From Pseudomonas sp. IAC-BECa141 (GTDB lineage: Bacteria > Pseudomonadota > Gammaproteobacteria > Pseudomonadales > Pseudomonadaceae): a stretch of DNA of 64,000 nucleotides. Made by a program: the position numbers and the translations under genes. Positions within the stretch are counted from its first letter, which is position 1. Every line of letters starts with the position of its first letter. This document shows, piece by piece, positions 1 through 64,000 of the stretch. The stretch spans positions 1,364,001 through 1,428,000 of the forward strand of contig NZ_CP065410.1 of the NCBI RefSeq assembly GCF_020544405.1, read 5' to 3'. Under the pieces are notes generated by a model. It was not told where the DNA came from. It worked only from the letters and a program-made list of their open reading frames with translations, and made no database searches.

Positions 1-171
1 CAGGTGACCCTGGAGTTCTCGAACACCACCAACCTGCCGGCGAAGATCTACGCCAACGAAGGCGTGGCGCAGATGCTGTTCCTTGAATCCGACGAGGAAT
101 GCGAAGTCTCCTACAAGGATCGCGCCGGCAAGTACCAGGGCCAGCGTGGCGTGACCTTGCCACGTACCTGA
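1..171 (+). CDS. dcd: dCTP deaminase, C-terminal part (5' end outside window)
   Basis: This is the last 56 residues of an open frame that enters the window already in progress and stops at TGA 169-171. The tail contains [22 protein letters not shown] and LPRT. That ending is characteristic of bacterial dCTP deaminase, the enzyme that deaminates dCTP to dUTP to supply thymidylate synthesis. The KYQGQ-G stretch closes the nucleotide-binding site in the trimeric family. The catalytic core lies upstream of the window, so completeness cannot be judged. Confidence 0.93.
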
Positions 172-277
172 GCCGTCCATCCGGCAGTTACCGGGAATTC
201 TTCGGCGGGTAGACACTCTATGAGGTGTACTGCCCGATTCGCGGACAGCGAAACGGGCCTTCGCCGAGGAGTGCTCC

Positions 278-486
278 ATGAAGATCGATCCGCAAATCAC
301 TGCCGAACTGGCAAGGCTCGAGCCCAATCAGGTTGGCGTATTGGCCTGGTCCTTGTTGGCACACCCACCCATCGCCATGGCTGGCGGAATTCCTCACCAG
401 CCCGATCCCGATACCCCAACGAAGAACCGACCGAGCCCGGCGAGCCTACGTTGCCGGACAAACCGCCACCCGCGCCTGTCGCTTGA
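278..486 (+). pseudogene. Small Pseudomonas protein interrupted by an apparent 1-base frameshift
   Basis: The ATG at 278 follows GAGGAGTGCTCC and opens with MKIDPQITAELARLEPNQVG, which looks like a genuine small-protein N-terminus. Around 413-418 the frame runs GAT ACC CCA ACG and ends in an unlikely basic tail. Adding one C to the CCCC run at 414-417 restores PDTPNEEPTEPGEPTLPDKP and PPPAPVA, stopping at TGA 484-486. That acidic, proline-rich ending is what I recall of the Pseudomonas family. The function is unknown. The break could be a real deletion, a sequencing error or, less likely, recoding. Read without correction, the frame stops at 490 after 70 residues. Confidence 0.6.
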
Positions 487-494
487 TTGAATGT

Positions 495-541
495 ATGGCC
501 CGTCGGCTGAGTCCTGAGCAGGACTTCAGCCGACGGGCCAT
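495..541. terminator. Long perfect hairpin between converging genes
   Basis: ATGGCCCGTCGGCTGA at 495-510 pairs perfectly with TCAGCCGACGGGCCAT at 526-541. The 15-base interior contains GTCCTGAGCAGGAC, itself a palindrome, so the stem can extend further. It lies just after the small gene read rightward and overlaps the last codons of pdeM read leftward. A two-way terminator is the natural reading, although the T-tracts on either side are weak. Confidence 0.7.
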
Positions 542-1182
542 ATTTCGTTGTCGCCAATGACAAAGATCCGACAGCTGTCTTCCTTCTCCACCGGATAACC
601 GCCGGTGAAGGCCCCGAAGGCCGGCAGCAGACTGATGCGTTCTCCCAGCCTGAAACACGCCAGCCGCAAACGCTGACGCCCCTTGCCGTTCAACCGAAAG
701 ACCGGGTGTACGTGGCCTGCAAGGACGTGGCGTTCAGGGTGCGGTTCGGGTTCGTGCTGCAACGCGAAAGGCCCTAGCAACAGGGGTTCGGGCACCACTC
801 GAATGTTCAGGGTCTGCGGTGGATCACCGGCACGTTTATCGTGATTGCCGCGAATCAGCGTGATCGGCAGATCGGCGTGCCGCGCCCGCCATTGCGCCAA
901 TGCCTGCAAGGTGTCGGGAGCGTGGGAGCCAGGCCCGTGCAGAAAGTCCCCAAGAAAGATCAGTTGCCGACACGGCAGTTTCGCCAGCAACTGCTCGATC
1001 ACGGCGATGTTGCTCGCCGTGGTGCCCTGCGGCACCGGTTGCCCCAGACGCCGGTAAGCGGCAGCCTTGCCGAAATGCACATCAGCGATCAGCAACGCCT
1101 GTTGCGCCGGCCAGTACAGCGCCTTTTCCGGCAGCAACCAGAGGTCTTCGCCTGCCAGGCGCACAGGATAGGGCGCGTTCAT
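526..1182 (-). CDS. pdeM: Ligase-associated DNA repair endonuclease PdeM (metallophosphoesterase)
   Basis: This 218-residue calcineurin-like phosphoesterase has the metal-binding motifs in order: DVH (34-36), GDFLHG (78-83), GNHD (112-115) and GHVHP (156-160). This matches the ligase-associated PdeM/MPE family. As recalled, the Pseudomonas putida member is a Mn-dependent DNA endonuclease encoded with an Lhr-type helicase, an ATP-dependent ligase and an exonuclease. Its ATG shares one base with the stop of the upstream helicase gene (TGATG), so the two are probably translationally coupled. The C-terminal codons lie within the terminator-like hairpin. All metal ligands expected from the motifs are visible. 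Confidence 0.9.
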   Translation of the reverse strand: MNAPYPVRLAGEDLWLLPEKALYWPAQQALLIADVHFGKAAAYRRLGQPVPQGTTASNIAVIEQLLAKLPCRQLIFLGDFLHGPGSHAPDTLQALAQWRARHADLPITLIRGNHDKRAGDPPQTLNIRVVPEPLLLGPFALQHEPEPHPERHVLAGHVHPVFRLNGKGRQRLRLACFRLGERISLLPAFGAFTGGYPVEKEDSCRIFVIGDNEIWPVG

Positions 1183-3668
1183 CAGGATTGGCCCTTGTCG
1201 GCGGTTTTCTCCAGGTCGCCAACCATGCGGCGGATGCGGTCGGCGAGCTTTTCCGAACTCATGCTTTCGCGCATGCGCTCCACCAGCAATGGAAAGCCGA
1301 GCGGTGTGGGACGTTTGATCAGGTGCATGTCCAGTTTCATCCGGTTGACTCGCTCCAATGTCTGTTCCAGCCGACGAATATCCAGCTCTTCGCGCAGGAC
1401 CTCTTCCCCGGCCTGTGCCAGTAGCAGATTGTCGGCGTCGTATTGTTTGAACACTTCAAAGAACAGCCCGCTGGAGGCCTGCACCTGACGAGTGCTTTTC
1501 GGCGCACCGGGGTAACCGGCGAACACCAGACCGGCAATCCGGGCGATTTCCCGAAACCTGCGCAGCGCCAGTTCGCCCGCGTTGAGGCTGGCCAGCACAT
1601 CCCTCAATAAATCCTCGGGACTGAGCAGCGCGTCATCCAGTTGCACAGACCAGTCAACGGGCGTCGCGCTGAGCAATTCCAGGCCGTAATCGCTGACCGC
1701 AATCGAGAAGGTCACAGGCAGGCGCTGACTGACCCGCCACGCCAGCAGGCTGGCCAGTCCCAGATGCACCTGGCGTCCGGCGAACGGGTAGAGGAAAAGG
1801 TGCCAGCCTTCGCGGGATTTCAGCACTTCGGCCAGCAGATTGTTAACGGTCGGCAGGCCCGACCAGCGCAGCTGCGTTTCCAGCAACGGTCGCAACGCCT
1901 GCATTTCCGGGCCGGCAAACTCACCGTTTGCCGCCGCGCTGAACCGGCTGACCACCGCTTGCGCCAGTTCGCTGGACAGCGGCATACGCCCGCCATTCCA
2001 GCGCGGTACAGCGGCTTTTTTCGCCGTGCTGCGTTTGACGTAGGCAGTCATGTTTTCCACCCGCACCAACTCCAGCAAGCGCCCGGCGAACAAGAAGCCG
2101 TCGCCGGGTTTGAGGCGGGCGATAAAGCCCTCTTCAACGCTGCCCAGTTGCTTGCCGCCACCGCCCTTGCTCCAGAATTTCAAATGGATCGAAGCGTCGC
2201 TGACGATGGTGCCGACGCTCATCCGATGGCGGCGTGCCAGCCGCGCATCTGGGACGCGCCAGATCCCGTGCTCATCCGGTTCGACCCGGCGGTAATCCGG
2301 GTACGCCGTCAGCGACATCCCGCCGTGGCGTACGAACGCCAGCGCCCAGGCCCAGTCTGCACGTGTCAGGTCGCGATAGGCCCAGGCACCACGGACTTCC
2401 TCGTACAACTCATCGGGAATAAAGCCACCGCCCAGGGCCATGCTGACCAGATGCTGCACCAGCACATCCAGCGGTTTGTGCGGTGACAATCGAGGTTCGA
2501 TCCGCCGCTGTGCTACGGCATCACCAGCAGCAGCGGCTTCGATCAGTTCCAGGCTATGGGTCGGCACCAACGTTACCCGCGACGTTCGACCGGGCGCATG
2601 GCCCGAACGCCCGGCACGCTGCATCAGCCGCGCGACACCTTTGGCCGAACCAATCTGCAGCACCCGCTCCACTGGCAGGAAGTCCACCCCCAGATCCAGA
2701 CTCGACGTGCAGACCACGGCCTTGAGCTGACCATTCTTCAGCGCCTGCTCAACCCAGTCGCGAGTGTCGCGGGACAGAGAACTGTGATGCAAGGCGATCA
2801 ACCCGGCCCAGTCCGGCCGCGCTTCCAGCAAGGCCTGATACCAGATTTCCGATTGCGCCCGGGTATTGGTGAACACCAGGCTGCTGGCGCAGACGTCCAG
2901 TTCGGCGACCACCTGCGGCAACATCTTCAAACCGATATGTCCGGCCCAGGGAAAGCGTTCGATGGCCGGTGGGAGCAAGGTGTCGACCTTGAGCGACTTT
3001 TCGCTTTTCCCCTGAATGCTGATGCCACCGCCTTGTGGGATCAGTACCTGTTCGGCGTGGGATTGATTGCCGAGCGTCGCAGAAACACCCCAGACGATCA
3101 GTCCCGGGTGCCAGCGCCGCAACCGGGCGAGGGCCAGTTGCAGTTGGACGCCGCGCTTGTTGCCGAGCAATTCGTGCCATTCATCCACCACGACCATGCG
3201 CAGCGTCGAGAGCGCCGTTTGCGCGTCGGCGCGGGCGAGCATCAGGGTCAGGCTTTCCGGGGTGGTGATCAGCGTGGTGGGCAATCGCCGGTTCTGCCGG
3301 GCGCGTTCGCTGCTGCCGGTGTCGCCAGTGCGCAGGCCGACGCTCCAGGGAATCTGCAGATCGTCCAGCGGCGTTTGCAAGGCGCGCGCGGTGTCGGCGG
3401 CCAGCGCACGCATCGGCGTGATCCACAAAACAGTCAGCGGTTCGGCGGGCGGTGGACGTTTACGGGTGGTTTCGGCAACAGGCCTGGAGCGGGCAAAGCG
3501 ATTGAGCGCGGCAAACCACACCGCGTAGGTTTTACCGGCGCCGGTGCTGGCGTGCAACAGGCCGGACTCGCCACGTTTGACCGCCACCCACACCTGTTTT
3601 TGAAAGGCGAACGGCTTCCAGTCGCGGGCGCTGAACCAAAGTTTGGCGAAGTCGGTGGAAGTGCCCAT
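1182..3668 (-). CDS. Ligase-associated DEXH-box DNA helicase (Lhr-Core type)
   Basis: This is an 828-residue superfamily 2 helicase with Walker A ASTGAGKT near residues 40-47 and a DEWH box at 162-165. The later motifs [15 protein letters not shown] and QRAGRSGH are present. The following winged-helix and Lhr core domains fit the length of Lhr-Core proteins, which lack the long C-terminal extension of full Lhr. Family members are ATP-driven 3'-to-5' translocases. The gene is followed directly by pdeM with one shared base. The partner ligase and exonuclease lie about 4.6 kb further right, beyond an amino acid transporter operon. Confidence 0.9.
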
Positions 3669-3727
3669 GCCGGCGACGTGTGCTCTGAAAGTGTTCCTTC
3701 AGAGACCGCGCCGGCAGGGCAATAGTT

Positions 3728-4492
3728 TTACTTGAGATTGCCGCTGAGGAATTGCTTCAGGCGTTCGCTTTTCGGATTGCCCAGCACTTCTTCGGGCGCA
3801 CCTTCTTCTTCCACCAGCCCCTGGTGCAGAAACAGCACCTGGCTCGAGACCTTGCGCGCAAAGCTCATTTCATGGGTGACCATGATCATGGTCCGGCCTT
3901 CCTCGGCCAGGCCCTGGATCACCTTGAGCACTTCACCGACCAGTTCCGGGTCGAGTGCCGAAGTCGGTTCGTCGAACAGCATGACTTCCGGTTCCATGGC
4001 CAGCGCGCGGGCAATCGCCACCCGTTGTTGCTGGCCGCCGGAGAGGAACGCCGGGTACTGATCGGCCACCCGCGCCGGCAAACCGACCTTTTCCAGATAT
4101 CGCCGGGCGCGGTCGTCGGCTTCCTGTTTGCTGCAACCCAGCACCCGGCGCGGGGCCATGGTGATGTTTTCCAGCACGGTCATGTGGCTCCACAGATTGA
4201 AATGCTGGAACACCATCGCCAGGCGCGTGCGCAGGCGTTGCAGTTCATTGGGGTCGGCGACGTGCATGCCGTGGCGGTCGGTGACCATGCGGATCGCCTG
4301 GCCGTCGAGGCTCATCGCGCCGTCGTTGGGTTGTTCGAGAAAGTTGATGCAGCGCAAAAAGGTGCTTTTGCCCGAGCCGCTGGCGCCGATCAGGCTGATC
4401 ACGTCGCCGGTCTTGGCCTTGAGCGAGACGCCTTTGAGCACCTGATGGTCGCCATAGCTTTTGTGCAGGCCTTCAACGGTCAATTTGTACAT
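3728..4492 (-). CDS. Basic amino acid ABC transporter, ATP-binding subunit (HisP/AotP type)
   Basis: This 254-residue ABC ATPase has Walker [10 protein letters not shown] (36-44), a Q-loop, signature LSGGQQQR (150-157) and Walker B MLFDEP (171-176). The insert between the Q-loop and signature, plus the MYKL start, match the HisP/AotP group serving arginine, ornithine, lysine or histidine importers. It is last in a five-gene operon read leftward (binding protein, two permeases, AotO-like protein, ATPase). The order matches aotJQMOP of P. aeruginosa. The argR regulator that follows aotP there is absent; the next gene is the Lhr helicase. The exact substrate is inferred. Confidence 0.88.
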
Positions 4493-4505
4493 GGAACAGG
4501 CATCC

Positions 4506-5624
4506 TCAAGGCGAAAGTAGATAGCCGCTGCGATAGGCTTCGGCGCCCGCGACGTGGGCGATCACCATCCCGGCGGTGGCCATGCGCCGCAGCGAGCGGG
4601 CATAGAGCAGACCGGAAGCGGTGCAATGGACTGGCGTGACCCGGTCGTTGATCGGGTCGATGATTTCGGCGATTTTCTGCCCGGCTTCCAGCCACTGGCC
4701 GGGTGTGGCGCTGTAGACCAGCAGGCCGCCGACGGGAGTGGCCACCGGTTCCACGCCGGCCAGAGGTGTGGCGGGATGTGGCAGTGCCGGCAAGGCTTTT
4801 GGTTCGCCGACGATGGCGCCGAAATGGATCAGGTAATCGATCAGCGCCTGGCAGTCGCCACTGGCCAGCGGATGGGTGACATCTCCCTGACCGCGCAACT
4901 CGACGGTGACCGAGAAACTGCCGAGCGGAATGTCGAAGTGTTCGCCGAAGCGCTCCTTCAATTGCCACCACAGCAGGGTGAAGCACTCATCGAACGACTG
5001 GCCGCCGGAGTCGGTGGCCAGCAGGCTCGCCTGGGATTCGATATAGCGCGCCAGCGGCTCGACCTGCGGCCAGGCCTCGGGCGTGGTGTAGAGGTGAACC
5101 ACGGATTCGAAATCGCAATGCAGGTCCAAAACCATGTCCGCATCGCAGGCCAGCCGTTGCAGGGTCAGGCGTTGGGATTGCAACTGAGTCGTGGCGGTGT
5201 GGCGGTCGAGGGCGTTGCGCAGGCTGGATCGGATCAATTCGAGGTTGCGCTGCGGGTCGTCGCTCAGTTGCGCTTCGATTTCGTTGCCGATTTCTTCGCT
5301 GAGGTCGACGAACCAGCGGTTGAAATTCTGCCCGCTCTCCAGCTCGTAGCGGCCCAGCGGCATATCCATCAGCACCTGTTCGAGGCCGATCGGGTTGGCC
5401 ACCGGCACCAGCACGATTTCGCTGCGCAGGCGCCCGGCGGCTTCCAGCTCCGCCAGACGCTGCTTGAGGTGCCAGGCCACGAGCATGCCGGGCAGTTCGT
5501 CGGCATGCAGCGAGGACTGGATGTAAATCTTGCCCTGAGCCTTGTCCGGGCCGAAGTGAAAGCTGTGAATCTGTCGTGCGGTCCCCGGCAGCGGGGCCAG
5601 CAGGTCGTGTATCTGGTGGCGCAT
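4506..5624 (-). CDS. AotO-like succinylglutamate desuccinylase/aspartoacylase family protein
   Basis: This 372-residue zinc-carboxypeptidase-fold protein carries [10 protein letters not shown] (zinc-binding H and E), NFNRWF and DLHCD, the usual AstE/aspartoacylase metal and substrate motifs. Its position between permease and ATPase genes matches aotO in the P. aeruginosa arginine/ornithine uptake operon. The molecular role of AotO-type proteins is not settled; hydrolysis of an N-acylated amino acid is plausible. The gene starts 13 bases after the permease stop and ends 13 bases before the ATPase start, so co-transcription is very likely. Confidence 0.82.
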
Positions 5625-5636
5625 CTCAAAAGGGTC

Positions 5637-6347
5637 CTAGTGGGTCGGGCCGAGAAAGGCCAGCCATCGGCGTTCGGCAAGACGGAACAGGCCGACCAGC
5701 GCAAAGGTGATGGTCAGGTAGATCAGGGCGGCGATGCCGAACGACTGGAAGGTCAGGAAGGTCGCCGAGTTGGCGTCCCGCGCGACCTTGAGGATGTCGG
5801 GGATGGTCGCGGTAAAGGCCACGGTGGTCGAGTGCAGCATCAGGATCACTTCGTTGCTGTAGTACGGCAACGACCGGCGCAGCGCCGACGGCATGATGAC
5901 GTAGGCATAGAGTTTCCACCCGGTCAGCCCGTAAGCCTTGGCCGCTTCGACTTCGCCGTGGTTCATGCTGCGGATCGCCCCGGCGAATATCTCCGTGGTG
6001 TAGGCGCAGGTGTTCAGGGCGAAGGCCAGGATCGTGCAGTTCATCGCATCGCGGAAGAAACTGTCGAGCAGCGGTTGCGCGCGCACGGCGGCCAGGCTGT
6101 AGATCCCGGTGTAGCAGATCAGCAACTGGATATAGAGCGGCGTGCCACGGAACAGGTAGGTGTAGAACTGCACCGGCCAGCGGATGTAGAAGTGCGGCGA
6201 GACGCGGGCGATCGACAGCGGAATCGACACGATGAAACCGAAGAAGATCGACGCGCTGAGCAGCCACATCGTCATCGCAAGGCCAGTGATGTTCTGGCCG
6301 TCTGTATAAAGGAAGGCTTTCCAGTATTCCTGCAGAAGTTCGATCAT
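5637..6347 (-). CDS. Basic amino acid ABC transporter permease (HisM/AotM type)
   Basis: This 236-residue inner-membrane permease has several hydrophobic segments and the polar amino acid permease loop GEVEAAKAYGLTGWKLY, which docks on the ATPase. The AFTATIPDILKVARD stretch fits the HisM/AotM half of the heterodimer. Its ATG overlaps the stop of the preceding permease by four bases (ATGA), showing tight coupling. Together with the neighbouring permease it would form the channel of the importer. Confidence 0.87.
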   Translation of the reverse strand: MIELLQEYWKAFLYTDGQNITGLAMTMWLLSASIFFGFIVSIPLSIARVSPHFYIRWPVQFYTYLFRGTPLYIQLLICYTGIYSLAAVRAQPLLDSFFRDAMNCTILAFALNTCAYTTEIFAGAIRSMNHGEVEAAKAYGLTGWKLYAYVIMPSALRRSLPYYSNEVILMLHSTTVAFTATIPDILKVARDANSATFLTFQSFGIAALIYLTITFALVGLFRLAERRWLAFLGPTH

Positions 6348-7072
6348 CGTACGGCCTCCCGTGCACCGGCGGCGTAGCGGCGTTCGAGCCAGCGCAGAAT
6401 GAAGTTCGAGGCACTGGTGATCAGCAGGTAAATCAACGCGGCGAGAACCAGAAAATAGAACAGCTGATAGGTGCTCTTGCCGGCGTCCTGCGCGGCCTTG
6501 ACCAGATCGGCCAGGCCTATGATCGAGACCAGCGCGGTGGCCTTGAGCATCACCATCCAGTTATTACCGATGCCTGGCAGGGCGAAGCGCATCATTTGCG
6601 GGAACACCACGAAACGAAAGCGCTGGCCGCGCTTGAGACCATAGGCGGTGGCGGCTTCGACCTGACCGCGTGGCACGGCGAGAATCGCTCCGCGGAAGGT
6701 TTCAGTGAAGTACGCGCCATAAATGAAGCCCAGGGTCAGGACCCCGGCGCTGAACGGGTCGATCTCGATGTATTCCCATTCCAGGTAATCGGTGAGCGTC
6801 GTCAGCCAGGTTTGCAGGCTGTAGAAGATCAGCAGCATCAGCACCAGGTCCGGCACCCCGCGAATCAGCGTGGTGTAGATCTGGGCGGGCAGGCGCAGCA
6901 GTTTGACTTTTGACAGCTTGGCACTGGCGCCGAGCAGGCCGAGCAACACGGCCACCAGCAGCGACAACGCCGACAATTTGATGGTCATCCAGGTGCCTTC
7001 CAACAGCAGCGGGCCAAAGCCCTTGAGGCTGAAGGCGGAGAGCCCCAGATTTTGTAAGAGGTTTTCGAACAT
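6344..7072 (-). CDS. Basic amino acid ABC transporter permease (HisQ/AotQ type)
   Basis: This 242-residue membrane protein contains the permease coupling loop GQVEAATAYGLKRGQRF and the LIRGVPDLVLMLLIFY segment typical of the HisQ/AotQ partner. Hydrophobic stretches account for about five transmembrane helices. It follows the binding-protein gene after a 56-base gap that holds a terminator-like hairpin, so it is probably expressed at a lower level than the binding protein. Confidence 0.87.
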   Translation of the reverse strand: MFENLLQNLGLSAFSLKGFGPLLLEGTWMTIKLSALSLLVAVLLGLLGASAKLSKVKLLRLPAQIYTTLIRGVPDLVLMLLIFYSLQTWLTTLTDYLEWEYIEIDPFSAGVLTLGFIYGAYFTETFRGAILAVPRGQVEAATAYGLKRGQRFRFVVFPQMMRFALPGIGNNWMVMLKATALVSIIGLADLVKAAQDAGKSTYQLFYFLVLAALIYLLITSASNFILRWLERRYAAGAREAVR

Positions 7073-7093
7073 AAATCAGCAACCTGACTGAAT

Positions 7094-7122
7094 GAAAAAG
7101 GCGCCCATCGAGGATGGGCGCC
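7094..7122 (-). terminator. Hairpin between binding-protein and permease genes (partial terminator)
   Basis: GGCGCCCAT at 7100-7108 pairs with ATGGGCGCC at 7114-7122 around a 5-base loop. On the minus strand the stem is followed by a run of T (the AAAAA at 7095-7099). Placed just after the substrate-binding gene and before the permeases, it could stop part of the transcription or protect the upstream mRNA end. Confidence 0.7.
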
Positions 7123-7128
7123 GGGGCA

Positions 7129-7911
7129 TTATTTGCCGCTGTACAGATTCAGATCGCCAAAGTGTTTCTTTTGAATCTCGGCGTATTTGCCATCATCGTG
7201 TAACGCTTTGATACCTTTATCCAAAAGCGCTTTCAGCTCGGTGTTACCTTTCTTAATACCGACAGCGGTCTTGGCTGGCAGCAAGTGGTTGTCGACCGGC
7301 TCGCTGACAGCATAGTCGGCACCCTGTGGCGACTTCAGAAAGCCCAGTTCGGCCTGCAACATGTCCTGAATGCCCGCATCGAGACGGCCGGAAGTCAGAT
7401 CGGAATACACCTGATCCTGGTTCTGATAGGCCTGGGTTTTCACGCCGGCCTTGTCCAGCACGGCTTTGGCATAGGCTTCCTGGATGGTGCCTTGCTCGTA
7501 GCCGACGGTTTTGCCTTTCAGCGAAGCGACGTCGTTGGTGATGCCGGAACCCTTCTTCGACACGTAGGCAGTCGGGCCGGAGAACAGCTCGCTGGAGAAG
7601 TCGATGACTTTTTCACGGGCTTCGGTCACGGTCATCGACGAGATCACACCGTCGAATTTATTGGCCTTGAGGCCCGGAATCATGCCGTCGAAGTCACTTT
7701 CGACCCATTTGCACTTGACCTTCAACTCGGCGCAGATCGCGTTGCCCAGATCGATGTCGAAGCCAACCAGGCTGCCGTCTGCCGCTTTCGACTCGAACGG
7801 TGCGTAGGAAGGGTCAACGCCAAACCGCAGTTCTTTGTATTCCTTGGCCAGCGCGGAGCCGGCGGCCATGCACAACGCCAGTGCAGAAAGGGTCAGCAAT
7901 GCTTTTTTCAT
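7129..7911 (-). CDS. Basic amino acid ABC transporter, periplasmic binding protein (ArgT/HisJ/AotJ family)
   Basis: This 260-residue protein has a signal peptide (MKKALLTLSALALCMAAGSALA) followed by the family-3 solute-binding fold. Clear family segments are RFGVDPSYAPFESK, GFDIDLGNAIC, SSMTVTEAREKVIDFS and GYEQGT. This places it with the arginine/ornithine/lysine/histidine receptors. It is first in the operon and followed by a hairpin. Fluorescens-group strains often carry more than one such operon, and this copy lacks a linked argR, so it may be a paralogue of the classical aot system. Confidence 0.88.
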   Translation of the reverse strand: MKKALLTLSALALCMAAGSALAKEYKELRFGVDPSYAPFESKAADGSLVGFDIDLGNAICAELKVKCKWVESDFDGMIPGLKANKFDGVISSMTVTEAREKVIDFSSELFSGPTAYVSKKGSGITNDVASLKGKTVGYEQGTIQEAYAKAVLDKAGVKTQAYQNQDQVYSDLTSGRLDAGIQDMLQAELGFLKSPQGADYAVSEPVDNHLLPAKTAVGIKKGNTELKALLDKGIKALHDDGKYAEIQKKHFGDLNLYSGK

Positions 7912-8244
7912 TATTCAATCCCTAAGAACCAATATGAGCGCTTGTGGCGCGGAATGATTGTTACTGGAGCGCTTACGACTTATAGAAAGTAGCAATTTCC
8001 GAACCAGAGTCCCGAACAAGTGTTTTAAAAGGTGCAGGAAGTGCATGCCGGGGCCGGTCAGCGCACGAAAACGGGCGCGCCGCAAAAGCTGCACCAGGAT
8101 GGTTCAGGGGATCGTTCCCACGCTCTGCGTGGGAATGCAGCCCGGGACGCTCCGCGTCCCAAAGCGGACGCAGAGCGTCCATTGAGGCATTCCCACGCGG
8201 AGCGTGGGAACGATCGGGGTGAGGGGGAGTATCGGGGGAAGGAG
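7912..8244. other. 333-base gap: transporter promoter region plus REPIN
   Basis: No convincing gene is present. The left third should contain the promoter of the leftward amino acid transporter operon; I did not identify a clear -35/-10 pair. The right part (8110-8215) is a paired REP element lying beyond the stop of the leftward ligase gene. Confidence 0.6.
8110..8215. repeat. REPIN (two inverted REP elements)
   Basis: GATCGTTCCCACGCTCTGCG and TGGGAATGC open the element, and the reverse complement closes it at 8187-8215. The interior has a second inverted pair, GGGACGCTCCGCGTCCC and GGACGCAGAGCGTCC. Near-identical units occur at 11044, 13705, 19941, 53510 and 60487. Such doublets are non-autonomous elements spread by RAYT transposases; no RAYT gene lies in the window. 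Confidence 0.88.
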
Positions 8245-9933
8245 TCAGACCAACAGCTCTTGCAAGGTCGCCAGGCTGTCGGCCTCATCCACGGTCTTGT
8301 CCTGGCGCCAGCGCAGCATGCGCGGGAAGCGCACGGCGATGCCGCTTTTGTGCCGGCGGGAGAGGGCGATGCCTTCGAAGCCCAGTTCGAACACCAGGCT
8401 TGGTGTCACGCTGCTGACCGGACCGAATTTTTCCACGGTGGTCTTGCGCACGATGCTGTCCACTTCGCGCATTTCCGCATCGGTCAGCCCGGAATAGGCC
8501 TTGGCGAACGGCACCAGCGCCCGCGCACTGGAACCGGGCGGGCCGTCCCACACCGCAAAGGTGTAATCGCTGTAGAGGCTGGCGCGGCGCCCATGCCCGC
8601 GCTGGGCGTAGATCAGCACCGCGTCGACGCTGAACGGATCGACCTTCCATTTCCACCACACGCCCATGTCCTTGGTGCGGCCGACGCCGTACATCGCATC
8701 CCGGGCCTTGAGCATCATGCCTTCAACCCCAAGTCGCCTGGAGGCCTCACGCTGGCGGGCGAGATCGAGCCAGTCATCACCCGTCAGGAGCGGCGAAGGC
8801 AGCAGCACCGGGTTGTTGCATTTGGCGATGACCTGCTCCAGTTGCTCACGACGTCTGGCCTGGGGCTGGTTGCGCCAGTCTTCGCCCTGCCATTCGAGCA
8901 GGTCATAGGCGAGTACCACCACCGGCGCGTCTTCGAGGATTTTGCGGTCCAGCGACTTGCGGCCGATCCGCTGTTGCAACAGCGCGAAGGGTTGCACCGC
9001 CGGGGCTTGCGTCGTCTGGGGATCGAACGCGTCTTCGGTGACCGGGCGGTTGTTCTTCCACACCACGATCTCACCATCGATCACTGTGCCGTCAGGCAAC
9101 CCTTGCACCAGTGTGTCGAGTTCGGGAAAACGTTCGGTGACCAGCTCTTCGCCCCGGGACCAGACCCACAATTTGCCGTCGCGCTTGACCACCTGCGCGC
9201 GGATACCATCCCACTTCCACTCCACCTGCCAGTTGCTTGCAGGCCCGAGCAGGGTGTCGAAGGTTTCCACCGGTTGCGCCAGCGCGTGGGCGAGGAAGAA
9301 CGGGTAGGGCTGGCCTCCGCGCTGGGCGTGTTCATCGCTGGATTCGGGCGCGATCAGTTTCAGATAGCTGTCAGCGTTCGGCCGGTTGGACAAGTCGGTG
9401 TAACCCACCAGCCGTTGCGCCACGCGTTTGCTGTCGAGCCCGGCCATGGAAGCCAGGGCTCGGGTCACCAGCAATTTGGACACACCAACCCGGAAGCTGC
9501 CGGTGATCAGTTTGATGCACAGCATCAGGCTCGGTCGATCCAGTTGCGCCCACAGTGCGGGTAACTGGTGGGCGAGGTATTCCGGGGTTTCACCGCGCAA
9601 GGGCAGCAGTTTGGCTTCGATCCATTCGGCGAGGCCGGCCTCGGAGGTGTGCGGTTGTTCCGGCAGCACCAGCGAGATGGTTTCCGCCAGATCGCCGACT
9701 GCTTGATAGCTCTCCTCGAACAGCCACGGCTCCAGCCCGGACACGTCGACCGCCAGATCCCGCAGGATCCGCACCGGCACCAGTTGCCGAGGCCGCCCGC
9801 CGGACAGAAAGTACACCGCCCACGCGGCATCCTGCGGTTGCGCCTGAGCGAAGTAGGTCTGCATGGCCGCCAGTTTGGCGTTGCTGGAGGTGGTGGCGTC
9901 GAGTTCGGCGTACAACCCGGCGAAGTCTTTCAT
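8245..9933 (-). CDS. ATP-dependent DNA ligase of the ligase-associated repair set
   Basis: This 562-residue ligase has an N-terminal DNA-binding domain (about 1-200), the adenylation motif EWKWDGIR with nucleophile Lys240, motif III FDTLLG nearby, GEIVVW, the motif IV-like VEGMMLK and motif V WWKWK. It is a single-polypeptide ATP-dependent enzyme, distinct from the NAD-dependent LigA used in replication. It starts inside the end of the exonuclease gene with a 4-base overlap (ATGA), so those two form one unit. The helicase and endonuclease partners lie about 4.6 kb away to the left. Confidence 0.92.
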   Translation of the reverse strand: MKDFAGLYAELDATTSSNAKLAAMQTYFAQAQPQDAAWAVYFLSGGRPRQLVPVRILRDLAVDVSGLEPWLFEESYQAVGDLAETISLVLPEQPHTSEAGLAEWIEAKLLPLRGETPEYLAHQLPALWAQLDRPSLMLCIKLITGSFRVGVSKLLVTRALASMAGLDSKRVAQRLVGYTDLSNRPNADSYLKLIAPESSDEHAQRGGQPYPFFLAHALAQPVETFDTLLGPASNWQVEWKWDGIRAQVVKRDGKLWVWSRGEELVTERFPELDTLVQGLPDGTVIDGEIVVWKNNRPVTEDAFDPQTTQAPAVQPFALLQQRIGRKSLDRKILEDAPVVVLAYDLLEWQGEDWRNQPQARRREQLEQVIAKCNNPVLLPSPLLTGDDWLDLARQREASRRLGVEGMMLKARDAMYGVGRTKDMGVWWKWKVDPFSVDAVLIYAQRGHGRRASLYSDYTFAVWDGPPGSSARALVPFAKAYSGLTDAEMREVDSIVRKTTVEKFGPVSSVTPSLVFELGFEGIALSRRHKSGIAVRFPRMLRWRQDKTVDEADSLATLQELLV

Positions 9934-10963
9934 GGCTGCACCTCGGCGACGGCGGGCGTGGCGGTGGAATGCTCTTCTTCGTCGTCACCGTATTCAGTAT
10001 TGAAGCCTTGAGCGTCGAGCCCTTTTTCGCGCAGATGGCGCACCAGTACACCAATCGAGCCGTGGGTGACCATGACCCGTTCGGCACCGGTCTGTTCGAT
10101 GGCCCACAACAGGCCGGGCCAGTCGGCATGATCCGAAAGCACGAACCCGCGATCGACCCCGCGCCGCCGGCGGGTGCCGCGCAGGCGCATCCAGCCGCTG
10201 GCGAAGCTGTCGCTGTAATCGCCGAACCGGCGCATCCAGCTGCTGCCGCCGGCCGACGGCGGGGCGATGACCAGCGCCTGGCGCATGATCGGGTCGTTCT
10301 TTTTCACGTCGCCGGCGTAGATCGTCGGCGGCAGGTAGACGCCGGCCTCGCGGTAGACCCGGTTCAGCGGCTCGACCGCACCGTGGCTGAGGATCGGCCC
10401 TAGGGTTTCGTCGATGCCGTGGAGAATCCGCTGGGCCTTGCCGAACGAATAACAGAACAGCACGCTGGCCTTGCCCGCCTCGATGTTGGCCTGCCACCAC
10501 TGGTTGATCTCGGCGAACACCTGCGCCTGCGGCTGCCAGCGATAGATCGGCAGGCCGAAAGTCGATTCGGTGATGAAGGTGTGGCAACGCACCGGTTCGA
10601 ACGGCGCGCAGGTGCCGTCGGGTTCGATCTTGTAGTCGCCGGACGCGACCCAGACTTCGCCGCCGTATTCCAGCCGCACCTGGGCCGAGCCGAGCACATG
10701 GCCGGCGGGATGAAAACTCAGGGTGACGCCGTGGTGGGTCAGGCGCTGGCCGTAGTCGAGGGTTTGCAGGTTGATGTCCTGGCCCAGGCGCGCGCGCAAA
10801 ATCCCTTCGCCAGGGCTGGCGGCCAGGTAATGCTGGTTGCCGCCACGGGCATGATCACCGTGGGCATGGGTGATCACCGAGCGCTCGACGGGCCGCCACG
10901 GGTCAATGTAGAAATCCCCGGCGGGACAGTAGAGGCCTTCGGGCGAGCAATAACAAGGTCCAT
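9930..10963 (-). pseudogene. Ligase-associated DNA repair exonuclease, N-terminus broken by an apparent 1-base frameshift
   Basis: The body encodes a metallo-beta-lactamase/beta-CASP nuclease: THAHGDHARGGN at its start, GSAQV, SGDYK, CYSFGKAQR and LSDHADW. The family normally begins about 30 residues earlier. An ATG at 10963-10961 reads MDLVIARP and then leaves frame. One extra C in the run complementary to GGG 10941-10943 would restore EGLYCPAGDFYIDPWRPVERS, joining directly to VITHAHGDH. Without that base, translation would have to begin at the GTG at 10877, giving 315 residues and removing the first strand of the fold. The cause may be a mutation or a sequencing error. The gene overlaps the ligase start by four bases. 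Confidence 0.75.
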
Positions 10964-11043
10964 GGTGTTACCGGAATGGAGGACTTGTTAGCTATGAGGC
11001 AGGCGCGAAGTCAGAAGTTCTATCGAGTTTTTTACTGTCACAT

Positions 11044-11128
11044 GATCGTTCCCACGCTCTGCTTGGGAATGCAGCCCGTGACGCTCCGCGTCCCTTGAGG
11101 CATTCCCACGCGGAGCGTGGGAATGATC
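11044..11128. repeat. REPIN (two inverted REP elements)
   Basis: GATCGTTCCCACGCTCTGC at 11044 is inverted as GCGGAGCGTGGGAATGATC, ending at 11128, with GACGCTCCGCGTCCC inside. It is a shorter copy of the unit at 8110. It sits in the 178-base gap between the exonuclease and quiP, near the 3' end of quiP. Confidence 0.85.
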
Positions 11129-11141
11129 AACTGTGGGGGGA

Positions 11142-13592
11142 TTACTTGCCGGGGGTAAGCGTCAACCGCGTCTTGCCATACACCCGGTCAAAGTTCTGCG
11201 GCTGCATCGGCAGGCCGATGTACTGGCCCTTGAGCCACGGATCGATGCCGTTCAGGTAGTTCGGGCTCACCGGATTACCCGATTGCCCCGTCCCGTTCTG
11301 CCCCATCAGCGGCTCGCTCTGACCGAAGTCGACGATGAAACGCATCGACGGCGCACGGGTGGTGTTGAAGTCCTGGCCCCAGGCAAACGCCGCCGTGTTG
11401 AGCGTGGTGTGGTCGCCGCCCGCCGCGATCGGGCCGCGAACAGTCTGGCCGTTGGCATTCTTCCACTCGTAGCGGTGCAGTTTGCCCCACTGCCACGACC
11501 GGCGGTCGCCACCCAACTGACTGTCGCCAGCGCTGATCGCAGCCGCCAGACTGCGGGCAAGGATCGCCGGTTTGTCTTCTTTTTGCGGTGTACGGGCGTC
11601 GTCCCAGAACGGACTGTCTTCGCGGCCCAGCAAGTGATCGGCCTGTGCGGCGTAGGACAGATCGCCGTTGGCGATAAACGCTTTCCACGCCGGACTGTTT
11701 TGCGGGCCGAGTTCGTCGAGGAAAATCTGCTTCATGCTTTCCTGCAGGAACAGCTCGTAAATCGCCGCATCGGCGGAAGTCGGGCTGAGCTTGCCGTCGA
11801 ACGCCATCAGACGGGTGTAAGCCTCGCGGGCCTTGCTGCGCTCGGCGTCCGGCAGTGCGTCGATCGCCTGTTTCAGCGGCTGCGCCATGCCCGGTGCTTC
11901 GAACATTTTCTTCAGCTTGGCAGCGAAGGTGGTGGTCTGGTCGTACTGCATGGCGATCACGCTGCGACCATCGTGTTTGCCGCTGCCGGCCAGTTCAGCC
12001 AGGCGCTCGCCACGTTCCGGCGCCGCCCAGGAATTGGACAGTTGCATGCCGTAGCCATGGGGAATGACCCGCTGGTTGGCGGTGCCGAGCCAGCCCTGGG
12101 CCGGATCCTGATCGTAGGGGTGCAGCATCGGGTCGGCGTAGCCGTCCCAGTCGAAGCGACCTTCCCAGCCCGGCGACGGCAGCAGGCCTTCGCCCTCACG
12201 GCGGTTCGGGAAACGTCCGGTGACTTGCCAGCCAATGTTGCTGGCGTCGGCAAACACCAGATTCAACGCGATGGCGCGGATTTCCCGGCTGGCGTCCGAG
12301 GCGCGTTCAACGTTCTGGGCGCGGCTCAGATCGAAAAACGCATCGAGGGATTTGTCGTCGGTGAAGCTCGGCGTCTGCAGGGCCAGGCCGAAACCTGCGC
12401 CCTGAGCGGCGGCTTGAACACTGTTGAGCAGCGCGCCATGGCGGGTTTCGTACACCGCTTCGCGAATTGGCCGCTGGCCTTTGACGAAATAGGTTTCGTT
12501 GCGCACGGCCACCGGTTGCCACCTGCCGTTGACCTCGTAAGACAGCGTGCTGCCCTGACGACGGATTTTTTCCAGGAACAGGTCCTGGTTATCGCCGAGC
12601 ACGCTGGTCAGGCTCCACGCCACCTTGCCGTTGAAGCCGCCGAGCACCATGGGCAGACCCGCCACGGTCACGCCGGCGGCCTGGTATTTCGGTGCGCGGA
12701 TCTGCACGAAACTCCACAGCGACGGCGCGGCCAGCGGGCCATGGCTGTCGCTGGCCAGCAGGCTCTTGCCGCTGCGACTGCGTTGCGGGGCGATGGCCCA
12801 GTTGTTCGACGACTGAGTGCCCAGCAGGTTGATGGCGGCCAGTTGTTCGCTGGCGTTGCTCAGTTCCGTCAGCCCCGGAATCTGCCCGTTGAGCTTGATG
12901 CCTTGCAGCTTGTCGGCCTCGGCCAGCGGCAGGTTTTCGTCAGGGGCGGACGGCGTCAGCCACGCCAGTTTGTCGTTGGTCACGGTCTGCGCCAGCACCA
13001 GCGAAGCGATTTCTTCCGGCAGGTTGGCCGACTGGCTGAAATTCAGCAGGCAGAAGATCAGCGCCGAATCTTCCGGTTTCCAGTACTCGGGCTTGTAGCT
13101 GCTGGATGCCAGATCCCCCGGCAGTTTGTCGGCGTAGCGGAACAGGTAGGCGTTGACGCCCCGGGCATAGACTTCGAAAAAGCGCTTGAGCCGTGGCGAC
13201 GAGGCCTTGTACAGCTCGCCGGCGCTTTTCTTCAGGTTGACGGCGCGCATATAACGGTCGGCATCGAGCATCGACGAACCGGACATTTCCGCCAGACGGC
13301 CCTGGGCCAGCAGGCGCAGGGTGACCATCTGATTGATCCGGTCGCTGGCATGCACGTAGCCGAGGGCGAAGAGTGCGTCGTGGAAGCTGTTGCTTTCGAT
13401 CAGCGGCATGCCCATGGCATTGCGGCGTACCGAAACGTTCTGCGCCAGGCCCTTGAGCGGCTGCACACCGGAGGTCGGCGGGAGGGTGTCCTGGGCGTTC
13501 CAGGTCTGACAACCGGTCAGGCTCAGAACACCGGCCACTGCTGCGGCAACGCCGAACCGGGGAAGAAAATGTGAAAGGGCTGGCGAGGCCAT
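11142..13592 (-). CDS. quiP: Acyl-homoserine lactone acylase QuiP (penicillin acylase family)
   Basis: This 816-residue Ntn-hydrolase precursor begins [14 protein letters not shown] with an N-terminal export signal ending near LTGCQ. It matches my recollection of P. aeruginosa QuiP closely over its length. The autocatalytic cleavage site and nucleophile are Ser262 in [11 protein letters not shown], separating an alpha chain from the beta chain. Family members remove the acyl chain from long-chain N-acyl-homoserine lactones in the periplasm, degrading quorum signals. An upstream in-frame start would add 26 residues before the signal peptide, so the ATG at 13592 is preferred. The Cys near residue 28 could be a lipobox, but that is uncertain. 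Confidence 0.9.
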
Positions 13593-13704
13593 GGCAAAGC
13601 TCCTGCGGGGGTGTAGAGGCTGGGGGCGCAATAAAGCCGCTACGTTAGTGAGCAGGTGGGGGCCGCGCAAGCGGGGCGAGCGGTTATTTCTTCCCGCTCA
13701 TGCA

Positions 13705-13812
13705 GATCGTTCCCACGTCGAGGCGCCGAACCGTCTGCGCGGGAATGCAGTCCGGGCCGCTCTGCGGCCCATTTCCACGCGGACGATTCGACGCCTCTGC
13801 ATGGGAACGATC
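13705..13812. repeat. Variant REPIN
   Basis: The outer arms GATCGTTCCCACG and TGGGAACGATC match the common REP unit. The adjoining arms read GAGGCGCCGAACCGTCTGCG and GACGATTCGACGCCTC instead of CTCTGCG. The same unusual arm appears in the element at 19941. It lies between the 5' end of quiP and the 3' end of the GST gene. Confidence 0.8.
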
Positions 13813-13820
13813 AAGACAGG

Positions 13821-14465
13821 TCAGGACTTTGGCGGATTGATCTTCTGCACCAGCGCATACGCCTTCACGGTCGCCGGGCGATCCTTGATGTGGTTGAACC
13901 AGCGCTGCACGTTCGGGAAGTCTTCCAGGTTCTGGCTCTGCCACTTGTGCGAAACGATCCACGGGTAGATCGCCATGTCGGCGATGCTGTATTCGCTGCC
14001 GGCGACGAACTCATTGTTCGCCAGTTGCTTGTCCAGAACCCCGTACAGGCGCGCGGTTTCGTCGATGTAGCGCTTGATCGCGTAGGGGATTTTTTCCGGG
14101 GCGAACTGGCTGAAATGATGGTTCTGCCCGGCCATCGGCCCCAAGCCGCCCATTTGCCAGAACAGCCATTGCAGCGCCACCTGGCGGCCACGCAGATCCT
14201 TGGGCAGGAACTTGCCGGTCTTTTCCGCGAGGTACAGCAGGATCGCCCCGGACTCGAACAGCGACAACGGTTCGCCGCCATCGGCCGGCTCATGATCGAC
14301 GATGGCCGGGATGCGGTTGTTCGGCGAGATTTTCAGAAAGTGCGGCTGGAACTGCTCGCCCTGGCTGATGTTGATCGGGTGCACGTCGTAGCGCAGGCCG
14401 GCCTCTTCGAGGAACAGGGAAATCTTGTGGCCGTTGGGCGTGGTCCAGTAATACAGGTCGATCAT
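13821..14465 (-). CDS. Glutathione S-transferase family protein (YfcG/YghU-like)
   Basis: This 214-residue protein starts MIDLYYWTTPNGHKISLFLE, the thioredoxin-fold N-terminal domain of the YfcG/YghU glutathione-dependent disulfide-bond oxidoreductases. NNRIPAIVDHEP supplies the cis-proline, and LFESGAILLYLAEKTG is the glutathione-binding segment. The C-terminal helical GST domain follows. GGAG lies six bases before the ATG at 14465, which favours it over a TTG twelve bases upstream. These enzymes reduce organic disulfides or peroxides; the specific substrate here is unknown. Confidence 0.88.
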   Translation of the reverse strand: MIDLYYWTTPNGHKISLFLEEAGLRYDVHPINISQGEQFQPHFLKISPNNRIPAIVDHEPADGGEPLSLFESGAILLYLAEKTGKFLPKDLRGRQVALQWLFWQMGGLGPMAGQNHHFSQFAPEKIPYAIKRYIDETARLYGVLDKQLANNEFVAGSEYSIADMAIYPWIVSHKWQSQNLEDFPNVQRWFNHIKDRPATVKAYALVQKINPPKS

Positions 14466-14612
14466 GGAAAACTCCAAATCAGGAAAATGACTTACGTGCG
14501 GACAGCAAACGCCGGCTTCAGGTTGTCCTGTGTGCGTTCGATAGCTTGCTTACTCACAGGAGGTGATGCTCAAGTACGGGAAATTCAATGACCCTGCGTG
14601 AGAAAAATCGCC

Positions 14613-15170
14613 ATGGAGCTCAAGGCCAACGCTGCACTTATCATCATCGACTAGCAAAAAGGCATTCTGGAACCGCGTCTGGGGCGGCGGAACAATCCGT
14701 CGGCCGAAGAGCGGATCCTCGATTTGCTGGGCTTCTGGCGGCGCAGCGGGCGGCCGGTGATTCATGTGCAGCACCTGTCGCGCTCGCCGCAATCAGTGTT
14801 CTGGCCAGAGCAGTCAGGGGTGGAATTTCAGGACCGGTTCTTGCCGCAGGACGGCGAATGGCTGATCCGGAAACAGGTACCGGATGCGTTTTGTGCGACG
14901 GGGCTCGAGGCGAAGCTGCGTGAGGCGGGGATCGGGCAGTTGATCATTGTCGGCGTGGCGACGAACAACTCGGTGGAGTCCACGGCACGCACGGCGGGCA
15001 ATCTGGGGTTCGAGGCGTGGGTGGCGGAGGATGCGTGCTTTACCTTCGACAAGGCTGACTATTTCGGCACGCTGCGTTCGGCGCAAGAGGTGCATGCCAT
15101 GTCGCTGGGGAATCTGCACGGGGAGTATGCGACGGTGGTTGGCAGTGCGGAGATTCTTGCGGCCCGATAG
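14613..15170 (+). pseudogene. Isochorismatase-family hydrolase with in-frame amber stop at codon 14
   Basis: Read from ATG 14613, the frame gives MELKANAALIIID, then TAG at 14652-14654, then QKGILEPRLGRRNNPSAEER and a full cysteine-hydrolase domain to TAG 15168. Family proteins have IIDxQKG here, where the Asp is a catalytic residue. A C-to-T change (CAG to TAG) explains the stop. The downstream part keeps GVATNNSVESTARTAG, although the usual catalytic Cys in GVxTxxCV is Asn in this protein. Restart at a downstream ATG (14724) would lose the catalytic Asp. It could be a true pseudogene, a suppressed amber or a base-call error. Confidence 0.8.
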
Positions 15171-15268
15171 GGCTTTGCTGAATGTGCCGCCGCCATCGCC
15201 GGCAAGTCGAATCGTCGCACCGCAGCTCCCACATTCGACCGAGTTGCTCCTGACGGAACGCGATCCCT

Positions 15269-15296
15269 GTGGGAGCGAGCTTGCTCGCGAAAGCGG
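15269..15296. repeat. Fluorescens-type REP (GTGGGAGCGAGC family)
   Basis: GTGGGAGCGAGCTTGCTCGC followed by GAAAGCGG is the commonest REP family of P. fluorescens-type genomes, distinct from the GATCGTTCCCACG family found elsewhere in this window. It sits in the 159-base gap between the broken isochorismatase gene and the SEC-C gene, near the 3' ends of both. Confidence 0.85.
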
Positions 15297-15329
15297 TGTA
15301 TCAGGCGAAGTCGGTCTTCGCCCGAAACA

Positions 15330-15533
15330 TCAAGCGCCGTGGCACTTCTTGAACTTCTTGCCGTTGCCGCATGGGCAAGGGTCGTTGCGGCCAACGTCTT
15401 TCAGGGCATTGCGCACCGGTTCCTGGTGGGCGTGGCCGCAGTTCGGGCCGTGGACATGGCCATGGTCGTGATCATGGTGGTGGTCATGATCGTGGTTGCA
15501 GTCAGGGCCATGGACATGAGGTTGCTGGGTCAT
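15330..15533 (-). CDS. Small His-rich SEC-C domain protein
   Basis: This 67-residue protein has two parts. The first 36 residues are packed with His, Asp and two Cys ([20 protein letters not shown] and [11 protein letters not shown]). Residues 50-67 are a SEC-C zinc-binding motif, [21 protein letters not shown] zinc fingers are best known at the SecA C-terminus, where they bind SecB. The His-rich front end suggests binding of zinc, nickel or cobalt, as in metallochaperone extensions. It ends a four-gene leftward operon, five bases after the LEA2 lipoprotein gene. Confidence 0.85.
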
Positions 15534-15538
15534 CGGGG

Positions 15539-16024
15539 TCACTCCGTAATCAAATCGGCGGGGATTATCACGCCATTGCGCGCCAGGTGCACGTAGTGAG
15601 CGATGAATAAACCGGTTTCCATCTCGCCTTCCAGCCGATAGGGAATCTGCTGGTTCGGGTTTTTCAGCATTTTCACCACCTCTTTGACCTTCGGCCACAG
15701 GTTGGTACGGATCGGCACGTTGTAGAACGCGCTGCTTTTGGGGTTCACCGTGATCCAGTGTTCGTGCTCGCCTTCGGCCAGCAGCATGTCGGCCAGGTGT
15801 ATGCGGTATTCCAGGCCGCGCACGGTCAGGTCGCTGTCGTTGGGGTTGTCGATGCGAAAGTGCAGGATGAATTTCTGTTCCAGCAACCTGGCGCGTACTA
15901 CTTCGACTTTCACCAGGTGCACGGCGGGATCGCGGGAGTCGTCGCTGAACCAGGACGCGCAGCCGCCGAGCCCCAGAAACACGAGCAGTGAAAGGACCTG
16001 AAATGTGCGCCAATGACCGAGCAT
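15539..16024 (-). CDS. LEA type 2 (WHy domain) lipoprotein
   Basis: This 161-residue protein starts with a lipoprotein signal ending LGLGGCAS, with the lipidated Cys at 22. The mature part fits the LEA type 2/WHy domain: [20 protein letters not shown], then [14 protein letters not shown] and PIRTNLW. WHy domains occur in desiccation and stress proteins of plants and bacteria; in Pseudomonas this envelope lipoprotein has no settled function. It lies between ychJ and the His-rich SEC-C gene in the same operon. Confidence 0.8.
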
Positions 16025-16055
16025 GGTTTAACTCCCTTTGCGGCCCAGTCTAGCC

Positions 16056-16532
16056 TCAGCTGCCGAAATACCCCGCACAGCATTTCTTGAACTTCTGGCC
16101 GCTGGCGCACGGGCAGGCGTCGTTGCGGCCCAGCTTCAGTTGCACGGTCGGGTCGATGAAATACCAGCGCCCGCTGTTCTGCACGAACGACGAGCGTTCG
16201 CGGTGGCTGTGCTCGCCCTGACCGTCATGCCAGCGCGCAGTGAACGTGACGAACGCGTGTTCCGGCTGGCCGCCGAACACTTCCGAGCTTTCCACGTCCA
16301 GACCGAGCCAGGTGCTCTGGGCGCTCCAGTTGCTGATCGACTGGCGATCCAGCCCCGCTTGCTGGGCGGGCAGGGTGGTGGCCACCAGATAATCGACCAG
16401 ACCCAGCACGTAGGCGCTGTAGCGCGAACGCATCAGGGCTTCGGCGCACGGGGCCGGGTGGCCGGCGTGATAAGGACCGCAGCAGGCATCCAGCAGGTTG
16501 CCGCTGCCGCAAGGGCAAATGGCTGTACTCAT
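16056..16532 (-). CDS. YchJ family protein with two SEC-C motifs
   Basis: This 158-residue protein has an N-terminal [19 protein letters not shown] motif, a central NTF2-like YchJ domain ([20 protein letters not shown] through [10 protein letters not shown]) and a C-terminal [13 protein letters not shown] motif. The double SEC-C arrangement is normal for YchJ, whose function is unknown. The start at MSTAI is preferred because the motif begins six residues later and a longer reading adds unconserved sequence. It begins four bases after the DUF6231 stop. Confidence 0.88.
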
Positions 16533-16536
16533 TGAA

Positions 16537-17034
16537 TTACCACCAGTATTTCCCGAAGTTTTCCGGATTGGCCCAGAACCGCGAATTGAGCCAGTCGGGG
16601 ACTTGTTTGTAGTCAAGCAGATCGTAGGTGAAGAGGGTCAGCACCTGTTCGTCCCGGGCGAAGCGTTCGCTGGCCTGCAGGGCCAGGGAATAAAAATCGG
16701 TTTCCTGCCAGCCGCTGGCCGGCAGATCCGCCAGCACCGCGATGCGGCTGGCGTTGAGGTTGCGGATCCCGCCCAAAAGATTGAGGCCGTCGCGCTTGGG
16801 CAAATGTTCCAGGCAATCGACCACCAGCGCCAGGTCGAAACGTTGGGCCGCCAGTTCGGCCGGCAGCGCACCGGGCGCGGCGTGCGCGACGCAGGTCTGC
16901 GGGTGCGCCTGCTTAAAGGCAGCCAGCGCCGGGAATTCGCTGGCGCCGATCAGCAGCAGGCGTGCCGGGGCGTAGCGGTCGAGCAGGGCGGCTAACGCCT
17001 GCTGCGGGGTGCGGGAAGAAATGGCAACGTTCAT
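16537..17034 (-). CDS. DUF6231 family protein
   Basis: This 165-residue protein is recognised as the Pseudomonas DUF6231 family. [14 protein letters not shown] and [18 protein letters not shown] resemble a Rossmann-like methyltransferase core, but the S-adenosylmethionine glycine motif is incomplete, so activity is doubtful. The function is unknown. It is the first gene of the leftward operon with ychJ, the LEA2 lipoprotein and the His-rich SEC-C protein. Confidence 0.8.
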
Positions 17035-17191
17035 CGAAGCTCCTCAATCAGAGCGCCAAGACTAGCCTGCCCGGACGCCAAGGCCTAGATCTCTGTCCTG
17101 CGGGTTTGCGGCAAATTCGCCGAAGTCCCGTGAACAGGCGCACAAACGGCAATGGCCTATTGCTGGCGGAGATTAAAACTCCGGTCTTTAC

Positions 17192-17226
17192 TCCCTGAAT
17201 CGGTTCTAAGCCGATCCCTCAGGAGA
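17192..17226 (+). promoter_or_regulatory. 5' leader hairpin that buries the Shine-Dalgarno of the first OmpA-like gene
   Basis: CTCCCTGAATCGG at 17192-17204 can pair with CCGAT (17212-17216) and TCAGGAG (17220-17226), leaving one bulged C and a 3-base CCC bulge. The AGGAG ribosome-binding site for the ATG at 17234 lies wholly in the 3' arm. The segment is preceded by GGTCTTTA, as is the second copy at 17976. Control of translation by folding is inferred. Confidence 0.65.
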
Positions 17227-17233
17227 AAACTAG

Positions 17234-17929
17234 ATGAGCATAGTTCGGACAGCATTACCCTTGGTTCTGCTAACCAGTGTGTTGACTGGTTGTGCAGGTT
17301 TGCAGAAAACCGACTGGCCGACCTGTGCGGCAGTCGGCGGTGTCGTCGGTGCGGGCCTCGGTGCGACCGAAAGCTCCGCATGGGCGGGGTATGGCGCGTT
17401 ACTCGTCGGCGGTACGGCAGCAGCCTATTGCTGGGTTCACGGTGATGGCGATGAAGACGGCGATGGTGTGCCGGACAGTCGCGACAAGTGCCCGGGCACG
17501 CCTAAAGGCGTACAGGTCGATGCTGACGGCTGCCCTCCACCAGCCCCTGCGCCAGTGGTCGAAGAAGCTGTAGTGGTCAAGGAAGAAACCATTGTCATCC
17601 GCGATGTTCACTTCCAGTTCGACAAGGCCACGCTGACTCCGGCCGACAAACTGGTCCTGGATAAAGTCGCTTCGCGCCTGAAACAGGAATCCAGCACGGC
17701 GCAACTGACCGTGACCGGCCACACCGACAGCGTCGGCAGCGATGCCTACAACCAGAAACTGTCGGACCGCCGTGCGCACTCGGTGGTCAAGTACCTGGTC
17801 GAAAGCGGCGTACCGCAAAGCAGCTTCGTGTCGGTGACCGGTGCCGGTGAAAGCCAGCCGGTGGCAGACAACAAAACTGCCGACGGTCGCGCGCTGAACC
17901 GTCGTACCGAAATCAAAATCAACCGCTAG
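17234..17929 (+). CDS. OmpA-family outer membrane lipoprotein with thrombospondin-3-like repeat (copy 1)
   Basis: The 231-residue product has a lipobox LTSVLTGCAG with Cys20, a glycine-rich GGVVGAGLGATES segment, a calcium-binding-like stretch (DGDEDGDGVPDSRDKCPGTP) and a C-terminal OmpA peptidoglycan-binding domain. That domain contains FQFDKATLTP, VTGHTDSVGSDAYNQKLSDR and NRRTEI. It likely anchors the outer membrane to peptidoglycan. A closely similar gene follows 90 bases downstream, so the pair is a tandem duplication. The ribosome-binding site lies in a leader hairpin. Confidence 0.87.
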   Translation: MSIVRTALPLVLLTSVLTGCAGLQKTDWPTCAAVGGVVGAGLGATESSAWAGYGALLVGGTAAAYCWVHGDGDEDGDGVPDSRDKCPGTPKGVQVDADGCPPPAPAPVVEEAVVVKEETIVIRDVHFQFDKATLTPADKLVLDKVASRLKQESSTAQLTVTGHTDSVGSDAYNQKLSDRRAHSVVKYLVESGVPQSSFVSVTGAGESQPVADNKTADGRALNRRTEIKINR

Positions 17930-17936
17930 CCCCCCT

Positions 17937-17967
17937 CGCATCCGCGGCTTGTGCAGTCGCGGATGCG
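17937..17967 (+). terminator. Hairpin between the two OmpA-like genes
   Basis: CGCATCCGCG at 17937-17946 pairs perfectly with CGCGGATGCG at 17958-17967 around an 11-base loop, followed by GGTCTTT. The short T-tract suggests a weak terminator or an mRNA 3'-end stabiliser, so the second gene may be reached by readthrough. Confidence 0.55.
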
Positions 17968-17975
17968 GGTCTTTA

Positions 17976-18011
17976 CTCCTGTGTAACCGGTATGGGCCGG
18001 TGACACAGGAG
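17976..18011 (+). promoter_or_regulatory. 5' leader hairpin that buries the Shine-Dalgarno of the second OmpA-like gene
   Basis: CTCCTGTGT (17976-17984) pairs with ACACAGGAG (18003-18011), and ACCGG (17986-17990) pairs with CCGGT (17997-18001). One A-G mismatch and a 6-base loop remain. The AGGAG for the ATG at 18020 is completely paired. The architecture matches the leader at 17192, while the arm sequences differ in compensating ways, which supports selection for the fold. Confidence 0.7.
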
Positions 18012-18019
18012 CTTTAACG

Positions 18020-18742
18020 ATGAGTGTTCTTACAAGGTCCGTCTTGCCGGTTCTGCTGCTGGGCAGCCTGTTGACCGGTTGCGCCACCCACAGCGATGGC
18101 ACCGCTCCCCTCAATCAACGTACCTGGCCGATCTGCAGCCTTATTGGCGGACTGGTCGGCGGCGGTCTCGGCGCGCTCGAAAATAGCGGCTGGGCCGGCG
18201 GTGGCGCTGCGCTGGGGATCCTCACTGGCGGATTGATCTGTTACGCCCAGGATGGCGATGAAGACGACGACGGCGTATTCGATCGCCGCGACCGTTGCCC
18301 CGACACCCCGGCCAACACTCCGGTCGATCATCGTGGCTGTCCGTTGCCGCAATACCCGGTCACCGAGAAACCGGCCGAACCGGCCCCGCAAACCGAAGTC
18401 ATCACCCTCAACGACGCCGGCAACGTGTTGTTCGATTTCGACAAGTCCGATTTGAAACCCGCTGCCAAAAGCCAGCTGGACACGTTGATGGACAAACTGC
18501 GCAATGCCGATGTGGTGAGCATCAAAGTCATCGGCCACACCGACAGCAAAGGTTCGGATGCCTATAACCAGGCGCTTTCGGAACGTCGAGCCAGCAGCGT
18601 GGCGGAATATTTGCTGAGCCAGGGCCTGGCGCCGAACAAACTCACCAGTGAAGGGCGCGGCGAAAGCGAACCGGTCGCCGATAACAATACTGATGAGGGG
18701 CGTGCGCAGAACCGTCGGGTGGAACTGCACATCAATCGTTAG
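18020..18742 (+). CDS. OmpA-family outer membrane lipoprotein with thrombospondin-3-like repeat (copy 2)
   Basis: This 240-residue paralogue of the preceding gene has a lipobox LLGSLLTGCATH (Cys21), a glycine-rich segment, the acidic DGDEDDDGVFDRRDRCPDTP repeat and an OmpA C-terminal domain with LFDFDKSDLKPAAKS, IGHTDSKGSDAYNQALSERR and NRRVEL. Both copies keep the residues that contact diaminopimelate in OmpA domains. A third, more distant OmpA-type protein lies at 26717. A terminator follows at 18793. Confidence 0.87.
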   Translation: MSVLTRSVLPVLLLGSLLTGCATHSDGTAPLNQRTWPICSLIGGLVGGGLGALENSGWAGGGAALGILTGGLICYAQDGDEDDDGVFDRRDRCPDTPANTPVDHRGCPLPQYPVTEKPAEPAPQTEVITLNDAGNVLFDFDKSDLKPAAKSQLDTLMDKLRNADVVSIKVIGHTDSKGSDAYNQALSERRASSVAEYLLSQGLAPNKLTSEGRGESEPVADNNTDEGRAQNRRVELHINR

Positions 18743-18792
18743 ATAACGTCTGTAGTCTGCAGGCTAGAGCTGTCGGTCGATGAATCTCGTCG

Positions 18793-18827
18793 AACCGGCA
18801 GCCATCCGGCGGCGGACCGGTTTTTTT
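18793..18827 (+). terminator. Rho-independent terminator after the OmpA-like pair
   Basis: AACCGG (18793-18798) pairs with CCGGTT (18817-18822). A GC-rich interior can fold further, and the T-run covers 18821-18827. Confidence 0.6.
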
Positions 18828-18904
18828 CATTTTCCCCTCTGGCTTATCCCCTGCAGAAGCCGTTACTGTGCGCCCAAAGAATAATTCGCAACACGGGGGA
18901 GCGT

Positions 18905-19183
18905 ATGAAGGTGTTCTGTGGGCTGGGGCGATTGTTGACCCTGCTGTTCTGCTGCGTGGTGCTGGCCAATCAGCTGGTGCCGTTTGTTCATCCGCTGCAC
19001 CTGATGGTCAATCTGGCCGCCGGTCTGCTGCTGGCGATCCACCTACTCGAAGTGCTGCTGTGCAATCGCAGCCTCAAGGGTCGTCCGCACCCCTGGCGTG
19101 ATCGTGGCCGCATCCTGTTGTTCGGCGTATTCCACCTGCAAACCATCCCGGCCCCGGCCGCTCCGGAGGCTTCCCATGCGTAA
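18905..19183 (+). CDS. DUF1145 family small membrane protein
   Basis: This 92-residue protein has two hydrophobic segments (LLTLLFCCVVLANQLVPFV and LMVNLAAGLLLAIHLLEVLL) and the HPWRDRGRILLFGVFHL ending typical of DUF1145. It is an inner-membrane protein of unknown function. GGGGGAGCGT precedes the ATG. Its last eight bases overlap the start of the collagen-like gene, implying coupled translation. Confidence 0.82.
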   Translation: MKVFCGLGRLLTLLFCCVVLANQLVPFVHPLHLMVNLAAGLLLAIHLLEVLLCNRSLKGRPHPWRDRGRILLFGVFHLQTIPAPAAPEASHA

Positions 19184-19934
19184 ACTCTGCCTGCTCGCTG
19201 CATTCATCAGTCCCCTGGCCTGCGCCCAGGTGGTCAGCGTCGAAACCAACTCCCTCATGCGTCTGCCGAACACCGCCAGCACCTTGCAGCTGGAAAAACT
19301 GGTGGTCGCCGATTACGGCACCTTGCTGATTCCTTCGAACGTGACCGAACTGAATGTCGGCGAATTGCAGCTGGGCCACGAAGCGCGCATTGCCATCGTG
19401 CCGAGCGAACAGGCGCTGGATATGAAAGTCATCCGCGCCGAACTCGCCGAAGGCAGCCAGATCACCGCCCGTGGCGCGCCGGGGACGTACGAAAAAGCCG
19501 CCCGCGCCGGGCGCAATCTGAATCTGCAATTCAAGGCGTTGAATGCGCCGAAACTGGTGGTCGATGCCCGTGGCGGTACCGGTGCGCCGGGTTTTGTCGG
19601 GCTCGATGGCGCCAACGGTCAGGAGCCGGGTTGCACCTGGGGGCAGGCAGGGCGCGGTTTTGATGGCAGCAACGGTAGCGACGGTCAGCCAGGGGCACCG
19701 GGCGCACTGGTGCGTCTTGAAGTGCCGCGGGAATTTCCGGCCGAGCTGATCAAGGTCGAAGTCGCCGGCGGTGCCGGTGGTCCGGCCGGTCCTGGGGGCA
19801 AGCCGGGTGCGGGTGGCAAGTCCAAGGGCTGTCTGGTCTATCGTGCCGATGGTGGCAAGAGCGGCAAACCGGGGGCCGACGGACAGCCGGGGCCTGCGGG
19901 TGCGGCGGGGGCTGTCACCGTACAGCGCCTCTGA
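19176..19934 (+). CDS. Exported collagen-like (Gly-X-Y) protein
   Basis: This 252-residue protein has a short signal peptide (MRKLCLLAAFISPLACAQ). An N-terminal region of about 110 residues with LEKLVVADYG and ELNVGELQLGHEARI looks like repeated beta-strands. The second half is rich in Gly-X-Y triplets: GTGAPGFVGLDGANGQEPG, NGSDGQPGAPGALV and GKSGKPGADGQPGPAGAAGA. Two Cys in the glycine-rich half (GCTWG and KGCLVY) could form a disulfide. Bacterial collagen-like proteins are usually surface-exposed. The role here is unknown. Confidence 0.78.
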   Translation: MRKLCLLAAFISPLACAQVVSVETNSLMRLPNTASTLQLEKLVVADYGTLLIPSNVTELNVGELQLGHEARIAIVPSEQALDMKVIRAELAEGSQITARGAPGTYEKAARAGRNLNLQFKALNAPKLVVDARGGTGAPGFVGLDGANGQEPGCTWGQAGRGFDGSNGSDGQPGAPGALVRLEVPREFPAELIKVEVAGGAGGPAGPGGKPGAGGKSKGCLVYRADGGKSGKPGADGQPGPAGAAGAVTVQRL

Positions 19935-19940
19935 CCGATT

Positions 19941-20056
19941 GATCGTTCCCACGCTCTGCGTGGGAATGCCTCAAGGGACGCTCCGCGTCCAGTGACGCGG
20001 AGCGTCACGGGCTGCATTCCCACGCAGACGGTTCGACGCCTCGACGTGGGAACGAC
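19941..20056. repeat. Variant REPIN
   Basis: It opens with GATCGTTCCCACGCTCTGCG and closes with CACGCAGACGGTTCGACGCC, TCGACGTGGGAACGAC. The right arm carries the longer variant seen at 13705 and the left arm the common one, so it is a chimera of the two types. It lies between the 3' ends of the collagen-like and CopD genes, which converge here. Confidence 0.82.
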
Positions 20057-20066
20057 CAGCATCACT

Positions 20067-20531
20067 TCAGAACGACGGTCGCGCTGCGGCAATCGCCACC
20101 AGCACCATCCCGACCAGCAGATTGAACCCCACCACCTTGCGAATCCGCCCCAGCACTGCCGCACCGGCCGGCCAGTCCTTCGCCTGCACCGCCGTGCGCA
20201 GTTCCGGCAGCATCAATGCCTGAATGCGGATGAACAGCGCAGTCATCACCACATACAACCCCATCATCACTTGCACGTAACGCGGCGCGCTATCGAAGGC
20301 GATGTGTTGCAGATGCAACATGCCTACCCCGGTCACGGGCAGCAAAATCACCGCCCCCCACACCCAACGAAAAAAACCTTGAAACACTTCCACCCAGAGC
20401 GTCAGGCGCCCGGGACCGTCCAGCGCCTTCATCGCCGCAGGACGCAGCACCATCCAGGCGAAAAACATACCGCCGACCCACACCAGCGCGGCCAGTACAT
20501 GGATGGGGTAAACGAGGCTAAAAGGTGTCAT
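20067..20531 (-). CDS. CopD-family membrane protein
   Basis: This 154-residue protein has about four transmembrane segments. Conserved His residues occur in YPIHVLAALVWVGGMFFAW and GMLHLQHIAF, matching the CopD/YcnJ-like domain. Members are linked to copper handling or resemble small b-type cytochromes; no copper genes adjoin this one. It is divergently arranged with dinG, 99 bases away. The exact function is unknown. Confidence 0.8.
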   Translation of the reverse strand: MTPFSLVYPIHVLAALVWVGGMFFAWMVLRPAAMKALDGPGRLTLWVEVFQGFFRWVWGAVILLPVTGVGMLHLQHIAFDSAPRYVQVMMGLYVVMTALFIRIQALMLPELRTAVQAKDWPAGAAVLGRIRKVVGFNLLVGMVLVAIAAARPSF

Positions 20532-20630
20532 TGGGGTACTCCGTTCTGCGCGGGATCGATTCGCGGGGTATGATAGCCCCCCATTCGAACCACTGAAAAT
20601 TTATCCAGCGTTTTTTGCGCCCGACACTCA

Positions 20631-22775
20631 ATGATCAGCACTGAACTCAAAACCACGATCCAGGGCGCCTACTCGCGTTTTCTAGAGGCCAAGAGCCTCA
20701 AGCCGCGTTACGGCCAGCGCCTGATGATCGCTGAAGTCGCCAAGGTCCTCGGGGATATCGACACCGATGACGAAGGCCGGCGCAGTGGGGACCCCGCGAT
20801 TGTCGCGGTGGAAGCCGGCACCGGTACCGGCAAGACCGTGGCCTACAGCCTGGCGGCGATCCCGACGGCGAAACTGGCCGGCAAACGCCTGGTGATCGCC
20901 ACCGCCACCGTCGCCCTGCAAGAGCAGATCGTCTACAAGGACTTGCCCGACCTGATGCGCAACAGCGGGCTGAACTTCAGCTTCGCCCTGGCCAAGGGCC
21001 GTGGCCGCTACATGTGCCTGTCCAAGCTCGACATGCTGTTGCAGGAAGGCCATGCCCAGACCGCCACCGCCCAGTTGTTCGAAGAAGAAGGCTTCAAGAT
21101 CGAGGTCGATGAGGCCAGCCAGAAGCTGTTCACCAGCATGATCGAGAAGCTCGCCGGCAATAAATGGGACGGCGACCGCGACAGCTGGCCCAACGCGCTG
21201 GAAGACGCCGATTGGGCGCGCCTGACCACCGATCACAGCCAGTGCACCAACCGGCATTGCCCGAACTTCGGCCAGTGCGCCTTCTACAAGGCCCGCGAAG
21301 GCATGGGCAAAGTCGACGTGATCGTCACCAACCACGACATGGTGCTGGCCGACCTGGCGCTGGGCGGCGGGGCGGTATTGCCCGATCCGCGCGACACCAT
21401 TTATGTGTTCGACGAAGGCCATCACCTGCCGGACAAGGCCATCGGCCACTTCGCCCATTACACGCGCCTGCGTTCCACCGCCGACTGGCTGGAAACCACC
21501 GCCAAGAACCTCACCAAACTGCTGGCCCAGCACCCGCTGCCGGGTGACCTCGGCAAGCTGATCGAGCAGGTGCCGGAGCTGGCGCGGGAGATCAAGACCC
21601 AGCAGCAGTTCATGTTCACCGCCTGCGAACAGATTGCCGATTTCAAGCCCGGCGAAGACGTCGAGGGCCGCGAACGCCCGCGTCATCGCTTCATCGGCGG
21701 GGTGATTCCCGAACACATGCGCGAGCTGGGCATCGAGCTGAAAAAAGGCTTCGCCCGCCTCAACGATCTGTTCACCCGCCTGACGGATCTGCTCAAGGAA
21801 GGCATGGACGGCGAGGTCAACATCGGCATCGCCAGCAATCAGGCCGAAGAATGGTATCCACTGTTCGGCAGCCTGTTGTCCCGTGCCTCCGGCAACTGGG
21901 AACTGTGGACCGCATTCACCGCCGAAGACCCGGAAGACAACCCGCCGATGGCCCGCTGGCTGACCCTGGCCGAAAGCGGTTCGCTGTTCGATATCGAGGT
22001 CAACGCCAGCCCGATCCTCGCCGCCGAAACCCTGCGCCGCAGTCTGTGGAACGTGGCCTACGGCTGCCTGGTGACTTCCGCGACCTTGACCGCGCTCGGC
22101 ACGTTCGATCGCTTCCGCATGCGCGCCGGCCTGCCGAAAAAAGCCGTCACCGCCGTGGTGCCGAGCCCGTTCCATCATGCCGACGCCGGAGTGTTGCGGG
22201 TGCCGGACCTCAAGGCCGACCCGCGCGATGCCGCCGCCCACACCGCCGCGATCATCCGCGATCTGCCGGAACTGGTGGAAGGCTCTCGCGGCAGTCTGGT
22301 GTTGTTCTCGTCGCGCAAACAAATGCAGGACGTGTTCGACGGCCTTGACCGCGACTGGCGCAAGCAAGTGTTCATTCAGGGCAACCTGTCGAAGCAGGAA
22401 ACCCTGAACAAGCACAAGGCGCGGGTCGATGGCGGCGATTCCAGCGTGCTGTTCGGTCTTGCCAGTTTCGCCGAGGGTGTGGACTTGCCAGGGGCCTATT
22501 GCGAGCACGTAGTGATTGCCAAGATCCCGTTTTCGGTGCCGGACGATCCGGTCGAAGCCGCGTTGTCTGAATGGATCGAAGCCCGGGGCGGCAATCCGTT
22601 CATGGAAATCTCGGTGCCCGACGCCTCGCTGAAGCTGGTTCAGGCCTGCGGTCGTCTGCTGCGCACCGAAGAAGACCGCGGCACCATCACTTTGCTGGAT
22701 CGGCGACTGGTCACCCAGCGCTACGGCAAGGCGATCCTCAATGCGTTGCCTCCTTTCCGTCGTGAAATATCCTGA
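20631..22775 (+). CDS. dinG: ATP-dependent DNA helicase DinG
   Basis: This 714-residue superfamily 2 helicase has Walker A EAGTGTGKT (61-69). A four-cysteine iron-sulfur cluster site is formed by Cys in GRYMCLSK plus QCTNRHCPNFGQC. The DEGH box (VFDEGHHLPD), LVTSATLTALG and QACGRLLRTEEDRGTI are also present. It belongs to the XPD/Rad3-like 5'-to-3' helicases, which unwind DNA, R-loops and G-quadruplexes. In E. coli dinG is under LexA control; I did not find a clear LexA box upstream here. Confidence 0.95.
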   Translation: MISTELKTTIQGAYSRFLEAKSLKPRYGQRLMIAEVAKVLGDIDTDDEGRRSGDPAIVAVEAGTGTGKTVAYSLAAIPTAKLAGKRLVIATATVALQEQIVYKDLPDLMRNSGLNFSFALAKGRGRYMCLSKLDMLLQEGHAQTATAQLFEEEGFKIEVDEASQKLFTSMIEKLAGNKWDGDRDSWPNALEDADWARLTTDHSQCTNRHCPNFGQCAFYKAREGMGKVDVIVTNHDMVLADLALGGGAVLPDPRDTIYVFDEGHHLPDKAIGHFAHYTRLRSTADWLETTAKNLTKLLAQHPLPGDLGKLIEQVPELAREIKTQQQFMFTACEQIADFKPGEDVEGRERPRHRFIGGVIPEHMRELGIELKKGFARLNDLFTRLTDLLKEGMDGEVNIGIASNQAEEWYPLFGSLLSRASGNWELWTAFTAEDPEDNPPMARWLTLAESGSLFDIEVNASPILAAETLRRSLWNVAYGCLVTSATLTALGTFDRFRMRAGLPKKAVTAVVPSPFHHADAGVLRVPDLKADPRDAAAHTAAIIRDLPELVEGSRGSLVLFSSRKQMQDVFDGLDRDWRKQVFIQGNLSKQETLNKHKARVDGGDSSVLFGLASFAEGVDLPGAYCEHVVIAKIPFSVPDDPVEAALSEWIEARGGNPFMEISVPDASLKLVQACGRLLRTEEDRGTITLLDRRLVTQRYGKAILNALPPFRREIS

Positions 22776-22870
22776 GACATCGGTGGGCAGTTTTGCCCGC
22801 CGCGCTGTCTATCTCTCTGTCATTGCTTTTCCATTGGCCCTTGTGGGTCGTTAGGGAGAATTCCGTTCTC

Positions 22871-25351
22871 ATGATTCGTCGTTCGTTGCCTGCCATTTTT
22901 GCCCTGGTTTTCGCTGGCCCCTTGCTGGCGGCACCTGCCGGCCAGCAGACCCTGTTCAACTTTGTCCGCCCCGCCGATGTGGTGAAAGTGGCGACCGAAA
23001 ACGCCGACCTGCCGCAAGCCAACGCCGAGCAGACCCCGGAAGGTGAAGTGCTGCGCCGGGTGACGTTCAATCCGACGGCCCGCCCGACCTTGCGTCTGTC
23101 CCCGCAGACCGGTGCCTGGGACTGGTCGCAGTCCGGCATGATGAGCCTGCGCATCCAGAGTGCGATGAACTGGGCGGTGACCGTCTACGTACAAATCCAG
23201 AGTAACGACGGCAAGACCCTGGTCAGCCGCGTTGATCTGCCGGCCGGCCCGGCGCAGACCTTGCTGGTGCCATTGACCGCGACCTCGCCACTGAGCCAGG
23301 GCATGAAGGCCGGGCCAGCGATGCCGATGACGATTGACGGGCAGCGCATCCTGCTGGCGAGCAGCAGCGGTGAGCTGGATCGCAGCCAGGTGGTATCGGT
23401 CAGCCTGTCGATGGACCAGCCGAAAGCCGCGCAAAGTCTGTTGCTTGAGCGTTTTGGCGTGCAGGACGAAGGTGAGGTGATCAAATCCGCCTACGGCAAT
23501 CTGGTGGATGCCTATGGCCAATCGACTCGCGGTAAGTGGCCGGAAAAAGTCGCCAACGACGAACAACTGAAATCCGCCGCCGCCAAAGAACAGCAACAAC
23601 TGAAAACCTGGCTGGCCGAGCGCGAAAAGTCGTCGCTGGACAAGTTCGGTGGCTGGAATAAAGGCCCGGCGTTCAAGGCCAGCGGTTTCTTCCGCACCGA
23701 AAAGCGTGACGGTCGCTGGTATCTGGTGACGCCCGAGGGCCATCCGTTCTATTCCCTGGGCGTAAACACTGTCAGCCCCGAGGTCAACCAGACCTACGTG
23801 GCCGGTCGCGAATACATGTTCGAATCCCTGCCCAAACCTGAAGAGCCGCTGGCCAGCCACTTTGGCGAAGGTGACAACCGTGGCGGTAACGGTGTCGATC
23901 AGGGCCGTGGTTACAATTTCGGGCGCTGGTACGACTTCTACGGCGCCAACCTTCAGCGCCTGTATGGCGAGCCGTGCATCCCGGACAGCGGCAACAAGGC
24001 CGGAGTGGCCGAAGCCGCCAAGGCTGGCGCCGCGGAAGAGGTGGCAACCAACGCCAGTGCACCGGTAGCCGCCTCCGAACAGCCGAAAGCCGGGATTGCC
24101 GAGTCGGCTGCCACCACCGGGCAAAGCGTAGCGACACCGTGCAAAAACACGGTCGACGAGCAAAAGTGGGCCAGCCACACCCTTGATCGCCTGCAAGCCT
24201 GGGGCTTCAACACCATCGGTAACTGGAGCGCCCCCGTCCTTGGTGACGCCGAGCGCATGCCGTACACCTTGCCGCTGTCAATCGTCGGCGACTACACCAG
24301 CATCAGCACCGGCACCGACTGGTGGGGCGGCATGCCTGACCCGTTTGATCCACGTTTCGCCATGGCCACCGAGCGCGCCGTGGCGATTGCCGCCCGCGAT
24401 CATCGCGATGATCCGTGGCTGATCGGCTACTTCGCCGACAACGAACTGGCCTGGGCCGGCCCCGGAGATGATCCGAAATCTCGCTACGCGCTGGCTTACG
24501 GCACCTTGAAAATGACTACAGACGTGCCGGCCAAACGTGCGTTCCTCAAGCAGTTGCGCGACAAGTACCGCAACCAGGCGGGGCTGTCGAAGGCCTGGGG
24601 GATTGATCTGCCGGCATGGGAATTGATGGAAGACCCGGGTTTCGAGGCGCCACTGCCGAATCCGGAGCATCCGGAAATCGAGGCCGACTTCAAATACTTC
24701 CAGAAGGTTTTTGCCGACACCTACTTCAAGACCATTTCCGACTCGCTGAAATGGCATGCGCCGAACCAGTTGCTGCTCGGCGGCCGTTTCGCCACCAGCA
24801 CCCCGGAAGCCGTGGCCTCCTGCGCCCAGTATTGCGACGTGCTGAGTTTCAACATGTACACCCTGCAACCGCAGGACGGCTATGACTTCGCCGCGCTGCG
24901 CAGCCTCGACAAACCGGTGCTGATCACCGAGTTCAACTTCGGCTCCACCGACCGTGGCCCGTTCTGGGGCGGCGTGACCCCATTGAGCAAGGAAGAAGAT
25001 CGCGGTCCGGCCTACGCCAGCTTCCTCAAGCAGGCGCTGAGCGAGCCGTCGATTGTCGGCGTGCACTGGTTCCAGTATCTGGATCAACCGGTGACCGGCC
25101 GCCTGCTCGATGGCGAGAACGGTCACTTTGGTCTGGTTGGCGTCACTGATCTGCCGTTCCAGGGTTTTGTCGAAGCCGTGCGCAAGAGCAACCTGGCGAC
25201 CGTCGATCAGTTGAACAAAGAGGCGCAAAAAGCGGCTGCCGCATCGGACAAGGCTGGCCACGAAGCCGAAGGCGGCCGCAAGGCTGACGCCGGCAAAGGC
25301 CCGGGGCAGGGCGCTGGCCACAGCGGCGGGCATTCCGGCAACGGTCACTGA
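22871..25351 (+). CDS. Secreted agarase-like glycoside hydrolase (clan GH-A)
   Basis: This 826-residue protein starts with a signal peptide (MIRRSLPAIFALVFAGPLLA). A beta-sandwich-like region precedes the catalytic barrel. The barrel has DGRWYLVTPEGHPFYSLGVN, GFNTIGNW, the acid/base site GYFADNELAW and the nucleophile strand LITEFNFGS, typical of beta-agarase-type (GH50-like) enzymes. The substrate in Pseudomonas is unknown. An Ala/Glu-rich low-complexity insert of about 50 residues lies between the first barrel segments (DNA about 23990-24140), and the C-terminus is a Gly/His/Ala-rich tail. The start at MIRRS is chosen because it begins the signal peptide. Confidence 0.78.
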   Translation: MIRRSLPAIFALVFAGPLLAAPAGQQTLFNFVRPADVVKVATENADLPQANAEQTPEGEVLRRVTFNPTARPTLRLSPQTGAWDWSQSGMMSLRIQSAMNWAVTVYVQIQSNDGKTLVSRVDLPAGPAQTLLVPLTATSPLSQGMKAGPAMPMTIDGQRILLASSSGELDRSQVVSVSLSMDQPKAAQSLLLERFGVQDEGEVIKSAYGNLVDAYGQSTRGKWPEKVANDEQLKSAAAKEQQQLKTWLAEREKSSLDKFGGWNKGPAFKASGFFRTEKRDGRWYLVTPEGHPFYSLGVNTVSPEVNQTYVAGREYMFESLPKPEEPLASHFGEGDNRGGNGVDQGRGYNFGRWYDFYGANLQRLYGEPCIPDSGNKAGVAEAAKAGAAEEVATNASAPVAASEQPKAGIAESAATTGQSVATPCKNTVDEQKWASHTLDRLQAWGFNTIGNWSAPVLGDAERMPYTLPLSIVGDYTSISTGTDWWGGMPDPFDPRFAMATERAVAIAARDHRDDPWLIGYFADNELAWAGPGDDPKSRYALAYGTLKMTTDVPAKRAFLKQLRDKYRNQAGLSKAWGIDLPAWELMEDPGFEAPLPNPEHPEIEADFKYFQKVFADTYFKTISDSLKWHAPNQLLLGGRFATSTPEAVASCAQYCDVLSFNMYTLQPQDGYDFAALRSLDKPVLITEFNFGSTDRGPFWGGVTPLSKEEDRGPAYASFLKQALSEPSIVGVHWFQYLDQPVTGRLLDGENGHFGLVGVTDLPFQGFVEAVRKSNLATVDQLNKEAQKAAAASDKAGHEAEGGRKADAGKGPGQGAGHSGGHSGNGH

Positions 25352-25457
25352 TCGTTACGAAACCTGAAGACCGCCCGGCCCGCAGCAGTTCCCAAAACCC
25401 TCACGGGCTGGAACAATGCGGGCCACTTTGTAGAGCGTTTTCGCGGGGGAGTTGCGG

Positions 25458-26603
25458 GTGCAGATTCAGGGACATTACGAGCTTCAATTCGAAGCGGTGC
25501 GCGAAGCCTTCGCCGCACTGTTCGACGATCCCCAGGAACGCGGCGCCGCGTTGTGCATCCGGGTCGGCGGGGAAACCGTCCTTGACCTCTGGTCCGGTAC
25601 CGCCGACAAGGACGGCGCCGAGGCATGGCACAGCGACACCATCGCCAACCTGTTCTCCTGCACCAAGACCTTCACCGCCGTCACCGCGCTGCAACTGGTT
25701 GCCGAAGGCAAGTTGCAGCTCGATGCGCCAGTCGCCCGTTACTGGCCGGAATTCGCTGCCGCCGGCAAGCAATCCGTCACCCTGCGCCAACTGCTTTGCC
25801 ATCAGGCCGGTCTGCCGGCCCTGCGCGAATTGCTGGCACCTGAAGCGCTGTACGACTGGCAAACCATGGTCAACGCCCTCGCGGCCGAAGCACCGTGGTG
25901 GACGCCGGGCACCGGTCATGGCTATGCCGCGATCACTTACGGCTGGCTGATCGGCGAATTGCTGCGGCGCGCCGACGGTCGCGGGCCGGGGGAATCGATT
26001 GTGGCGCGGGTCGCCAAACCGCTGGGGCTGGATTTCCATGTCGGTCTGGCCGACGAAGAATTCCATCGCGTGGCGCACATCGCCCGGGGCAAGGGCAACA
26101 CCGGTGATGCGGCCGCCCAGCGCCTGCTGCAAGTGACCATGCGCGAGCCGACGGCCATGACCACACGAGCCTTCACCAATCCGCCTTCGGTGCTCACCAG
26201 CACCAACAAGCCGGAATGGCGGCGCATGCAGCAACCAGCGGCCAACGGCCACGGCAATGCCCGCAGTCTGGCAGGGTTCTACGCCGGTCTGCTCGACGGC
26301 AGCCTGCTGGAAAGCGAAATGCTCGACGAATTGACCCGCGAACACAGCCTCGGCGAGGACAAGACCTTGCTGACCCGCACCCGTTTCGGTCTCGGCTGCA
26401 TGCTCGATCAACCCGACGTGCCGAATGCCACTTACGGCCTCGGCCCGCGTGCATTCGGGCATCCGGGTGCCGGCGGTTCCATCGGTTTTGCTGATCCGGA
26501 GCACGATGTGGCCTTTGGATTTGTGACAAATACACTGGGGCCGTACGTCTTGATGGATCCGCGCGCGCAGAAGCTGGCGCGGGTACTTGCCACTTGTCTG
26601 TAA
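25458..26603 (+). CDS. Serine hydrolase of the beta-lactamase (class C/EstB-like) family
   Basis: This protein of about 381 residues has the SxxK nucleophile motif SCTK (Ser67, Lys70), the tyrosine element AAITYGW and a late GHPGAGGS segment replacing KTG. These are the marks of esterases and peptidases of the class C beta-lactamase fold. GGGGGAG lies six bases before the GTG at 25458, which favours it over the TTG at 25452. It is probably a cytoplasmic esterase, since no signal peptide is visible. The substrate is unknown. Confidence 0.82.
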   Translation: MQIQGHYELQFEAVREAFAALFDDPQERGAALCIRVGGETVLDLWSGTADKDGAEAWHSDTIANLFSCTKTFTAVTALQLVAEGKLQLDAPVARYWPEFAAAGKQSVTLRQLLCHQAGLPALRELLAPEALYDWQTMVNALAAEAPWWTPGTGHGYAAITYGWLIGELLRRADGRGPGESIVARVAKPLGLDFHVGLADEEFHRVAHIARGKGNTGDAAAQRLLQVTMREPTAMTTRAFTNPPSVLTSTNKPEWRRMQQPAANGHGNARSLAGFYAGLLDGSLLESEMLDELTREHSLGEDKTLLTRTRFGLGCMLDQPDVPNATYGLGPRAFGHPGAGGSIGFADPEHDVAFGFVTNTLGPYVLMDPRAQKLARVLATCL

Positions 26604-26613
26604 AGCGTCGCCC

Positions 26614-26635
26614 GAGGTTCCAGGGCCGGAACCTC
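26614..26635 (+). terminator. Hairpin after the serine hydrolase gene
   Basis: GAGGTTCC (26614-26621) pairs with GGAACCTC (26628-26635) around a 6-base loop. The following T-content is modest, so termination is likely but not certain. Confidence 0.5.
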
Positions 26636-26716
26636 ATGGCGATTTTCGTTTCAAAGCGTCTGTTTATCCGGGCGAAAGTCCTCTGATTGTTCACTAATTC
26701 TTTTTGTGGGTTTCCA

Positions 26717-27820
26717 ATGTCGTCCAAACAAACTCTCGCCCTGGCCCTGTGTTTCGCAATCACCGGTTGTGCACAGACTCCAAAGAACGACGCCGATGGC
26801 GGCAGTTGGTGGCCGTTCGGTTCTTCCGACAAAGTCGCCGCCAAGGAGCCGGCTCCGGCACCTGCACCGTTGAAACCGGCTGCTGCCGCGCCGGTGGCCA
26901 AGGCCGAGAGCAGCAACCCCTGGTACTGGCCGTTTGGCTCGGACGACTCGGCGGACAAGGCTGAAGTGAAAGCTGAAGCCAAGCCCGAGGCAAAACCGGT
27001 CGAAGTCGCCAAGGCTGAGGCCGACAAGGGCGGCAAATGGTGGTGGCCGTTTGGCGGCAAGGAGCAGGACACGGCCAAAGTCGTGCCGATGCCCGATCCG
27101 AAAGTGACTCAGGCCTGGCTGGATGATTACGAGCCGCGCCTGCGCACCGCGATCAAGGACAGCAACCTGCAACTCGAGCGTCGTGAAAACGTACTGGTCG
27201 TAACCGCGCCGGTGGAAGGCTCGTTCAACCCGGATCGCCCGGCGATGCTGTTGCCGGTAACCCTCGGCCCGTTCACCCGCGTGGCGAAAATCCTTGAAGC
27301 CGACCCGAAAACCGCCGTACTGGTGCTCGGTCACAGTGACACCACCGGTGCCGCTCCGGCCAACATCAAGCTGAGCCAGGAACGTGCCCAGGCGGTGGCG
27401 GCGATCTTCCGTCTCAGCGGTCTGCAGCGTGATCGCCTGATGCTGCGCGGCATGGGTTCCGAAGCACCGCGCGCCGCCAACGACAGCGTTGAAGGCCGTG
27501 CCCTCAACCGTCGTGTCGAACTGCTGGTGACCCCGCAGAACACCATGGTTGCGCTGCTGAGCAAGTACAACATGCCAGCACCGAAGCCAGTGACCATGGT
27601 CGCCGCTCAGGACGTCAAGCCTGCCGCCAAACCGGTGACCCCGGCGCCGGCTGCGAAGAAGGCCGCCGTACCGGCCACCAAAAAGGCCCCGGCCAAGAAA
27701 GCTGCTGCCAAGGCTCCAGCGAAGAAGGCCCCGGCCAAGGCTCCGGCGAAAAAGACCGCGCCCGCCAAAGCTGCCGCAACTGACAAGAAAGTCGCTGCGA
27801 CCGATACCACCAAAAAGTGA
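26717..27820 (+). CDS. OmpA-domain lipoprotein with WPFG repeats and AlgP-like Lys/Ala/Pro tail
   Basis: This 367-residue protein has three unusual parts. After a lipobox (FAITGCAQ, Cys18) come three similar blocks, WWPFGSSD, WYWPFGSDD and WWWPFGGKE, separated by Ala/Lys/Pro-rich linkers. The middle holds an OmpA-like domain (VLGHSDTTGAAPANIKLSQE and NRRVELLV). From about residue 300 the chain is a basic KKAPAKKAAAKAPAKK repeat like those of AlgP and histone H1. A basic tail on an envelope lipoprotein could bind anionic polymers such as alginate, LPS or DNA; that is inference. The start at MSSKQ is chosen as the beginning of the signal. Confidence 0.8.
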   Translation: MSSKQTLALALCFAITGCAQTPKNDADGGSWWPFGSSDKVAAKEPAPAPAPLKPAAAAPVAKAESSNPWYWPFGSDDSADKAEVKAEAKPEAKPVEVAKAEADKGGKWWWPFGGKEQDTAKVVPMPDPKVTQAWLDDYEPRLRTAIKDSNLQLERRENVLVVTAPVEGSFNPDRPAMLLPVTLGPFTRVAKILEADPKTAVLVLGHSDTTGAAPANIKLSQERAQAVAAIFRLSGLQRDRLMLRGMGSEAPRAANDSVEGRALNRRVELLVTPQNTMVALLSKYNMPAPKPVTMVAAQDVKPAAKPVTPAPAAKKAAVPATKKAPAKKAAAKAPAKKAPAKAPAKKTAPAKAAATDKKVAATDTTKK

Positions 27821-27844
27821 TCCGCTAACGAAAAGGAATGCGCC

Positions 27845-28492
27845 GTGACCCAGTCTCTGGCAGATATGCGTCGTGATTACACCCGGGACGGCCTGACCGA
27901 GGCGCAAGCCCCGGCCGAGCCCTTTGCGTTGTTTCACCAGTGGTTTGCCGAAGCGGTGAAAACCGAACAGGCGCCAGTGGAAGCCAACGCGATGACCCTG
28001 GCCACGGTGGATGCGGACGGCCGTCCGCATTGCCGCATTCTGCTGCTCAAGGGGCTGGACGAGCAGGGCTTCACCTTCTTCACCAACTACGAGAGTGCCA
28101 AGGGCCAGCATCTGGCCGCGAATCCGTTCGCGGCCATGACGTTCTTCTGGCCGACCCTGGAGCGTCAGGTGCGCATCGAAGGACGGGTGGTGAAGGTCTC
28201 GCCTGAAGAGTCCGACGCGTATTATCAGGTGCGACCGCTGGGCAGCCGACTGGGCGCCTGGGCTTCACCGCAGAGCCGGGTGATCAACGGCCGGGGTGAA
28301 CTGGAAGACTTGCTCAAGGCGACCGAACAGCGCTTTACCGACACTCAGCCTCACTGCCCGGAACACTGGGGCGGTTACCGCTTGCTCCCCGAACGCATCG
28401 AGTTCTGGCAGGGCCGCGCGAGCCGTTTGCACGATCGCCTCAACTACCGTGTGCAGGGCGCCGAGTGGATTCTTGAACGTCTGGCACCCTGA
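27845..28492 (+). CDS. pdxH: Pyridoxamine 5'-phosphate oxidase
   Basis: This 215-residue FMN enzyme starts at GTG behind AAAAGGAATGCGCC. Family landmarks are [10 protein letters not shown] at the N-terminus, HCRILLLKG and [20 protein letters not shown] in the FMN-binding barrel, [12 protein letters not shown], and the C-terminal RLHDRLNYR. It oxidises pyridoxine or pyridoxamine phosphate to pyridoxal phosphate, the last step of vitamin B6 salvage and synthesis. The gene lies 24 bases after the OmpA-type gene and may be read with it. Confidence 0.95.
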
Positions 28493-28497
28493 GCAGT

Positions 28498-28734
28498 CTA
28501 CCGAGCGGGATAACCTGCCGCAGCGGCCTCAAGCCACTTCGGCAGGTCCCGGCGCTTGATCTTCTGTGCCTGAGCCTGCTCCAGCCGTTCGAGCATGAAT
28601 GCGCGTTTGCCTTCATCCTTGCCGGCCAGTGACAAGGCCAGATCGCGATCCATCCAGCGTTTGATCCGCACATACAGCCACCAGTGGAAGTACAGACCGG
28701 CGGCGGTGGTGACGACAATGATGAAGTAATCCAT
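28498..28734 (-). CDS. Small membrane-anchored protein of unknown function
   Basis: This 78-residue protein has one N-terminal transmembrane helix (IIVVTTAAGLYFHWWLYV) followed by a charged, helical tail (MLERLEQAQAQKIKRRDLPK). I recall similar proteins in other Pseudomonas but no function. It ends six bases from the stop of pdxH and converges on it. Confidence 0.65.
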   Translation of the reverse strand: MDYFIIVVTTAAGLYFHWWLYVRIKRWMDRDLALSLAGKDEGKRAFMLERLEQAQAQKIKRRDLPKWLEAAAAGYPAR

Positions 28735-28900
28735 GGAAATCCTTGGGTCGACGGCGCAGGAAATGGAATTTGGCGCTACTGTTGGGTGAGTTCGCGGGTG
28801 CCTGTACCGGACCTGAATGAAAGCAACTTTATCCGGGCCACGTCGTGACAGGCGTCAAGCTGCGGAGTTTAATGAATACCTGTCCTTTGGAGTTGATGCT

Positions 28901-29365
28901 ATGCGTAAGTCTGTTCTGCTGGTTGCTTCCTTTTCCACGATGGCGATGTTGCTGACCGGCTGCCAGTCGAGCCTGACCGGTGACTCCTACTCCCGTGACG
29001 AAGCGCGTCGCGTGCAGACGATTCGCATGGGCACCATCGAATCCCTGCGTCCGGTGAAAATCGAAGGCACCAAGACCCCGATCGGCGGCGCCGCCGGTGC
29101 AGTGGTCGGCGGTGTCGGCGGCAGCGCTATCGGCGGCGGTAAAGGCAGCATCGTTGCAGCCGTTATCGGTGCCGTGGCCGGCGGCCTGATCGGTTCGGCC
29201 ACTGAAGAAGGCCTGACCCGCACTCAAGGTGTCGAAATCACCGTGCGCGAAGACGACGGCAGCATGCGCGCCTACGTGCAGCAGGTTCAGGAAAATGAAG
29301 TGTTCCGCGTCGGTGAGCGGGTGCGGATTTCGACTGTCGGCGGGACCAGCCGCGTTTCGCACTAA
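28901..29365 (+). CDS. Glycine-zipper outer membrane lipoprotein (SlyB/17-kDa antigen-like)
   Basis: This 154-residue lipoprotein has the lipobox MAMLLTGCQS (Cys21). A glycine zipper, GGAAGAVVGGVGGSAIGGG and AVAGGLIGSATEEG, follows, then a beta-rich C-terminus with VTVREDDG-like EITVREDDGSM. SlyB-type lipoproteins pack in the outer membrane and respond to envelope stress. The start at MRKSV is preferred over an upstream frame because it begins the signal peptide. A strong terminator follows. Confidence 0.85.
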   Translation: MRKSVLLVASFSTMAMLLTGCQSSLTGDSYSRDEARRVQTIRMGTIESLRPVKIEGTKTPIGGAAGAVVGGVGGSAIGGGKGSIVAAVIGAVAGGLIGSATEEGLTRTQGVEITVREDDGSMRAYVQQVQENEVFRVGERVRISTVGGTSRVSH

Positions 29366-29388
29366 GCGCAAACGAGCGGTAAAGGAAA

Positions 29389-29418
29389 ACCCCGATCAGG
29401 TGACTGGTCGGGGTTTTT
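29389..29418 (+). terminator. Rho-independent terminator after the glycine-zipper lipoprotein gene
   Basis: AACCCCGATCAG (29389-29400) pairs with CTGGTCGGGGTT (29404-29415) with one G-T pair and a 3-4 base loop, followed by TTTTTG. It is a strong canonical structure. Confidence 0.85.
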
Positions 29419-29539
29419 GTTTGGTGTTCAGCAGGGATCGCGATAGACGAATGCGATTTGGTAGGACGTATCTTTAAAGGCGTGGGGGATTTTCGACGTG
29501 AATAAGGGCCGACATTAAGAGAAGTCGAAGGCTTGTGAT

Positions 29540-30280
29540 CTAGATCAGTTTATCGAGTACGAACTCTTTAAACCAAGGTGGCTGTACGTCTGATTTAATT
29601 TCAATCAGCTCCCCGTCCGTAATCTCTGCTACATGTGTCAGTCCTTCGCTACCTTCGTCGGAGTTATCAAAGATATAGGCTCTGTTCGAGGTGAGGATTG
29701 CGTCCGATAGAAGCGCCAGAGATCTCCAATAACGCTTTCGTATCTTTTCAGGAGGAACGTTGTGACCACCCTGCGATACGCGATAGGCAACCCTGGCAAC
29801 ATTGATTTCCGGGTCGGCTGTTGCAACGTAATAGACGTAAACCCTATACCCGGATCTCTGGGCTTCGTAGAGCAAATCGACCTTGTCTGAGGAGGACATT
29901 ACAGTTTCGAACGTAAAACTGATTTTCTCTTTGATCAGAGAACGCCGTATGAAGTCGGAGAGAGCGGAGGCTACATATGAGTCGATTTGAGTATCCGAGA
30001 AGCTGAGCCTGTCACCTTCAATCGCAATCGAATCCAATTTTGCCAATGACTCCGGAGCTTTTTTCAGCAGGGCGTGGCTGCGGAAAAAGTCGAAAATGTC
30101 ATTTTTGTGAGATTCGATGCGATAGGTGGTGAAATCAAAATATCCAGTGTCTTTGATTGCACGCTCTATATCATCCGGGTTTATGTAATTGCCTAATAGA
30201 TGCGCAGGAACCAACCGATTAAAGGTGCTTTTTCCTGATCCATTTGGTCCGGCGAATATACGTATCCTCGGTGTGCTCAA
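29540..30280 (-). CDS. Zeta-toxin-like P-loop kinase
   Basis: This 246-residue protein begins TTG and has the P-loop GPNGSGKST (11-19) directly after a beta-strand (RIRIFA). It continues with YINPDDIERAI, then FTFETVMSSSDKVDLLYEAQ and VYVYYVATADPEINVARVAYR, the zeta-toxin family pattern. Zeta toxins phosphorylate UDP-N-acetylglucosamine or related sugars and poison wall synthesis. The TTG start overlaps the stop of the small upstream gene (TTGA), so its output should depend on translation of that gene. Base composition is visibly more AT-rich than the neighbours, which suggests horizontal acquisition. Confidence 0.78.
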   Translation of the reverse strand: MSTPRIRIFAGPNGSGKSTFNRLVPAHLLGNYINPDDIERAIKDTGYFDFTTYRIESHKNDIFDFFRSHALLKKAPESLAKLDSIAIEGDRLSFSDTQIDSYVASALSDFIRRSLIKEKISFTFETVMSSSDKVDLLYEAQRSGYRVYVYYVATADPEINVARVAYRVSQGGHNVPPEKIRKRYWRSLALLSDAILTSNRAYIFDNSDEGSEGLTHVAEITDGELIEIKSDVQPPWFKEFVLDKLI

Positions 30281-30546
30281 GAAACGACCTGTTTAGACAG
30301 TTTGCTGATGTGCAGGCGAGTCCCGCTTTTCAGGTTTCCATAGGTGCCGATCGAACGCAGTGCGACTGAAGACTTTTCTGTCACTTCAAACAACTGACCA
30401 TCTTTGGCGACAAGCACCGCAGCCCCATTGGCAAGTGCCATTTTGTAGGCGTTATTGAACGCTTTCAGGGCAATGTCCGGAATATAAGATTCCTGCACGG
30501 CGATCTGACTGTCCGTCATTGGGCGCTTTTCTGCTTTGCGTGACAT
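30277..30546 (-). CDS. Small protein paired with the zeta-like kinase (candidate antitoxin)
   Basis: This 89-residue protein starts MSRKAEKRPMTDSQ, contains a predicted helix (PDIALKAFNNAYKMALANGA) and then strands (AVLVAKDGQLFEVT), and ends with a basic KLSKQ tail. The ATG at 30546 follows GGAG (30555-30558). I do not recognise it as the classical epsilon antitoxin. Its size, order before the kinase and four-base overlap are those of an antitoxin or accessory partner. That role is inferred from context only. Confidence 0.6.
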   Translation of the reverse strand: MSRKAEKRPMTDSQIAVQESYIPDIALKAFNNAYKMALANGAAVLVAKDGQLFEVTEKSSVALRSIGTYGNLKSGTRLHISKLSKQVVS

Positions 30547-30744
30547 GGAAAACTCCGAAAAAACGTTCTGGGGTAACGCTGCTGTCAACAGAAGATATAG
30601 CACACTTGAAAGGCTCAGGTTAAGCGCTGCGAGCAGCACCAACGGGACACTTACCAACGGTTTGCAGGGGCTGGAGCCCAATCATGTGTGTGAATCTTTC
30701 ATTGAATCCTGGGCCTTCCAGCGAGAGGCGCCGTATTGATCGTG

Positions 30745-31932
30745 TTAACTGCTTTGAGTGGATCTTTTTCTGCTCGCCGCCAACGTCACCGCATAACCGA
30801 TCAATGCCGCGAACACCGAACCGGTGAGAATGCCCATCCGGTCCATCCCGGCGTATTCACTGGCACCCGGCACGAAGGCGAGGGAGCCGACAAACAGGCT
30901 CATGGTGAAGCCGATCCCGCAGAGCATCGCCACGCCCAGCACCTGACCCCAATTGGCGTTCTGGGGCAGGGCGGCGATGCCGGATTTGACGGCGAGCCAG
31001 GTCAGGCCGAACACGCCGATGGTCTTGCCCAGCAGCAGGCCGACGGCGATGCCCATCGGAACGTGGTGGGTGAAGCTTTCGGCGGTCACGCCGGTCAGCG
31101 ACAGGCCGGCGTTGGCGAAGGCGAACAGCGGCAGGATGCCGTAGGCGACCCACGGGTGCAGCGCGTGTTCGAGGGTCAGCAGTGGCGAAGGCTCGGCATT
31201 CCTGGTGCGCAGCGGAATGCAGAAAGCCAGGGTCACACCCGCCAGCGTCGCGTGAACACCGCTCTTGAGCACGCAGACCCAGAGGATCAACCCGATGATC
31301 ATGTACGGTCCGAGCTTGACCACCCCGAGCCGGTTCATCGCCACCAGCGCCGCGATGCACGCGGCAGCGAGGCCCAGCGACAGGGTCGAGAGCTCGCCGG
31401 AGTAGAAGATCGCAATGATCACGATGGCGCCGAGGTCGTCGATGATGGCCAATGTCATCAGGAACAGCTTCAGCGACACCGGCACGCGCTTGCCGAGCAA
31501 GGCCAGCACGCCGAGGGCGAAGGCAATATCGGTGGCGGTCGGAATGGCCCAGCCGTCGAGGGCGGCCGGGTTGTCACGGTTGAGGAACCAGTAGATCAGC
31601 GCCGGCACCAGCATGCCGCCGATGGCCGCCGCGCCGGGCAGGACGATCTGCGACGGTTTCGACAACTGGCCGTCGAGCACTTCGCGCTTCACTTCCAGGC
31701 CGATCAGCAGGAAGAACAGCGCCATCAGGCCGTCGTTGATCCACAGCAGCAGGGGCTTGGCGATCTTCAACGCGCCGATCTGCGCCACCACCGGAGTGTC
31801 GAGCAGGCCGCTGTATAACCACGACAGCGGCGAGTTGTTAATGATTAGAGCCAGGATGGCCGCGGCGATCAGTAACAGACCGCTGGCAGCTTCCAACTGA
31901 AAGAAACGCGTGAAAGTGCTACGCAGAGGCAA
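30745..31932 (-). CDS. nhaA: Na+/H+ antiporter NhaA
   Basis: This 395-residue membrane protein of about 12 helices has the NhaA landmarks [37 protein letters not shown], the paired Asp in [10 protein letters not shown] that bind Na+ and H+, and [12 protein letters not shown]. It exports sodium in exchange for protons and supports salt and alkaline tolerance. The upstream gap is AT-rich with a direct repeat. No nhaR regulator is adjacent. Confidence 0.95.
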
Positions 31933-32001
31933 GGTCGCTCTCCATCGATAAATTCAAAAGGTGGCACACCCTAACCCGTACTGTTAGTTGTTAAAACAAA
32001 A

Positions 32002-32023
32002 GTTATATTCTTTTTTGTTATAT
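32002..32023. promoter_or_regulatory. Direct repeat in the AT-rich gap upstream of nhaA
   Basis: GTTATAT occurs at 32002-32008 and again at 32017-32023, 15 bases apart start to start, inside a strongly AT-rich stretch. It lies between the divergent nhaA and PLP-enzyme genes. It may be a regulator site or part of the nhaA promoter; the binding protein is unknown. Confidence 0.35.
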
Positions 32024-32178
32024 ATGGTTACAAGGCGTATGCCAGACCTGCAGCAGAGCCTAGCAGTTGCCAAAGGTATTGAAGCTCAGCTGTATCTGTC
32101 AGTGCTGTAGGTTTTTTCCTAAGCTTGGGGGCTGAGCCTGTGAAGGCACTTTTGCCCGATTCAATGAGAACGACAGCC

Positions 32179-33273
32179 ATGAGCGACAACCGACAGTGGG
32201 CCCGCGAAGCCATCCGGATCATCGAAGCGGACTTCCAGCGCAGCGCCGACACTCACCTGATCCCCTTGCCGCTGCCGGGGTTTGCGGGCATCGAGTTGTA
32301 CTTCAAGGATGAATCCAGCCACCCGACCGGTAGCCTCAAGCATCGGCTGGCCCGTTCGCTGTTTCTCTACGCCTTGTGTAACGGCTGGCTGAAACCCGGC
32401 GCGCCGGTGATCGAGGCGTCCAGCGGTTCGACGGCGATTTCCGAAGCGTACTTCGCGCGGATGCTCGGCCTGCCGTTCATTGCGGTGATGCCGGCGACCA
32501 CGTCCAGGGAAAAGATCGCGCAGATTGCGTTCTACGGTGGCCAGAGTCATCTGGTGCAAGACCCGACGCAGATCTACGCCGAGTCCGAACGCCTGGCCCG
32601 CGAGCACGACGGTCATTTCATCGACCAGTTCACCTACGCCGAGCGCGCCACGGACTGGCGGGCGAACAACAACATCGCCGAGTCGATCTTCCAGCAGATG
32701 CGCTACGAGCAACACCCGTGCCCCACCTGGTTGATTTCCAGCCCCGGCACTGGCGGCACCACCGCGACCCTCGGCCGTTACGTGCGTTATCGCCAGCACT
32801 GCACCCGTGTGCTCTGCGCCGACGCCGAGCGTTCGGTGTTCTTCGACTACTACCAGACCGGCGACGCGAGTTTGCGGCTGGATCACGGTTCGCGGATCGA
32901 AGGCATCGGCCGGCCACGGGTGGAGGCGTCGTTCCTGCCCAAGGTGATCGATGCGATGGTCAAGGTGCCGGATGCCTTGTCGCTGGCGGCCATGCATTAC
33001 CTGGCGCAGCGTCTGGGCCGGCATGTGGGCGGGTCGAGCGGGACCAACCTGATCGGTGCGTTGATGGCGGCGCAGCAGATGAAAGCGGCGGGGGAGTCGG
33101 GGTCGATCGTGGCGATCCTGTGCGATGGCGGCGAGCGCTACGCGGACACCTATTACGATCAGGCGTGGCTCAAGGCGCAGGGTTATGAGCTGGAGGGATT
33201 GATAGCGGTCGTGGCGGCGAGTGCCGAACGGGGTGAGGCGCTGCCGGCCAGCGTATTACGCGCCAATATCTGA
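32179..33273 (+). CDS. PLP-dependent cysteine synthase/beta-replacement family enzyme
   Basis: This protein of about 364 residues is a fold-type II PLP enzyme. The PLP lysine is in [11 protein letters not shown] (Lys54), with the asparagine-loop equivalent SSGSTA, the phosphate loop [14 protein letters not shown] and VGGSSGTN. It differs from CysK/CysM in length and in having a C-terminal extension. It is close to the group often called cysteine desulfhydrase or PLP-dependent cysteine synthase family. Catalysis could be cysteine breakdown or beta-replacement. The ATG at 32164 is an alternative start five codons earlier; neither has a strong ribosome-binding site. Confidence 0.82.
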
Positions 33274-33282
33274 CGCCGAATA

Positions 33283-33314
33283 CCCCTGTGGGAGCAAGCT
33301 CGCTCCCACAGGGG
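33283..33314. repeat. Short palindrome between converging genes (REP-like/bidirectional terminator)
   Basis: CCCCTGTGGGAGC at 33283 pairs perfectly with GCTCCCACAGGGG ending at 33314 around six bases. The GTGGGAGC core matches the fluorescens REP family at 15269. It fills the 65-base gap between two convergent genes and may also end transcription. Confidence 0.75.
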
Positions 33315-33338
33315 TTGTGTCACTTCAAAGCTTGTTTA

Positions 33339-34952
33339 TCAGGCTTCGAGGCCCAGGATGTCTCGTGCCACGGCTTCCGCAATCCGAATCCCGTCCACAC
33401 CCGCCGACAGAATCCCGCCCGCATAACCCGCGCCTTCGCCGGCCGGGAACAGACCTTTGACGTTCATGCTCTGCAGCGCCTCGTTACGCGTGATGCGCAG
33501 CGGTGACGAGGTGCGGGTCTCGATTCCCGTCAGCACCGCATCGTGCAGCGAATAACCGCGAATCTGTTTCTCGAACGCCGGCAATGCTTCACGAATGGCT
33601 TCGATGGCAAATTCCGGCAGCGCCAGGGCCAGATCGCCCAGAGCGACGCCCGGTTTGTATGACGGCTCGACTTCGCCCAACTCGGTCGAAGGAATGCCAT
33701 TGATGAAGTCGCCGACCAATTGCGCCGGCGCCTTGTAGTCGCTGCCGCCGAGGATGAAAGCGTGGGATTCCAGACGTTCCTGCAACTCGATCCCGGCCAG
33801 CGGGCCGCCCGGATAGTCGACTTCCGGGGTGATGCCGACAACGATGCCGGAGTTGGCGTTACGCTCGTTACGCGAGTACTGGCTCATGCCGTTGGTGACT
33901 ACGCGGTTCGGCTCGGAAGTCGCCGCCACCACCGTGCCGCCCGGGCACATGCAGAAGCTGTAGACCGAACGGCCGTTTTTGGCGTGGTGCACCAGTTTGT
34001 AGTCGGCGGCTCCCAACTTGGGGTGGCCGGCGTACTTGCCGAGGCGCGCGCGGTCGATCAGCGATTGCGGGTGCTCGATGCGGAAACCCACCGAGAACGG
34101 CTTGGCTTCCATGAACACACCACGGCTGTGGAGCATGCGGAAAGTGTCGCGGGCACTGTGGCCCAGCGCCAGAATCACGTGTTTCGAATGCAGGATCTCG
34201 CCGCTGGCCAGTTCGACGCCGACCAGTTGGCCGTCCTCGATCAGCACGTCGGTGACACGCTCCTGGAAGCGTACTTCACCGCCCAGAGCGCGGATTTCTT
34301 CACGCATGGTCTCGACCATGCCGGTCAGACGGAACGTACCGATGTGCGGCTTACTGACGTAAAGAATTTCTTCCGGCGCGCCGGCCTTAACGAATTCATG
34401 CAGAACCTTGCGGCCGAGGAATTTCGGATCCTTGATCTGGCTGTACAGCTTGCCGTCGGAGAACGTGCCCGCGCCGCCTTCGCCGAACTGCACGTTGGAC
34501 TCGGGGTTGAGCACGCTTTTACGCCACAGGCCCCAGGTGTCCTTGGTGCGCTGGCGCACTTCGGTGCCGCGTTCGAGGATGATCGGCTTGAAGCCCATCT
34601 GCGCCAGCAACAGGCCGGCGAAGATCCCGCACGGACCGAAACCGACCACGATCGGGCGCTGGTTCAGGTCGCTTGGCGCCTGGCCGACGAATTTGTAGCT
34701 GACATCCGGCGCCATGTTGACGTTACGGTCGTCGGCGAACTTGCCCAGCACTTTGGCCTCGTCGCGCACTTCGAGGTCGATGGTGTAGATGAAGCACAGT
34801 TCGGAGGACTTTTTGCGCGCATCGTAGCTGCGCTTGAACAAGGTGAAATCGAGCAGGTCATCGTTGGCGATGCCCAGGCGTTGCACGATGGCAGCGCGCA
34901 GGTCTTCGTCGGGATGGTCGATCGGCAGCTTGAGTTCGGTGATTCGTAACAT
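33339..34952 (-). CDS. NAD(P)/FAD-dependent dehydrogenase (uncharacterised)
   Basis: This 537-residue flavoprotein has an N-terminal domain of about 90 residues, then a dinucleotide-binding site VVGFGPCGIFAGLLLAQMGF. FSDGKLYSQIKD, VILALGHSARDTFRML and a late FPAGEGAGYAGGI close the FAD site. It corresponds to the uncharacterised FAD-dependent dehydrogenases of COG2509 type. No electron partner is encoded nearby, and the reaction is unknown. Confidence 0.83.
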   Translation of the reverse strand: MLRITELKLPIDHPDEDLRAAIVQRLGIANDDLLDFTLFKRSYDARKKSSELCFIYTIDLEVRDEAKVLGKFADDRNVNMAPDVSYKFVGQAPSDLNQRPIVVGFGPCGIFAGLLLAQMGFKPIILERGTEVRQRTKDTWGLWRKSVLNPESNVQFGEGGAGTFSDGKLYSQIKDPKFLGRKVLHEFVKAGAPEEILYVSKPHIGTFRLTGMVETMREEIRALGGEVRFQERVTDVLIEDGQLVGVELASGEILHSKHVILALGHSARDTFRMLHSRGVFMEAKPFSVGFRIEHPQSLIDRARLGKYAGHPKLGAADYKLVHHAKNGRSVYSFCMCPGGTVVAATSEPNRVVTNGMSQYSRNERNANSGIVVGITPEVDYPGGPLAGIELQERLESHAFILGGSDYKAPAQLVGDFINGIPSTELGEVEPSYKPGVALGDLALALPEFAIEAIREALPAFEKQIRGYSLHDAVLTGIETRTSSPLRITRNEALQSMNVKGLFPAGEGAGYAGGILSAGVDGIRIAEAVARDILGLEA

Positions 34953-35047
34953 GACAGGATCCGGTTCGCGGGGCGCACAACTGCGCCAGGGCGTTTGAAG
35001 GCGGCGATTATAAGCCGCAACGGCCGGATCCCGTGAGGGTAAAACGA

Positions 35048-35701
35048 TCAGTCGCTACGCGAACCGCCGAAATACCCGCAACCGCGCTGTACCTTGCCGT
35101 CGATACGCAACTCGGCGCTCATGTGCTGCACGCTGCCGGTGTTGCTGTCGACGCAGCGCTGCGGCGCTACCCACAACTCGATGCGCTGGTTGTTGGCTTC
35201 GCTGCTGAGGTTGAAACGACCGTCGCCCAGTTGCTCTTCGACGTAGGGCACGGCGAGTGGTGGCTGGCCTTCGCGGTCGATGACCAGGCCCTTGCCGCTG
35301 ACCTTGACGTTCCATTCCGGGCCATGGCCGGAGGCGCGCAGGATCAGCTGTTTGAAGTTGGGGTCGTCACAGGCAGTGCCGGAACGTTCGACGCGATAGA
35401 GCTGCGTCAGGTCGAGGCGGTCGCCGGCGATCTTTCCGCGCACGTCGGCGAACAACTTGCCCTGTTGATCGGCCAGGGTGGCGGCCTCTTGCAGGATGCT
35501 GGTGCCGCCGATGTCATTGACCACGTACTGGCGCTGCTCGCCGCACGCCTGGAACACCAGTTTGCCGTCGGCAGCGGTCAGTTGTCCCTGCATCCGCGTC
35601 TGGCCGACGTGGGAGGCACTTTCCCGCGCACCATCGAACAACTGGCACGCGGCAAACAACGGGAGCAGGGCAACAACGATCAGGGAACGGGCAACACGCA
35701 T
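35048..35701 (-). CDS. COG3650 family lipoprotein
   Basis: This 217-residue lipoprotein has the signal MRVARSLIVVALLPLFAACQ with the lipidated Cys at 19. The mature part includes FQACGEQRQYVV, then RSGTACDDPN and ELRIDGKVQRGCGYFGG; the paired cysteines could form disulfides. I recognise it as the Pseudomonas COG3650 family, of unknown function. A start six residues upstream is possible, but this ATG begins the signal peptide. Confidence 0.75.
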   Translation of the reverse strand: MRVARSLIVVALLPLFAACQLFDGARESASHVGQTRMQGQLTAADGKLVFQACGEQRQYVVNDIGGTSILQEAATLADQQGKLFADVRGKIAGDRLDLTQLYRVERSGTACDDPNFKQLILRASGHGPEWNVKVSGKGLVIDREGQPPLAVPYVEEQLGDGRFNLSSEANNQRIELWVAPQRCVDSNTGSVQHMSAELRIDGKVQRGCGYFGGSRSD

Positions 35702-35760
35702 CTTTGGCTCTCCAGACAAGTGTCGCCACGTTACGCAGGCTGACCGTTCATCACAAGGGT

Positions 35761-36360
35761 TTAGCCCACGTGAAATGTCTGACCTGTCTGCAAGCCTTCG
35801 ACACTTTTGGCGTAGGCCAATGCCACATCCGCCGCAGGAACCGGCTTGTAGCCACGGAAGTACGGGGCGTAACTGCCCATGGCTTCCACCAGCACGGTCG
35901 GGCTGATCGAGTTGACGCGCAGACCGCGTGGCAGCTCAATGGCCGCTGCGCGGACGAAACTGTCGAGCGCGCCGTTGACCAGTGCAGCCGACGCGCCGCT
36001 GCGGATCGGATCGTGGCTGAGCACGCCGGTGGTGAAGGTGAAGGATGCGCCGTCGTTGGCGAATTCGCGGCCGATCAACAGCAGATTGACCTGGCCCATC
36101 AACTTGTCTTTCAGGCCGAGGGCGAAGCTGTCTTCGGTCATTTCACCCAGCGGGGCGAAGGTTACGTTGCCGGCGGCACACACCAGCGCGTCGAACTTGC
36201 CGGTCTGTTCGAACAATTTGCGAATCGATGCGCTGTCGCTGATATCCACCTGGAAATCGCCGCTGTTGCGGCCGATACGAATGACTTCATGACGCTGCGA
36301 CAGCTCTTTGTCCACCGCCGAACCGATGGTGCCGCCGGCGCCGATCAACAGAATTTTCAT
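35761..36360 (-). CDS. Short-chain dehydrogenase/reductase
   Basis: This 199-residue short-form SDR has the nucleotide motif GAGGTIGSAV near the start and the strand end CAAGN, followed by a serine in TFTTGVLS. The usual catalytic YxxxK is replaced by GASAALVNGALDSF, so classical SDR catalysis is doubtful, as in several atypical SDR proteins. It is transcribed divergently from the LysR regulator 103 bases away, which probably controls it. Confidence 0.85.
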   Translation of the reverse strand: MKILLIGAGGTIGSAVDKELSQRHEVIRIGRNSGDFQVDISDSASIRKLFEQTGKFDALVCAAGNVTFAPLGEMTEDSFALGLKDKLMGQVNLLLIGREFANDGASFTFTTGVLSHDPIRSGASAALVNGALDSFVRAAAIELPRGLRVNSISPTVLVEAMGSYAPYFRGYKPVPAADVALAYAKSVEGLQTGQTFHVG

Positions 36361-36463
36361 CGTGATTGCCTCAAGTGATTGAACGAGGTTTCAGTCTAGA
36401 GTGGTTTTTTCTGCGGATAAGCGCACTAATGGGCAACCTTTGGTTTTCAAATGGAAACAATCC

Positions 36464-37372
36464 ATGAGCGAGATGGATGATCTGGCGGCGTTCGCGGTGT
36501 TGATCGAGGCCGGCAGTTTTACCCTGGCGGCGCAGCAATTGGGGTGCAGCAAGGGGCAGCTGTCCAAGCGTATCAGTCAGCTGGAGGCGCGTTTTTCCGT
36601 GGTGTTGCTGCAACGTACGACGCGTCGGCTGAGCCTGACCGCGGCCGGTGCGGCGTTGTTGCCACAGGCACAGGCGCTGGTAGTCCAGGTGGAGCGAGCG
36701 CGTCAGGCATTGGCGCGATTGAAGGACGACATGGCTGGCCCGGTGCGTATGACGGTTCCGGTGTCGCTGGGAGAAACGTTCTTCGACGGTCTGCTGTTGG
36801 ACTTCTCGCAGAAATACCCCGAAGTGCAGATCGAACTGGAGCTGAACAACAGCTACCGCGACCTGTCCCGCGACGGCTTCGATCTGGCGATTCGCACCGA
36901 GGTCGCCAATGACGAGCGACTGGTGGCCAGGCCGCTGCTGGCCTGGCAGGAAATGACCTGCGCCAGCCCCGCCTATCTGGAACGTTTTGGCGAACCACTG
37001 ACGCCGCAGGCACTGGCCGAACACCGTTGCCTGCTCAACAGTCATTACAGCGGTCGCGAGGAATGGCTTTATCACCAGCAACACGAACTGCTGCGGGTGC
37101 GGGTGTCGGGACCGTTCGCCAGCAATCACTACAACCTGTTGAAGAAAGCCGCATTGGCCGGCGCCGGGATCGCTCGCCTGCCGTCCTATCTGTTGCAGGC
37201 GGAATTGGCTGACGGCCGATTGCGCTGGCTCCTTCGCGATTTTCAGACCCGTCGCATGCCGATGTACCTGGTGCACCCTTATCAGGGGGGATTACCGAAA
37301 CGTACTCAGGTGCTGGCGGATTACCTGATCGGCTGGTTCAAACTCAGCGGCGAAGCGCTGGACCGGTTGTAG
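36464..37372 (+). CDS. LysR-family transcriptional regulator
   Basis: This 302-residue regulator has an N-terminal winged helix-turn-helix (MDDLAAFAVLIEAGSFTLAA, KGQLSKRISQLEARFSVVLL) and a C-terminal effector domain (RMTVPVSLGETFFDGLLLDF). It is divergent from the SDR gene, the usual arrangement for a LysR regulator and its target. The start at MSEMDD is chosen because the helix-turn-helix begins directly after it. Its 3' end overlaps that of the convergent doxX gene by 52 bases. Confidence 0.9.
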   Translation: MSEMDDLAAFAVLIEAGSFTLAAQQLGCSKGQLSKRISQLEARFSVVLLQRTTRRLSLTAAGAALLPQAQALVVQVERARQALARLKDDMAGPVRMTVPVSLGETFFDGLLLDFSQKYPEVQIELELNNSYRDLSRDGFDLAIRTEVANDERLVARPLLAWQEMTCASPAYLERFGEPLTPQALAEHRCLLNSHYSGREEWLYHQQHELLRVRVSGPFASNHYNLLKKAALAGAGIARLPSYLLQAELADGRLRWLLRDFQTRRMPMYLVHPYQGGLPKRTQVLADYLIGWFKLSGEALDRL

Positions 37373-37836
37373 TGCCTGGCGATCAAGTGATCGATCGACA
37401 CTTTGCCCGGCCCGGTGGCCATCAGGTACAGGAGAACCGCTGCCCAGGTGCCGTGAGTCGGGTAGGCGTCGGGGTAGACGAATAGCTCGATGACCAGCGT
37501 CATGCCCAGCAAGGCCAGCGCTGAAAACCGTGTGGCGAAGCCGATCAGGATCAGCATCGGGAAGAAGTGCTCGGCAAACGCCGCCATGTGCGCGGCGATG
37601 TCCGGCGACAGCAACGGCACGTGGTATTCGCTCTGGAACAGCGGAATCGTCGAGTCCGCCAGATGCGGCCAGCCAATCTGGAATGTTCCGTCGATCAGGT
37701 CGATGGCCAGGCCCTCGACCTTGGTCTGTCCGGATTTCCAGAACACCGCCGCGATGGAAAAACGCGCGATGAAGGCGATCAGGCTGTGTGGGATTTTTTC
37801 CAGCAGCGCGATGGCGCGCGCAACGAGACTGTTCAT
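37321..37836 (-). CDS. DoxX-family membrane protein of the bufferin operon
   Basis: This 171-residue protein has four hydrophobic segments of the DoxX fold (LIAFIARFSIAAVFWKSGQ, MLILIGFATRFSALALLGM). Its start overlaps the stop of the preceding bufC-type gene by four bases, so it belongs to the same unit. DoxX genes are frequent last members of MNIO/bufferin operons, where a redox or membrane role is proposed. Its last 52 bases run antisense to the end of the LysR gene. Confidence 0.82.
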   Translation of the reverse strand: MNSLVARAIALLEKIPHSLIAFIARFSIAAVFWKSGQTKVEGLAIDLIDGTFQIGWPHLADSTIPLFQSEYHVPLLSPDIAAHMAAFAEHFFPMLILIGFATRFSALALLGMTLVIELFVYPDAYPTHGTWAAVLLYLMATGPGKVSIDHLIARHYNRSSASPLSLNQPIR

Positions 37837-38591
37837 GACGACACCTTTGGATAGAAATGAGTGATGACTTGGCGGTTGATCAGCAGGGCGAGGGTCTGGC
37901 TGAGGTCGAAGGCTTCGGCGGACTCCAGCGCCTGCGTGAGTGACAGGCCGGCCTTGAGGTGGCGAATGAACTGGCCGGCGCCGCGATCCACGGCGAACAC
38001 CTCGACCTCCAGTCCGTTGCGCAGAATCAACGCGTGTTGGGCATGAAGAGGAACGATCCCGGCCAGCGTGGCGTCGTGCTGATGCGCGGCCCAGATGTCC
38101 ACTACGGCGAAGCTTGAATCGAGCAGATGCAGCGAAGGGTGCAGGCCGATGCGCAGTTCATTCAGCGTATCGGCATCTGCAAACACGGCGGCGATCCGCT
38201 CCTGACTCAAAGGCAAAGCATCGGCCGCGTGATAAGCCAGCGTGCGCAAGCGTTCCAGCCGCGCGACGTCGGCCAGATAGGGGACGCTCGCGGCAGGTTC
38301 GAATCCGCTGATGAAGTCCGCCAGCTCACTGCCGTAGTCGCTCATCAACGGACTGTGCGGCGGATGGCTTTGCACGAAAACGCCGGCCATGGCCTGGAAG
38401 AATTCGTCACCCACCAACTGCATTACCACGGGATAGCTGTCGGCCAGTGCGTTGATCAGCGAACCCTGCACGTTGTTGCGGTAGACCGCGAAACGGCTGG
38501 TCGGATCGGCGCCGTTGGCGCTGCACAAACCGTCGGGGCAGGGCAGCCCGGTATCGAGCAACGCAGCGCTGAACGCGGTTTGAGTGCTCAT
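37833..38591 (-). CDS. bufC: BufC/HvfC-type partner protein (DUF2063 N-terminal domain)
   Basis: This 252-residue protein begins with the DUF2063 domain: [36 protein letters not shown] and [20 protein letters not shown]. Such proteins partner MNIO enzymes and are thought to recognise the precursor peptide and help its modification. The gene overlaps bufB upstream and doxX downstream by four bases each. The assignment rests on the family and the complete operon order. Confidence 0.85.
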
Positions 38592-39484
38592 GGCCGAGCT
38601 CCCGCACCCAGCAACAGCGCATCGGCCTGCTGCGCTTCTGCCAACAGCACGTTAAAGGCCGGCACCTGATTGTCCCGTTCGATCAGCGTCGCCACCGGGC
38701 CGACGCGTTCCAGCGCTTGCCGGTACAACGACCAGACGGCTTGATCGATTGGCGCGCCGTGATCGTCGATCAGCAAACGATCACCGAGGCTGTCGGAGTC
38801 TTCAGCAAACCCCGCCAGATGAATCTCGCCCACTGCGCGCAGAGGTAGTGCGTCGAGATAGGCCAAGGGATCACGTTGATGGTTGATGCACGAGACGTAG
38901 ACGTTGTTCACGTCCAGTAACAGGCCGCAGCCACTGCGCCGGACGACTTCACGGATGAAATCCGCTTCGTCGATGGTCGAGCGCTCGAACGCCAGATAGG
39001 TTGCCGGGTTTTCCAGGAGCATCGGGCGTTTGAGGGTGTTCTGCACCTGGTCGATGTGGTCACAGACGCGGTTCAGCGTCGGTGTGTCGTACGCCAGAGG
39101 AAGCAAATCATTGAGAAACACCGGGCCATGGCTGGACCAGGCCAGGTGTTCGGAAAAGGATTGGGGTTGATAGCGCTCGATCAGTGCCGCCAGGCGTTTG
39201 AGGTGCTGGACATCCAGCGCGCCTTCGGTACCGATAGACAGCCCGACACCGTGCAGCGACAGCGGATACGCCTCGCGGATCAAACCCAGAAAATGATGGA
39301 ACGGGCCGCCGGCCACCATGTAGTTTTCGGCGTGGACCTCGAAGAATCCGATGTCCGGAAGAGAACCGAGCACTTCACGAAAGTGCCCGGTCTTGAGCCC
39401 CAGCCCGGCGCGGGGCGGGAGCCCGGTGAGGGCTGCCCGAGTGCGGGGGGAGGCATGGTCGCAGGAGGTGATCATGTTCGTCAC
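38588..39484 (-). CDS. bufB: BufB-type multinuclear non-heme iron oxidase (MNIO, DUF692)
   Basis: This 298-residue TIM-barrel enzyme carries the expected iron ligands: [50 protein letters not shown] and [12 protein letters not shown] enzymes of this family oxidise cysteines of a small precursor to heterocycles such as thiooxazoles, producing copper-binding bufferins. The precursor gene lies 17 bases upstream, and bufC follows with a four-base overlap. All the His, Asp and Glu motifs appear intact. Confidence 0.9.
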
Positions 39485-39500
39485 TCGGGCAGGCCGTGGA

Positions 39501-39809
39501 TCAGGACTTGGCCTTGAAGGCTTCCATCTGGCCGAAACCGGTCGGCGAGGTCTTGCTTTCGGTGGTGGTGCAGGTGCCTTTCGGTACGAATTTCCAGGCG
39601 TTGGCCTGGTAATCCATTTTCGCTGTGCCTGCGCAGGTGGTGCCGGCGCCGGCGGCGCAGTCGTTATGACCTTTCATGGCCACGCCGAAGCATTTTTCCA
39701 TGTTGCTGTTGTCGGCGGCCTGAGCGGTCGAAACGGCGGCCATGCTCAGGGCAGAACCGAGGGCCAGAACCAGGGCGGTGGCGGACAGGGTGCGGGTGGT
39801 AGCAGTCAT
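39501..39809 (-). CDS. bufA: Bufferin precursor peptide (DUF2282, BufA1 type)
   Basis: This 102-residue protein has a Sec signal peptide ([20 protein letters not shown] onward, likely cut after AQAA near 31-32) and a mature core with four cysteines at 40, 51, 59 and 80. The family motif is [15 protein letters not shown], followed by [17 protein letters not shown] and GTC. In bufferins the core Cys residues are modified by the MNIO enzyme and the product binds copper in the periplasm. GGAGAAACATC precedes the ATG at 39809, a good ribosome-binding site. The gene is separated from the livF end by a strong terminator. Confidence 0.88.
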
Positions 39810-39921
39810 GATGTTTCTCCGGTCTTTTACTTGGGTTGAACAAGCGAATGCGCTTGCTTGCCCCACTAGAGAAACGACTTGGCGATGCGTTACAGCGATC
39901 GGTAAAAGTTTTTTTCCGGCA

Positions 39922-39957
39922 CAAACAGAAAACGGCCCGAAGGCCGTTTTCTGTTTG
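39922..39957. terminator. Strong terminator after livF
   Basis: CAAACAGAAAACGGCC (39922-39937) pairs perfectly with GGCCGTTTTCTGTTTG (39942-39957) around a 4-base loop. It lies 11 bases beyond the livF stop and upstream of the bufA promoter region, separating the two leftward operons. Confidence 0.85.
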
Positions 39958-39967
39958 CTGCGATCCA

Positions 39968-40669
39968 TCAACCGCCGAGGTACGCCTCGCGTACTTTCGA
40001 GTCGGTCAGCAGCGCTTCACCGGTGCCTTGCATGACCACCCGGCCGTTCTCCAGCACGTAGGCGCGGTCAGCGATTTTCAGCGCCTGGTTGGCGTTCTGC
40101 TCGACCAGGAACACCGTCACACCGTCCTTGCGCAGCTGTTCGATGATGTCGAAGATCTGCTGGATGATGATCGGTGCCAGGCCCAGCGACGGCTCGTCGA
40201 GCAGGAGCAGTTTCGGCTTGCTCATCAGCGCGCGGCCGATGGCGAGCATTTGCTGTTCGCCGCCGGACATGGTGCCGCCACGCTGGTTGAAGCGTTCTTT
40301 CAGGCGTGGGAAAAGTCCGAGAACCTTGTCCATCTGTTCCTGATAGTCGCCCTTGTCGGTGAAGAATCCGCCCATGGACAGGTTTTCTTCGACAGTCAGG
40401 CGGGCAAACACCCGACGGCCTTCCGGCACCACGGCGATGCTTTTGCGCATGATCTGCGACGAGTCCTGGCCGACCAGTTCCTCACCCATGTAGCGGATGC
40501 TGCCACTGTGGGCCTGCGGCGAACCGCACAGCGTCATCAGCAGCGTGGACTTGCCGGCACCGTTGGCGCCGATCAGGGTCACGATCTCGCCCTGGCGGAC
40601 TTCGACGTTGACGCTGTGCAGGGCCTGGATCTTGCCGTAGAAGGTGGAAACGTTTTCGAACTGCAGCAT
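39968..40669 (-). CDS. livF: Branched-chain amino acid ABC transporter ATPase LivF/BraG
   Basis: This 233-residue ATPase has Walker [10 protein letters not shown], signature MSGGEQQML and Walker [12 protein letters not shown]. The short length and the [15 protein letters not shown] segment identify the LivF/BraG half. It is last in the braC-livHMGF operon and starts directly after the livG stop. A terminator follows. Confidence 0.93.
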
Positions 40670-41437
40670 TTACGCTTCCCCCAGGTAGGCTTTGATCACT
40701 TCAGGATTGTCGCGGATCTGTTCCGGCGTGCCGTCGGCCAGAGGCGTGCCCTGGTTGATCACGACGATGTGGTCGGAAATGCTCATGACCAGTTTCATGT
40801 CGTGTTCGATCAGCAGCACGGTCACATTGTGCTCTTCACGCAGCACGCTGATCAGCGCCTTGAGGTCTTCGGTTTCCTTCGGGTTCAGGCCGGCGGCCGG
40901 TTCGTCGAGCATGAGAATCCGCGGACGGGTCATCATGCAGCGGGCGATTTCCAGGCGACGCTGCTGACCGTAGGCCAGGGTGCCGGCGGGGCGGTTGGCG
41001 AACTCTTTCAGGTTGACCTTTTCCAGCCAGTACTCGGCGAACTCCATGGCCTCGCGCTCGCTCTTGCGAAACGCCGGGGTCTTGAACAGGCCGGACAGGA
41101 AGTTGGTGTTCAGATGACGGTGCTGGGCGATCAACAGGTTCTCGACCGCCGTCATGTCCTTGAACAACCGCACGTTCTGGAACGTGCGCACCACGCCTTT
41201 GAGGGCGATCTTGTGGCCCGGCAGGCCCTGGATCGGCTCGCCGTCCAGCAGGATGCTGCCGCCCGACGGCTGGTAGAAACCGGTCAGGCAGTTGAACACG
41301 GTGGTCTTGCCGGCGCCGTTCGGCCCGATCAGTGCCACCACCTGTTTTTCCTTCACGGTCAGGGCCACGCCGTTGACTGCCAGCAGGCCGCCGAAGCGCA
41401 TGCTCAGATTTTCGACTTTCAGGATCTCGCGGCTCAT
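40670..41437 (-). CDS. livG: Branched-chain amino acid ABC transporter ATPase LivG/BraF
   Basis: This 255-residue ATPase has Walker [21 protein letters not shown] as the signature region (LAYGQQ replaces LSGGQ, as usual in LivG), and Walker [11 protein letters not shown]. The C-terminal [15 protein letters not shown] ending is typical. It pairs with LivF to energise uptake of leucine, isoleucine and valine. The ATG overlaps the livM stop by four bases. Confidence 0.93.
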
Positions 41438-42690
41438 TTGCGCAGCTCCATGTGAGGACGTTGCATGGGCAGCAGACCTTGAGGTCGCCAGATCATCATC
41501 AGCACCATCAGGGCGCCGAACATCAACATGCGGTACTCACTGAACTCACGCATCATTTCCGGCAGCAGGATCATCACCACAGCCGCGAGAATCACGCCCA
41601 GCTGCGAGCCCATGCCACCCAGCACCACGATGGCGAGGATGATCGCCGACTCGATGAAGGTGAACGATTCCGGCGTCACCAGACCCTGACGGGCGGCGAA
41701 GAAGCTGCCGGCAAAACCGGCGAAGCTCGCGCCCAGGGTGAACGCCGACAGCTTGATCACGGTCGGGTTGAGACCCAGCGCACGGCAGGCAATCTCATCT
41801 TCACGCAGTGCTTCCCACGCACGGCCGATCGGCATGCGCAGCAGGCGGTTGATGATGAACAGCGCCGCCAGCGCCAGCAGCAGGGCAACCAGGTAGAGGA
41901 AGATCACCTTGTTGATCGAGTTGTATTCCAGGCCGAAGTACTCGTGGAAGGTTTGCAGGCCTTCCGCGGCCTTGCGTTCGAAGGTCAGGCCGAAGAACGT
42001 CGGTTTCTCGATGTTGCTGATGCCGTTCGGGCCGCCGGTGATGTCGGTCAGGTTACGCAGGAACAGGCGGATGATTTCCCCGAAACCCAGGGTCACGATC
42101 GCCAGATAGTCGCCGCGCAGACGCAATACCGGGAAACCGAGCAGGAAGCCGAACGTCGCCGCCATCAGGCCGGCAATCGGCAGGCAGATCCAGAAGCTCA
42201 GGCCATAGTAGTGCGACAGCAGCGCGTAGCTGTAGGCGCCGACGGCGTAGAAGCCGACGTAACCCAGGTCGAGCAGACCGGCCAGACCGACCACGATGTT
42301 CAGGCCCAGGCCGAGCATCACGTAGATCAGGATCAGCGTCGCGATGTCCACCGCGCCACGGGAGCCGAAGAACGGCCACACCAGCGCACCGATGATCAGC
42401 GCGATGATGAAGTAGCGCTGGGTGGTCGGCAGGGTCAGGAAGTTGCTGGCCTTGGCCGGGATCAGCGGCATGCCCGGCGACGAACGCCACGCCTTGCTGA
42501 TCTGCTGGTTGAACAGCACCCGCAGGAACATCAGCACCGAGCAGATGGCGATGGTCGCCAGAATGGCCGGGCTGGTGTTGTGCACTTCCAGGTTGATGCC
42601 GACGATGGTCAGTTTCAGTCCCAGTACCGGATAGGCCACGGCCCAGACCAGCAAGGCGCTGAACAGCGCCTGTTTAAGATTCCTGTTCAT
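41434..42690 (-). CDS. livM: Branched-chain amino acid ABC transporter permease LivM/BraE
   Basis: This 418-residue permease has about ten hydrophobic segments, with [20 protein letters not shown], then [18 protein letters not shown] and [20 protein letters not shown] as its coupling loop. The extra N-terminal region is normal for Pseudomonas BraE. It forms the channel with LivH. Four-base overlaps link it to livH and livG. Confidence 0.93.
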
Positions 42691-43610
42691 ACTTTCTCAA
42701 CCTCCGGACGGCCCAGAATGCCGGTCGGACGGAACAACAGCACCAGAACCAACAAGCCGAAAGCCACGACGTCCTTGTACTGGTCGCCGAAGATATCGGC
42801 ACCAAAGGCTTCCGCCACCCCGAGCACCAGCCCGCCGAGCATGGCGCCGGGGATGCTGCCGATCCCGCCCAGTACCGCAGCGGTGAAGGCCTTGAGGCCG
42901 ACGAGGAAACCGGCGTTCGGGTTGATCACGCCGTATTGCATGCTCAGCAGCACGGCCGCGACGGCCGCCAGCGCAGCACCGATGACGAAGGTCAGGGCGA
43001 TGATGTTGTTGGTGTTGATGCCCAGCAGGTTGGCCATCTTGATGTCTTCGGCGCAGGCGCGGCAGGCGCGGCCCAGGCGAGAGCGGGAGATGAACAGCGT
43101 GAGGCCGAGCATGGCGATCAGGGTCACCACGAACACCACGATTTGCATGTAGGAAATCAGCACTTCATGTGCGCCACCTGGGCCGAAGGCAAAATTGCCC
43201 GGAATCAGGTTGGGGATAGCTTTGTCCTTGGAGTCTTGCGCCAGCAGAACGGTGTTCTGCAGGAAGATCGACATACCGATCGCGGAAATCAGCGGGATCA
43301 GACGGTTGCTGCCGCGCAACGGGCGGTAGGCAATGCGTTCGATGCTGTAACCGTAGGAGCTGGTGACGACGATGCTGGCGATGAAAGCCACGGTCATCAA
43401 CAGCGGAACGCTTTCGAGTCCCATCATGGTCAGCCCGGCGATGGCGATGAACGCCACGTAGGAACCGATCATGTACACCTCGCCGTGGGCGAAGTTGATC
43501 ATTCCAATGATGCCGTAGACCATCGTGTAGCCGATGGCGATCAGGGCATACATGCTGCCAACGTTCAAGCCGTTAACCAGCTGTTGGAAGAAGTGATAGA
43601 TGTCAGGCAT
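42687..43610 (-). CDS. livH: Branched-chain amino acid ABC transporter permease LivH/BraD
   Basis: This 307-residue permease starts [20 protein letters not shown] and has [20 protein letters not shown], the LivH signature near the N-terminus, plus [16 protein letters not shown] as its coupling loop. It follows braC after a 231-base gap containing a perfect terminator hairpin, so it is probably produced at lower levels than the binding protein. Confidence 0.93.
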
Positions 43611-43791
43611 TACAGCGCTCCTAAAAACCTGATACGCATTTCACTGGTGGAGTCATTTTCCCGCCCGGTCCCGTGGATCTTTATCCACTTCGAATCCGGG
43701 TTTTGCCAGCGAACCGCTGATGACGGTTTTGAGATTTTCAGGTGGGGAGACTGGCGGATCACGCCAGCGCGGCCCAATACATTCGTAAAAC

Positions 43792-43817
43792 AAAGCCCAC
43801 GGCACGCCGTGGGCTTT
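43792..43817 (-). terminator. Hairpin between braC and livH
   Basis: AAAGCCCACGGC (43792-43803) pairs perfectly with GCCGTGGGCTTT (43806-43817) around two bases; the true loop must open one or two pairs. On the minus strand it is followed by TTTG, giving a moderate terminator just after braC. Partial termination would explain excess binding protein over permease. Confidence 0.75.
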
Positions 43818-43841
43818 ATTGGCAGTCAGTCAGGCAGCGCC

Positions 43842-44969
43842 TTACTGAGGCGACACTTCGGTTTTAGGTTTGCCGTTGTGCCACTCGTAAACCACGAATT
43901 TGAAATCCTTCAGGTCGCCCTTGGCGTCGAAGCTCAGATCGCCGGTCGGGGTCTTGAAAGTACCGGCGTGGATGGCTTCAGCCACTTTGGCAGGGTCTTC
44001 GGACTTGGCCGCAGCGATACCGCCGACAATCACTTCAACTGCCGAGTAGGACGGGAACACGAACGGACCGCTCGGGTCTTCTTTCTTGGCCTTGAATGCA
44101 TCGGCCAGGGCCACGTTGGCCGGATCCTGGTCGAAGGATTTCGGCAGGGTCACCAGCAGGCCTTCGGATGCGTCCTTGGCGATCTGGGTGATCGAGTCGT
44201 TACCCACGCCTTCCGGACCCATGAACTTGGCTTTCAGGCCTTTTTCCTGGGCTTGACGCAGGATCAGGCCCAGCTCCGGGTGGTAGCCGCCGTAGTAGAC
44301 GAAGTCGACGTTGGCTTGCTTGAGTTTGGCGATGATCGCGGAGAAGTCCTTGTCGCCGGCGTTGACGCCTTCGAACACGGCAACCTTGGTGCCTTTCTTC
44401 TCGAGGGTGGATTTGACGGCGGTGGCGATGCCTTCACCGTACTGCTGCTTGTCGTGCAGCACGCCGACGATTTTCGGCTTCACGTGATCGGCAATGTAGT
44501 TACCGGCGGCAGGGCCCTGGGCGCTGTCCAGACCGATGGTGCGGAAGACCATTTTGTAACCACGGTTGGTGATGTCCGGGCTGGTGGCAGCCGGGGTGAT
44601 CATGATCACGCCTTCGTCTTCATAGATGTCCGAAGCAGGCTGAGTGGAGCTGGAGCACAGGTGACCGACCACGAACTTGACGCCGTCGTTGACGACCTTG
44701 TTCGCAACCGCTACCGCTTGTTTAGGATCGCAAGCGTCATCGTATTCAACGGCTTCGAGCTTCTTGCCGTCGACGCCGCCTTTGGCGTTGATCTGTTCGA
44801 TGGCCATTTTCGCGCCACTGAACTGCATGTCGCCGTACTGGGCTACTGGACCGGTTTTAGGGCCGGCGATACCGATCTTGATGGTGTCAGCCGCGAACGA
44901 ATGGCTGGCAACCCCGGCCAGAACCATAGCGGCAAACAGTTTGGAAATCTGCTTAGTAGCCTTAGTCAT
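43842..44969 (-). CDS. braC: Branched-chain amino acid-binding periplasmic protein BraC/LivK
   Basis: This 375-residue binding protein has a signal peptide (MTKATKQISKLFAAMVLAGV, cut near SFAADT) and the family-1 bilobed fold: IKIGIAGPKTGPVAQYGDMQ, VVGHLCSSSTQPASDIYEDE and PAATSPDITNRGYKMVFRT. It has a pair of Cys at a typical spacing. It delivers leucine, isoleucine, valine and, in P. aeruginosa, alanine to the LivHMGF channel. Confidence 0.92.
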   Translation of the reverse strand: MTKATKQISKLFAAMVLAGVASHSFAADTIKIGIAGPKTGPVAQYGDMQFSGAKMAIEQINAKGGVDGKKLEAVEYDDACDPKQAVAVANKVVNDGVKFVVGHLCSSSTQPASDIYEDEGVIMITPAATSPDITNRGYKMVFRTIGLDSAQGPAAGNYIADHVKPKIVGVLHDKQQYGEGIATAVKSTLEKKGTKVAVFEGVNAGDKDFSAIIAKLKQANVDFVYYGGYHPELGLILRQAQEKGLKAKFMGPEGVGNDSITQIAKDASEGLLVTLPKSFDQDPANVALADAFKAKKEDPSGPFVFPSYSAVEVIVGGIAAAKSEDPAKVAEAIHAGTFKTPTGDLSFDAKGDLKDFKFVVYEWHNGKPKTEVSPQ

Positions 44970-45319
44970 AGTGCTCCACTCTTACTGTTGTATTTTTTAG
45001 AGTCCTGACGCCGTAGCAGCAGAACCGGGACAGATATCTGGGCGATACCCTCCGGAAAAGCCCCCGGCAACTGTACCGGTACAGTGTAGAGCGCCGGTTG
45101 TTGGCCTGGGAAGCTGGCGCCAGGGGGCAAAACCTGAGGGTGTCGCTTAAATGAAAGAAAAAGACAGAATTGCGGCGGGGCGTTCAGAGGGTTTATACCC
45201 AATCATCAGCATTCCCTGGCGTTCCTGCTCTTTTCATTCGGTACGGCCTTTTGCAACCGGGTTTTTCTGCCGGACCACCGACGTTATCATTCGCGCCGAT
45301 TTCTTTTCCGGACAGTCCC
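44970..45319. other. 350-base gap upstream of braC and DUF2288
   Basis: The gap lies between the divergent braC and DUF2288 genes and should hold both promoters. No gene is seen. The clearest structure is a perfect 14-base palindrome at 45071-45084. Confidence 0.5.
45071..45084. promoter_or_regulatory. Perfect palindrome upstream of braC (candidate operator)
   Basis: CTGTACCGGTACAG is its own reverse complement. It lies 102 bases upstream of the braC ATG. The half-site spacing (CTGT-N6-ACAG) is too short for LexA (CTGT-N8-ACAG). The binding protein is unknown. Confidence 0.4.
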
Positions 45320-45625
45320 ATGAATCAAGAACCTAGCACCCTCTATGCCAAGCTGCTTGGTGAAACCGCAACTATTACGTGGAAGGAGCTGGAGCCCTTC
45401 TTTGCCAAGGGTGACCTGTTATGGGTCAGCGCCGAGCTGGATTTGATCGCCGTAGCAGAGGCAATGGCATCGAATCAGAGCGCGAAAGTGGCTGCCTGGC
45501 TGGGCGAAGATAAGGTCGCCAAGCTCTCTGCGCCGCGGGCGCAAGACATTCTTGAGCGCGATCCCGAGTTGTGGTCGGTTGTGGTGCGACCGTGGATTCT
45601 GATCCAGGAAAGGGCGTCGCGCTGA
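45320..45625 (+). CDS. DUF2288 family protein
   Basis: This 101-residue cytoplasmic protein begins MNQEPSTLYAKLLGETATI, with WKELEPFFAKGDLLWVSAEL and the late ELWSVVVRPWILIQE typical of DUF2288. The function is unknown. The chosen ATG gives the family length; a longer reading adds unconserved residues. Confidence 0.82.
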   Translation: MNQEPSTLYAKLLGETATITWKELEPFFAKGDLLWVSAELDLIAVAEAMASNQSAKVAAWLGEDKVAKLSAPRAQDILERDPELWSVVVRPWILIQERASR

Positions 45626-45762
45626 ATCGATGCCCTTTTGTGGTGCGTGTCACTGCCGGGAAAAAGTGTGTAGCCGAGTAGCGTGATGGCACGTTGCCGT
45701 AGAGAAATGCCACAAGCGTGGGTGGCATAACGGTGACGTAAACGTAACGGGCACAGTTCAGT

Positions 45763-45786
45763 AAGCAGCCTAACGGCTGCTTAATT
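45763..45786. terminator. Hairpin between DUF2288 and the tubulin-like gene
   Basis: AAGCAGCC (45763-45770) pairs with GGCTGCTT (45775-45782) around TAAC, followed by AATTGTTT. It lies between the 3' ends of two converging genes and may serve both. Confidence 0.6.
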
Positions 45787-45855
45787 GTTTCGGGATGTTG
45801 GAAAGACTGAAATTTCCAGGGAATTTCGGGGCGATCGAGGCGCCTCGGTCTGCCG

Positions 45856-48057
45856 TCATACCGAGTAAGACTTGCCGGTATGGTTATTGAGGGAAATAAC
45901 CTTGGTCTTGCCGATCCGGTGACGGTAGATCTCGCGCAGGTACTTGATCGACTTCTTCACGCAATCGCGCGACAGGCGAATGTCGTTGATCGAGACAAAC
46001 TTCTCTTTGTCGTTGATCAGCTCGCGGTACTTCTTCTCGTACATCGGCTTGATCGCATACCAGTTGGTATCGAGGATTTTCGCCGGGTTCTCGAACTCGT
46101 TCAGCAGGTCGTCGATGCGGTCTTCGTCGAATGCTTCGCTGATGATGAAATCGAGGATCGAATTGTCCAGGGTGTCGTCGAAACGGTACGGGGTCTTGGC
46201 GAAGCAACGCTTGATGAACGCCACGATCAGCGTCAGGAAGTCGTCCGACAGGCACGGGCTCTTGGCGATCAGGGTGGTCAGCGACAGGTTGGCCGAGGCG
46301 CCGATCACCAGCGCGTAGCGCTTGAGCGTGGTGTTGGGGAACAGGCTGTTGAGGTGGGTCTTCAACCGGTTCAGGTCCATGTACGACAGCTTGTAGTCTT
46401 TTGGCAGCGAAACGATCGAGACCACCGACGAGCAGTTCTTGAAGAAGTGCAGGTCGTGCAGCGCGGCCGCGTCGTAGCCGGAATTCTTGTACTGCTCCAG
46501 CGACGCGCGATAGCGCTTGGACTCGATCGGCAACAGGCTGATGCCTTCGATGGCCTGGGTCACTTTGTTGAAGTGCGGCAGGTCGATCGAGCGGAAGAAC
46601 AGGTCGTCGATGTTCAGGCGCTGCGGCTCTTTGTCGAACACCTTGAATTTGTCGCTGCTCGGCGGCGGCGTTTCCGGCACCACGGACTCGGCGTAGGCAA
46701 TCGCCACCGGGCCGGCCAGGCTCATGAACAGGTCGTTGGCATCCAGGCGAATGGTCTCGCCGATGTCGATGCCGGCGCGACGGAAATAGTTTTGGTCGTA
46801 GTCGGTCGTAACCGCCTGGGCCGTCAGAATGTTGAAGATCTGCTGCGAGATATATTGGTTGGCGTGTTTCTCCATCGCATTGACATCAATGTTCTGGATG
46901 TTGCCGTCATCGCTCTCTTCGGCGTAACGCATGATGTCGTTGGAGATCAGCATCATCGCGTTCCATGGGCGGATACGGCCCATGACGCTGGCTTCGCTGC
47001 TGTCTTCGTTGGCGAAGTTGTACGAGAAATCCCATTCTTCCGACAGGTATTTGCACAGCAGGCGACCGGCGTTGATGTGCAGCGCCTCGGACATTTCGCT
47101 GCGGTGGTCGGAAATGTTCGGCAGTACGCAGATGCCGCTGGTGAAGATCGGTTCGAACACGAACGAATGACCGCTCTTGCCGTCATGCTCGTCCATCGGC
47201 TTGGTGTCGAACGTCTTGTTCATGTACGAGTGCTGCTGAGCCAGGCCGAATTCCGAGGCCATGCCCGAACCGGTACCGCCGCCGGCACTGAAGATCGAGA
47301 AATACAGACGCGACTGGTTGGCCTTGATGCCGCAGCTGTCGATCAGGTACGAGTGGATCATTTTCCAGTCAGGGCTGGAGAAGCGCTGGGTGTCCTTGTT
47401 GAGGATGATCTTCGCCAGATACTGGCCGAGGATCGGCGCGTTACCGGCGCCACCGGCGTGGACTTCCGACAAGTCCATGATCTTCATCTTGCTGTAATCG
47501 CGCAGGAAACCGCTTTTTTCGCCCTTGCGCGAGAAACGGATGCGCCCGGCAATGTCCTTGTCGAGGTCGCCGAGCATCACCAGCGGTTCCACCAGAAACA
47601 CCGGTTTGCTGCCCTTGTTCGGGCCGATCCGCAGGTTGGTCTTGATCCACTGGGCCGGGCTGTAGCCTTTGTCGGCCAGGCGACGCTCGCTCGAAGGACG
47701 ATCTTCGTTGTTGAATTCGTTGAGGTAGAACTTGCGCGCGTTGTACACCAGCTCCGCCACGTCGAGGGCGATGTTGGAGCCGCAGCGACCGAGGCCGATC
47801 AGGCATACCGAGGGGAATTCCTGGTCGTTGTGCTGTTCGTTGTCGCCTTCCAGATGCGGCGGGCGCGGGAACACCAGGTCACGCAGGCCATCGAGGTTGT
47901 CGAGGATGCGGTCGGTATTGGTTTCGGTGAAATACAGGTATTGCTGGGTGCCCAGCGGACGCGAAGGTGGCAATGGCTTCATTGGGGCAGGGCTGTTCGC
48001 CGCAGGGCTCAGAGTCAGATCGGATACCGCAGTGGCCGGATTGTTTTTAGAAGTCAT
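45856..48057 (-). CDS. Tubulin/FtsZ-superfamily GTPase-like protein (FtsZl-type)
   Basis: This 733-residue protein carries two hallmarks of the tubulin/FtsZ nucleotide fold: a glycine loop, LIGLGRCGSNIA (about 86-97), and the tubulin signature SAGGGTGSGMAS (257-268). HAGGAGNAP (200-208) is a further glycine-rich loop. It is nearly twice the length of FtsZ. The N-terminal 80 residues are Pro-rich and probably disordered, and residues 440-733 form a long C-terminal region with a basic end. It resembles the FtsZ-like families proposed by comparative genomics for membrane remodelling. No division, phage or plasmid genes adjoin it, and the promoter gap is shared with a divergent dehydrogenase. The function is unknown. 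Confidence 0.82.
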   Translation of the reverse strand: MTSKNNPATAVSDLTLSPAANSPAPMKPLPPSRPLGTQQYLYFTETNTDRILDNLDGLRDLVFPRPPHLEGDNEQHNDQEFPSVCLIGLGRCGSNIALDVAELVYNARKFYLNEFNNEDRPSSERRLADKGYSPAQWIKTNLRIGPNKGSKPVFLVEPLVMLGDLDKDIAGRIRFSRKGEKSGFLRDYSKMKIMDLSEVHAGGAGNAPILGQYLAKIILNKDTQRFSSPDWKMIHSYLIDSCGIKANQSRLYFSIFSAGGGTGSGMASEFGLAQQHSYMNKTFDTKPMDEHDGKSGHSFVFEPIFTSGICVLPNISDHRSEMSEALHINAGRLLCKYLSEEWDFSYNFANEDSSEASVMGRIRPWNAMMLISNDIMRYAEESDDGNIQNIDVNAMEKHANQYISQQIFNILTAQAVTTDYDQNYFRRAGIDIGETIRLDANDLFMSLAGPVAIAYAESVVPETPPPSSDKFKVFDKEPQRLNIDDLFFRSIDLPHFNKVTQAIEGISLLPIESKRYRASLEQYKNSGYDAAALHDLHFFKNCSSVVSIVSLPKDYKLSYMDLNRLKTHLNSLFPNTTLKRYALVIGASANLSLTTLIAKSPCLSDDFLTLIVAFIKRCFAKTPYRFDDTLDNSILDFIISEAFDEDRIDDLLNEFENPAKILDTNWYAIKPMYEKKYRELINDKEKFVSINDIRLSRDCVKKSIKYLREIYRHRIGKTKVISLNNHTGKSYSV

Positions 48058-48254
48058 TGTGCGCCATTTACCTGGACTGGTTGGATCGGCGACTGCTGTC
48101 GTCGAGCCTCACGGAATGGGAATCTCGCGTCTTTTTTCTGCGCGTGTTTGGCCCGTGCGTCAGGGTGATGGCCTGAGTGCCGCGCGGGGGAATCCTTTCC
48201 TGATTGATGATGGATCGGCCATTATTCGGCGATCTTTAATCAAAAGGAGGCTAA

Positions 48255-49151
48255 ATGATGTCAACGCGACCTTCGTTGGGGTTTGCCGGAATCGGCCTGA
48301 TGGGCCTGCCGATGTGCCGCCGTCTGCTGGCCGCCGGTTATCCGTTGACCGTGTGGAACCGCAACCCGGCCAAGTGCGCGCCGCTGGTCGAGGCCGGCGC
48401 CCGGCAGGTGGCGACCCCCGCCGAACTCTGTGAACAGGCTGATGTGGTGATGTTGTGCCTGGCGGACACGGCGGTGGTGCGCGAGGTGGTGTTCGGCCCG
48501 GCCGGTGTGGCCGAAGGGGCGAAACCCGGTCAGTTGCTGGTGGACTTTTCCAGCCTCGAACCGACGGCCACCCGAGAAATGGCGGCTGAGCTTGCCGGCA
48601 AGACGGGCATGGCCTGGCTCGATTCGCCGGTGTCCGGCGGAGTGGTCGGGGCCGAGGCCGGCAGTCTGGCGATCATGGTCGGCGGTGATGCAGCGGACCT
48701 TGATCGGGTACGCCCGGTGTTGCTCGAACTCGGTCAGCGCGTCACGCACATGGGCGGTATCGGCGCCGGCCAGGTGACCAAGGCCTGCAACCAGATGATC
48801 GTCGCCTGCAATGCCTTGGTGATCGCCGAAGTGGTGGCGCTGGCCGAACAGGCCGGGGTCGATGCCAGCCTGATCGCCGAGGCGCTGGCCGGTGGCTTTG
48901 CCGATTCCAGACCGTTGCAGATCCTCGCCCCGCAAATGGCCGAAAGCCGTTTCGAGCCGGTGAAGTGGCACGTGCGCACGCTGCTCAAGGATCTGGATAC
49001 CGCAGTGAAGTTTTCCCGGGAAACCGGCTCGGCCACGCCGATCAGCGGATTGGCCGCACAACTGATGCGCCTGCATGGGGCACAAGGCTTTTTGCAGAAG
49101 GATCCAGCGACACTGGTGCAAATGTACCGCGCGCCAGACTCAGCGGATTGA
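48255..49151 (+). CDS. Beta-hydroxyacid dehydrogenase family (3-hydroxyisobutyrate/tartronate semialdehyde type)
   Basis: This 298-residue NAD(P)-dependent enzyme has the Rossmann motif GFAGIGLMGLPMCRRL, the substrate-binding DSPVSGGVVGAEAGSLAIMV and the catalytic-lysine helix GQVTKACNQMIV. These are the three signatures of the 3-hydroxyisobutyrate dehydrogenase family. The exact hydroxyacid is not determinable. AGGAGG precedes two adjacent ATGs, and the second (48258) has slightly better spacing. Its last 110 bases overlap the end of the convergent MHYT-GGDEF-EAL gene. Confidence 0.87.
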   Translation: MMSTRPSLGFAGIGLMGLPMCRRLLAAGYPLTVWNRNPAKCAPLVEAGARQVATPAELCEQADVVMLCLADTAVVREVVFGPAGVAEGAKPGQLLVDFSSLEPTATREMAAELAGKTGMAWLDSPVSGGVVGAEAGSLAIMVGGDAADLDRVRPVLLELGQRVTHMGGIGAGQVTKACNQMIVACNALVIAEVVALAEQAGVDASLIAEALAGGFADSRPLQILAPQMAESRFEPVKWHVRTLLKDLDTAVKFSRETGSATPISGLAAQLMRLHGAQGFLQKDPATLVQMYRAPDSAD

Positions 49152-51324
49152 CCGTGTGCGCGTGTTTGCGCTGGTTGATTTCCTCCAGCACCGGGCGCAG
49201 TTCCGCCAGTGGCACCGGGCGGCTGAGCAGGTAACCTTGAATGAAGTCGCAGCCCGAGCGCTCGAGGAACTCGTATTGCTCCAGGCTCTCGACGCCTTCG
49301 GTGACCACCTGTAAATGCAGGGTGTGCGCCATGACGATGATCGCCTGGACGATCTCCATGTCGGCGGTGGCCTTGGGAATGTCGAGGATGAACGAGCGAT
49401 CAACCTTCAAGGTGTTGAGCGGCAGGCGCTTGAGGTAGGCCAGCGACGAATAGCCGGTGCCGAAGTCGTCGATCGACAGTGACACGCCGAGGGCGCGGAT
49501 CTGCCGCAACAGCACCAGGGTGTTGGCGATGTTGCCCATCAAGGCGTTTTCGGTGACTTCCAGTTCCAGCCGTTCCGGGGCGACGCCGGCGCTGCGCAAG
49601 GCATGCTCGATTTCATTGGCCAGTTCTTCCCGGGCCAGATTCAGCGGTGAGCAGTTCCAGGCGATCTTCAAGTCTTCGCAACCATGGCGCGACAACTCGC
49701 CGAGGTCTTCACAGGCCTTGCGCAGGACCCAGTTGTCGAGCTCGGCGATCAGGCCGTTGTTTTCGGCGATGGCAATGAAGCGATCCGGGGTGAGCAGGCC
49801 GTGCACCGGATGCTGCCAGCGGATCAGCGCTTCGAGCTTGGTGACTTTGCCGGTCTTGAGTTCGAAGATCGGCTGGTAATACAGCAGCAGGCCGTTTTCT
49901 TCACGCAGGGCGTGGCGCAGTTCTTCCTCCAGTTGCAGTTCCAGGCTGGCGCGGTTTTTCAGGTTGGAATCGAAGAAGTGCACGCCGTTGCGCCCGGCGC
50001 CCTTGGACTGGTACAGCGCAAGATCTGCGTGCTTGAGCAGTTCATCGCAGGTCGTGCCGTCTTCGGGAAACAGGCTGATGCCGATGCTGGTCGTCATCAC
50101 CATGCGCCGTCCGGCCAGTTCGATCGGCTCTTTCATCTTGAGCATGATGCGCTGGGCCAGATTGCGCGCTTCTTCGCGGTCGCGCAGGCCGATCAGGATG
50201 CAGAACTCGTCGCCGCCAAACCGCGCCACCACGTCTTCATGGCTACGGACCGAGCCCTTGATGTGCTGGGCGATAACCTTGAGCAGTTGATCGCCGGCGT
50301 CATGGCCGAGGCTGTCGTTGATGCGTTTGAAGTGGTCGATGTCGAGAAACATCACGGCCAGCATGCCGCCTTCGCTGGATTTCTGGCTGAGCTTTTCCGC
50401 GAAGATCTGATTGAAACCGCGCCGGTTGATCAGGTTGGTCAGGGCGTCGTAGTTGGCCACGTGCTGCAGCGACATGCGTGCCTGATCGAGCTGGCTGAGG
50501 AGGGCGTTGACCCGGCGCAGGTCGTGTTCCTTGTTCTGCAGCTTCTTGTCGGCCAATGCGGCGCTGATGGCGCTGCCGAGGATCAGCAATGTGATCAACG
50601 CGACGGTGAGGCCCAACTGCAAGTGACTGGTTTGCGACGCCTGAGTCGGCAATTGCCCCTCGGGCAGCACCAGTTGCAGTGCCGCCATGCCGGTGAAGTG
50701 CATGCTGAGGATGCCCGCGCCGAGAATCAGCGCCGCCACGTATTTGAGCATCTGGATGTGCAGGCCGTTGCCTTCGCGCAAATGACCGGCCACCCACAGC
50801 GCGGCGAAGCTGGCGCCGATGGCGATCACGATCGATGAGATGAACAGAGTGGGTTGGTAGTAAGTCGTGGCGGCGGATTCGATGGCCGCCATGCCGACGT
50901 AGTGCATGCCGGCGATGCCCAGGCCGATGACGATGGCGGTCTTGAGGTATTCCAGCAGGCTTGGTTGGGGCGTGCTCAGGGTGTGCATCGCCAGCCAGGA
51001 TGCGAGTAACGCAATTAACAGCGAAAACAGGGTCACGGGCAGATCGTACTGAATGTCGATCGGCGCCTGGAACGCCAGCATGCTGATGAAATGCATGGCC
51101 CAGATGCCGCCGGCCAGGCAGGTTGCGCCGATCCAGCGCCACAGTCGCTGCGAACCGGGTTCTTCAGCGTGGGCGACCCGTTCGGCCATGTCGAGGGTGG
51201 CGAAACTCGCGGCGCAGGCGACCAGGTAGGCCACCAGCACCAACAGGGGATTGTGTGTGCAATTGAGGATGACCTGCCCGCTCTCCGGCTGCTCGGCAAC
51301 AAATTGCAAACCAAGCCATTCCAT
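49042..51324 (-). CDS. MHYT-GGDEF-EAL cyclic-di-GMP protein
   Basis: This 760-residue inner-membrane protein has an N-terminal MHYT sensor of about seven helices with three MHxxxM motifs (MHFISM, MHYVGM, MHFTGM). MHYT domains are predicted to bind copper and sense O2, CO or NO. A GGDEF domain follows (FGGDEFCIL, active-site motif intact), then an EAL domain with KLEALIRWQHP, ELEVTENALM, IDDFGTGYSSLAYLKRLP and VTEGVES, all retained. It may both make and degrade cyclic-di-GMP. The same layout as P. aeruginosa MucR, which links cyclic-di-GMP to alginate, makes it a possible orthologue. Confidence 0.92.
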   Translation of the reverse strand: MEWLGLQFVAEQPESGQVILNCTHNPLLVLVAYLVACAASFATLDMAERVAHAEEPGSQRLWRWIGATCLAGGIWAMHFISMLAFQAPIDIQYDLPVTLFSLLIALLASWLAMHTLSTPQPSLLEYLKTAIVIGLGIAGMHYVGMAAIESAATTYYQPTLFISSIVIAIGASFAALWVAGHLREGNGLHIQMLKYVAALILGAGILSMHFTGMAALQLVLPEGQLPTQASQTSHLQLGLTVALITLLILGSAISAALADKKLQNKEHDLRRVNALLSQLDQARMSLQHVANYDALTNLINRRGFNQIFAEKLSQKSSEGGMLAVMFLDIDHFKRINDSLGHDAGDQLLKVIAQHIKGSVRSHEDVVARFGGDEFCILIGLRDREEARNLAQRIMLKMKEPIELAGRRMVMTTSIGISLFPEDGTTCDELLKHADLALYQSKGAGRNGVHFFDSNLKNRASLELQLEEELRHALREENGLLLYYQPIFELKTGKVTKLEALIRWQHPVHGLLTPDRFIAIAENNGLIAELDNWVLRKACEDLGELSRHGCEDLKIAWNCSPLNLAREELANEIEHALRSAGVAPERLELEVTENALMGNIANTLVLLRQIRALGVSLSIDDFGTGYSSLAYLKRLPLNTLKVDRSFILDIPKATADMEIVQAIIVMAHTLHLQVVTEGVESLEQYEFLERSGCDFIQGYLLSRPVPLAELRPVLEEINQRKHAHTVNPLSLARGTFAPVSLDPSAKSLVPHAGASVVRPIR

Positions 51325-51487
51325 AGCATGCCCCGTCTCTGAATACGTCCTTACTGCGTCATCAACGCAGGCGAATGTCTGGAGTATAGAGGCGGTTTTT
51401 GCAGTGCAAGCGATAGTGGCACATTGGTGCTAATGATTTCGGCATTAGCGTCATAGCGATTGGCGCTAAGTGCCCGGATGCCGGAGT

Positions 51488-51841
51488 TCAGGCGACTTCG
51501 TTCCAGTGCGGTTGCAGTGGCGGCAGGCCGAAACGGGCACGTGCCTTGTCACAGTCGATGTTCTGCGCGCCGTTTTCCCACGATGCTTCGAACTCGCGGC
51601 AGGGGCTGGAACGCTTGTCGTAGATCGTGCAGGCCACTGACTTTCCGACTTCGCCTTCCAGCGCGGTGCAGCGCGGCGCCTTGCGGTCGGTGCCGATCAT
51701 CGCGACCCGGCTGGGCGTGATCTGAGTGACCAGTTCATCGGGGACTGTCCCGCCGGAGGATGCGCATTCACCCCAGAAAAAAGAAACACGAAAATGGGAA
51801 CAGCAGGCACCGCAATTCAGACACGGACTGGCTTCGGACAT
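51488..51841 (-). CDS. YkgJ-family cysteine cluster protein
   Basis: This 117-residue protein has the CxxCxxCC-type cluster near its start (SPCLNCGACCSHFRV). Further Cys occur in WGECASS, APRCTALEG, ACTIYD and SSPCREFE, as expected of the YkgJ/UPF0153 zinc- or iron-chelating family. The function is unknown. The start at MSEAS places the cluster at the N-terminus as in the family; an ATG five codons earlier is possible. Confidence 0.82.
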   Translation of the reverse strand: MSEASPCLNCGACCSHFRVSFFWGECASSGGTVPDELVTQITPSRVAMIGTDRKAPRCTALEGEVGKSVACTIYDKRSSPCREFEASWENGAQNIDCDKARARFGLPPLQPHWNEVA

Positions 51842-52144
51842 GGGCGGGGGTATCAAAGGGATTGATCGGCAGGATCCGGACGGATCCGGCGGCCATTCTA
51901 GGCTTTGCCACGGCGTTGGGAAGGGGGGCGCGAAAGTATTTTTTCATTGCCGGATTTTTCCGCAAAACCCCCGGTTTCAGGGGGATTCGAAGCATTTCAA
52001 GGGCTTACGTTTCGTTACACGGCCATGGCTTGTCATCAGGCTGACGAATGATGACAGACAGCCCCGACGAGCGTGACTAGATTGCAGGTTCCGGGCTCGG
52101 ATGCGTTGGCAGTGAAGCCCCAATAACAATAAAGAGACGGACCC

Positions 52145-53494
52145 ATGCAGAACTCGACCCAAGCGGCGAATGCCTGGCGCATTCTGTTCCTGCTGTTCCT
52201 CGCCAACCTGTTCAATTTCTTCGACCGCACCATTCCGGCGATCATCATCGAACCGATCCGCATGGAATGGCACCTCAGCGACTTCCAGCTCGGGATCGTC
52301 GGCACCGCGTTCACGCTGGTCTACGCGATTGCCGGATTACCACTGGGGCGCCTGGCCGACACCGGTTCGCGCAGCAACCTGATGGGCTGGGGCCTGGCGA
52401 CCTGGAGCGCGCTGACTGCCGTTAACGGTCTGGTCGGCAGTTTCTGGAGTTTCCTGCTGGTGCGCATGGGGATCGGCATCGGGGAAGCGAGTTACGCACC
52501 CGCCGCCAACTCACTGATCGGCGACCTGTTCCCGGCCCATCGCCGCGCTCGGGCCATGGGCATTTTCATGCTCGGCCTGCCGCTGGGGCTGCTGCTGGCT
52601 TTCTTCACCATCGGCTGGATGGTCAAGGCGTTCGACAGCTGGCGCGCGCCGTTCTTTATTGCCGCCGTGCCAGGGTTGGTGCTGGCGGTGTTTATGTTCT
52701 TCATCAAGGAACCCAAGCGCGGCGCGGCGGAAACCGTGCAGGTGTCCCAGGAGAAAGTCGACAAGCCGATCCGCCGCGTTCTCGCCGTGCCGACCTTCCT
52801 GTGGCTGGTGATGGCCGGGCTGTGCTTCAACTTCGCGACCTACGCCTGCAACTCGTTCCTGGTGCCGATGCTCCAGCGTTATTTCCTGATGCCGTTGCAG
52901 GAAGCGGCGGTGGCGACCGGCGTGATCGTCGGTGTGACCGGGCTTGTCGGGTTGACCCTCGGCGGCTGGATCGCCGACAAGATTCACCAGCGGGTGGCCA
53001 ACGGGCGACTGCTGTTTGCCGCGTTCAGCCTGATCATCTCGACCCTTTGCACGGCGTGGGCGCTGCATGCCGGGCGTATCGAGATCGGGGTGTTTGTCGC
53101 GGTGTTCAGCGTTGGCTGGCTGTTCGCCTACAACTTCTATACCTGCGTGTATACGGCGATTCAGGATGTGGTCGAGCCACGTCTGCGGGCTACGGCGATG
53201 GCGCTGTTCTTCGCCGGGTTGTATCTGCTCGGCGGCGGCCTGGGGCCGGTGGTGGTGGGTGGTTTGTCGGATCACTTCGCCAAGTCGGCAATGGTCTCGG
53301 CGGGTGCCGAGCAGATGACCGAAGCGTTCAAGGCTGTCGGCCTGCATGATGCGATGTACCTGATTCCGGCGGCGCTGTTCCTGACCATGGTGTTCCTGTT
53401 CCTCGCGTCGCGGTGTTTTGTGCGGGATGCGAAGCGGATGAAGGAAGGGCTGGTGGCAGTGGTTGAGCCGCAGAGTCAGGCCGTTACCGCTTGA
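52145..53494 (+). CDS. Major facilitator superfamily transporter (spinster-like)
   Basis: This 449-residue protein has about 12 hydrophobic helices. MFS landmarks include FNFFDRTIPAIIIEPI in helix 1, the loop GRLADTGSRSNLMGWG and GIGEASYAPAANSLIGDLFP in helices 4-5. This pattern fits the spinster-type group. The substrate cannot be predicted. It stands alone, with a weak upstream GAGACGG ribosome-binding site, and ends near a REPIN and a terminator. Confidence 0.87.
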   Translation: MQNSTQAANAWRILFLLFLANLFNFFDRTIPAIIIEPIRMEWHLSDFQLGIVGTAFTLVYAIAGLPLGRLADTGSRSNLMGWGLATWSALTAVNGLVGSFWSFLLVRMGIGIGEASYAPAANSLIGDLFPAHRRARAMGIFMLGLPLGLLLAFFTIGWMVKAFDSWRAPFFIAAVPGLVLAVFMFFIKEPKRGAAETVQVSQEKVDKPIRRVLAVPTFLWLVMAGLCFNFATYACNSFLVPMLQRYFLMPLQEAAVATGVIVGVTGLVGLTLGGWIADKIHQRVANGRLLFAAFSLIISTLCTAWALHAGRIEIGVFVAVFSVGWLFAYNFYTCVYTAIQDVVEPRLRATAMALFFAGLYLLGGGLGPVVVGGLSDHFAKSAMVSAGAEQMTEAFKAVGLHDAMYLIPAALFLTMVFLFLASRCFVRDAKRMKEGLVAVVEPQSQAVTA

Positions 53495-53509
53495 TGACCT
53501 GCATCGCCT

Positions 53510-53622
53510 GATCGTTCCCACGCTCTGCGTTGGAATGCAGCCCGGGACGCTCTGCGTCCCATTCGAGAGCTGGAACGCGGAGCGTCCCTTGAGGCATTCC
53601 CGCGCGGAGCGTGGGAACGATC
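53510..53622. repeat. REPIN (two inverted REP elements)
   Basis: GATCGTTCCCACGCTCTGCG begins the unit and CGCGCGGAGCGTGGGAACGA, TC closes it. GGGACGCTCTGCGTCCC lies inside. It sits between the converging MFS and rapA genes. Confidence 0.87.
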
Positions 53623-53634
53623 TGCGGTGTACAA

Positions 53635-53662
53635 AAAAGGCCCGCATCACTGCGGGCCTTTT
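53635..53662. terminator. Bidirectional terminator between MFS and rapA genes
   Basis: AAAAGGCCCGCA (53635-53646) pairs with TGCGGGCCTTTT (53651-53662) around TCAC. Runs of A and T on both sides allow it to end transcription of both converging genes. Confidence 0.88.
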
Positions 53663-53688
53663 CATTTTTGGCGATGGAGCAGGGCGGT

Positions 53689-56535
53689 TCAGCCCGCTAC
53701 CAGCACCCGGATCGCTTCCAGTCGCAGCGCCGCTTTGTCGAGCATCGCCAGACCTTGTTCACGCTGCTTGCGCAAGGCGTCCAGTTCGCTGTCGCGTACG
53801 GTCGGGTTGACCGCTTGCAACGCGGTCAGGCGCGCCAGTTCTTCGTCGGTGTCGGCTGCCAGACGACGGCGGGCTTCGGCGACGCGCTCGGCGTGGCGTG
53901 GGGCGACCTTGCTTTCACCGGCGTTGATCCGTGGCGTCAGCTGGTCGCGCTGGGCCTGGATGAACTTGTTCGCGCTGGCGCGCGGCACGCTTTCCAGTTG
54001 ATCGTTCAGGGTTTCGAAGGCCACACGCGACGACAGGTCGTTGCCGTTGGCGTCGAGCAGGCAGCGCAGGGCGGCCGGCGGCAGGTAGCGACCCAGTTGC
54101 AGCGAGCGCGGGGCAACCACTTCGCTGACGTAGAGCAGTTCCAGCAGTACGGTGCCTGGTTTGAGCGCCTTGTTCTTGATCAGCGCGACGGCGGTGTTGC
54201 CCATCGAACCGGACAGCACCAGATCCATGCCGCCCTGTACCATCGGATGTTCCCAGGTGATGAACTGCATGTCTTCGCGCGACAGCGCCTGGTTGCGGTC
54301 GTAGGTGATGGTCACGCCTTCGTCGTCGCCCAGCGGGAAGCTGGCGTCGAGCATCTTCTCGCTCGGCTTGAGGATCAGAGCGTTTTCCGAATGGTCTTCG
54401 CTGTCGATACCGAAGGCGTCGAACAGGGTTTCCATGTAGATCGGCAGGGCGAACTGATCGTCCTGTTCGAGGATGGCCTCGACCAGCGCTTCACCTTCGC
54501 CGGCGCCGCCGGAGTTGAGTTCCAGCAGGCGGTCGCGACCGGTGTGCAGCTCGGCTTCCAGCCGCTCGCGCTCGGTACGCGCTTCGTCGATCAGCGCTTG
54601 CCACTGGCCATCGTCGGCTTCTTCGAGCAGCGGCAGCAGGCGCGGGCCGAACTGATGCTGCAAGGCGTTGCCGGTCGGGCAGGTGTTGAGGAACGCGTTC
54701 AGCGCTTCGTGGTACCACTGGAACAGGCGCTCTTGCGGGCTGGTTTCCAGGTAAGGCACGTGCAGTTCGATGATGTGCTTCTGGCCGATCCGGTCCAGAC
54801 GACCGATCCGCTGCTCCAGCAGGTCCGGGTGCGACGGCAGATCGAACAGCACCAGGTGGTGGGCGAACTGGAAGTTGCGACCTTCGCTGCCGATTTCCGA
54901 GCAGATCAGCACCTGCGCGCCGAACTCTTCGTCGGCGAAGTAGGCGGCGGCGCGGTCACGCTCGAGGATGTTCATGCCTTCGTGGAACACCGTGGCCGGG
55001 ATGCCGGAGCGCACGCGCAGGGCGTCTTCCAGGTCCATCGCGGTTTCGGCGTGGGCGCAGATCACCAGCACTTTGGTGCGCTTGAGCATTTTCAGCTGGT
55101 CAATCAGCCACTCGACGCGCGGGTCGAATTTCCACCAGCGTTCTTCTTCGCTGGCGTCCGGCTGGGCCTGGAAACTGACTTCCGGGTACAGCTCGGCGTG
55201 TTCGCCCAGCGGCAGTTCCAGGTATTCGTCCGGGCACGGCAGCGGGTACGGGTGCAGTTTGCGCTCCGGGAAACCCTGCACGGCGGCGCGGGTGTTACGG
55301 AACAGCACGCGGCCGGTGCCGTGGCGGTCGAGCAGTTCACGCACGAGTCGGGCGCTGGCTTCGCTGTCGCCATCGTTGACGGCGGTGAGCAGGGCTTCAC
55401 CTTCGTTGCCGAGGAAGCCGTGGATGGTCTTGTGCGCGGCCGGCGACAGGCGCCCCTTGTCCAGCAGCTCCTGAACGGCTTCGGCCACCGGGCGATAGTT
55501 TTCGCTCTCGGCGCGGAAGGCGGCCAGGTCATGGAAACGGTTCGGATCGAGCAGGCGCAGACGGGCGAAGTGGCTGTCCTGACCGAGTTGTTCCGGTGTC
55601 GCGGTGAGCAGCAGCGCGCCGGGAATGACTTCGGCCAGTTGTTCGACCAGCGAGTATTCCGGGCTGACTTTGTCTTCATGCCACACCAGATGGTGGGCTT
55701 CGTCGACCACCATCAGGTCCCAGCCGGCAGCGAACAGGGCGTCCTGCGCCTTTTCATCGTCGACCAGCCACTCCAGCGCCACCAGCGCCAGTTGGGTGTC
55801 TTCGAACGGGTTGGTGGCATCGCTTTCGATAAAGCGCTCTTCGTCGAACAGCGCGACCTGCAGGTTGAAACGCCGGCGCATTTCCACCAGCCATTGGTGC
55901 TGGAGGTTTTCCGGAACGAGGATCAGCACGCGGTTGGCGCGGCCCGACAGCAACTGGCGATGGATCACCAGACCGGCTTCGATGGTCTTGCCCAGACCCA
56001 CTTCGTCCGCCAGCAATACACGCGGCGCAATGCGGTCGGCGACTTCACGGGCAATGTGCAACTGGTGGGCGATCGGTTGTGCACGCACGCCACCCAGGCC
56101 CCAGAGCGCAGACTGCAACTGGCGGCTGGTGTGTTCCAGGGTGTGATAGCGCAGGGAGAACCACGCCAGCGGGTCGATCTGGCCGGCGAACAGGCGGTCG
56201 CTGGCCAGACGGAACTGAATGAAGTTCGACAGCTGGGTTTCCGGCAGGGTGACGGCTTCGTTCTGCGCGTTGAGGCCGTGGTAGACCATCAGGCCGTCGA
56301 CGTCGTCGACTTGCTGGACAGTCATCTTCCAGCCTTCGAAGTGCGTGATCGAATCGCCGGGCGAGAACCGCACGCGGGTGAGGGGCGCATTCCGTAGCGC
56401 GTACTGGCGAGTCTCGCCAGTGGCCGGGTAAAGCACGGTCAACAAGCGGCCGTCCTGTGCCAGAACGGTGCCTAAACCAAGCTCTGCTTCGCTGTCACTG
56501 ATCCAGCGTTGCCCCGGTTGATACTGCTGCGCCAT
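53689..56535 (-). CDS. rapA: RNA polymerase-associated protein RapA (Swi2/Snf2 ATPase)
   Basis: This 948-residue protein begins [20 protein letters not shown], the RapA N-terminal SH3-like domains. The Swi2/Snf2 motor follows with [17 protein letters not shown] (Walker A) and [11 protein letters not shown] (DEAH). The second lobe has [14 protein letters not shown] and LDRIGQ. RapA binds core RNA polymerase and promotes recycling by ATP hydrolysis. The length matches the family. It is a single-gene unit with a terminator just after its stop. Confidence 0.95.
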
Positions 56536-56778
56536 GCTGCCTGACTCCCACCTTGAAAAAGCGGGCTATCTTAACGGAATGAGGGCCCGAGGCCAAAGGA
56601 TAAGGAGCCTCGGCCCGGCTTTTAAACGCAATCGGCCAATTGCAGGGAAGATTAGGTCATGCATCGGTTTTACGGGATGTTGCGGCACCCCTGAGTGCCA
56701 AACCGGTCACAAGTTTGCGACCGATGGCTCAAGGCACCCTGGGCGCCGCCGATAACCTGCTGACAGGAGACCCTTCAT

Positions 56779-57120
56779 ATGCTGCCACCGATGCTCCCCC
56801 TGAGCGCCGTGCCGATCACCTCCCAGCAGGATCCGATCCGCCAGCGACCGGATATTCCCCCTGTGGTGCCGGTGCAGGAAAGCTCCAACGAAAGCACCAT
56901 CGACCTGCAAAAGCGCGATCCGGAAGAGGATGGCTATCTGCTGCGCGAAGAGCAGCGCCGCCAGCAGGAGCGCGATCGCCGGCGCCGCGAAGCCGACGAT
57001 GACCCCGAAGCGCATCTCGCCGTGCCCGGTACCGAACTGAATGCCGACAACACCGTGCCGGTGGCACCGCTGATGGAAGATCAGCCGCGTCAGGGGCTTT
57101 GGGTCGACATCGAAATCTGA
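56779..57120 (+). CDS. Conserved Pseudomonas hypothetical protein, charged and proline-rich
   Basis: This 113-residue protein has a Pro-rich start (MLPPMLPLSAVPITSQQDPI), a highly charged central helix (LLREEQRRQQERDRRRREAD) and an acidic end. It is likely disordered or coiled coil, with no signal peptide. AGGAGA lies eight bases before the ATG. Its last 31 bases overlap the end of the convergent aminotransferase gene. The function is unknown. Confidence 0.65.
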   Translation: MLPPMLPLSAVPITSQQDPIRQRPDIPPVVPVQESSNESTIDLQKRDPEEDGYLLREEQRRQQERDRRRREADDDPEAHLAVPGTELNADNTVPVAPLMEDQPRQGLWVDIEI

Positions 57121-58301
57121 GGCCGGGCGGCCAATTCCGTCAGGTTTTCCAGCAACACGTCGATCTCTTCCTGCGTGTTCAAATAGCTCACCGCCACCCG
57201 CGCGATATTTGTCAGCCCGCGCGCCTGCATGTCCAGCGGCGTGTAAGCCACGCCATTGGCGCCGATGTTGATTCGCCGTTCGGCCAATGTCTGCTTCAGC
57301 GCCACGCTGTCCCAGCCTTCCAGCGTGAAGGCGATCAGCCCGGATTGTTGGTGGGTCGCTCCGAGATCCCGCAGCGTCAGGCCGGGAATCGCCTTCAGGC
57401 GTTGGCGCAATTCGCTGCTCAGTTGTTCGATCCGCTGGCGAACCGGGATTGCGCCGAGGCGGTTGTACTCTTCCAGCGCATTGGCCAGCCCGGCCAGCAG
57501 GGCCAGCGATACTTCACTGGTTTCAAAGCGGCGCGCGTCTTCGCGCAGGGTGAATCGTCTGCCGTCCCACGGCGCCGACAATACATCGCGTTGTACGGGG
57601 AGCAGCCGTTGCAAAAATGTCGGCCGGATGTACATCAGCGCCGTGCCGCGCGGGCCGCGCAGAAACTTGCGTCCGGCACCCTTGAGCATGTCGCACTGCA
57701 AAGCCTGAACGTCACAAGGCAAGTGCCCCAGCGCCTGACCGGCGTCGATGAAATAAGGGATGCCGTGGCGCCGCGCCACGCGGCCGATCTGCGCGGCGGG
57801 ATTGATCAGGCCGCCGTTGGCCGGCAGCCAGGTGAGTGCGATCAGCCGTGCCTGGCCGTCGATCATCTGCGCCAGAGCTTGCGGGTCGACCGCACCATGG
57901 GCGTCACAAGGAATCACTTCGAGCCGCGCGCCGGCCTTCACCGCTTCGGCCATGCATGCCAGATTGCCGGCCCATTCATGGCGGCCCACCAGAATTCGCT
58001 CCCCGGGCTGCCACGGCCCCAGTGCGTTGAACGCCTGACTCCAGGCTGCCGAGCCGCTGCTGGCGAAGGCGATGTCCTCGGGTTCGGCGTTGAGCAGGGC
58101 GGCGGCCGCATTGCGCGCGCGTTCCTGTACCCGGTTGTCTGCCGATTCCATTGGCCCGCCGAGCGCTTCGCGTTGCAACTGTTCGATCACTGCGTCGAGG
58201 GTAGCCTGGCTTGGCAGCGAGGCGCCGGCGTGGTTGAAGTGGATAACCTGGGCGCAGCCGGGTGTGGCGGCGCGCAGGTGCGTGAGGTGGTCGATGTTCA
58301 C
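57090..58301 (-). CDS. Class V aminotransferase/cysteine desulfurase-like PLP enzyme
   Basis: This 403-residue protein starts GTG. HFNHAGASLPSQATLDAVI, GSAAWSQAFNA, TWLPANGGLINPAAQIG and DAGQALGHLPCDVQAL are the class V pattern, and the PLP lysine is in CDMLKGAGRKFLRGPRG. It resembles the isopenicillin N epimerase/desulfurase-like branch. Its GTG overlaps the stop of the ridA-type gene by four bases, so the pair are co-expressed. RidA proteins deaminate reactive enamines produced by PLP enzymes, which suits the pairing. Confidence 0.85.
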   Translation of the reverse strand: MNIDHLTHLRAATPGCAQVIHFNHAGASLPSQATLDAVIEQLQREALGGPMESADNRVQERARNAAAALLNAEPEDIAFASSGSAAWSQAFNALGPWQPGERILVGRHEWAGNLACMAEAVKAGARLEVIPCDAHGAVDPQALAQMIDGQARLIALTWLPANGGLINPAAQIGRVARRHGIPYFIDAGQALGHLPCDVQALQCDMLKGAGRKFLRGPRGTALMYIRPTFLQRLLPVQRDVLSAPWDGRRFTLREDARRFETSEVSLALLAGLANALEEYNRLGAIPVRQRIEQLSSELRQRLKAIPGLTLRDLGATHQQSGLIAFTLEGWDSVALKQTLAERRINIGANGVAYTPLDMQARGLTNIARVAVSYLNTQEEIDVLLENLTELAARPQISMSTQSP

Positions 58302-58768
58302 GGCTTGATCTCGAAAATCGCGTCGATTTCCACCGCCACGCCGGCCGGCAGGCTCGACACGCCGACTGCGGTGCGCACGTGACGGCCCCTGTCGCCGAGA
58401 GCGTTGACCAGCAGATTCGAGGCGCCGTTGGCTACGACGCCCTGAGCCTTGAAGTCCGGTGCGGTGGCGACGAAAACCCCGAGGCGCAGGATGCGCACCA
58501 GTTTCGACAGGTCGTCACCCAGCGCATGGCTCAATTGGGCGAGCAGCCCCAGGGCCGCCAGTTCGGCGGCGTTGGCACCTTCTTCCTCGGAGATCGCTTC
58601 GCCCAGTCGTCCGATGAACGCAGGTTTGCCGTCGAGCAACGGAATCTGCCCGGAGATGAACAGCTGGTTCTGGCTGACCACGTGGTTGACGTAATTGGCG
58701 ATCGGCTGGCTCGGTTCGGGCAGGCGCAGGCCGAGTTGTTGAACGCGTTGGCTGAGGGAATCGGTCAT
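58298..58768 (-). CDS. RidA-family enamine/imine deaminase-like protein
   Basis: This 156-residue protein fits the longer YjgF/RidA subgroup (YjgH-like), with NYVNHVVSQNQLFISGQIPL, ALGLLAQLSHAL and VRTAVGVSSLPAGVAVEIDA. The usual arginine of RidA active sites (in VRxxV) is present in HVRTAVG. It likely removes reactive enamine intermediates made by the PLP enzyme encoded immediately downstream. Confidence 0.85.
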   Translation of the reverse strand: MTDSLSQRVQQLGLRLPEPSQPIANYVNHVVSQNQLFISGQIPLLDGKPAFIGRLGEAISEEEGANAAELAALGLLAQLSHALGDDLSKLVRILRLGVFVATAPDFKAQGVVANGASNLLVNALGDRGRHVRTAVGVSSLPAGVAVEIDAIFEIKP

Positions 58769-58856
58769 GGGAAGTCCTCCTGAGTGAAGGCTTCAGCATG
58801 TTGTCCCGAGGGAAGGGCGACAAACGGATAGATTTAATCCGACGTATCCAAAAAAT

Positions 58857-59723
58857 TCACGCGTTCGCGGTTTCCTCCAGCCACTGGCAGAAGCTTTGCG
58901 CCGCCGGTGTGGGCGGGCGTTGCGGGGTGACCAGCCAATAGCCGATATCGCCGAGCATCGGCGGCGTGTCGAAGGCCGGCACCAGGGCGCCTTCCTTGAT
59001 TCGTCGTTCGATCATTCGCTGGCGACCCATGGCAATGCCCTGACCGGCCACGGCCGCTTCGACGACGATGTTGTAGTCGTGGAGCATGACGCTGGGCACA
59101 TGAGCCAGATCGATGCCGCTGTGTTGCTGCCAGTCGATCCATTCGAACGGCTGGTGCGATTTGGCCATCAGCAAGGGCCCGTTGTTCACGCCTTTGGCCT
59201 TGAAGGCCGGGCTGCACACCGGTGTCAGGGTTTCGCCCATGAACCGGCGGGCCTCGACTCTCGCCCAGCCGCCCTTGCCATAGCGGATCGCCAGATCCAC
59301 CTCGCCGGCGTCGACGTCGGCCAGTTGCACTGCGGGCAGCAGCTCGACATGGATGTTCGGGTATTTCGCGTGGAAGTCCGCCAGACGTGGTGCCAGCCAT
59401 AAAGTGGCGAAGGAGGCGAGCAGACCGATACGCAGAGTGGTGGGGCGCTCGCCGCGCAGTTCGTGGGTGGCGGCGGCAATCGCGGCCAGGGCCGGTTGGA
59501 TTTGCCGGTAATACTGTTCGCCGGCAGGTGTCAGATCGATCGCCCGGGTGCGGCGCACGAACAATCGCTGATCGAGGAATTCTTCGAGTTTGTGCACCTG
59601 ATGGCTGATCGCGCTTTGGGTCACCGACAGCTCATCGGCAGCCTTGATGAAACTCAAATGACGGGCCACGGCTTCAAAAGCGCGCAAGGCCATCAGCGGG
59701 GGCAGATCCTGATGCAGGGGCAC
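58857..59723 (-). CDS. LysR-family regulator (GcvA-like)
   Basis: This 288-residue regulator begins PLHQDLPPLMALRAFEAVAR and continues with the helix-turn-helix HLSFIKAADELSVTQSAISH, the GcvA/AmpR-like signature. The effector domain starts near TLRIGLLASFATLWLAPRL. The GTG at 59723 has AAGGA eight bases upstream and gives the usual start; a TTG nine codons earlier is less likely. It lies in the same direction as, and 88 bases from, the ridA/PLP-enzyme pair and may regulate it. Confidence 0.87.
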   Translation of the reverse strand: MPLHQDLPPLMALRAFEAVARHLSFIKAADELSVTQSAISHQVHKLEEFLDQRLFVRRTRAIDLTPAGEQYYRQIQPALAAIAAATHELRGERPTTLRIGLLASFATLWLAPRLADFHAKYPNIHVELLPAVQLADVDAGEVDLAIRYGKGGWARVEARRFMGETLTPVCSPAFKAKGVNNGPLLMAKSHQPFEWIDWQQHSGIDLAHVPSVMLHDYNIVVEAAVAGQGIAMGRQRMIERRIKEGALVPAFDTPPMLGDIGYWLVTPQRPPTPAAQSFCQWLEETANA

Positions 59724-59908
59724 GACGCAGATCCTTCTTATTAACGGCAAAGCGCCGATTGTGCGGGCAAATCCGGTGGGCGGTACATGAATTGTTGTAC
59801 AGCGTTTAGGTCAGTGGCTGGTCAGCGCCTGCGTCAGGCCGCATTATTGGCGCAGTCCTGTCGGTGAACCGGCAGTTGTGATTCAGTCCAAGCGATGCAC
59901 CGAACGCC

Positions 59909-60070
59909 ATGAGCCAAGACGACAAGCTGATCGACCTCAACACTGAACGCGCCAAGCGTATCCATGACCTCAACGAGAAGCGCCTGAATGAGGTACGCCA
60001 GGCTTTCGAGCAGGCCATGCCGTTGGGCAAGCCGAAGAAAAAGCCAAAAAACAAACCGAAAAAGCGTTGA
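59909..60070 (+). CDS. Small basic protein, 53 residues
   Basis: The frame encodes MSQDDKLIDLNTERAKRIHD and continues with NEKRLNEVRQAFEQAM, ending in a lysine/proline-rich GKPKKKPKNKPKKR tail. The first 40 residues are a predicted charged helix. I recall similar small proteins in Pseudomonas without a function. No strong ribosome-binding site precedes the ATG, so the annotation is moderately supported. It is too short for most gene finders. Confidence 0.6.
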   Translation: MSQDDKLIDLNTERAKRIHDLNEKRLNEVRQAFEQAMPLGKPKKKPKNKPKKR

Positions 60071-60135
60071 TCTCCCCTGCATCCTTTGATGCAGGTCAGT
60101 TATTTCCCTTCCTTTCCTCCGTGCGGTGACCGGCA

Positions 60136-60149
60136 TTGATCCCGGTCAA
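60136..60149 (+). promoter_or_regulatory. Anr/FNR-type box upstream of ccoM
   Basis: TTGATCCCGGTCAA matches the Anr/FNR consensus TTGAT-N4-ATCAA at nine of ten half-site positions. It is centred about 73 bases before the ccoM ATG, a reasonable distance for activation under low oxygen. Confidence 0.65.
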
Positions 60150-60215
60150 TTCCTGCGCCTGCCTGATTGGTTAACTTGGTTCCATCGCAGCAGAGCAGGG
60201 GCCAGGAGGCCAGTC

Positions 60216-60332
60216 ATGTTTTTCGATAACGTGGTGTTTGCCGGGGTCCTGACTGTGGGCCTGATGGTTCTGTTTTTTGCAGGGTTTGGATTTTTTATCT
60301 GGAAGGATGCGAACAAGCGCAAGAAGCGTTGA
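60216..60332 (+). CDS. ccoM: cbb3-type cytochrome oxidase small subunit CcoM
   Basis: This 38-residue protein is a single transmembrane helix: MFFDNVVFAGVLTVGLMVLF, then FAGFGFFIWKDANKRKKR. It closely resembles the CcoM subunit described for the cbb3 oxidase of P. stutzeri, in its MFxDNVVxAG start, central helix and basic tail. CcoM stabilises the high-affinity terminal oxidase. It is encoded away from the ccoNOPQ operons. AGGAGG lies six bases before the ATG, an Anr box lies upstream, and a terminator follows. Confidence 0.82.
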   Translation: MFFDNVVFAGVLTVGLMVLFFAGFGFFIWKDANKRKKR

Positions 60333-60366
60333 TTCTTCTGGATTTGATGAGCACGCAAGGCATTTT

Positions 60367-60392
60367 GGGCAACTTCGGTTGCCCTTTTTTTT
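60367..60392 (+). terminator. Rho-independent terminator after ccoM
   Basis: GGGCAAC (60367-60373), a UUCG-type tetraloop and GTTGCCC (60378-60384) are followed by eight T. It is a textbook terminator, showing that ccoM is a monocistronic unit. Confidence 0.92.
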
Positions 60393-60486
60393 GTCTTCCT
60401 GGCGGCCTTTTGGCCGACCATGCTTTGAGTGTTTTTTGTGAATATCGGTTTTTCGGGTGTTGCGGCTGGCGGACTGCTTTTGCTTT

Positions 60487-60539
60487 GATCGTTCCCCACG
60501 CTCTGCGTGGGAATGCCGCCCGGTACGCTCCGCGTCCCA
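60487..60539. repeat. Partial REP element
   Basis: GATCGTTCCCCACGCTCTGC with TGGGAATGCCGCCC and GTACGCTCCGCGTCCCA is the left half of the common REPIN, with one extra C and no inverted right half. Confidence 0.75.
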
Positions 60540-60554
60540 TTTCTGGAAGCAATA

Positions 60555-60589
60555 AAAAAGGCGTGATCCTTGCGAATCACGCCTTTTTC
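60555..60589 (-). terminator. Terminator after the Pit transporter gene
   Basis: AAAAAGGCGTGAT (60555-60567) pairs with ATCACGCCTTTTT (60576-60588) around an 8-base loop. On the minus strand it is followed by T-rich sequence just after the pit stop. Confidence 0.87.
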
Positions 60590-60603
60590 ATTACAGCTGT
60601 CTA

Positions 60604-62079
60604 TCAGCTACCCAGCGCTTTCGACGCCAGCCAGAACAGGCCGGCCGACAGGGCGACGGTGGCCGGCAGGGTCAGGACCCAGGCCAGCAGGATGGTTTTC
60701 ACCGTTCCGCCTTGCAGGCCGCTTTTGTTGGCGACCATGGTGCCGGCCACGCCCGAGGAAAGGACGTGGGTGGTGGATACCGGCAGGCTGAAGATGTTGG
60801 CCAGGCCGATCAGGCTGGCGGTGGTGATCTGGGCCGACATGCCTTGCGAGTAGGTCATGCCTTGCTTGCCGATCTTCTCGCCGATGGTCAGTACCACGCG
60901 TTTCCAGCCGACCATGGTGCCCAGGCCCAAGGCCAGGGCGACCGCCAGAATCACCCAGAACGGGGCGTATTCGGTGGTGGTGGTCAGGTCTTTGCGCAGC
61001 TTGTCCAGGTCGGATTTCTCACGCGGGGCCAGGCCTGGCAGTTTGCTGACCTTCTTCGCAGTGTCGTCCAGGCAGAGCAGGTAACGACGCACTTCGATGC
61101 GGCTTTCCGAGGACAGCGAGTGGTAGTCCGCTACACCTTTAAGGGTGTCGAGCAGGGCGGCGATGGTCGGTTCGGTCTGTTGCGGGTTGCAACGGAATTT
61201 CTCCGGCAGGTCGCCTTCCACGCTTTTGCCCAGCGCCAGGAACTCGCCCAGGGTGTCGGCGTTGCGCTTGTAGAACTGGCTCAGATGCAGGGTCGCGTCA
61301 CGAGTACGCTCGATCTGGTAGGTGGTGCTGTTCAGGTCGAGGACGAACTGCGCAGGCACGATACCGATCAGTACCAGCATGATCAGGCCGATACCTTTCT
61401 GACCGTCGTTGGAACCGTGCACGAAGCTTACGGCCATGGCCGAGATCACCAGGACCAGACGGTTCCAGAACGGCGGGTGCTTCTTGTCGTCGATCTTGCG
61501 GCGCTGTTCCGGCGTCTTGTGCATCTTCGACAGCGGGCGCCACCATTTCAGGCCGATCAGCACCAGCGCGGCGATGAGGAAGCCCGCCATCGGCGAGAAC
61601 ACCAGCGAGGCGCCGATATCGATCGCTTTCTGCCAGTTGACGCCGTCGGCCAGTGGAATTTCGTTGATCAGGGCGTTGGCCAGGCCGACACCGAGGATCG
61701 AACCGATCAGCGTGTGCGAACTGGAGGCCGGGATACCGAAGTACCAGGTGCCCAGGTTCCAGGCGATCGCGGCGGCGAGCAGCGAGAACACCATTGCCAG
61801 ACCATGGCCGGTGTTTACGTTGATCAACAGTTCTACGGGCAGCAGGTGCACGATGGCATACGCCACGCCAACGCCGCCCAGCAATACGCCGAGGAAGTTG
61901 AACACGCCCGAGAAGAACACCGCCAGGTGAGGCGGCATCGCTTTGGTGTAGATAACAGTGGCTACCGCGTTAGCGGTGTCATGAAATCCATTGATGAACT
62001 CGAAGGCGAGGACAAATGTCAGGGCGAGCAGGAGGCTCACAAGCACCCAGGCATCCAGTCCGCTGAATAAATCGATCAT
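60604..62079 (-). CDS. pitA: Inorganic phosphate transporter, PiT family
   Basis: This 491-residue membrane protein has the two PiT signature repeats: FINGFHDTANAVATVIYTKA near the N-terminus and VSFVHGSNDGQKGIG in the middle. A hydrophilic loop of about 120 residues separates the halves. The C-terminal half has TSSLIGLANIFSLPVST-type LIGLANIFSLPVSTTHVLSS. It is a low-affinity metal-phosphate symporter. It stands alone with its own terminator; no phoU-like DUF47 gene adjoins it. Confidence 0.88.
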   Translation of the reverse strand: MIDLFSGLDAWVLVSLLLALTFVLAFEFINGFHDTANAVATVIYTKAMPPHLAVFFSGVFNFLGVLLGGVGVAYAIVHLLPVELLINVNTGHGLAMVFSLLAAAIAWNLGTWYFGIPASSSHTLIGSILGVGLANALINEIPLADGVNWQKAIDIGASLVFSPMAGFLIAALVLIGLKWWRPLSKMHKTPEQRRKIDDKKHPPFWNRLVLVISAMAVSFVHGSNDGQKGIGLIMLVLIGIVPAQFVLDLNSTTYQIERTRDATLHLSQFYKRNADTLGEFLALGKSVEGDLPEKFRCNPQQTEPTIAALLDTLKGVADYHSLSSESRIEVRRYLLCLDDTAKKVSKLPGLAPREKSDLDKLRKDLTTTTEYAPFWVILAVALALGLGTMVGWKRVVLTIGEKIGKQGMTYSQGMSAQITTASLIGLANIFSLPVSTTHVLSSGVAGTMVANKSGLQGGTVKTILLAWVLTLPATVALSAGLFWLASKALGS

Positions 62080-62455
62080 GAAGGTTTTCTGACCCGGTCA
62101 TAAGGGGGCGCGATTATGCCAGAAAAGACTGGAAATCGATCCCCTACCTGCTCATCGGTTACCGACTTCGCCAAATTATTTTGTATCAAGGTGCATTACC
62201 CCAGTTTTCTGCAGGGTTTTGCAAGCCATTGATTCAATTGATAAAAATGCGAGGCGTAGGCGAATTGGCCGGTTGTCGGGAGGAGGCTGAAACTTGTATG
62301 AAATATCTGAGAAACGCGTCTGACACACTCCAGACCTGCGCAATACAGGGGGAATTGGCCGCTGCCCGCGGGTAGCGGGCGCGCAAGGCATCGTCAGTCC
62401 ACCGTGCTTGTAACCCGGTGAGTACGCTTACCCTCGAAAGATGCAAAGAACGGTT
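62080..62455. other. 376-base gap upstream of pit
   Basis: No gene with credible coding features is seen. The first part should contain the pit promoter, including AT-rich sequence around 62165-62200. I found no convincing operator or RNA. Confidence 0.5.
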
Positions 62456-62656
62456 TCAAGGCTCTTCGGCTTTGAGTTCCTCTTCCATTTTTTTCAGTTC
62501 TTGCTGGAAGACCTGATCCTGAACGGTAGGGCGTTTACGCCAGGCTTTGCGTTCCGGTTCGGGCTGGGCGGCGTAGGTGGTGACTTCCCCGCCGTAAACT
62601 TCCTTGTAACGTTGTTCCTGGCGCTCAAGTTCCGCGCGCAGTTCGTCTTTCGTCAC
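62456..62656 (-). CDS. Small charged protein, 66 residues
   Basis: The frame from GTG 62656 encodes [20 protein letters not shown], then [20 protein letters not shown], and ends with a charged helix ([18 protein letters not shown]). AGGTAG lies four bases before the GTG. It is probably cytoplasmic, and similar small proteins occur in Pseudomonas. The function is unknown. Starts further upstream are less likely because their sequence is not helical or charged like the rest. Confidence 0.65.
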
Positions 62657-63304
62657 AGTGCTACCTGTATGAGTTGAGATAAATATCCGGTGAACGCACT
62701 GCATGAAGCATTTAACCGGTTCGTCGACCAACGCTTGCCTGGACAGGCAGCGGTGTTATCGGGAAGACGGCCGGGACTTCCATGTTGCAGGCGGCTACGG
62801 CACCAGATTAAAACTGACGCAGCATCAGTTTCCTGTTTCAGCGAGCGCGCTGGCGGTGCATGAGCAATGAGCAATGAGCATCAGGCGCTGGCCGGGGCTG
62901 GCGGCGATGGACATCGCGCCAGCGGGTGGCACCGTCGGCAAATAAAAAGCGCGGTGTCACTGAGGTGCATTATAGCGGCCGATTCGGGATTGACTATCTT
63001 TGCCAAGTTAAAAACGTTTGCGCATGTGTGATTGTTTTGTGACGTGCAACTTCCGGCAATAGTTGCATCTTTGTTGCGCAGTGTTTGATTTCTGGCGCCA
63101 TTTAGTCGGACAACTAAGGCTTGTTAACTATGCAGGCGTTCCAGGTTCAAAACTCCTCGGAGCAGCCCGCCGGAGGAGGTCAGGGCGATTGCGATTATCG
63201 GTCGACGGTTCGATAATCGCCTGATGTTGGCGGTCTGTCGCTTGTGTATCTGCCGGCGAGCCGCTTGTATAGCCGTTGATCCGAACAAGAAAAAAAGGAA
63301 CCAC
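62657..63304. other. 648-base gap upstream of pcaR
   Basis: No gene was found. It holds a short tandem repeat, GAGCAAT three times near 62870-62887, and an AT-rich stretch at 62990-63125. That stretch has a small inverted repeat, TTAGT/ACTAA (63102-63117). The PcaR-like boxes at 63189-63222 follow. The region presumably contains the pcaR promoter. Confidence 0.5.
63189..63222. promoter_or_regulatory. Inverted PcaR-like boxes upstream of pcaR
   Basis: GTTCGATAATCGCCT at 63208-63222 matches, by memory, 13 of 15 bases of the P. putida PcaR box. The opposite strand at 63189-63203 reads GACCGATAATCGCAA, a second partial match. Together they form a perfect inverted repeat, GCGATTATCG-N10-CGATAATCGC (63191-63220), about 84 bases before the pcaR ATG. 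Confidence 0.7.
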
Positions 63305-64000
63305 ATGAACGATCAAATGCGCAATTCCTTCACCTCGGTAGCGCCGCCGATCGTCGCTTCGCCGGCCAAGCGTATCCAGGCCCTGACCGGCGATCCGGAT
63401 TTCATGACCTCACTGGCCCGTGGCCTGGCGGTGGTGCAGGCGTTTCAGGAGCGCAAGCGCCACCTGACCATCGCCCAGATCAGCCACCGCACGGAAATTC
63501 CCCGCGCCGCCGTGCGCCGTTGCCTGCACACACTGATCAAACTCGGCTACGCCACCACCGACGGGCGCACTTATTCACTTCTGCCCAAAGTGCTGACCCT
63601 CGGACACGCCTATCTGTCCTCGACACCGCTGGCGGTCTCGGCCCAGCCGTACCTCGACCGCATGAGCGAGCAACTGCACGAAGCCTGCAACATGGCCACG
63701 CTGGAGGGCGACGACATCCTCTACATCGCCCGTTCGGCAACCACTCAGCGTCTGATTTCGGTGGACCTCTCGGTGGGCGGGCGTTTGCCGGCGTATTGCA
63801 CGTCCATGGGACGGATTCTGCTGGCAGCGCTGGACGACACCTCGCTGCGCGAATACCTCGACCACGCCGAACTGGTGGCCAAGACCAGCCGCACGATTCA
63901 CACCCCCGACGCCTTGCTCGAATGTTTGCAGGAAGTCCGGCAGCAGGGCTGGTGCATCGTCGATCAGGAACTGGAGCAAGGCCTGCGTTCGATTGCCGTG
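63305..64000 (+). CDS. pcaR: Beta-ketoadipate pathway regulator PcaR (IclR family), 3' end outside window
   Basis: The first 232 residues of an IclR-family regulator are present. They show a winged helix-turn-helix (LTIAQISHRTEIPRAAVRRC), then an effector domain with ATLEGDDILYIARSATTQRL and LPAYCTSMGRILLAAL. The N-terminus MNDQMRNSFTSVAPPIVASP is as I recall for PcaR. PcaR controls pca genes for protocatechuate catabolism in response to beta-ketoadipate. The start is the ATG behind AAAAAAGGAACCAC. The C-terminus lies beyond the window. Confidence 0.88.
   Translation, partial: MNDQMRNSFTSVAPPIVASPAKRIQALTGDPDFMTSLARGLAVVQAFQERKRHLTIAQISHRTEIPRAAVRRCLHTLIKLGYATTDGRTYSLLPKVLTLGHAYLSSTPLAVSAQPYLDRMSEQLHEACNMATLEGDDILYIARSATTQRLISVDLSVGGRLPAYCTSMGRILLAALDDTSLREYLDHAELVAKTSRTIHTPDALLECLQEVRQQGWCIVDQELEQGLRSIAV

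Follow-up and report, generated by a model that had tools for sequence, protein, structure and literature searches.

The bufferin operon and its neighbors

The window analyzed here is a 64,000-nucleotide stretch of the Pseudomonas sp. IAC-BECa141 genome, and four consecutive genes on its reverse strand constitute, as judged by sequence comparison, a complete and ordinary Pseudomonas Buf1 bufferin operon. The genes, with their convergent neighbor, are as follows in window coordinates.

36401..37372, plus strand: LysR-family regulator, convergent, its 3' end overlapping bufD by 52 nt; a neighbor linked to the operon by position only
37321..37836, minus strand: bufD, DoxX-family membrane protein, 171 aa (Pfam DoxX, E 2.7e-14)
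37833..38591, minus strand: bufC, DUF2063 partner protein of the MNIO, 252 aa (Pfam DUF2063, 8.3e-27)
38588..39484, minus strand: bufB, MNIO bufferin maturase, 298 aa from GTG, with ATG 39475 also possible (Pfam MbnB_TglH_ChrH, 5.4e-103)
39501..39809, minus strand: bufA, Buf1 bufferin precursor (DUF2282), 102 aa, cysteines at 40/51/59/80 (Pfam DUF2282, E 1.9e-24)

All four Pfam matches exceed their respective cut-offs. BufB scores 379.5 bits against the NCBIfam MNIO_BufB equivalog (cut-off 310) and 230.8 against the HvfB model, below its cut-off of 360; BufC and BufD likewise fall below the NCBIfam cut-offs for HvfC and HvfX. BufB also aligns with structure 3BWW (E 5.3e-37) and carries the His, Asp, Glu and Asn residues that are invariant in an alignment of seven MNIOs from three groups, while a search of BufC against solved structures gave no sequence match up to E 1. 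The N-terminus of BufA, read by eye, contains a hydrophobic stretch and the sequence AQA-AD, and represents a putative Sec-type signal peptide. The original prediction of a four-gene bufferin operon with DoxX at 37321-39809 agrees with these results: each gene lies at the coordinates given for it, Pfam and NCBIfam are in agreement, precursor cysteines at 40, 51, 59 and 80 were confirmed in bufA, and the Buf1 identity passed every sequence test run. Regarding the junctions, the predicted 4-base overlaps are found at both bufB/bufC and bufC/bufD, but the predicted 17-base gap is not, the bufA-bufB gap measuring 16 nt with a bufB start at GTG 39484 and 25 nt with a start at ATG 39475.

Scanning named genomes with BufB yielded 411 relatives; the 80 best, all titled Pseudomonas, were retained and combined with the window into a comparison set of 81 operons. 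Within this set both the A-B-C-D gene order and a precursor with exactly four cysteines spaced 11/8/21 are kept in 81 of 81 operons, so the arrangement of the locus is not a matter of chance. A livF match is present in 74 of the 80 related loci and a convergent LysR gene in 76, with two of the four misses being loci that end at ~8.2 kb. A sample of the window's genus comprised 149 genomes, and a DUF2282 gene is present in 91 of them.

The operon itself is another member of a type already in print, also for P. fluorescens. A 2017 study of the Legionella GIG operon uses a P. fluorescens homolog (PMC5413113), and the Pseudomonas 'Pep1' cluster of 2021, with DUF2282, DUF692, DUF2063 and DoxX genes, is most likely the same operon type, no difference being apparent from what PMC8719888 reports of it. 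The suggestion that the Pseudomonas version is unstudied therefore survives only for the chemistry of the product, as the open-licence PMC literature yielded no study of the chemistry of a Pseudomonas DUF2282 product. In Buf1 bufferins the two central cysteines are reported to be modified, with the first and last forming a disulfide (PMC12452194); 5-thiooxazole has been assigned to the class, in which DoxX neighbors are described as frequent (PMC13097082). By this precedent Cys51 and Cys59 of the window's BufA would be modified and Cys40 and Cys80 would form the disulfide. The proposal that the cysteine spacing defines the possible heterocycles is accordingly narrowed: because Buf1 modification falls on the central two residues only (PMC12452194), not all four positions would be available. 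Copper binding by Buf1 products and a copper or gold response of related operons are reported (PMC12452194, PMC10304878, PMC5413113), and the BufA product would probably sequester surplus copper on the outer side of the cell membrane.

A conserved, probable promoter upstream of bufA

The region upstream of bufA contains a bipartite element and two hairpins.

39839..39858, minus strand: hairpin in the mRNA 5' leader (pairing and covariation across leaders)
39867..39871, minus strand: CTCTA, -10 element, 17 nt from the -35 element
39889..39894, minus strand: TGTAAC, -35 element of the proposed ECF promoter (upstream alignment and pattern search)
39921..39958, minus strand: strong hairpin after livF (fold)

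All 81 operons compared (the best 80 of 411 relatives plus the window) have the pair TGTAAC-N17-CTCTA upstream of bufA, at 39867-39894 in the window, and in every one the spacer is 17 nt, although 15-19 were permitted in the search. It lies 79-98 nt upstream of the ATG across the set, 85 nt separating its first base from the bufA ATG in the window; TGTAAC is exact in 99% of the operons and CTCTA in 94%. In alignment the bufA upstream regions diverge, mainly apart from TGTAAC, CTCTA and the leader hairpin, and the window's own genome contains a single exact copy of the pair, at 39867-39894. A -10 element of the Caulobacter kind, CG[AT], was also considered; it is found in 9 of the 81 upstream regions, not including the window's, and was replaced by CTCTA. 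A sigma-70 promoter scan listed no promoter.

A close precedent is the Caulobacter operon CC3254-CC3257, in which DUF2282, DUF692, DUF2063 and DoxX genes stand in an order identical to that of the window and are driven by mapped sigF promoters, GTAACC-N16-CGAA (PMC3511200). The two promoters share the GTAAC core and a 16-nt spacing but differ in the -10 element, CGAA in Caulobacter and CTCTA in the window; the sigF promoter itself is not present at the window's bufA, where the corresponding sequence is GTAACG-N16-CTCT. The setting differs as well: sigF and nrsF adjoin the Caulobacter operon (PMC3511200), whereas NrsF (PF06532), the known bufferin anti-sigma factor, has no match in the window's own genome. 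The conserved promoter before bufA appears to be new; neither it nor a regulator formed part of the original prediction, and no paper connecting TGTAAC-N17-CTCTA or the sigma factor described below with MNIO operons was found in the open-licence PMC literature.

Among 23 leaders selected for equal loop length, 82.6% of the cells of the leader hairpin are paired, against at most 39.7% when the pairing is slid, and the covariation score of 0.375 was reached in 0 of 500 shuffles. The hairpin is missing from 5 of 71 distinct leaders (L063, L064, L072, L073 and L078). Compensatory changes are present in the hairpin, which may serve to stabilize the message. The hairpin at 39921..39958, judged by its fold, is probably a terminator parting the liv genes from buf; a consensus terminator scan listed none, including at this position, and an Rfam search of 36300-41500 returned nothing.

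Distribution of the proposed promoter across 149 genomes

The strict form of the promoter gave 85 sites in 59 of the 149 genomes, compared with 4 matches to a reversed control pattern, so the strict sites are not explained by chance. When the sites were classified via their 79 distinct strings, 83 of the 85 proved to lie 63-94 nt before a gene for an exported peptide, comprising 48 Buf1, 32 Buf2 and 3 Cys-less Met-rich peptides; the other two, L209 and L211, have no such gene downstream. The single Buf2 peptide examined is a BufA2 equivalog. The single Met-rich peptide examined matches no family model, and in our reading it resembles MXKDX peptides. In G007, G089 and G096 a Met-rich gene has livF (94-95% identical) on one side and the LysR gene (72-77%) on the other, the position occupied by bufABCD in the window. 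No BufB, BufC or BufD match was found in the 11-kb stretches of these three genomes, and of BufA the signal-peptide part alone matches one of the stretches (51% over 35 residues, E 3.5e-5).

The upstream survey covered 107 DUF2282 genes from the 90 remaining genomes that carry one, the window's own gene being left out, with at most one mismatch allowed in the ranges -175 to -60 and -290 to -60, limits that were fixed after the first results had been seen. The window-type promoter precedes 61 of these genes (60 in genomes with the candidate ECF sigma factor introduced below, one in G035), the sigF-type promoter precedes 24, all in NrsF genomes, and no gene has both. The remaining 22 have neither, and all are in ECF genomes; many belong to a separate paralog clade. 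A control set of 535 shuffled upstream regions gave 0 occurrences of the window's type and 6 of the sigF type. G049 contains one operon of each promoter type. Two genes run against the partition: L104 (G034), with neither promoter, lies in an operon whose precursor resembles the window's, and L355, in a genome without NrsF (G125), carries an exact site of the sigF type at -349, beyond the range searched. Since the genomes are related, these counts are not independent of one another.

An unlinked ECF sigma factor as candidate regulator

The best candidate for the regulator of bufA is an ECF sigma factor encoded elsewhere in the genome.

G000:C1:1584387-1584995: candidate ECF sigma factor (L129), 203 aa, ~181 kb from the buf operon and unlinked to it

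Adjoining it is a gene for a 78-aa zinc-finger anti-sigma factor, which scores 39.2 bits against zf-HC2 (cut-off 22.2) and 62.6 against an anti-sigma family (cut-off 50). This partner contains HLMFCRNC, corresponding to HX3CX2C, which we take to be the motif of the zinc-finger anti-sigma factors called ZAS. Both MNIO genes of the genome are located away from this locus.

In the small promoter-bearing genomes G123 and G148, close relatives were found for five ECF factors of the window's genome, AlgU, L128, L129, ECF41 and SigX; L118, L119 and L121 have no close relative among the matches listed for these two and were set aside. Among the five, the profile over 149 genomes covers L129 only. A cut-off of E 1e-35 gives L129 matches in 91 of the 149 genomes, with an L129-type ECF in 58 of the 59 genomes that carry the strict promoter versus 33 of the 90 that do not. 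Within the 91 Buf1 genomes, such an ECF is present in 53 of the 54 that carry the promoter and in 19 of the 37 that lack it. Of the 19 Buf1 genomes without an L129-type ECF, 18 have NrsF instead (in G085 as a fragment), the weak matches in G051 and G079 not being counted as NrsF.

Several observations speak against the assignment. G035 has the promoter, yet its best match to the L129 ECF is only 32% identical; the 33 genomes noted above have an L129-type ECF without a strict site; the 22 DUF2282 genes described above have neither promoter; and no promoter of this type was seen upstream of the L129 gene itself, nor upstream of any sigma gene in 20 own-genome loci of ~350 nt each, some of them non-ECF. 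In addition, PA3285, which is probably the L129-type ECF of P. aeruginosa, is listed as lacking an anti-sigma factor in the review PMC8999054. The distance between sigma and target genes has a contrasting precedent in Cupriavidus metallidurans, where gigPABT comprises the same four gene kinds as in the window and is induced by copper and gold (PMC10304878) and the rpoQ-rsqA sigma/anti-sigma pair is reported to lie divergently beside gig, while the window's proposed pair is ~181 kb away.

ECF genes beside MNIO operons in other species

A P. aeruginosa record (pPALO11) carries consecutive genes for an ECF, zf-HC2, an HvfA-like precursor, DUF692, DUF2063 and DoxX. Its ECF is 72% identical to L129 and likewise accompanied by a zf-HC2 gene, and its MNIO operon has a TGTAAC-N17-GTCCA element; unlike the window, the precursor is EGKCG/HvfA-like, the MNIO is of the HvfB type and the sigma genes are adjacent. 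A linkage search over 97 ECF loci (91 orthologs, 30 of them with only ~1.5 kb of flank, and 6 weaker relatives) placed an MNIO gene at 8, all of them orthologs (8/91), seven of the HvfB type and one of the Buf2 type. The zinc-finger gene is present at 91 of 91 ortholog loci and at three of the six weaker relatives. All nine linked loci, these eight and that of P. aeruginosa, have TGTAAC followed after 17 nt (eight loci) or 18 nt (one, by eye) by a CTCTA-like -10 element; EGKCG-type precursors at the linked loci (n=8) begin 79-84 nt after the TGTAAC element. The -10 elements deviate from CTCTA by up to two bases, which counts against the explanation preferred here. On the PAO1 map, PA3282-PA3284 would be the linked MNIO genes of P. 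aeruginosa. If so, the values of 4.1 to 5.0 tabulated for PA3282-PA3284 in a zinc study of this species (PMC4542158) would fit the zinc/thiol model set out below.

Proposed mechanism and alternative explanations

We consider it probable that the window's Buf1 operon is induced by envelope or metal stress via a dedicated ECF sigma factor and that its product is a periplasmic copper buffer. Transcription would start from TGTAAC-N17-CTCTA, read most likely by the L129 ECF, which would be sequestered by the 78-aa zinc-finger anti-sigma factor until the finger lost its zinc, had its thiols oxidized or was attacked by copper. In the cytoplasm, BufB and its partner BufC are predicted to convert Cys51 and Cys59 of BufA into thiooxazoles by oxidation; the peptide would then be exported by Sec, a disulfide would form between Cys40 and Cys80, and the exported product would buffer periplasmic copper, with the DoxX protein in a possible accessory envelope or redox role.

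The co-occurrence of L129 with the promoter could instead reflect shared ancestry, the actual reader being a Pseudomonas-wide sigma factor (AlgU or SigX) or another shared ECF (L128 or ECF41). Relatives of all four are also present in G123 and G148, and G035 has the promoter without an L129-type ECF, but a universal sigma factor leaves unexplained both the NrsF and other promoter type in 18 of the 19 Buf1 genomes that lack L129 and the fact that the ECF gene is found linked with MNIO operons; we regard it as unlikely, though the least so of the alternatives. That TGTAAC-N17-CTCTA is a regulator binding site rather than a promoter, for example for the LysR protein whose gene is the operon's convergent neighbor at 76 of 80 loci, is highly improbable given the unlike half-sites, the fixed spacer and start-codon distance, a core and spacing as in a mapped ECF promoter, and the same element before Buf2 and EGKCG operons in different neighborhoods. 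The nature of the product admits a further alternative, slightly less likely than the shared sigma factor, namely an antimicrobial or a sponge that takes up hypochlorite or some other metal. Pep1 is reported as the gene cluster best correlated with Streptomyces scabies suppression (PMC8719888), Met-rich peptide genes are likewise found downstream of the common promoter, and elsewhere hypochlorite resistance is served by a Met-rich MXKDX peptide together with an ECF16 sigma factor (PMC8315932). The antimicrobial link is one of correlation only, and the reported copper binding by Buf1 products and the copper or gold response of related operons (PMC12452194, PMC10304878, PMC5413113) favor the copper buffer.

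The dedicated ECF model extends, with somewhat less confidence but still on the side of likelihood, to a wider regulon, in which one ECF and its zinc-finger anti-sigma factor would drive Buf1, Buf2 and EGKCG precursors together with the Met-rich peptide as a stress regulon, replacing SigF-NrsF. Operons of one kind would in that case be served by two regulators whose promoters share the -35 core and spacing and differ in the -10 element. The Met-rich gene at the buf locus of some species would represent a sponge exchange at the window's locus, as if one copper or oxidant sponge had been swapped for another. Comparable peptides are known from the ECF16 regulons (Azospira mrpX, Brucella bcrX), in which the ECF drives a small exported Met-rich MXKDX peptide; these have an NrsF-type anti-sigma factor and MsrPQ partners (PMC8315932), in distinction to the tested Pseudomonas Met-rich gene, which is without a family match.

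Implications for bufferin control

The operon, the promoter footprint and its distribution, the sigma/anti-sigma pair and the MNIO linkage in other species are all visible at the level of sequence. What appears to be new is the control: a conserved promoter common to metal-binding peptide genes, and a sigma factor that is likely dedicated to it. Copper-binding peptides of this kind, bufferins and their MNIO relatives, occur widely, and how they are controlled is known for few bacteria. Should the proposal hold, one sigma factor and a zinc/thiol sensor would govern the Buf1, Buf2 and EGKCG-type operons found in many Pseudomonas, which would account for operons without an adjacent regulator and provide a promoter signature for finding further members. 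It would also connect RiPP metallophores with Met-rich peptides like those used against hypochlorite elsewhere.

Promoter context of bufA and its candidate sigma factor

The 5' leader of the bufA mRNA contains a hairpin in which compensatory changes are seen across species.

Window 39839-39858: hairpin, 5' leader of bufA mRNA

PA3285 is presumably the P. aeruginosa counterpart of the candidate ECF sigma factor. A zinc-finger gene is present in all 91 of the 91 ECF orthologue loci (L242-L271 and L363-L423), in contrast to a review in which PA3285 is listed among the ECFs without an anti-sigma factor (PMC8999054).

The proposed promoter type of the window also precedes a lone exported-peptide gene, flanked by livF and a LysR gene, that replaces bufABCD at the same chromosomal locus in three genomes (L205, L206 and L207, in G007, G089 and G096); the encoded peptide is rich in Met, Lys and Asp and lacks Cys. 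One site matching the stricter form of the pattern lies upstream of cytochrome b561-like and YceI-like genes, named by eye, in G041 (L211:5353), and represents either a chance match or an additional regulon member.

Additional MNIO and DUF2282 genes

The second MNIO of the window's own genome is an HvfB equivalog (420 bits versus a cut-off of 360) accompanied by a DUF2063-like gene.

L220:7043-8630 (G000:C1, about 2379.0-2380.6 kb): second MNIO gene region, own genome

No precursor gene was seen adjoining this MNIO, and its substrate may be encoded at another site.

A separate clade of DUF2282 precursors (L311, L314, L315, L320-L323, L325, L327 and L331) has a MKRPYAALAATL-like start, and neither the window's promoter type nor the Caulobacter-like sigF-type promoter was found upstream of its genes. 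G049 carries two DUF2282 genes (L287 and L101), one with the sigF-type promoter and the other with the window's type, a natural test pair for the two promoter types.
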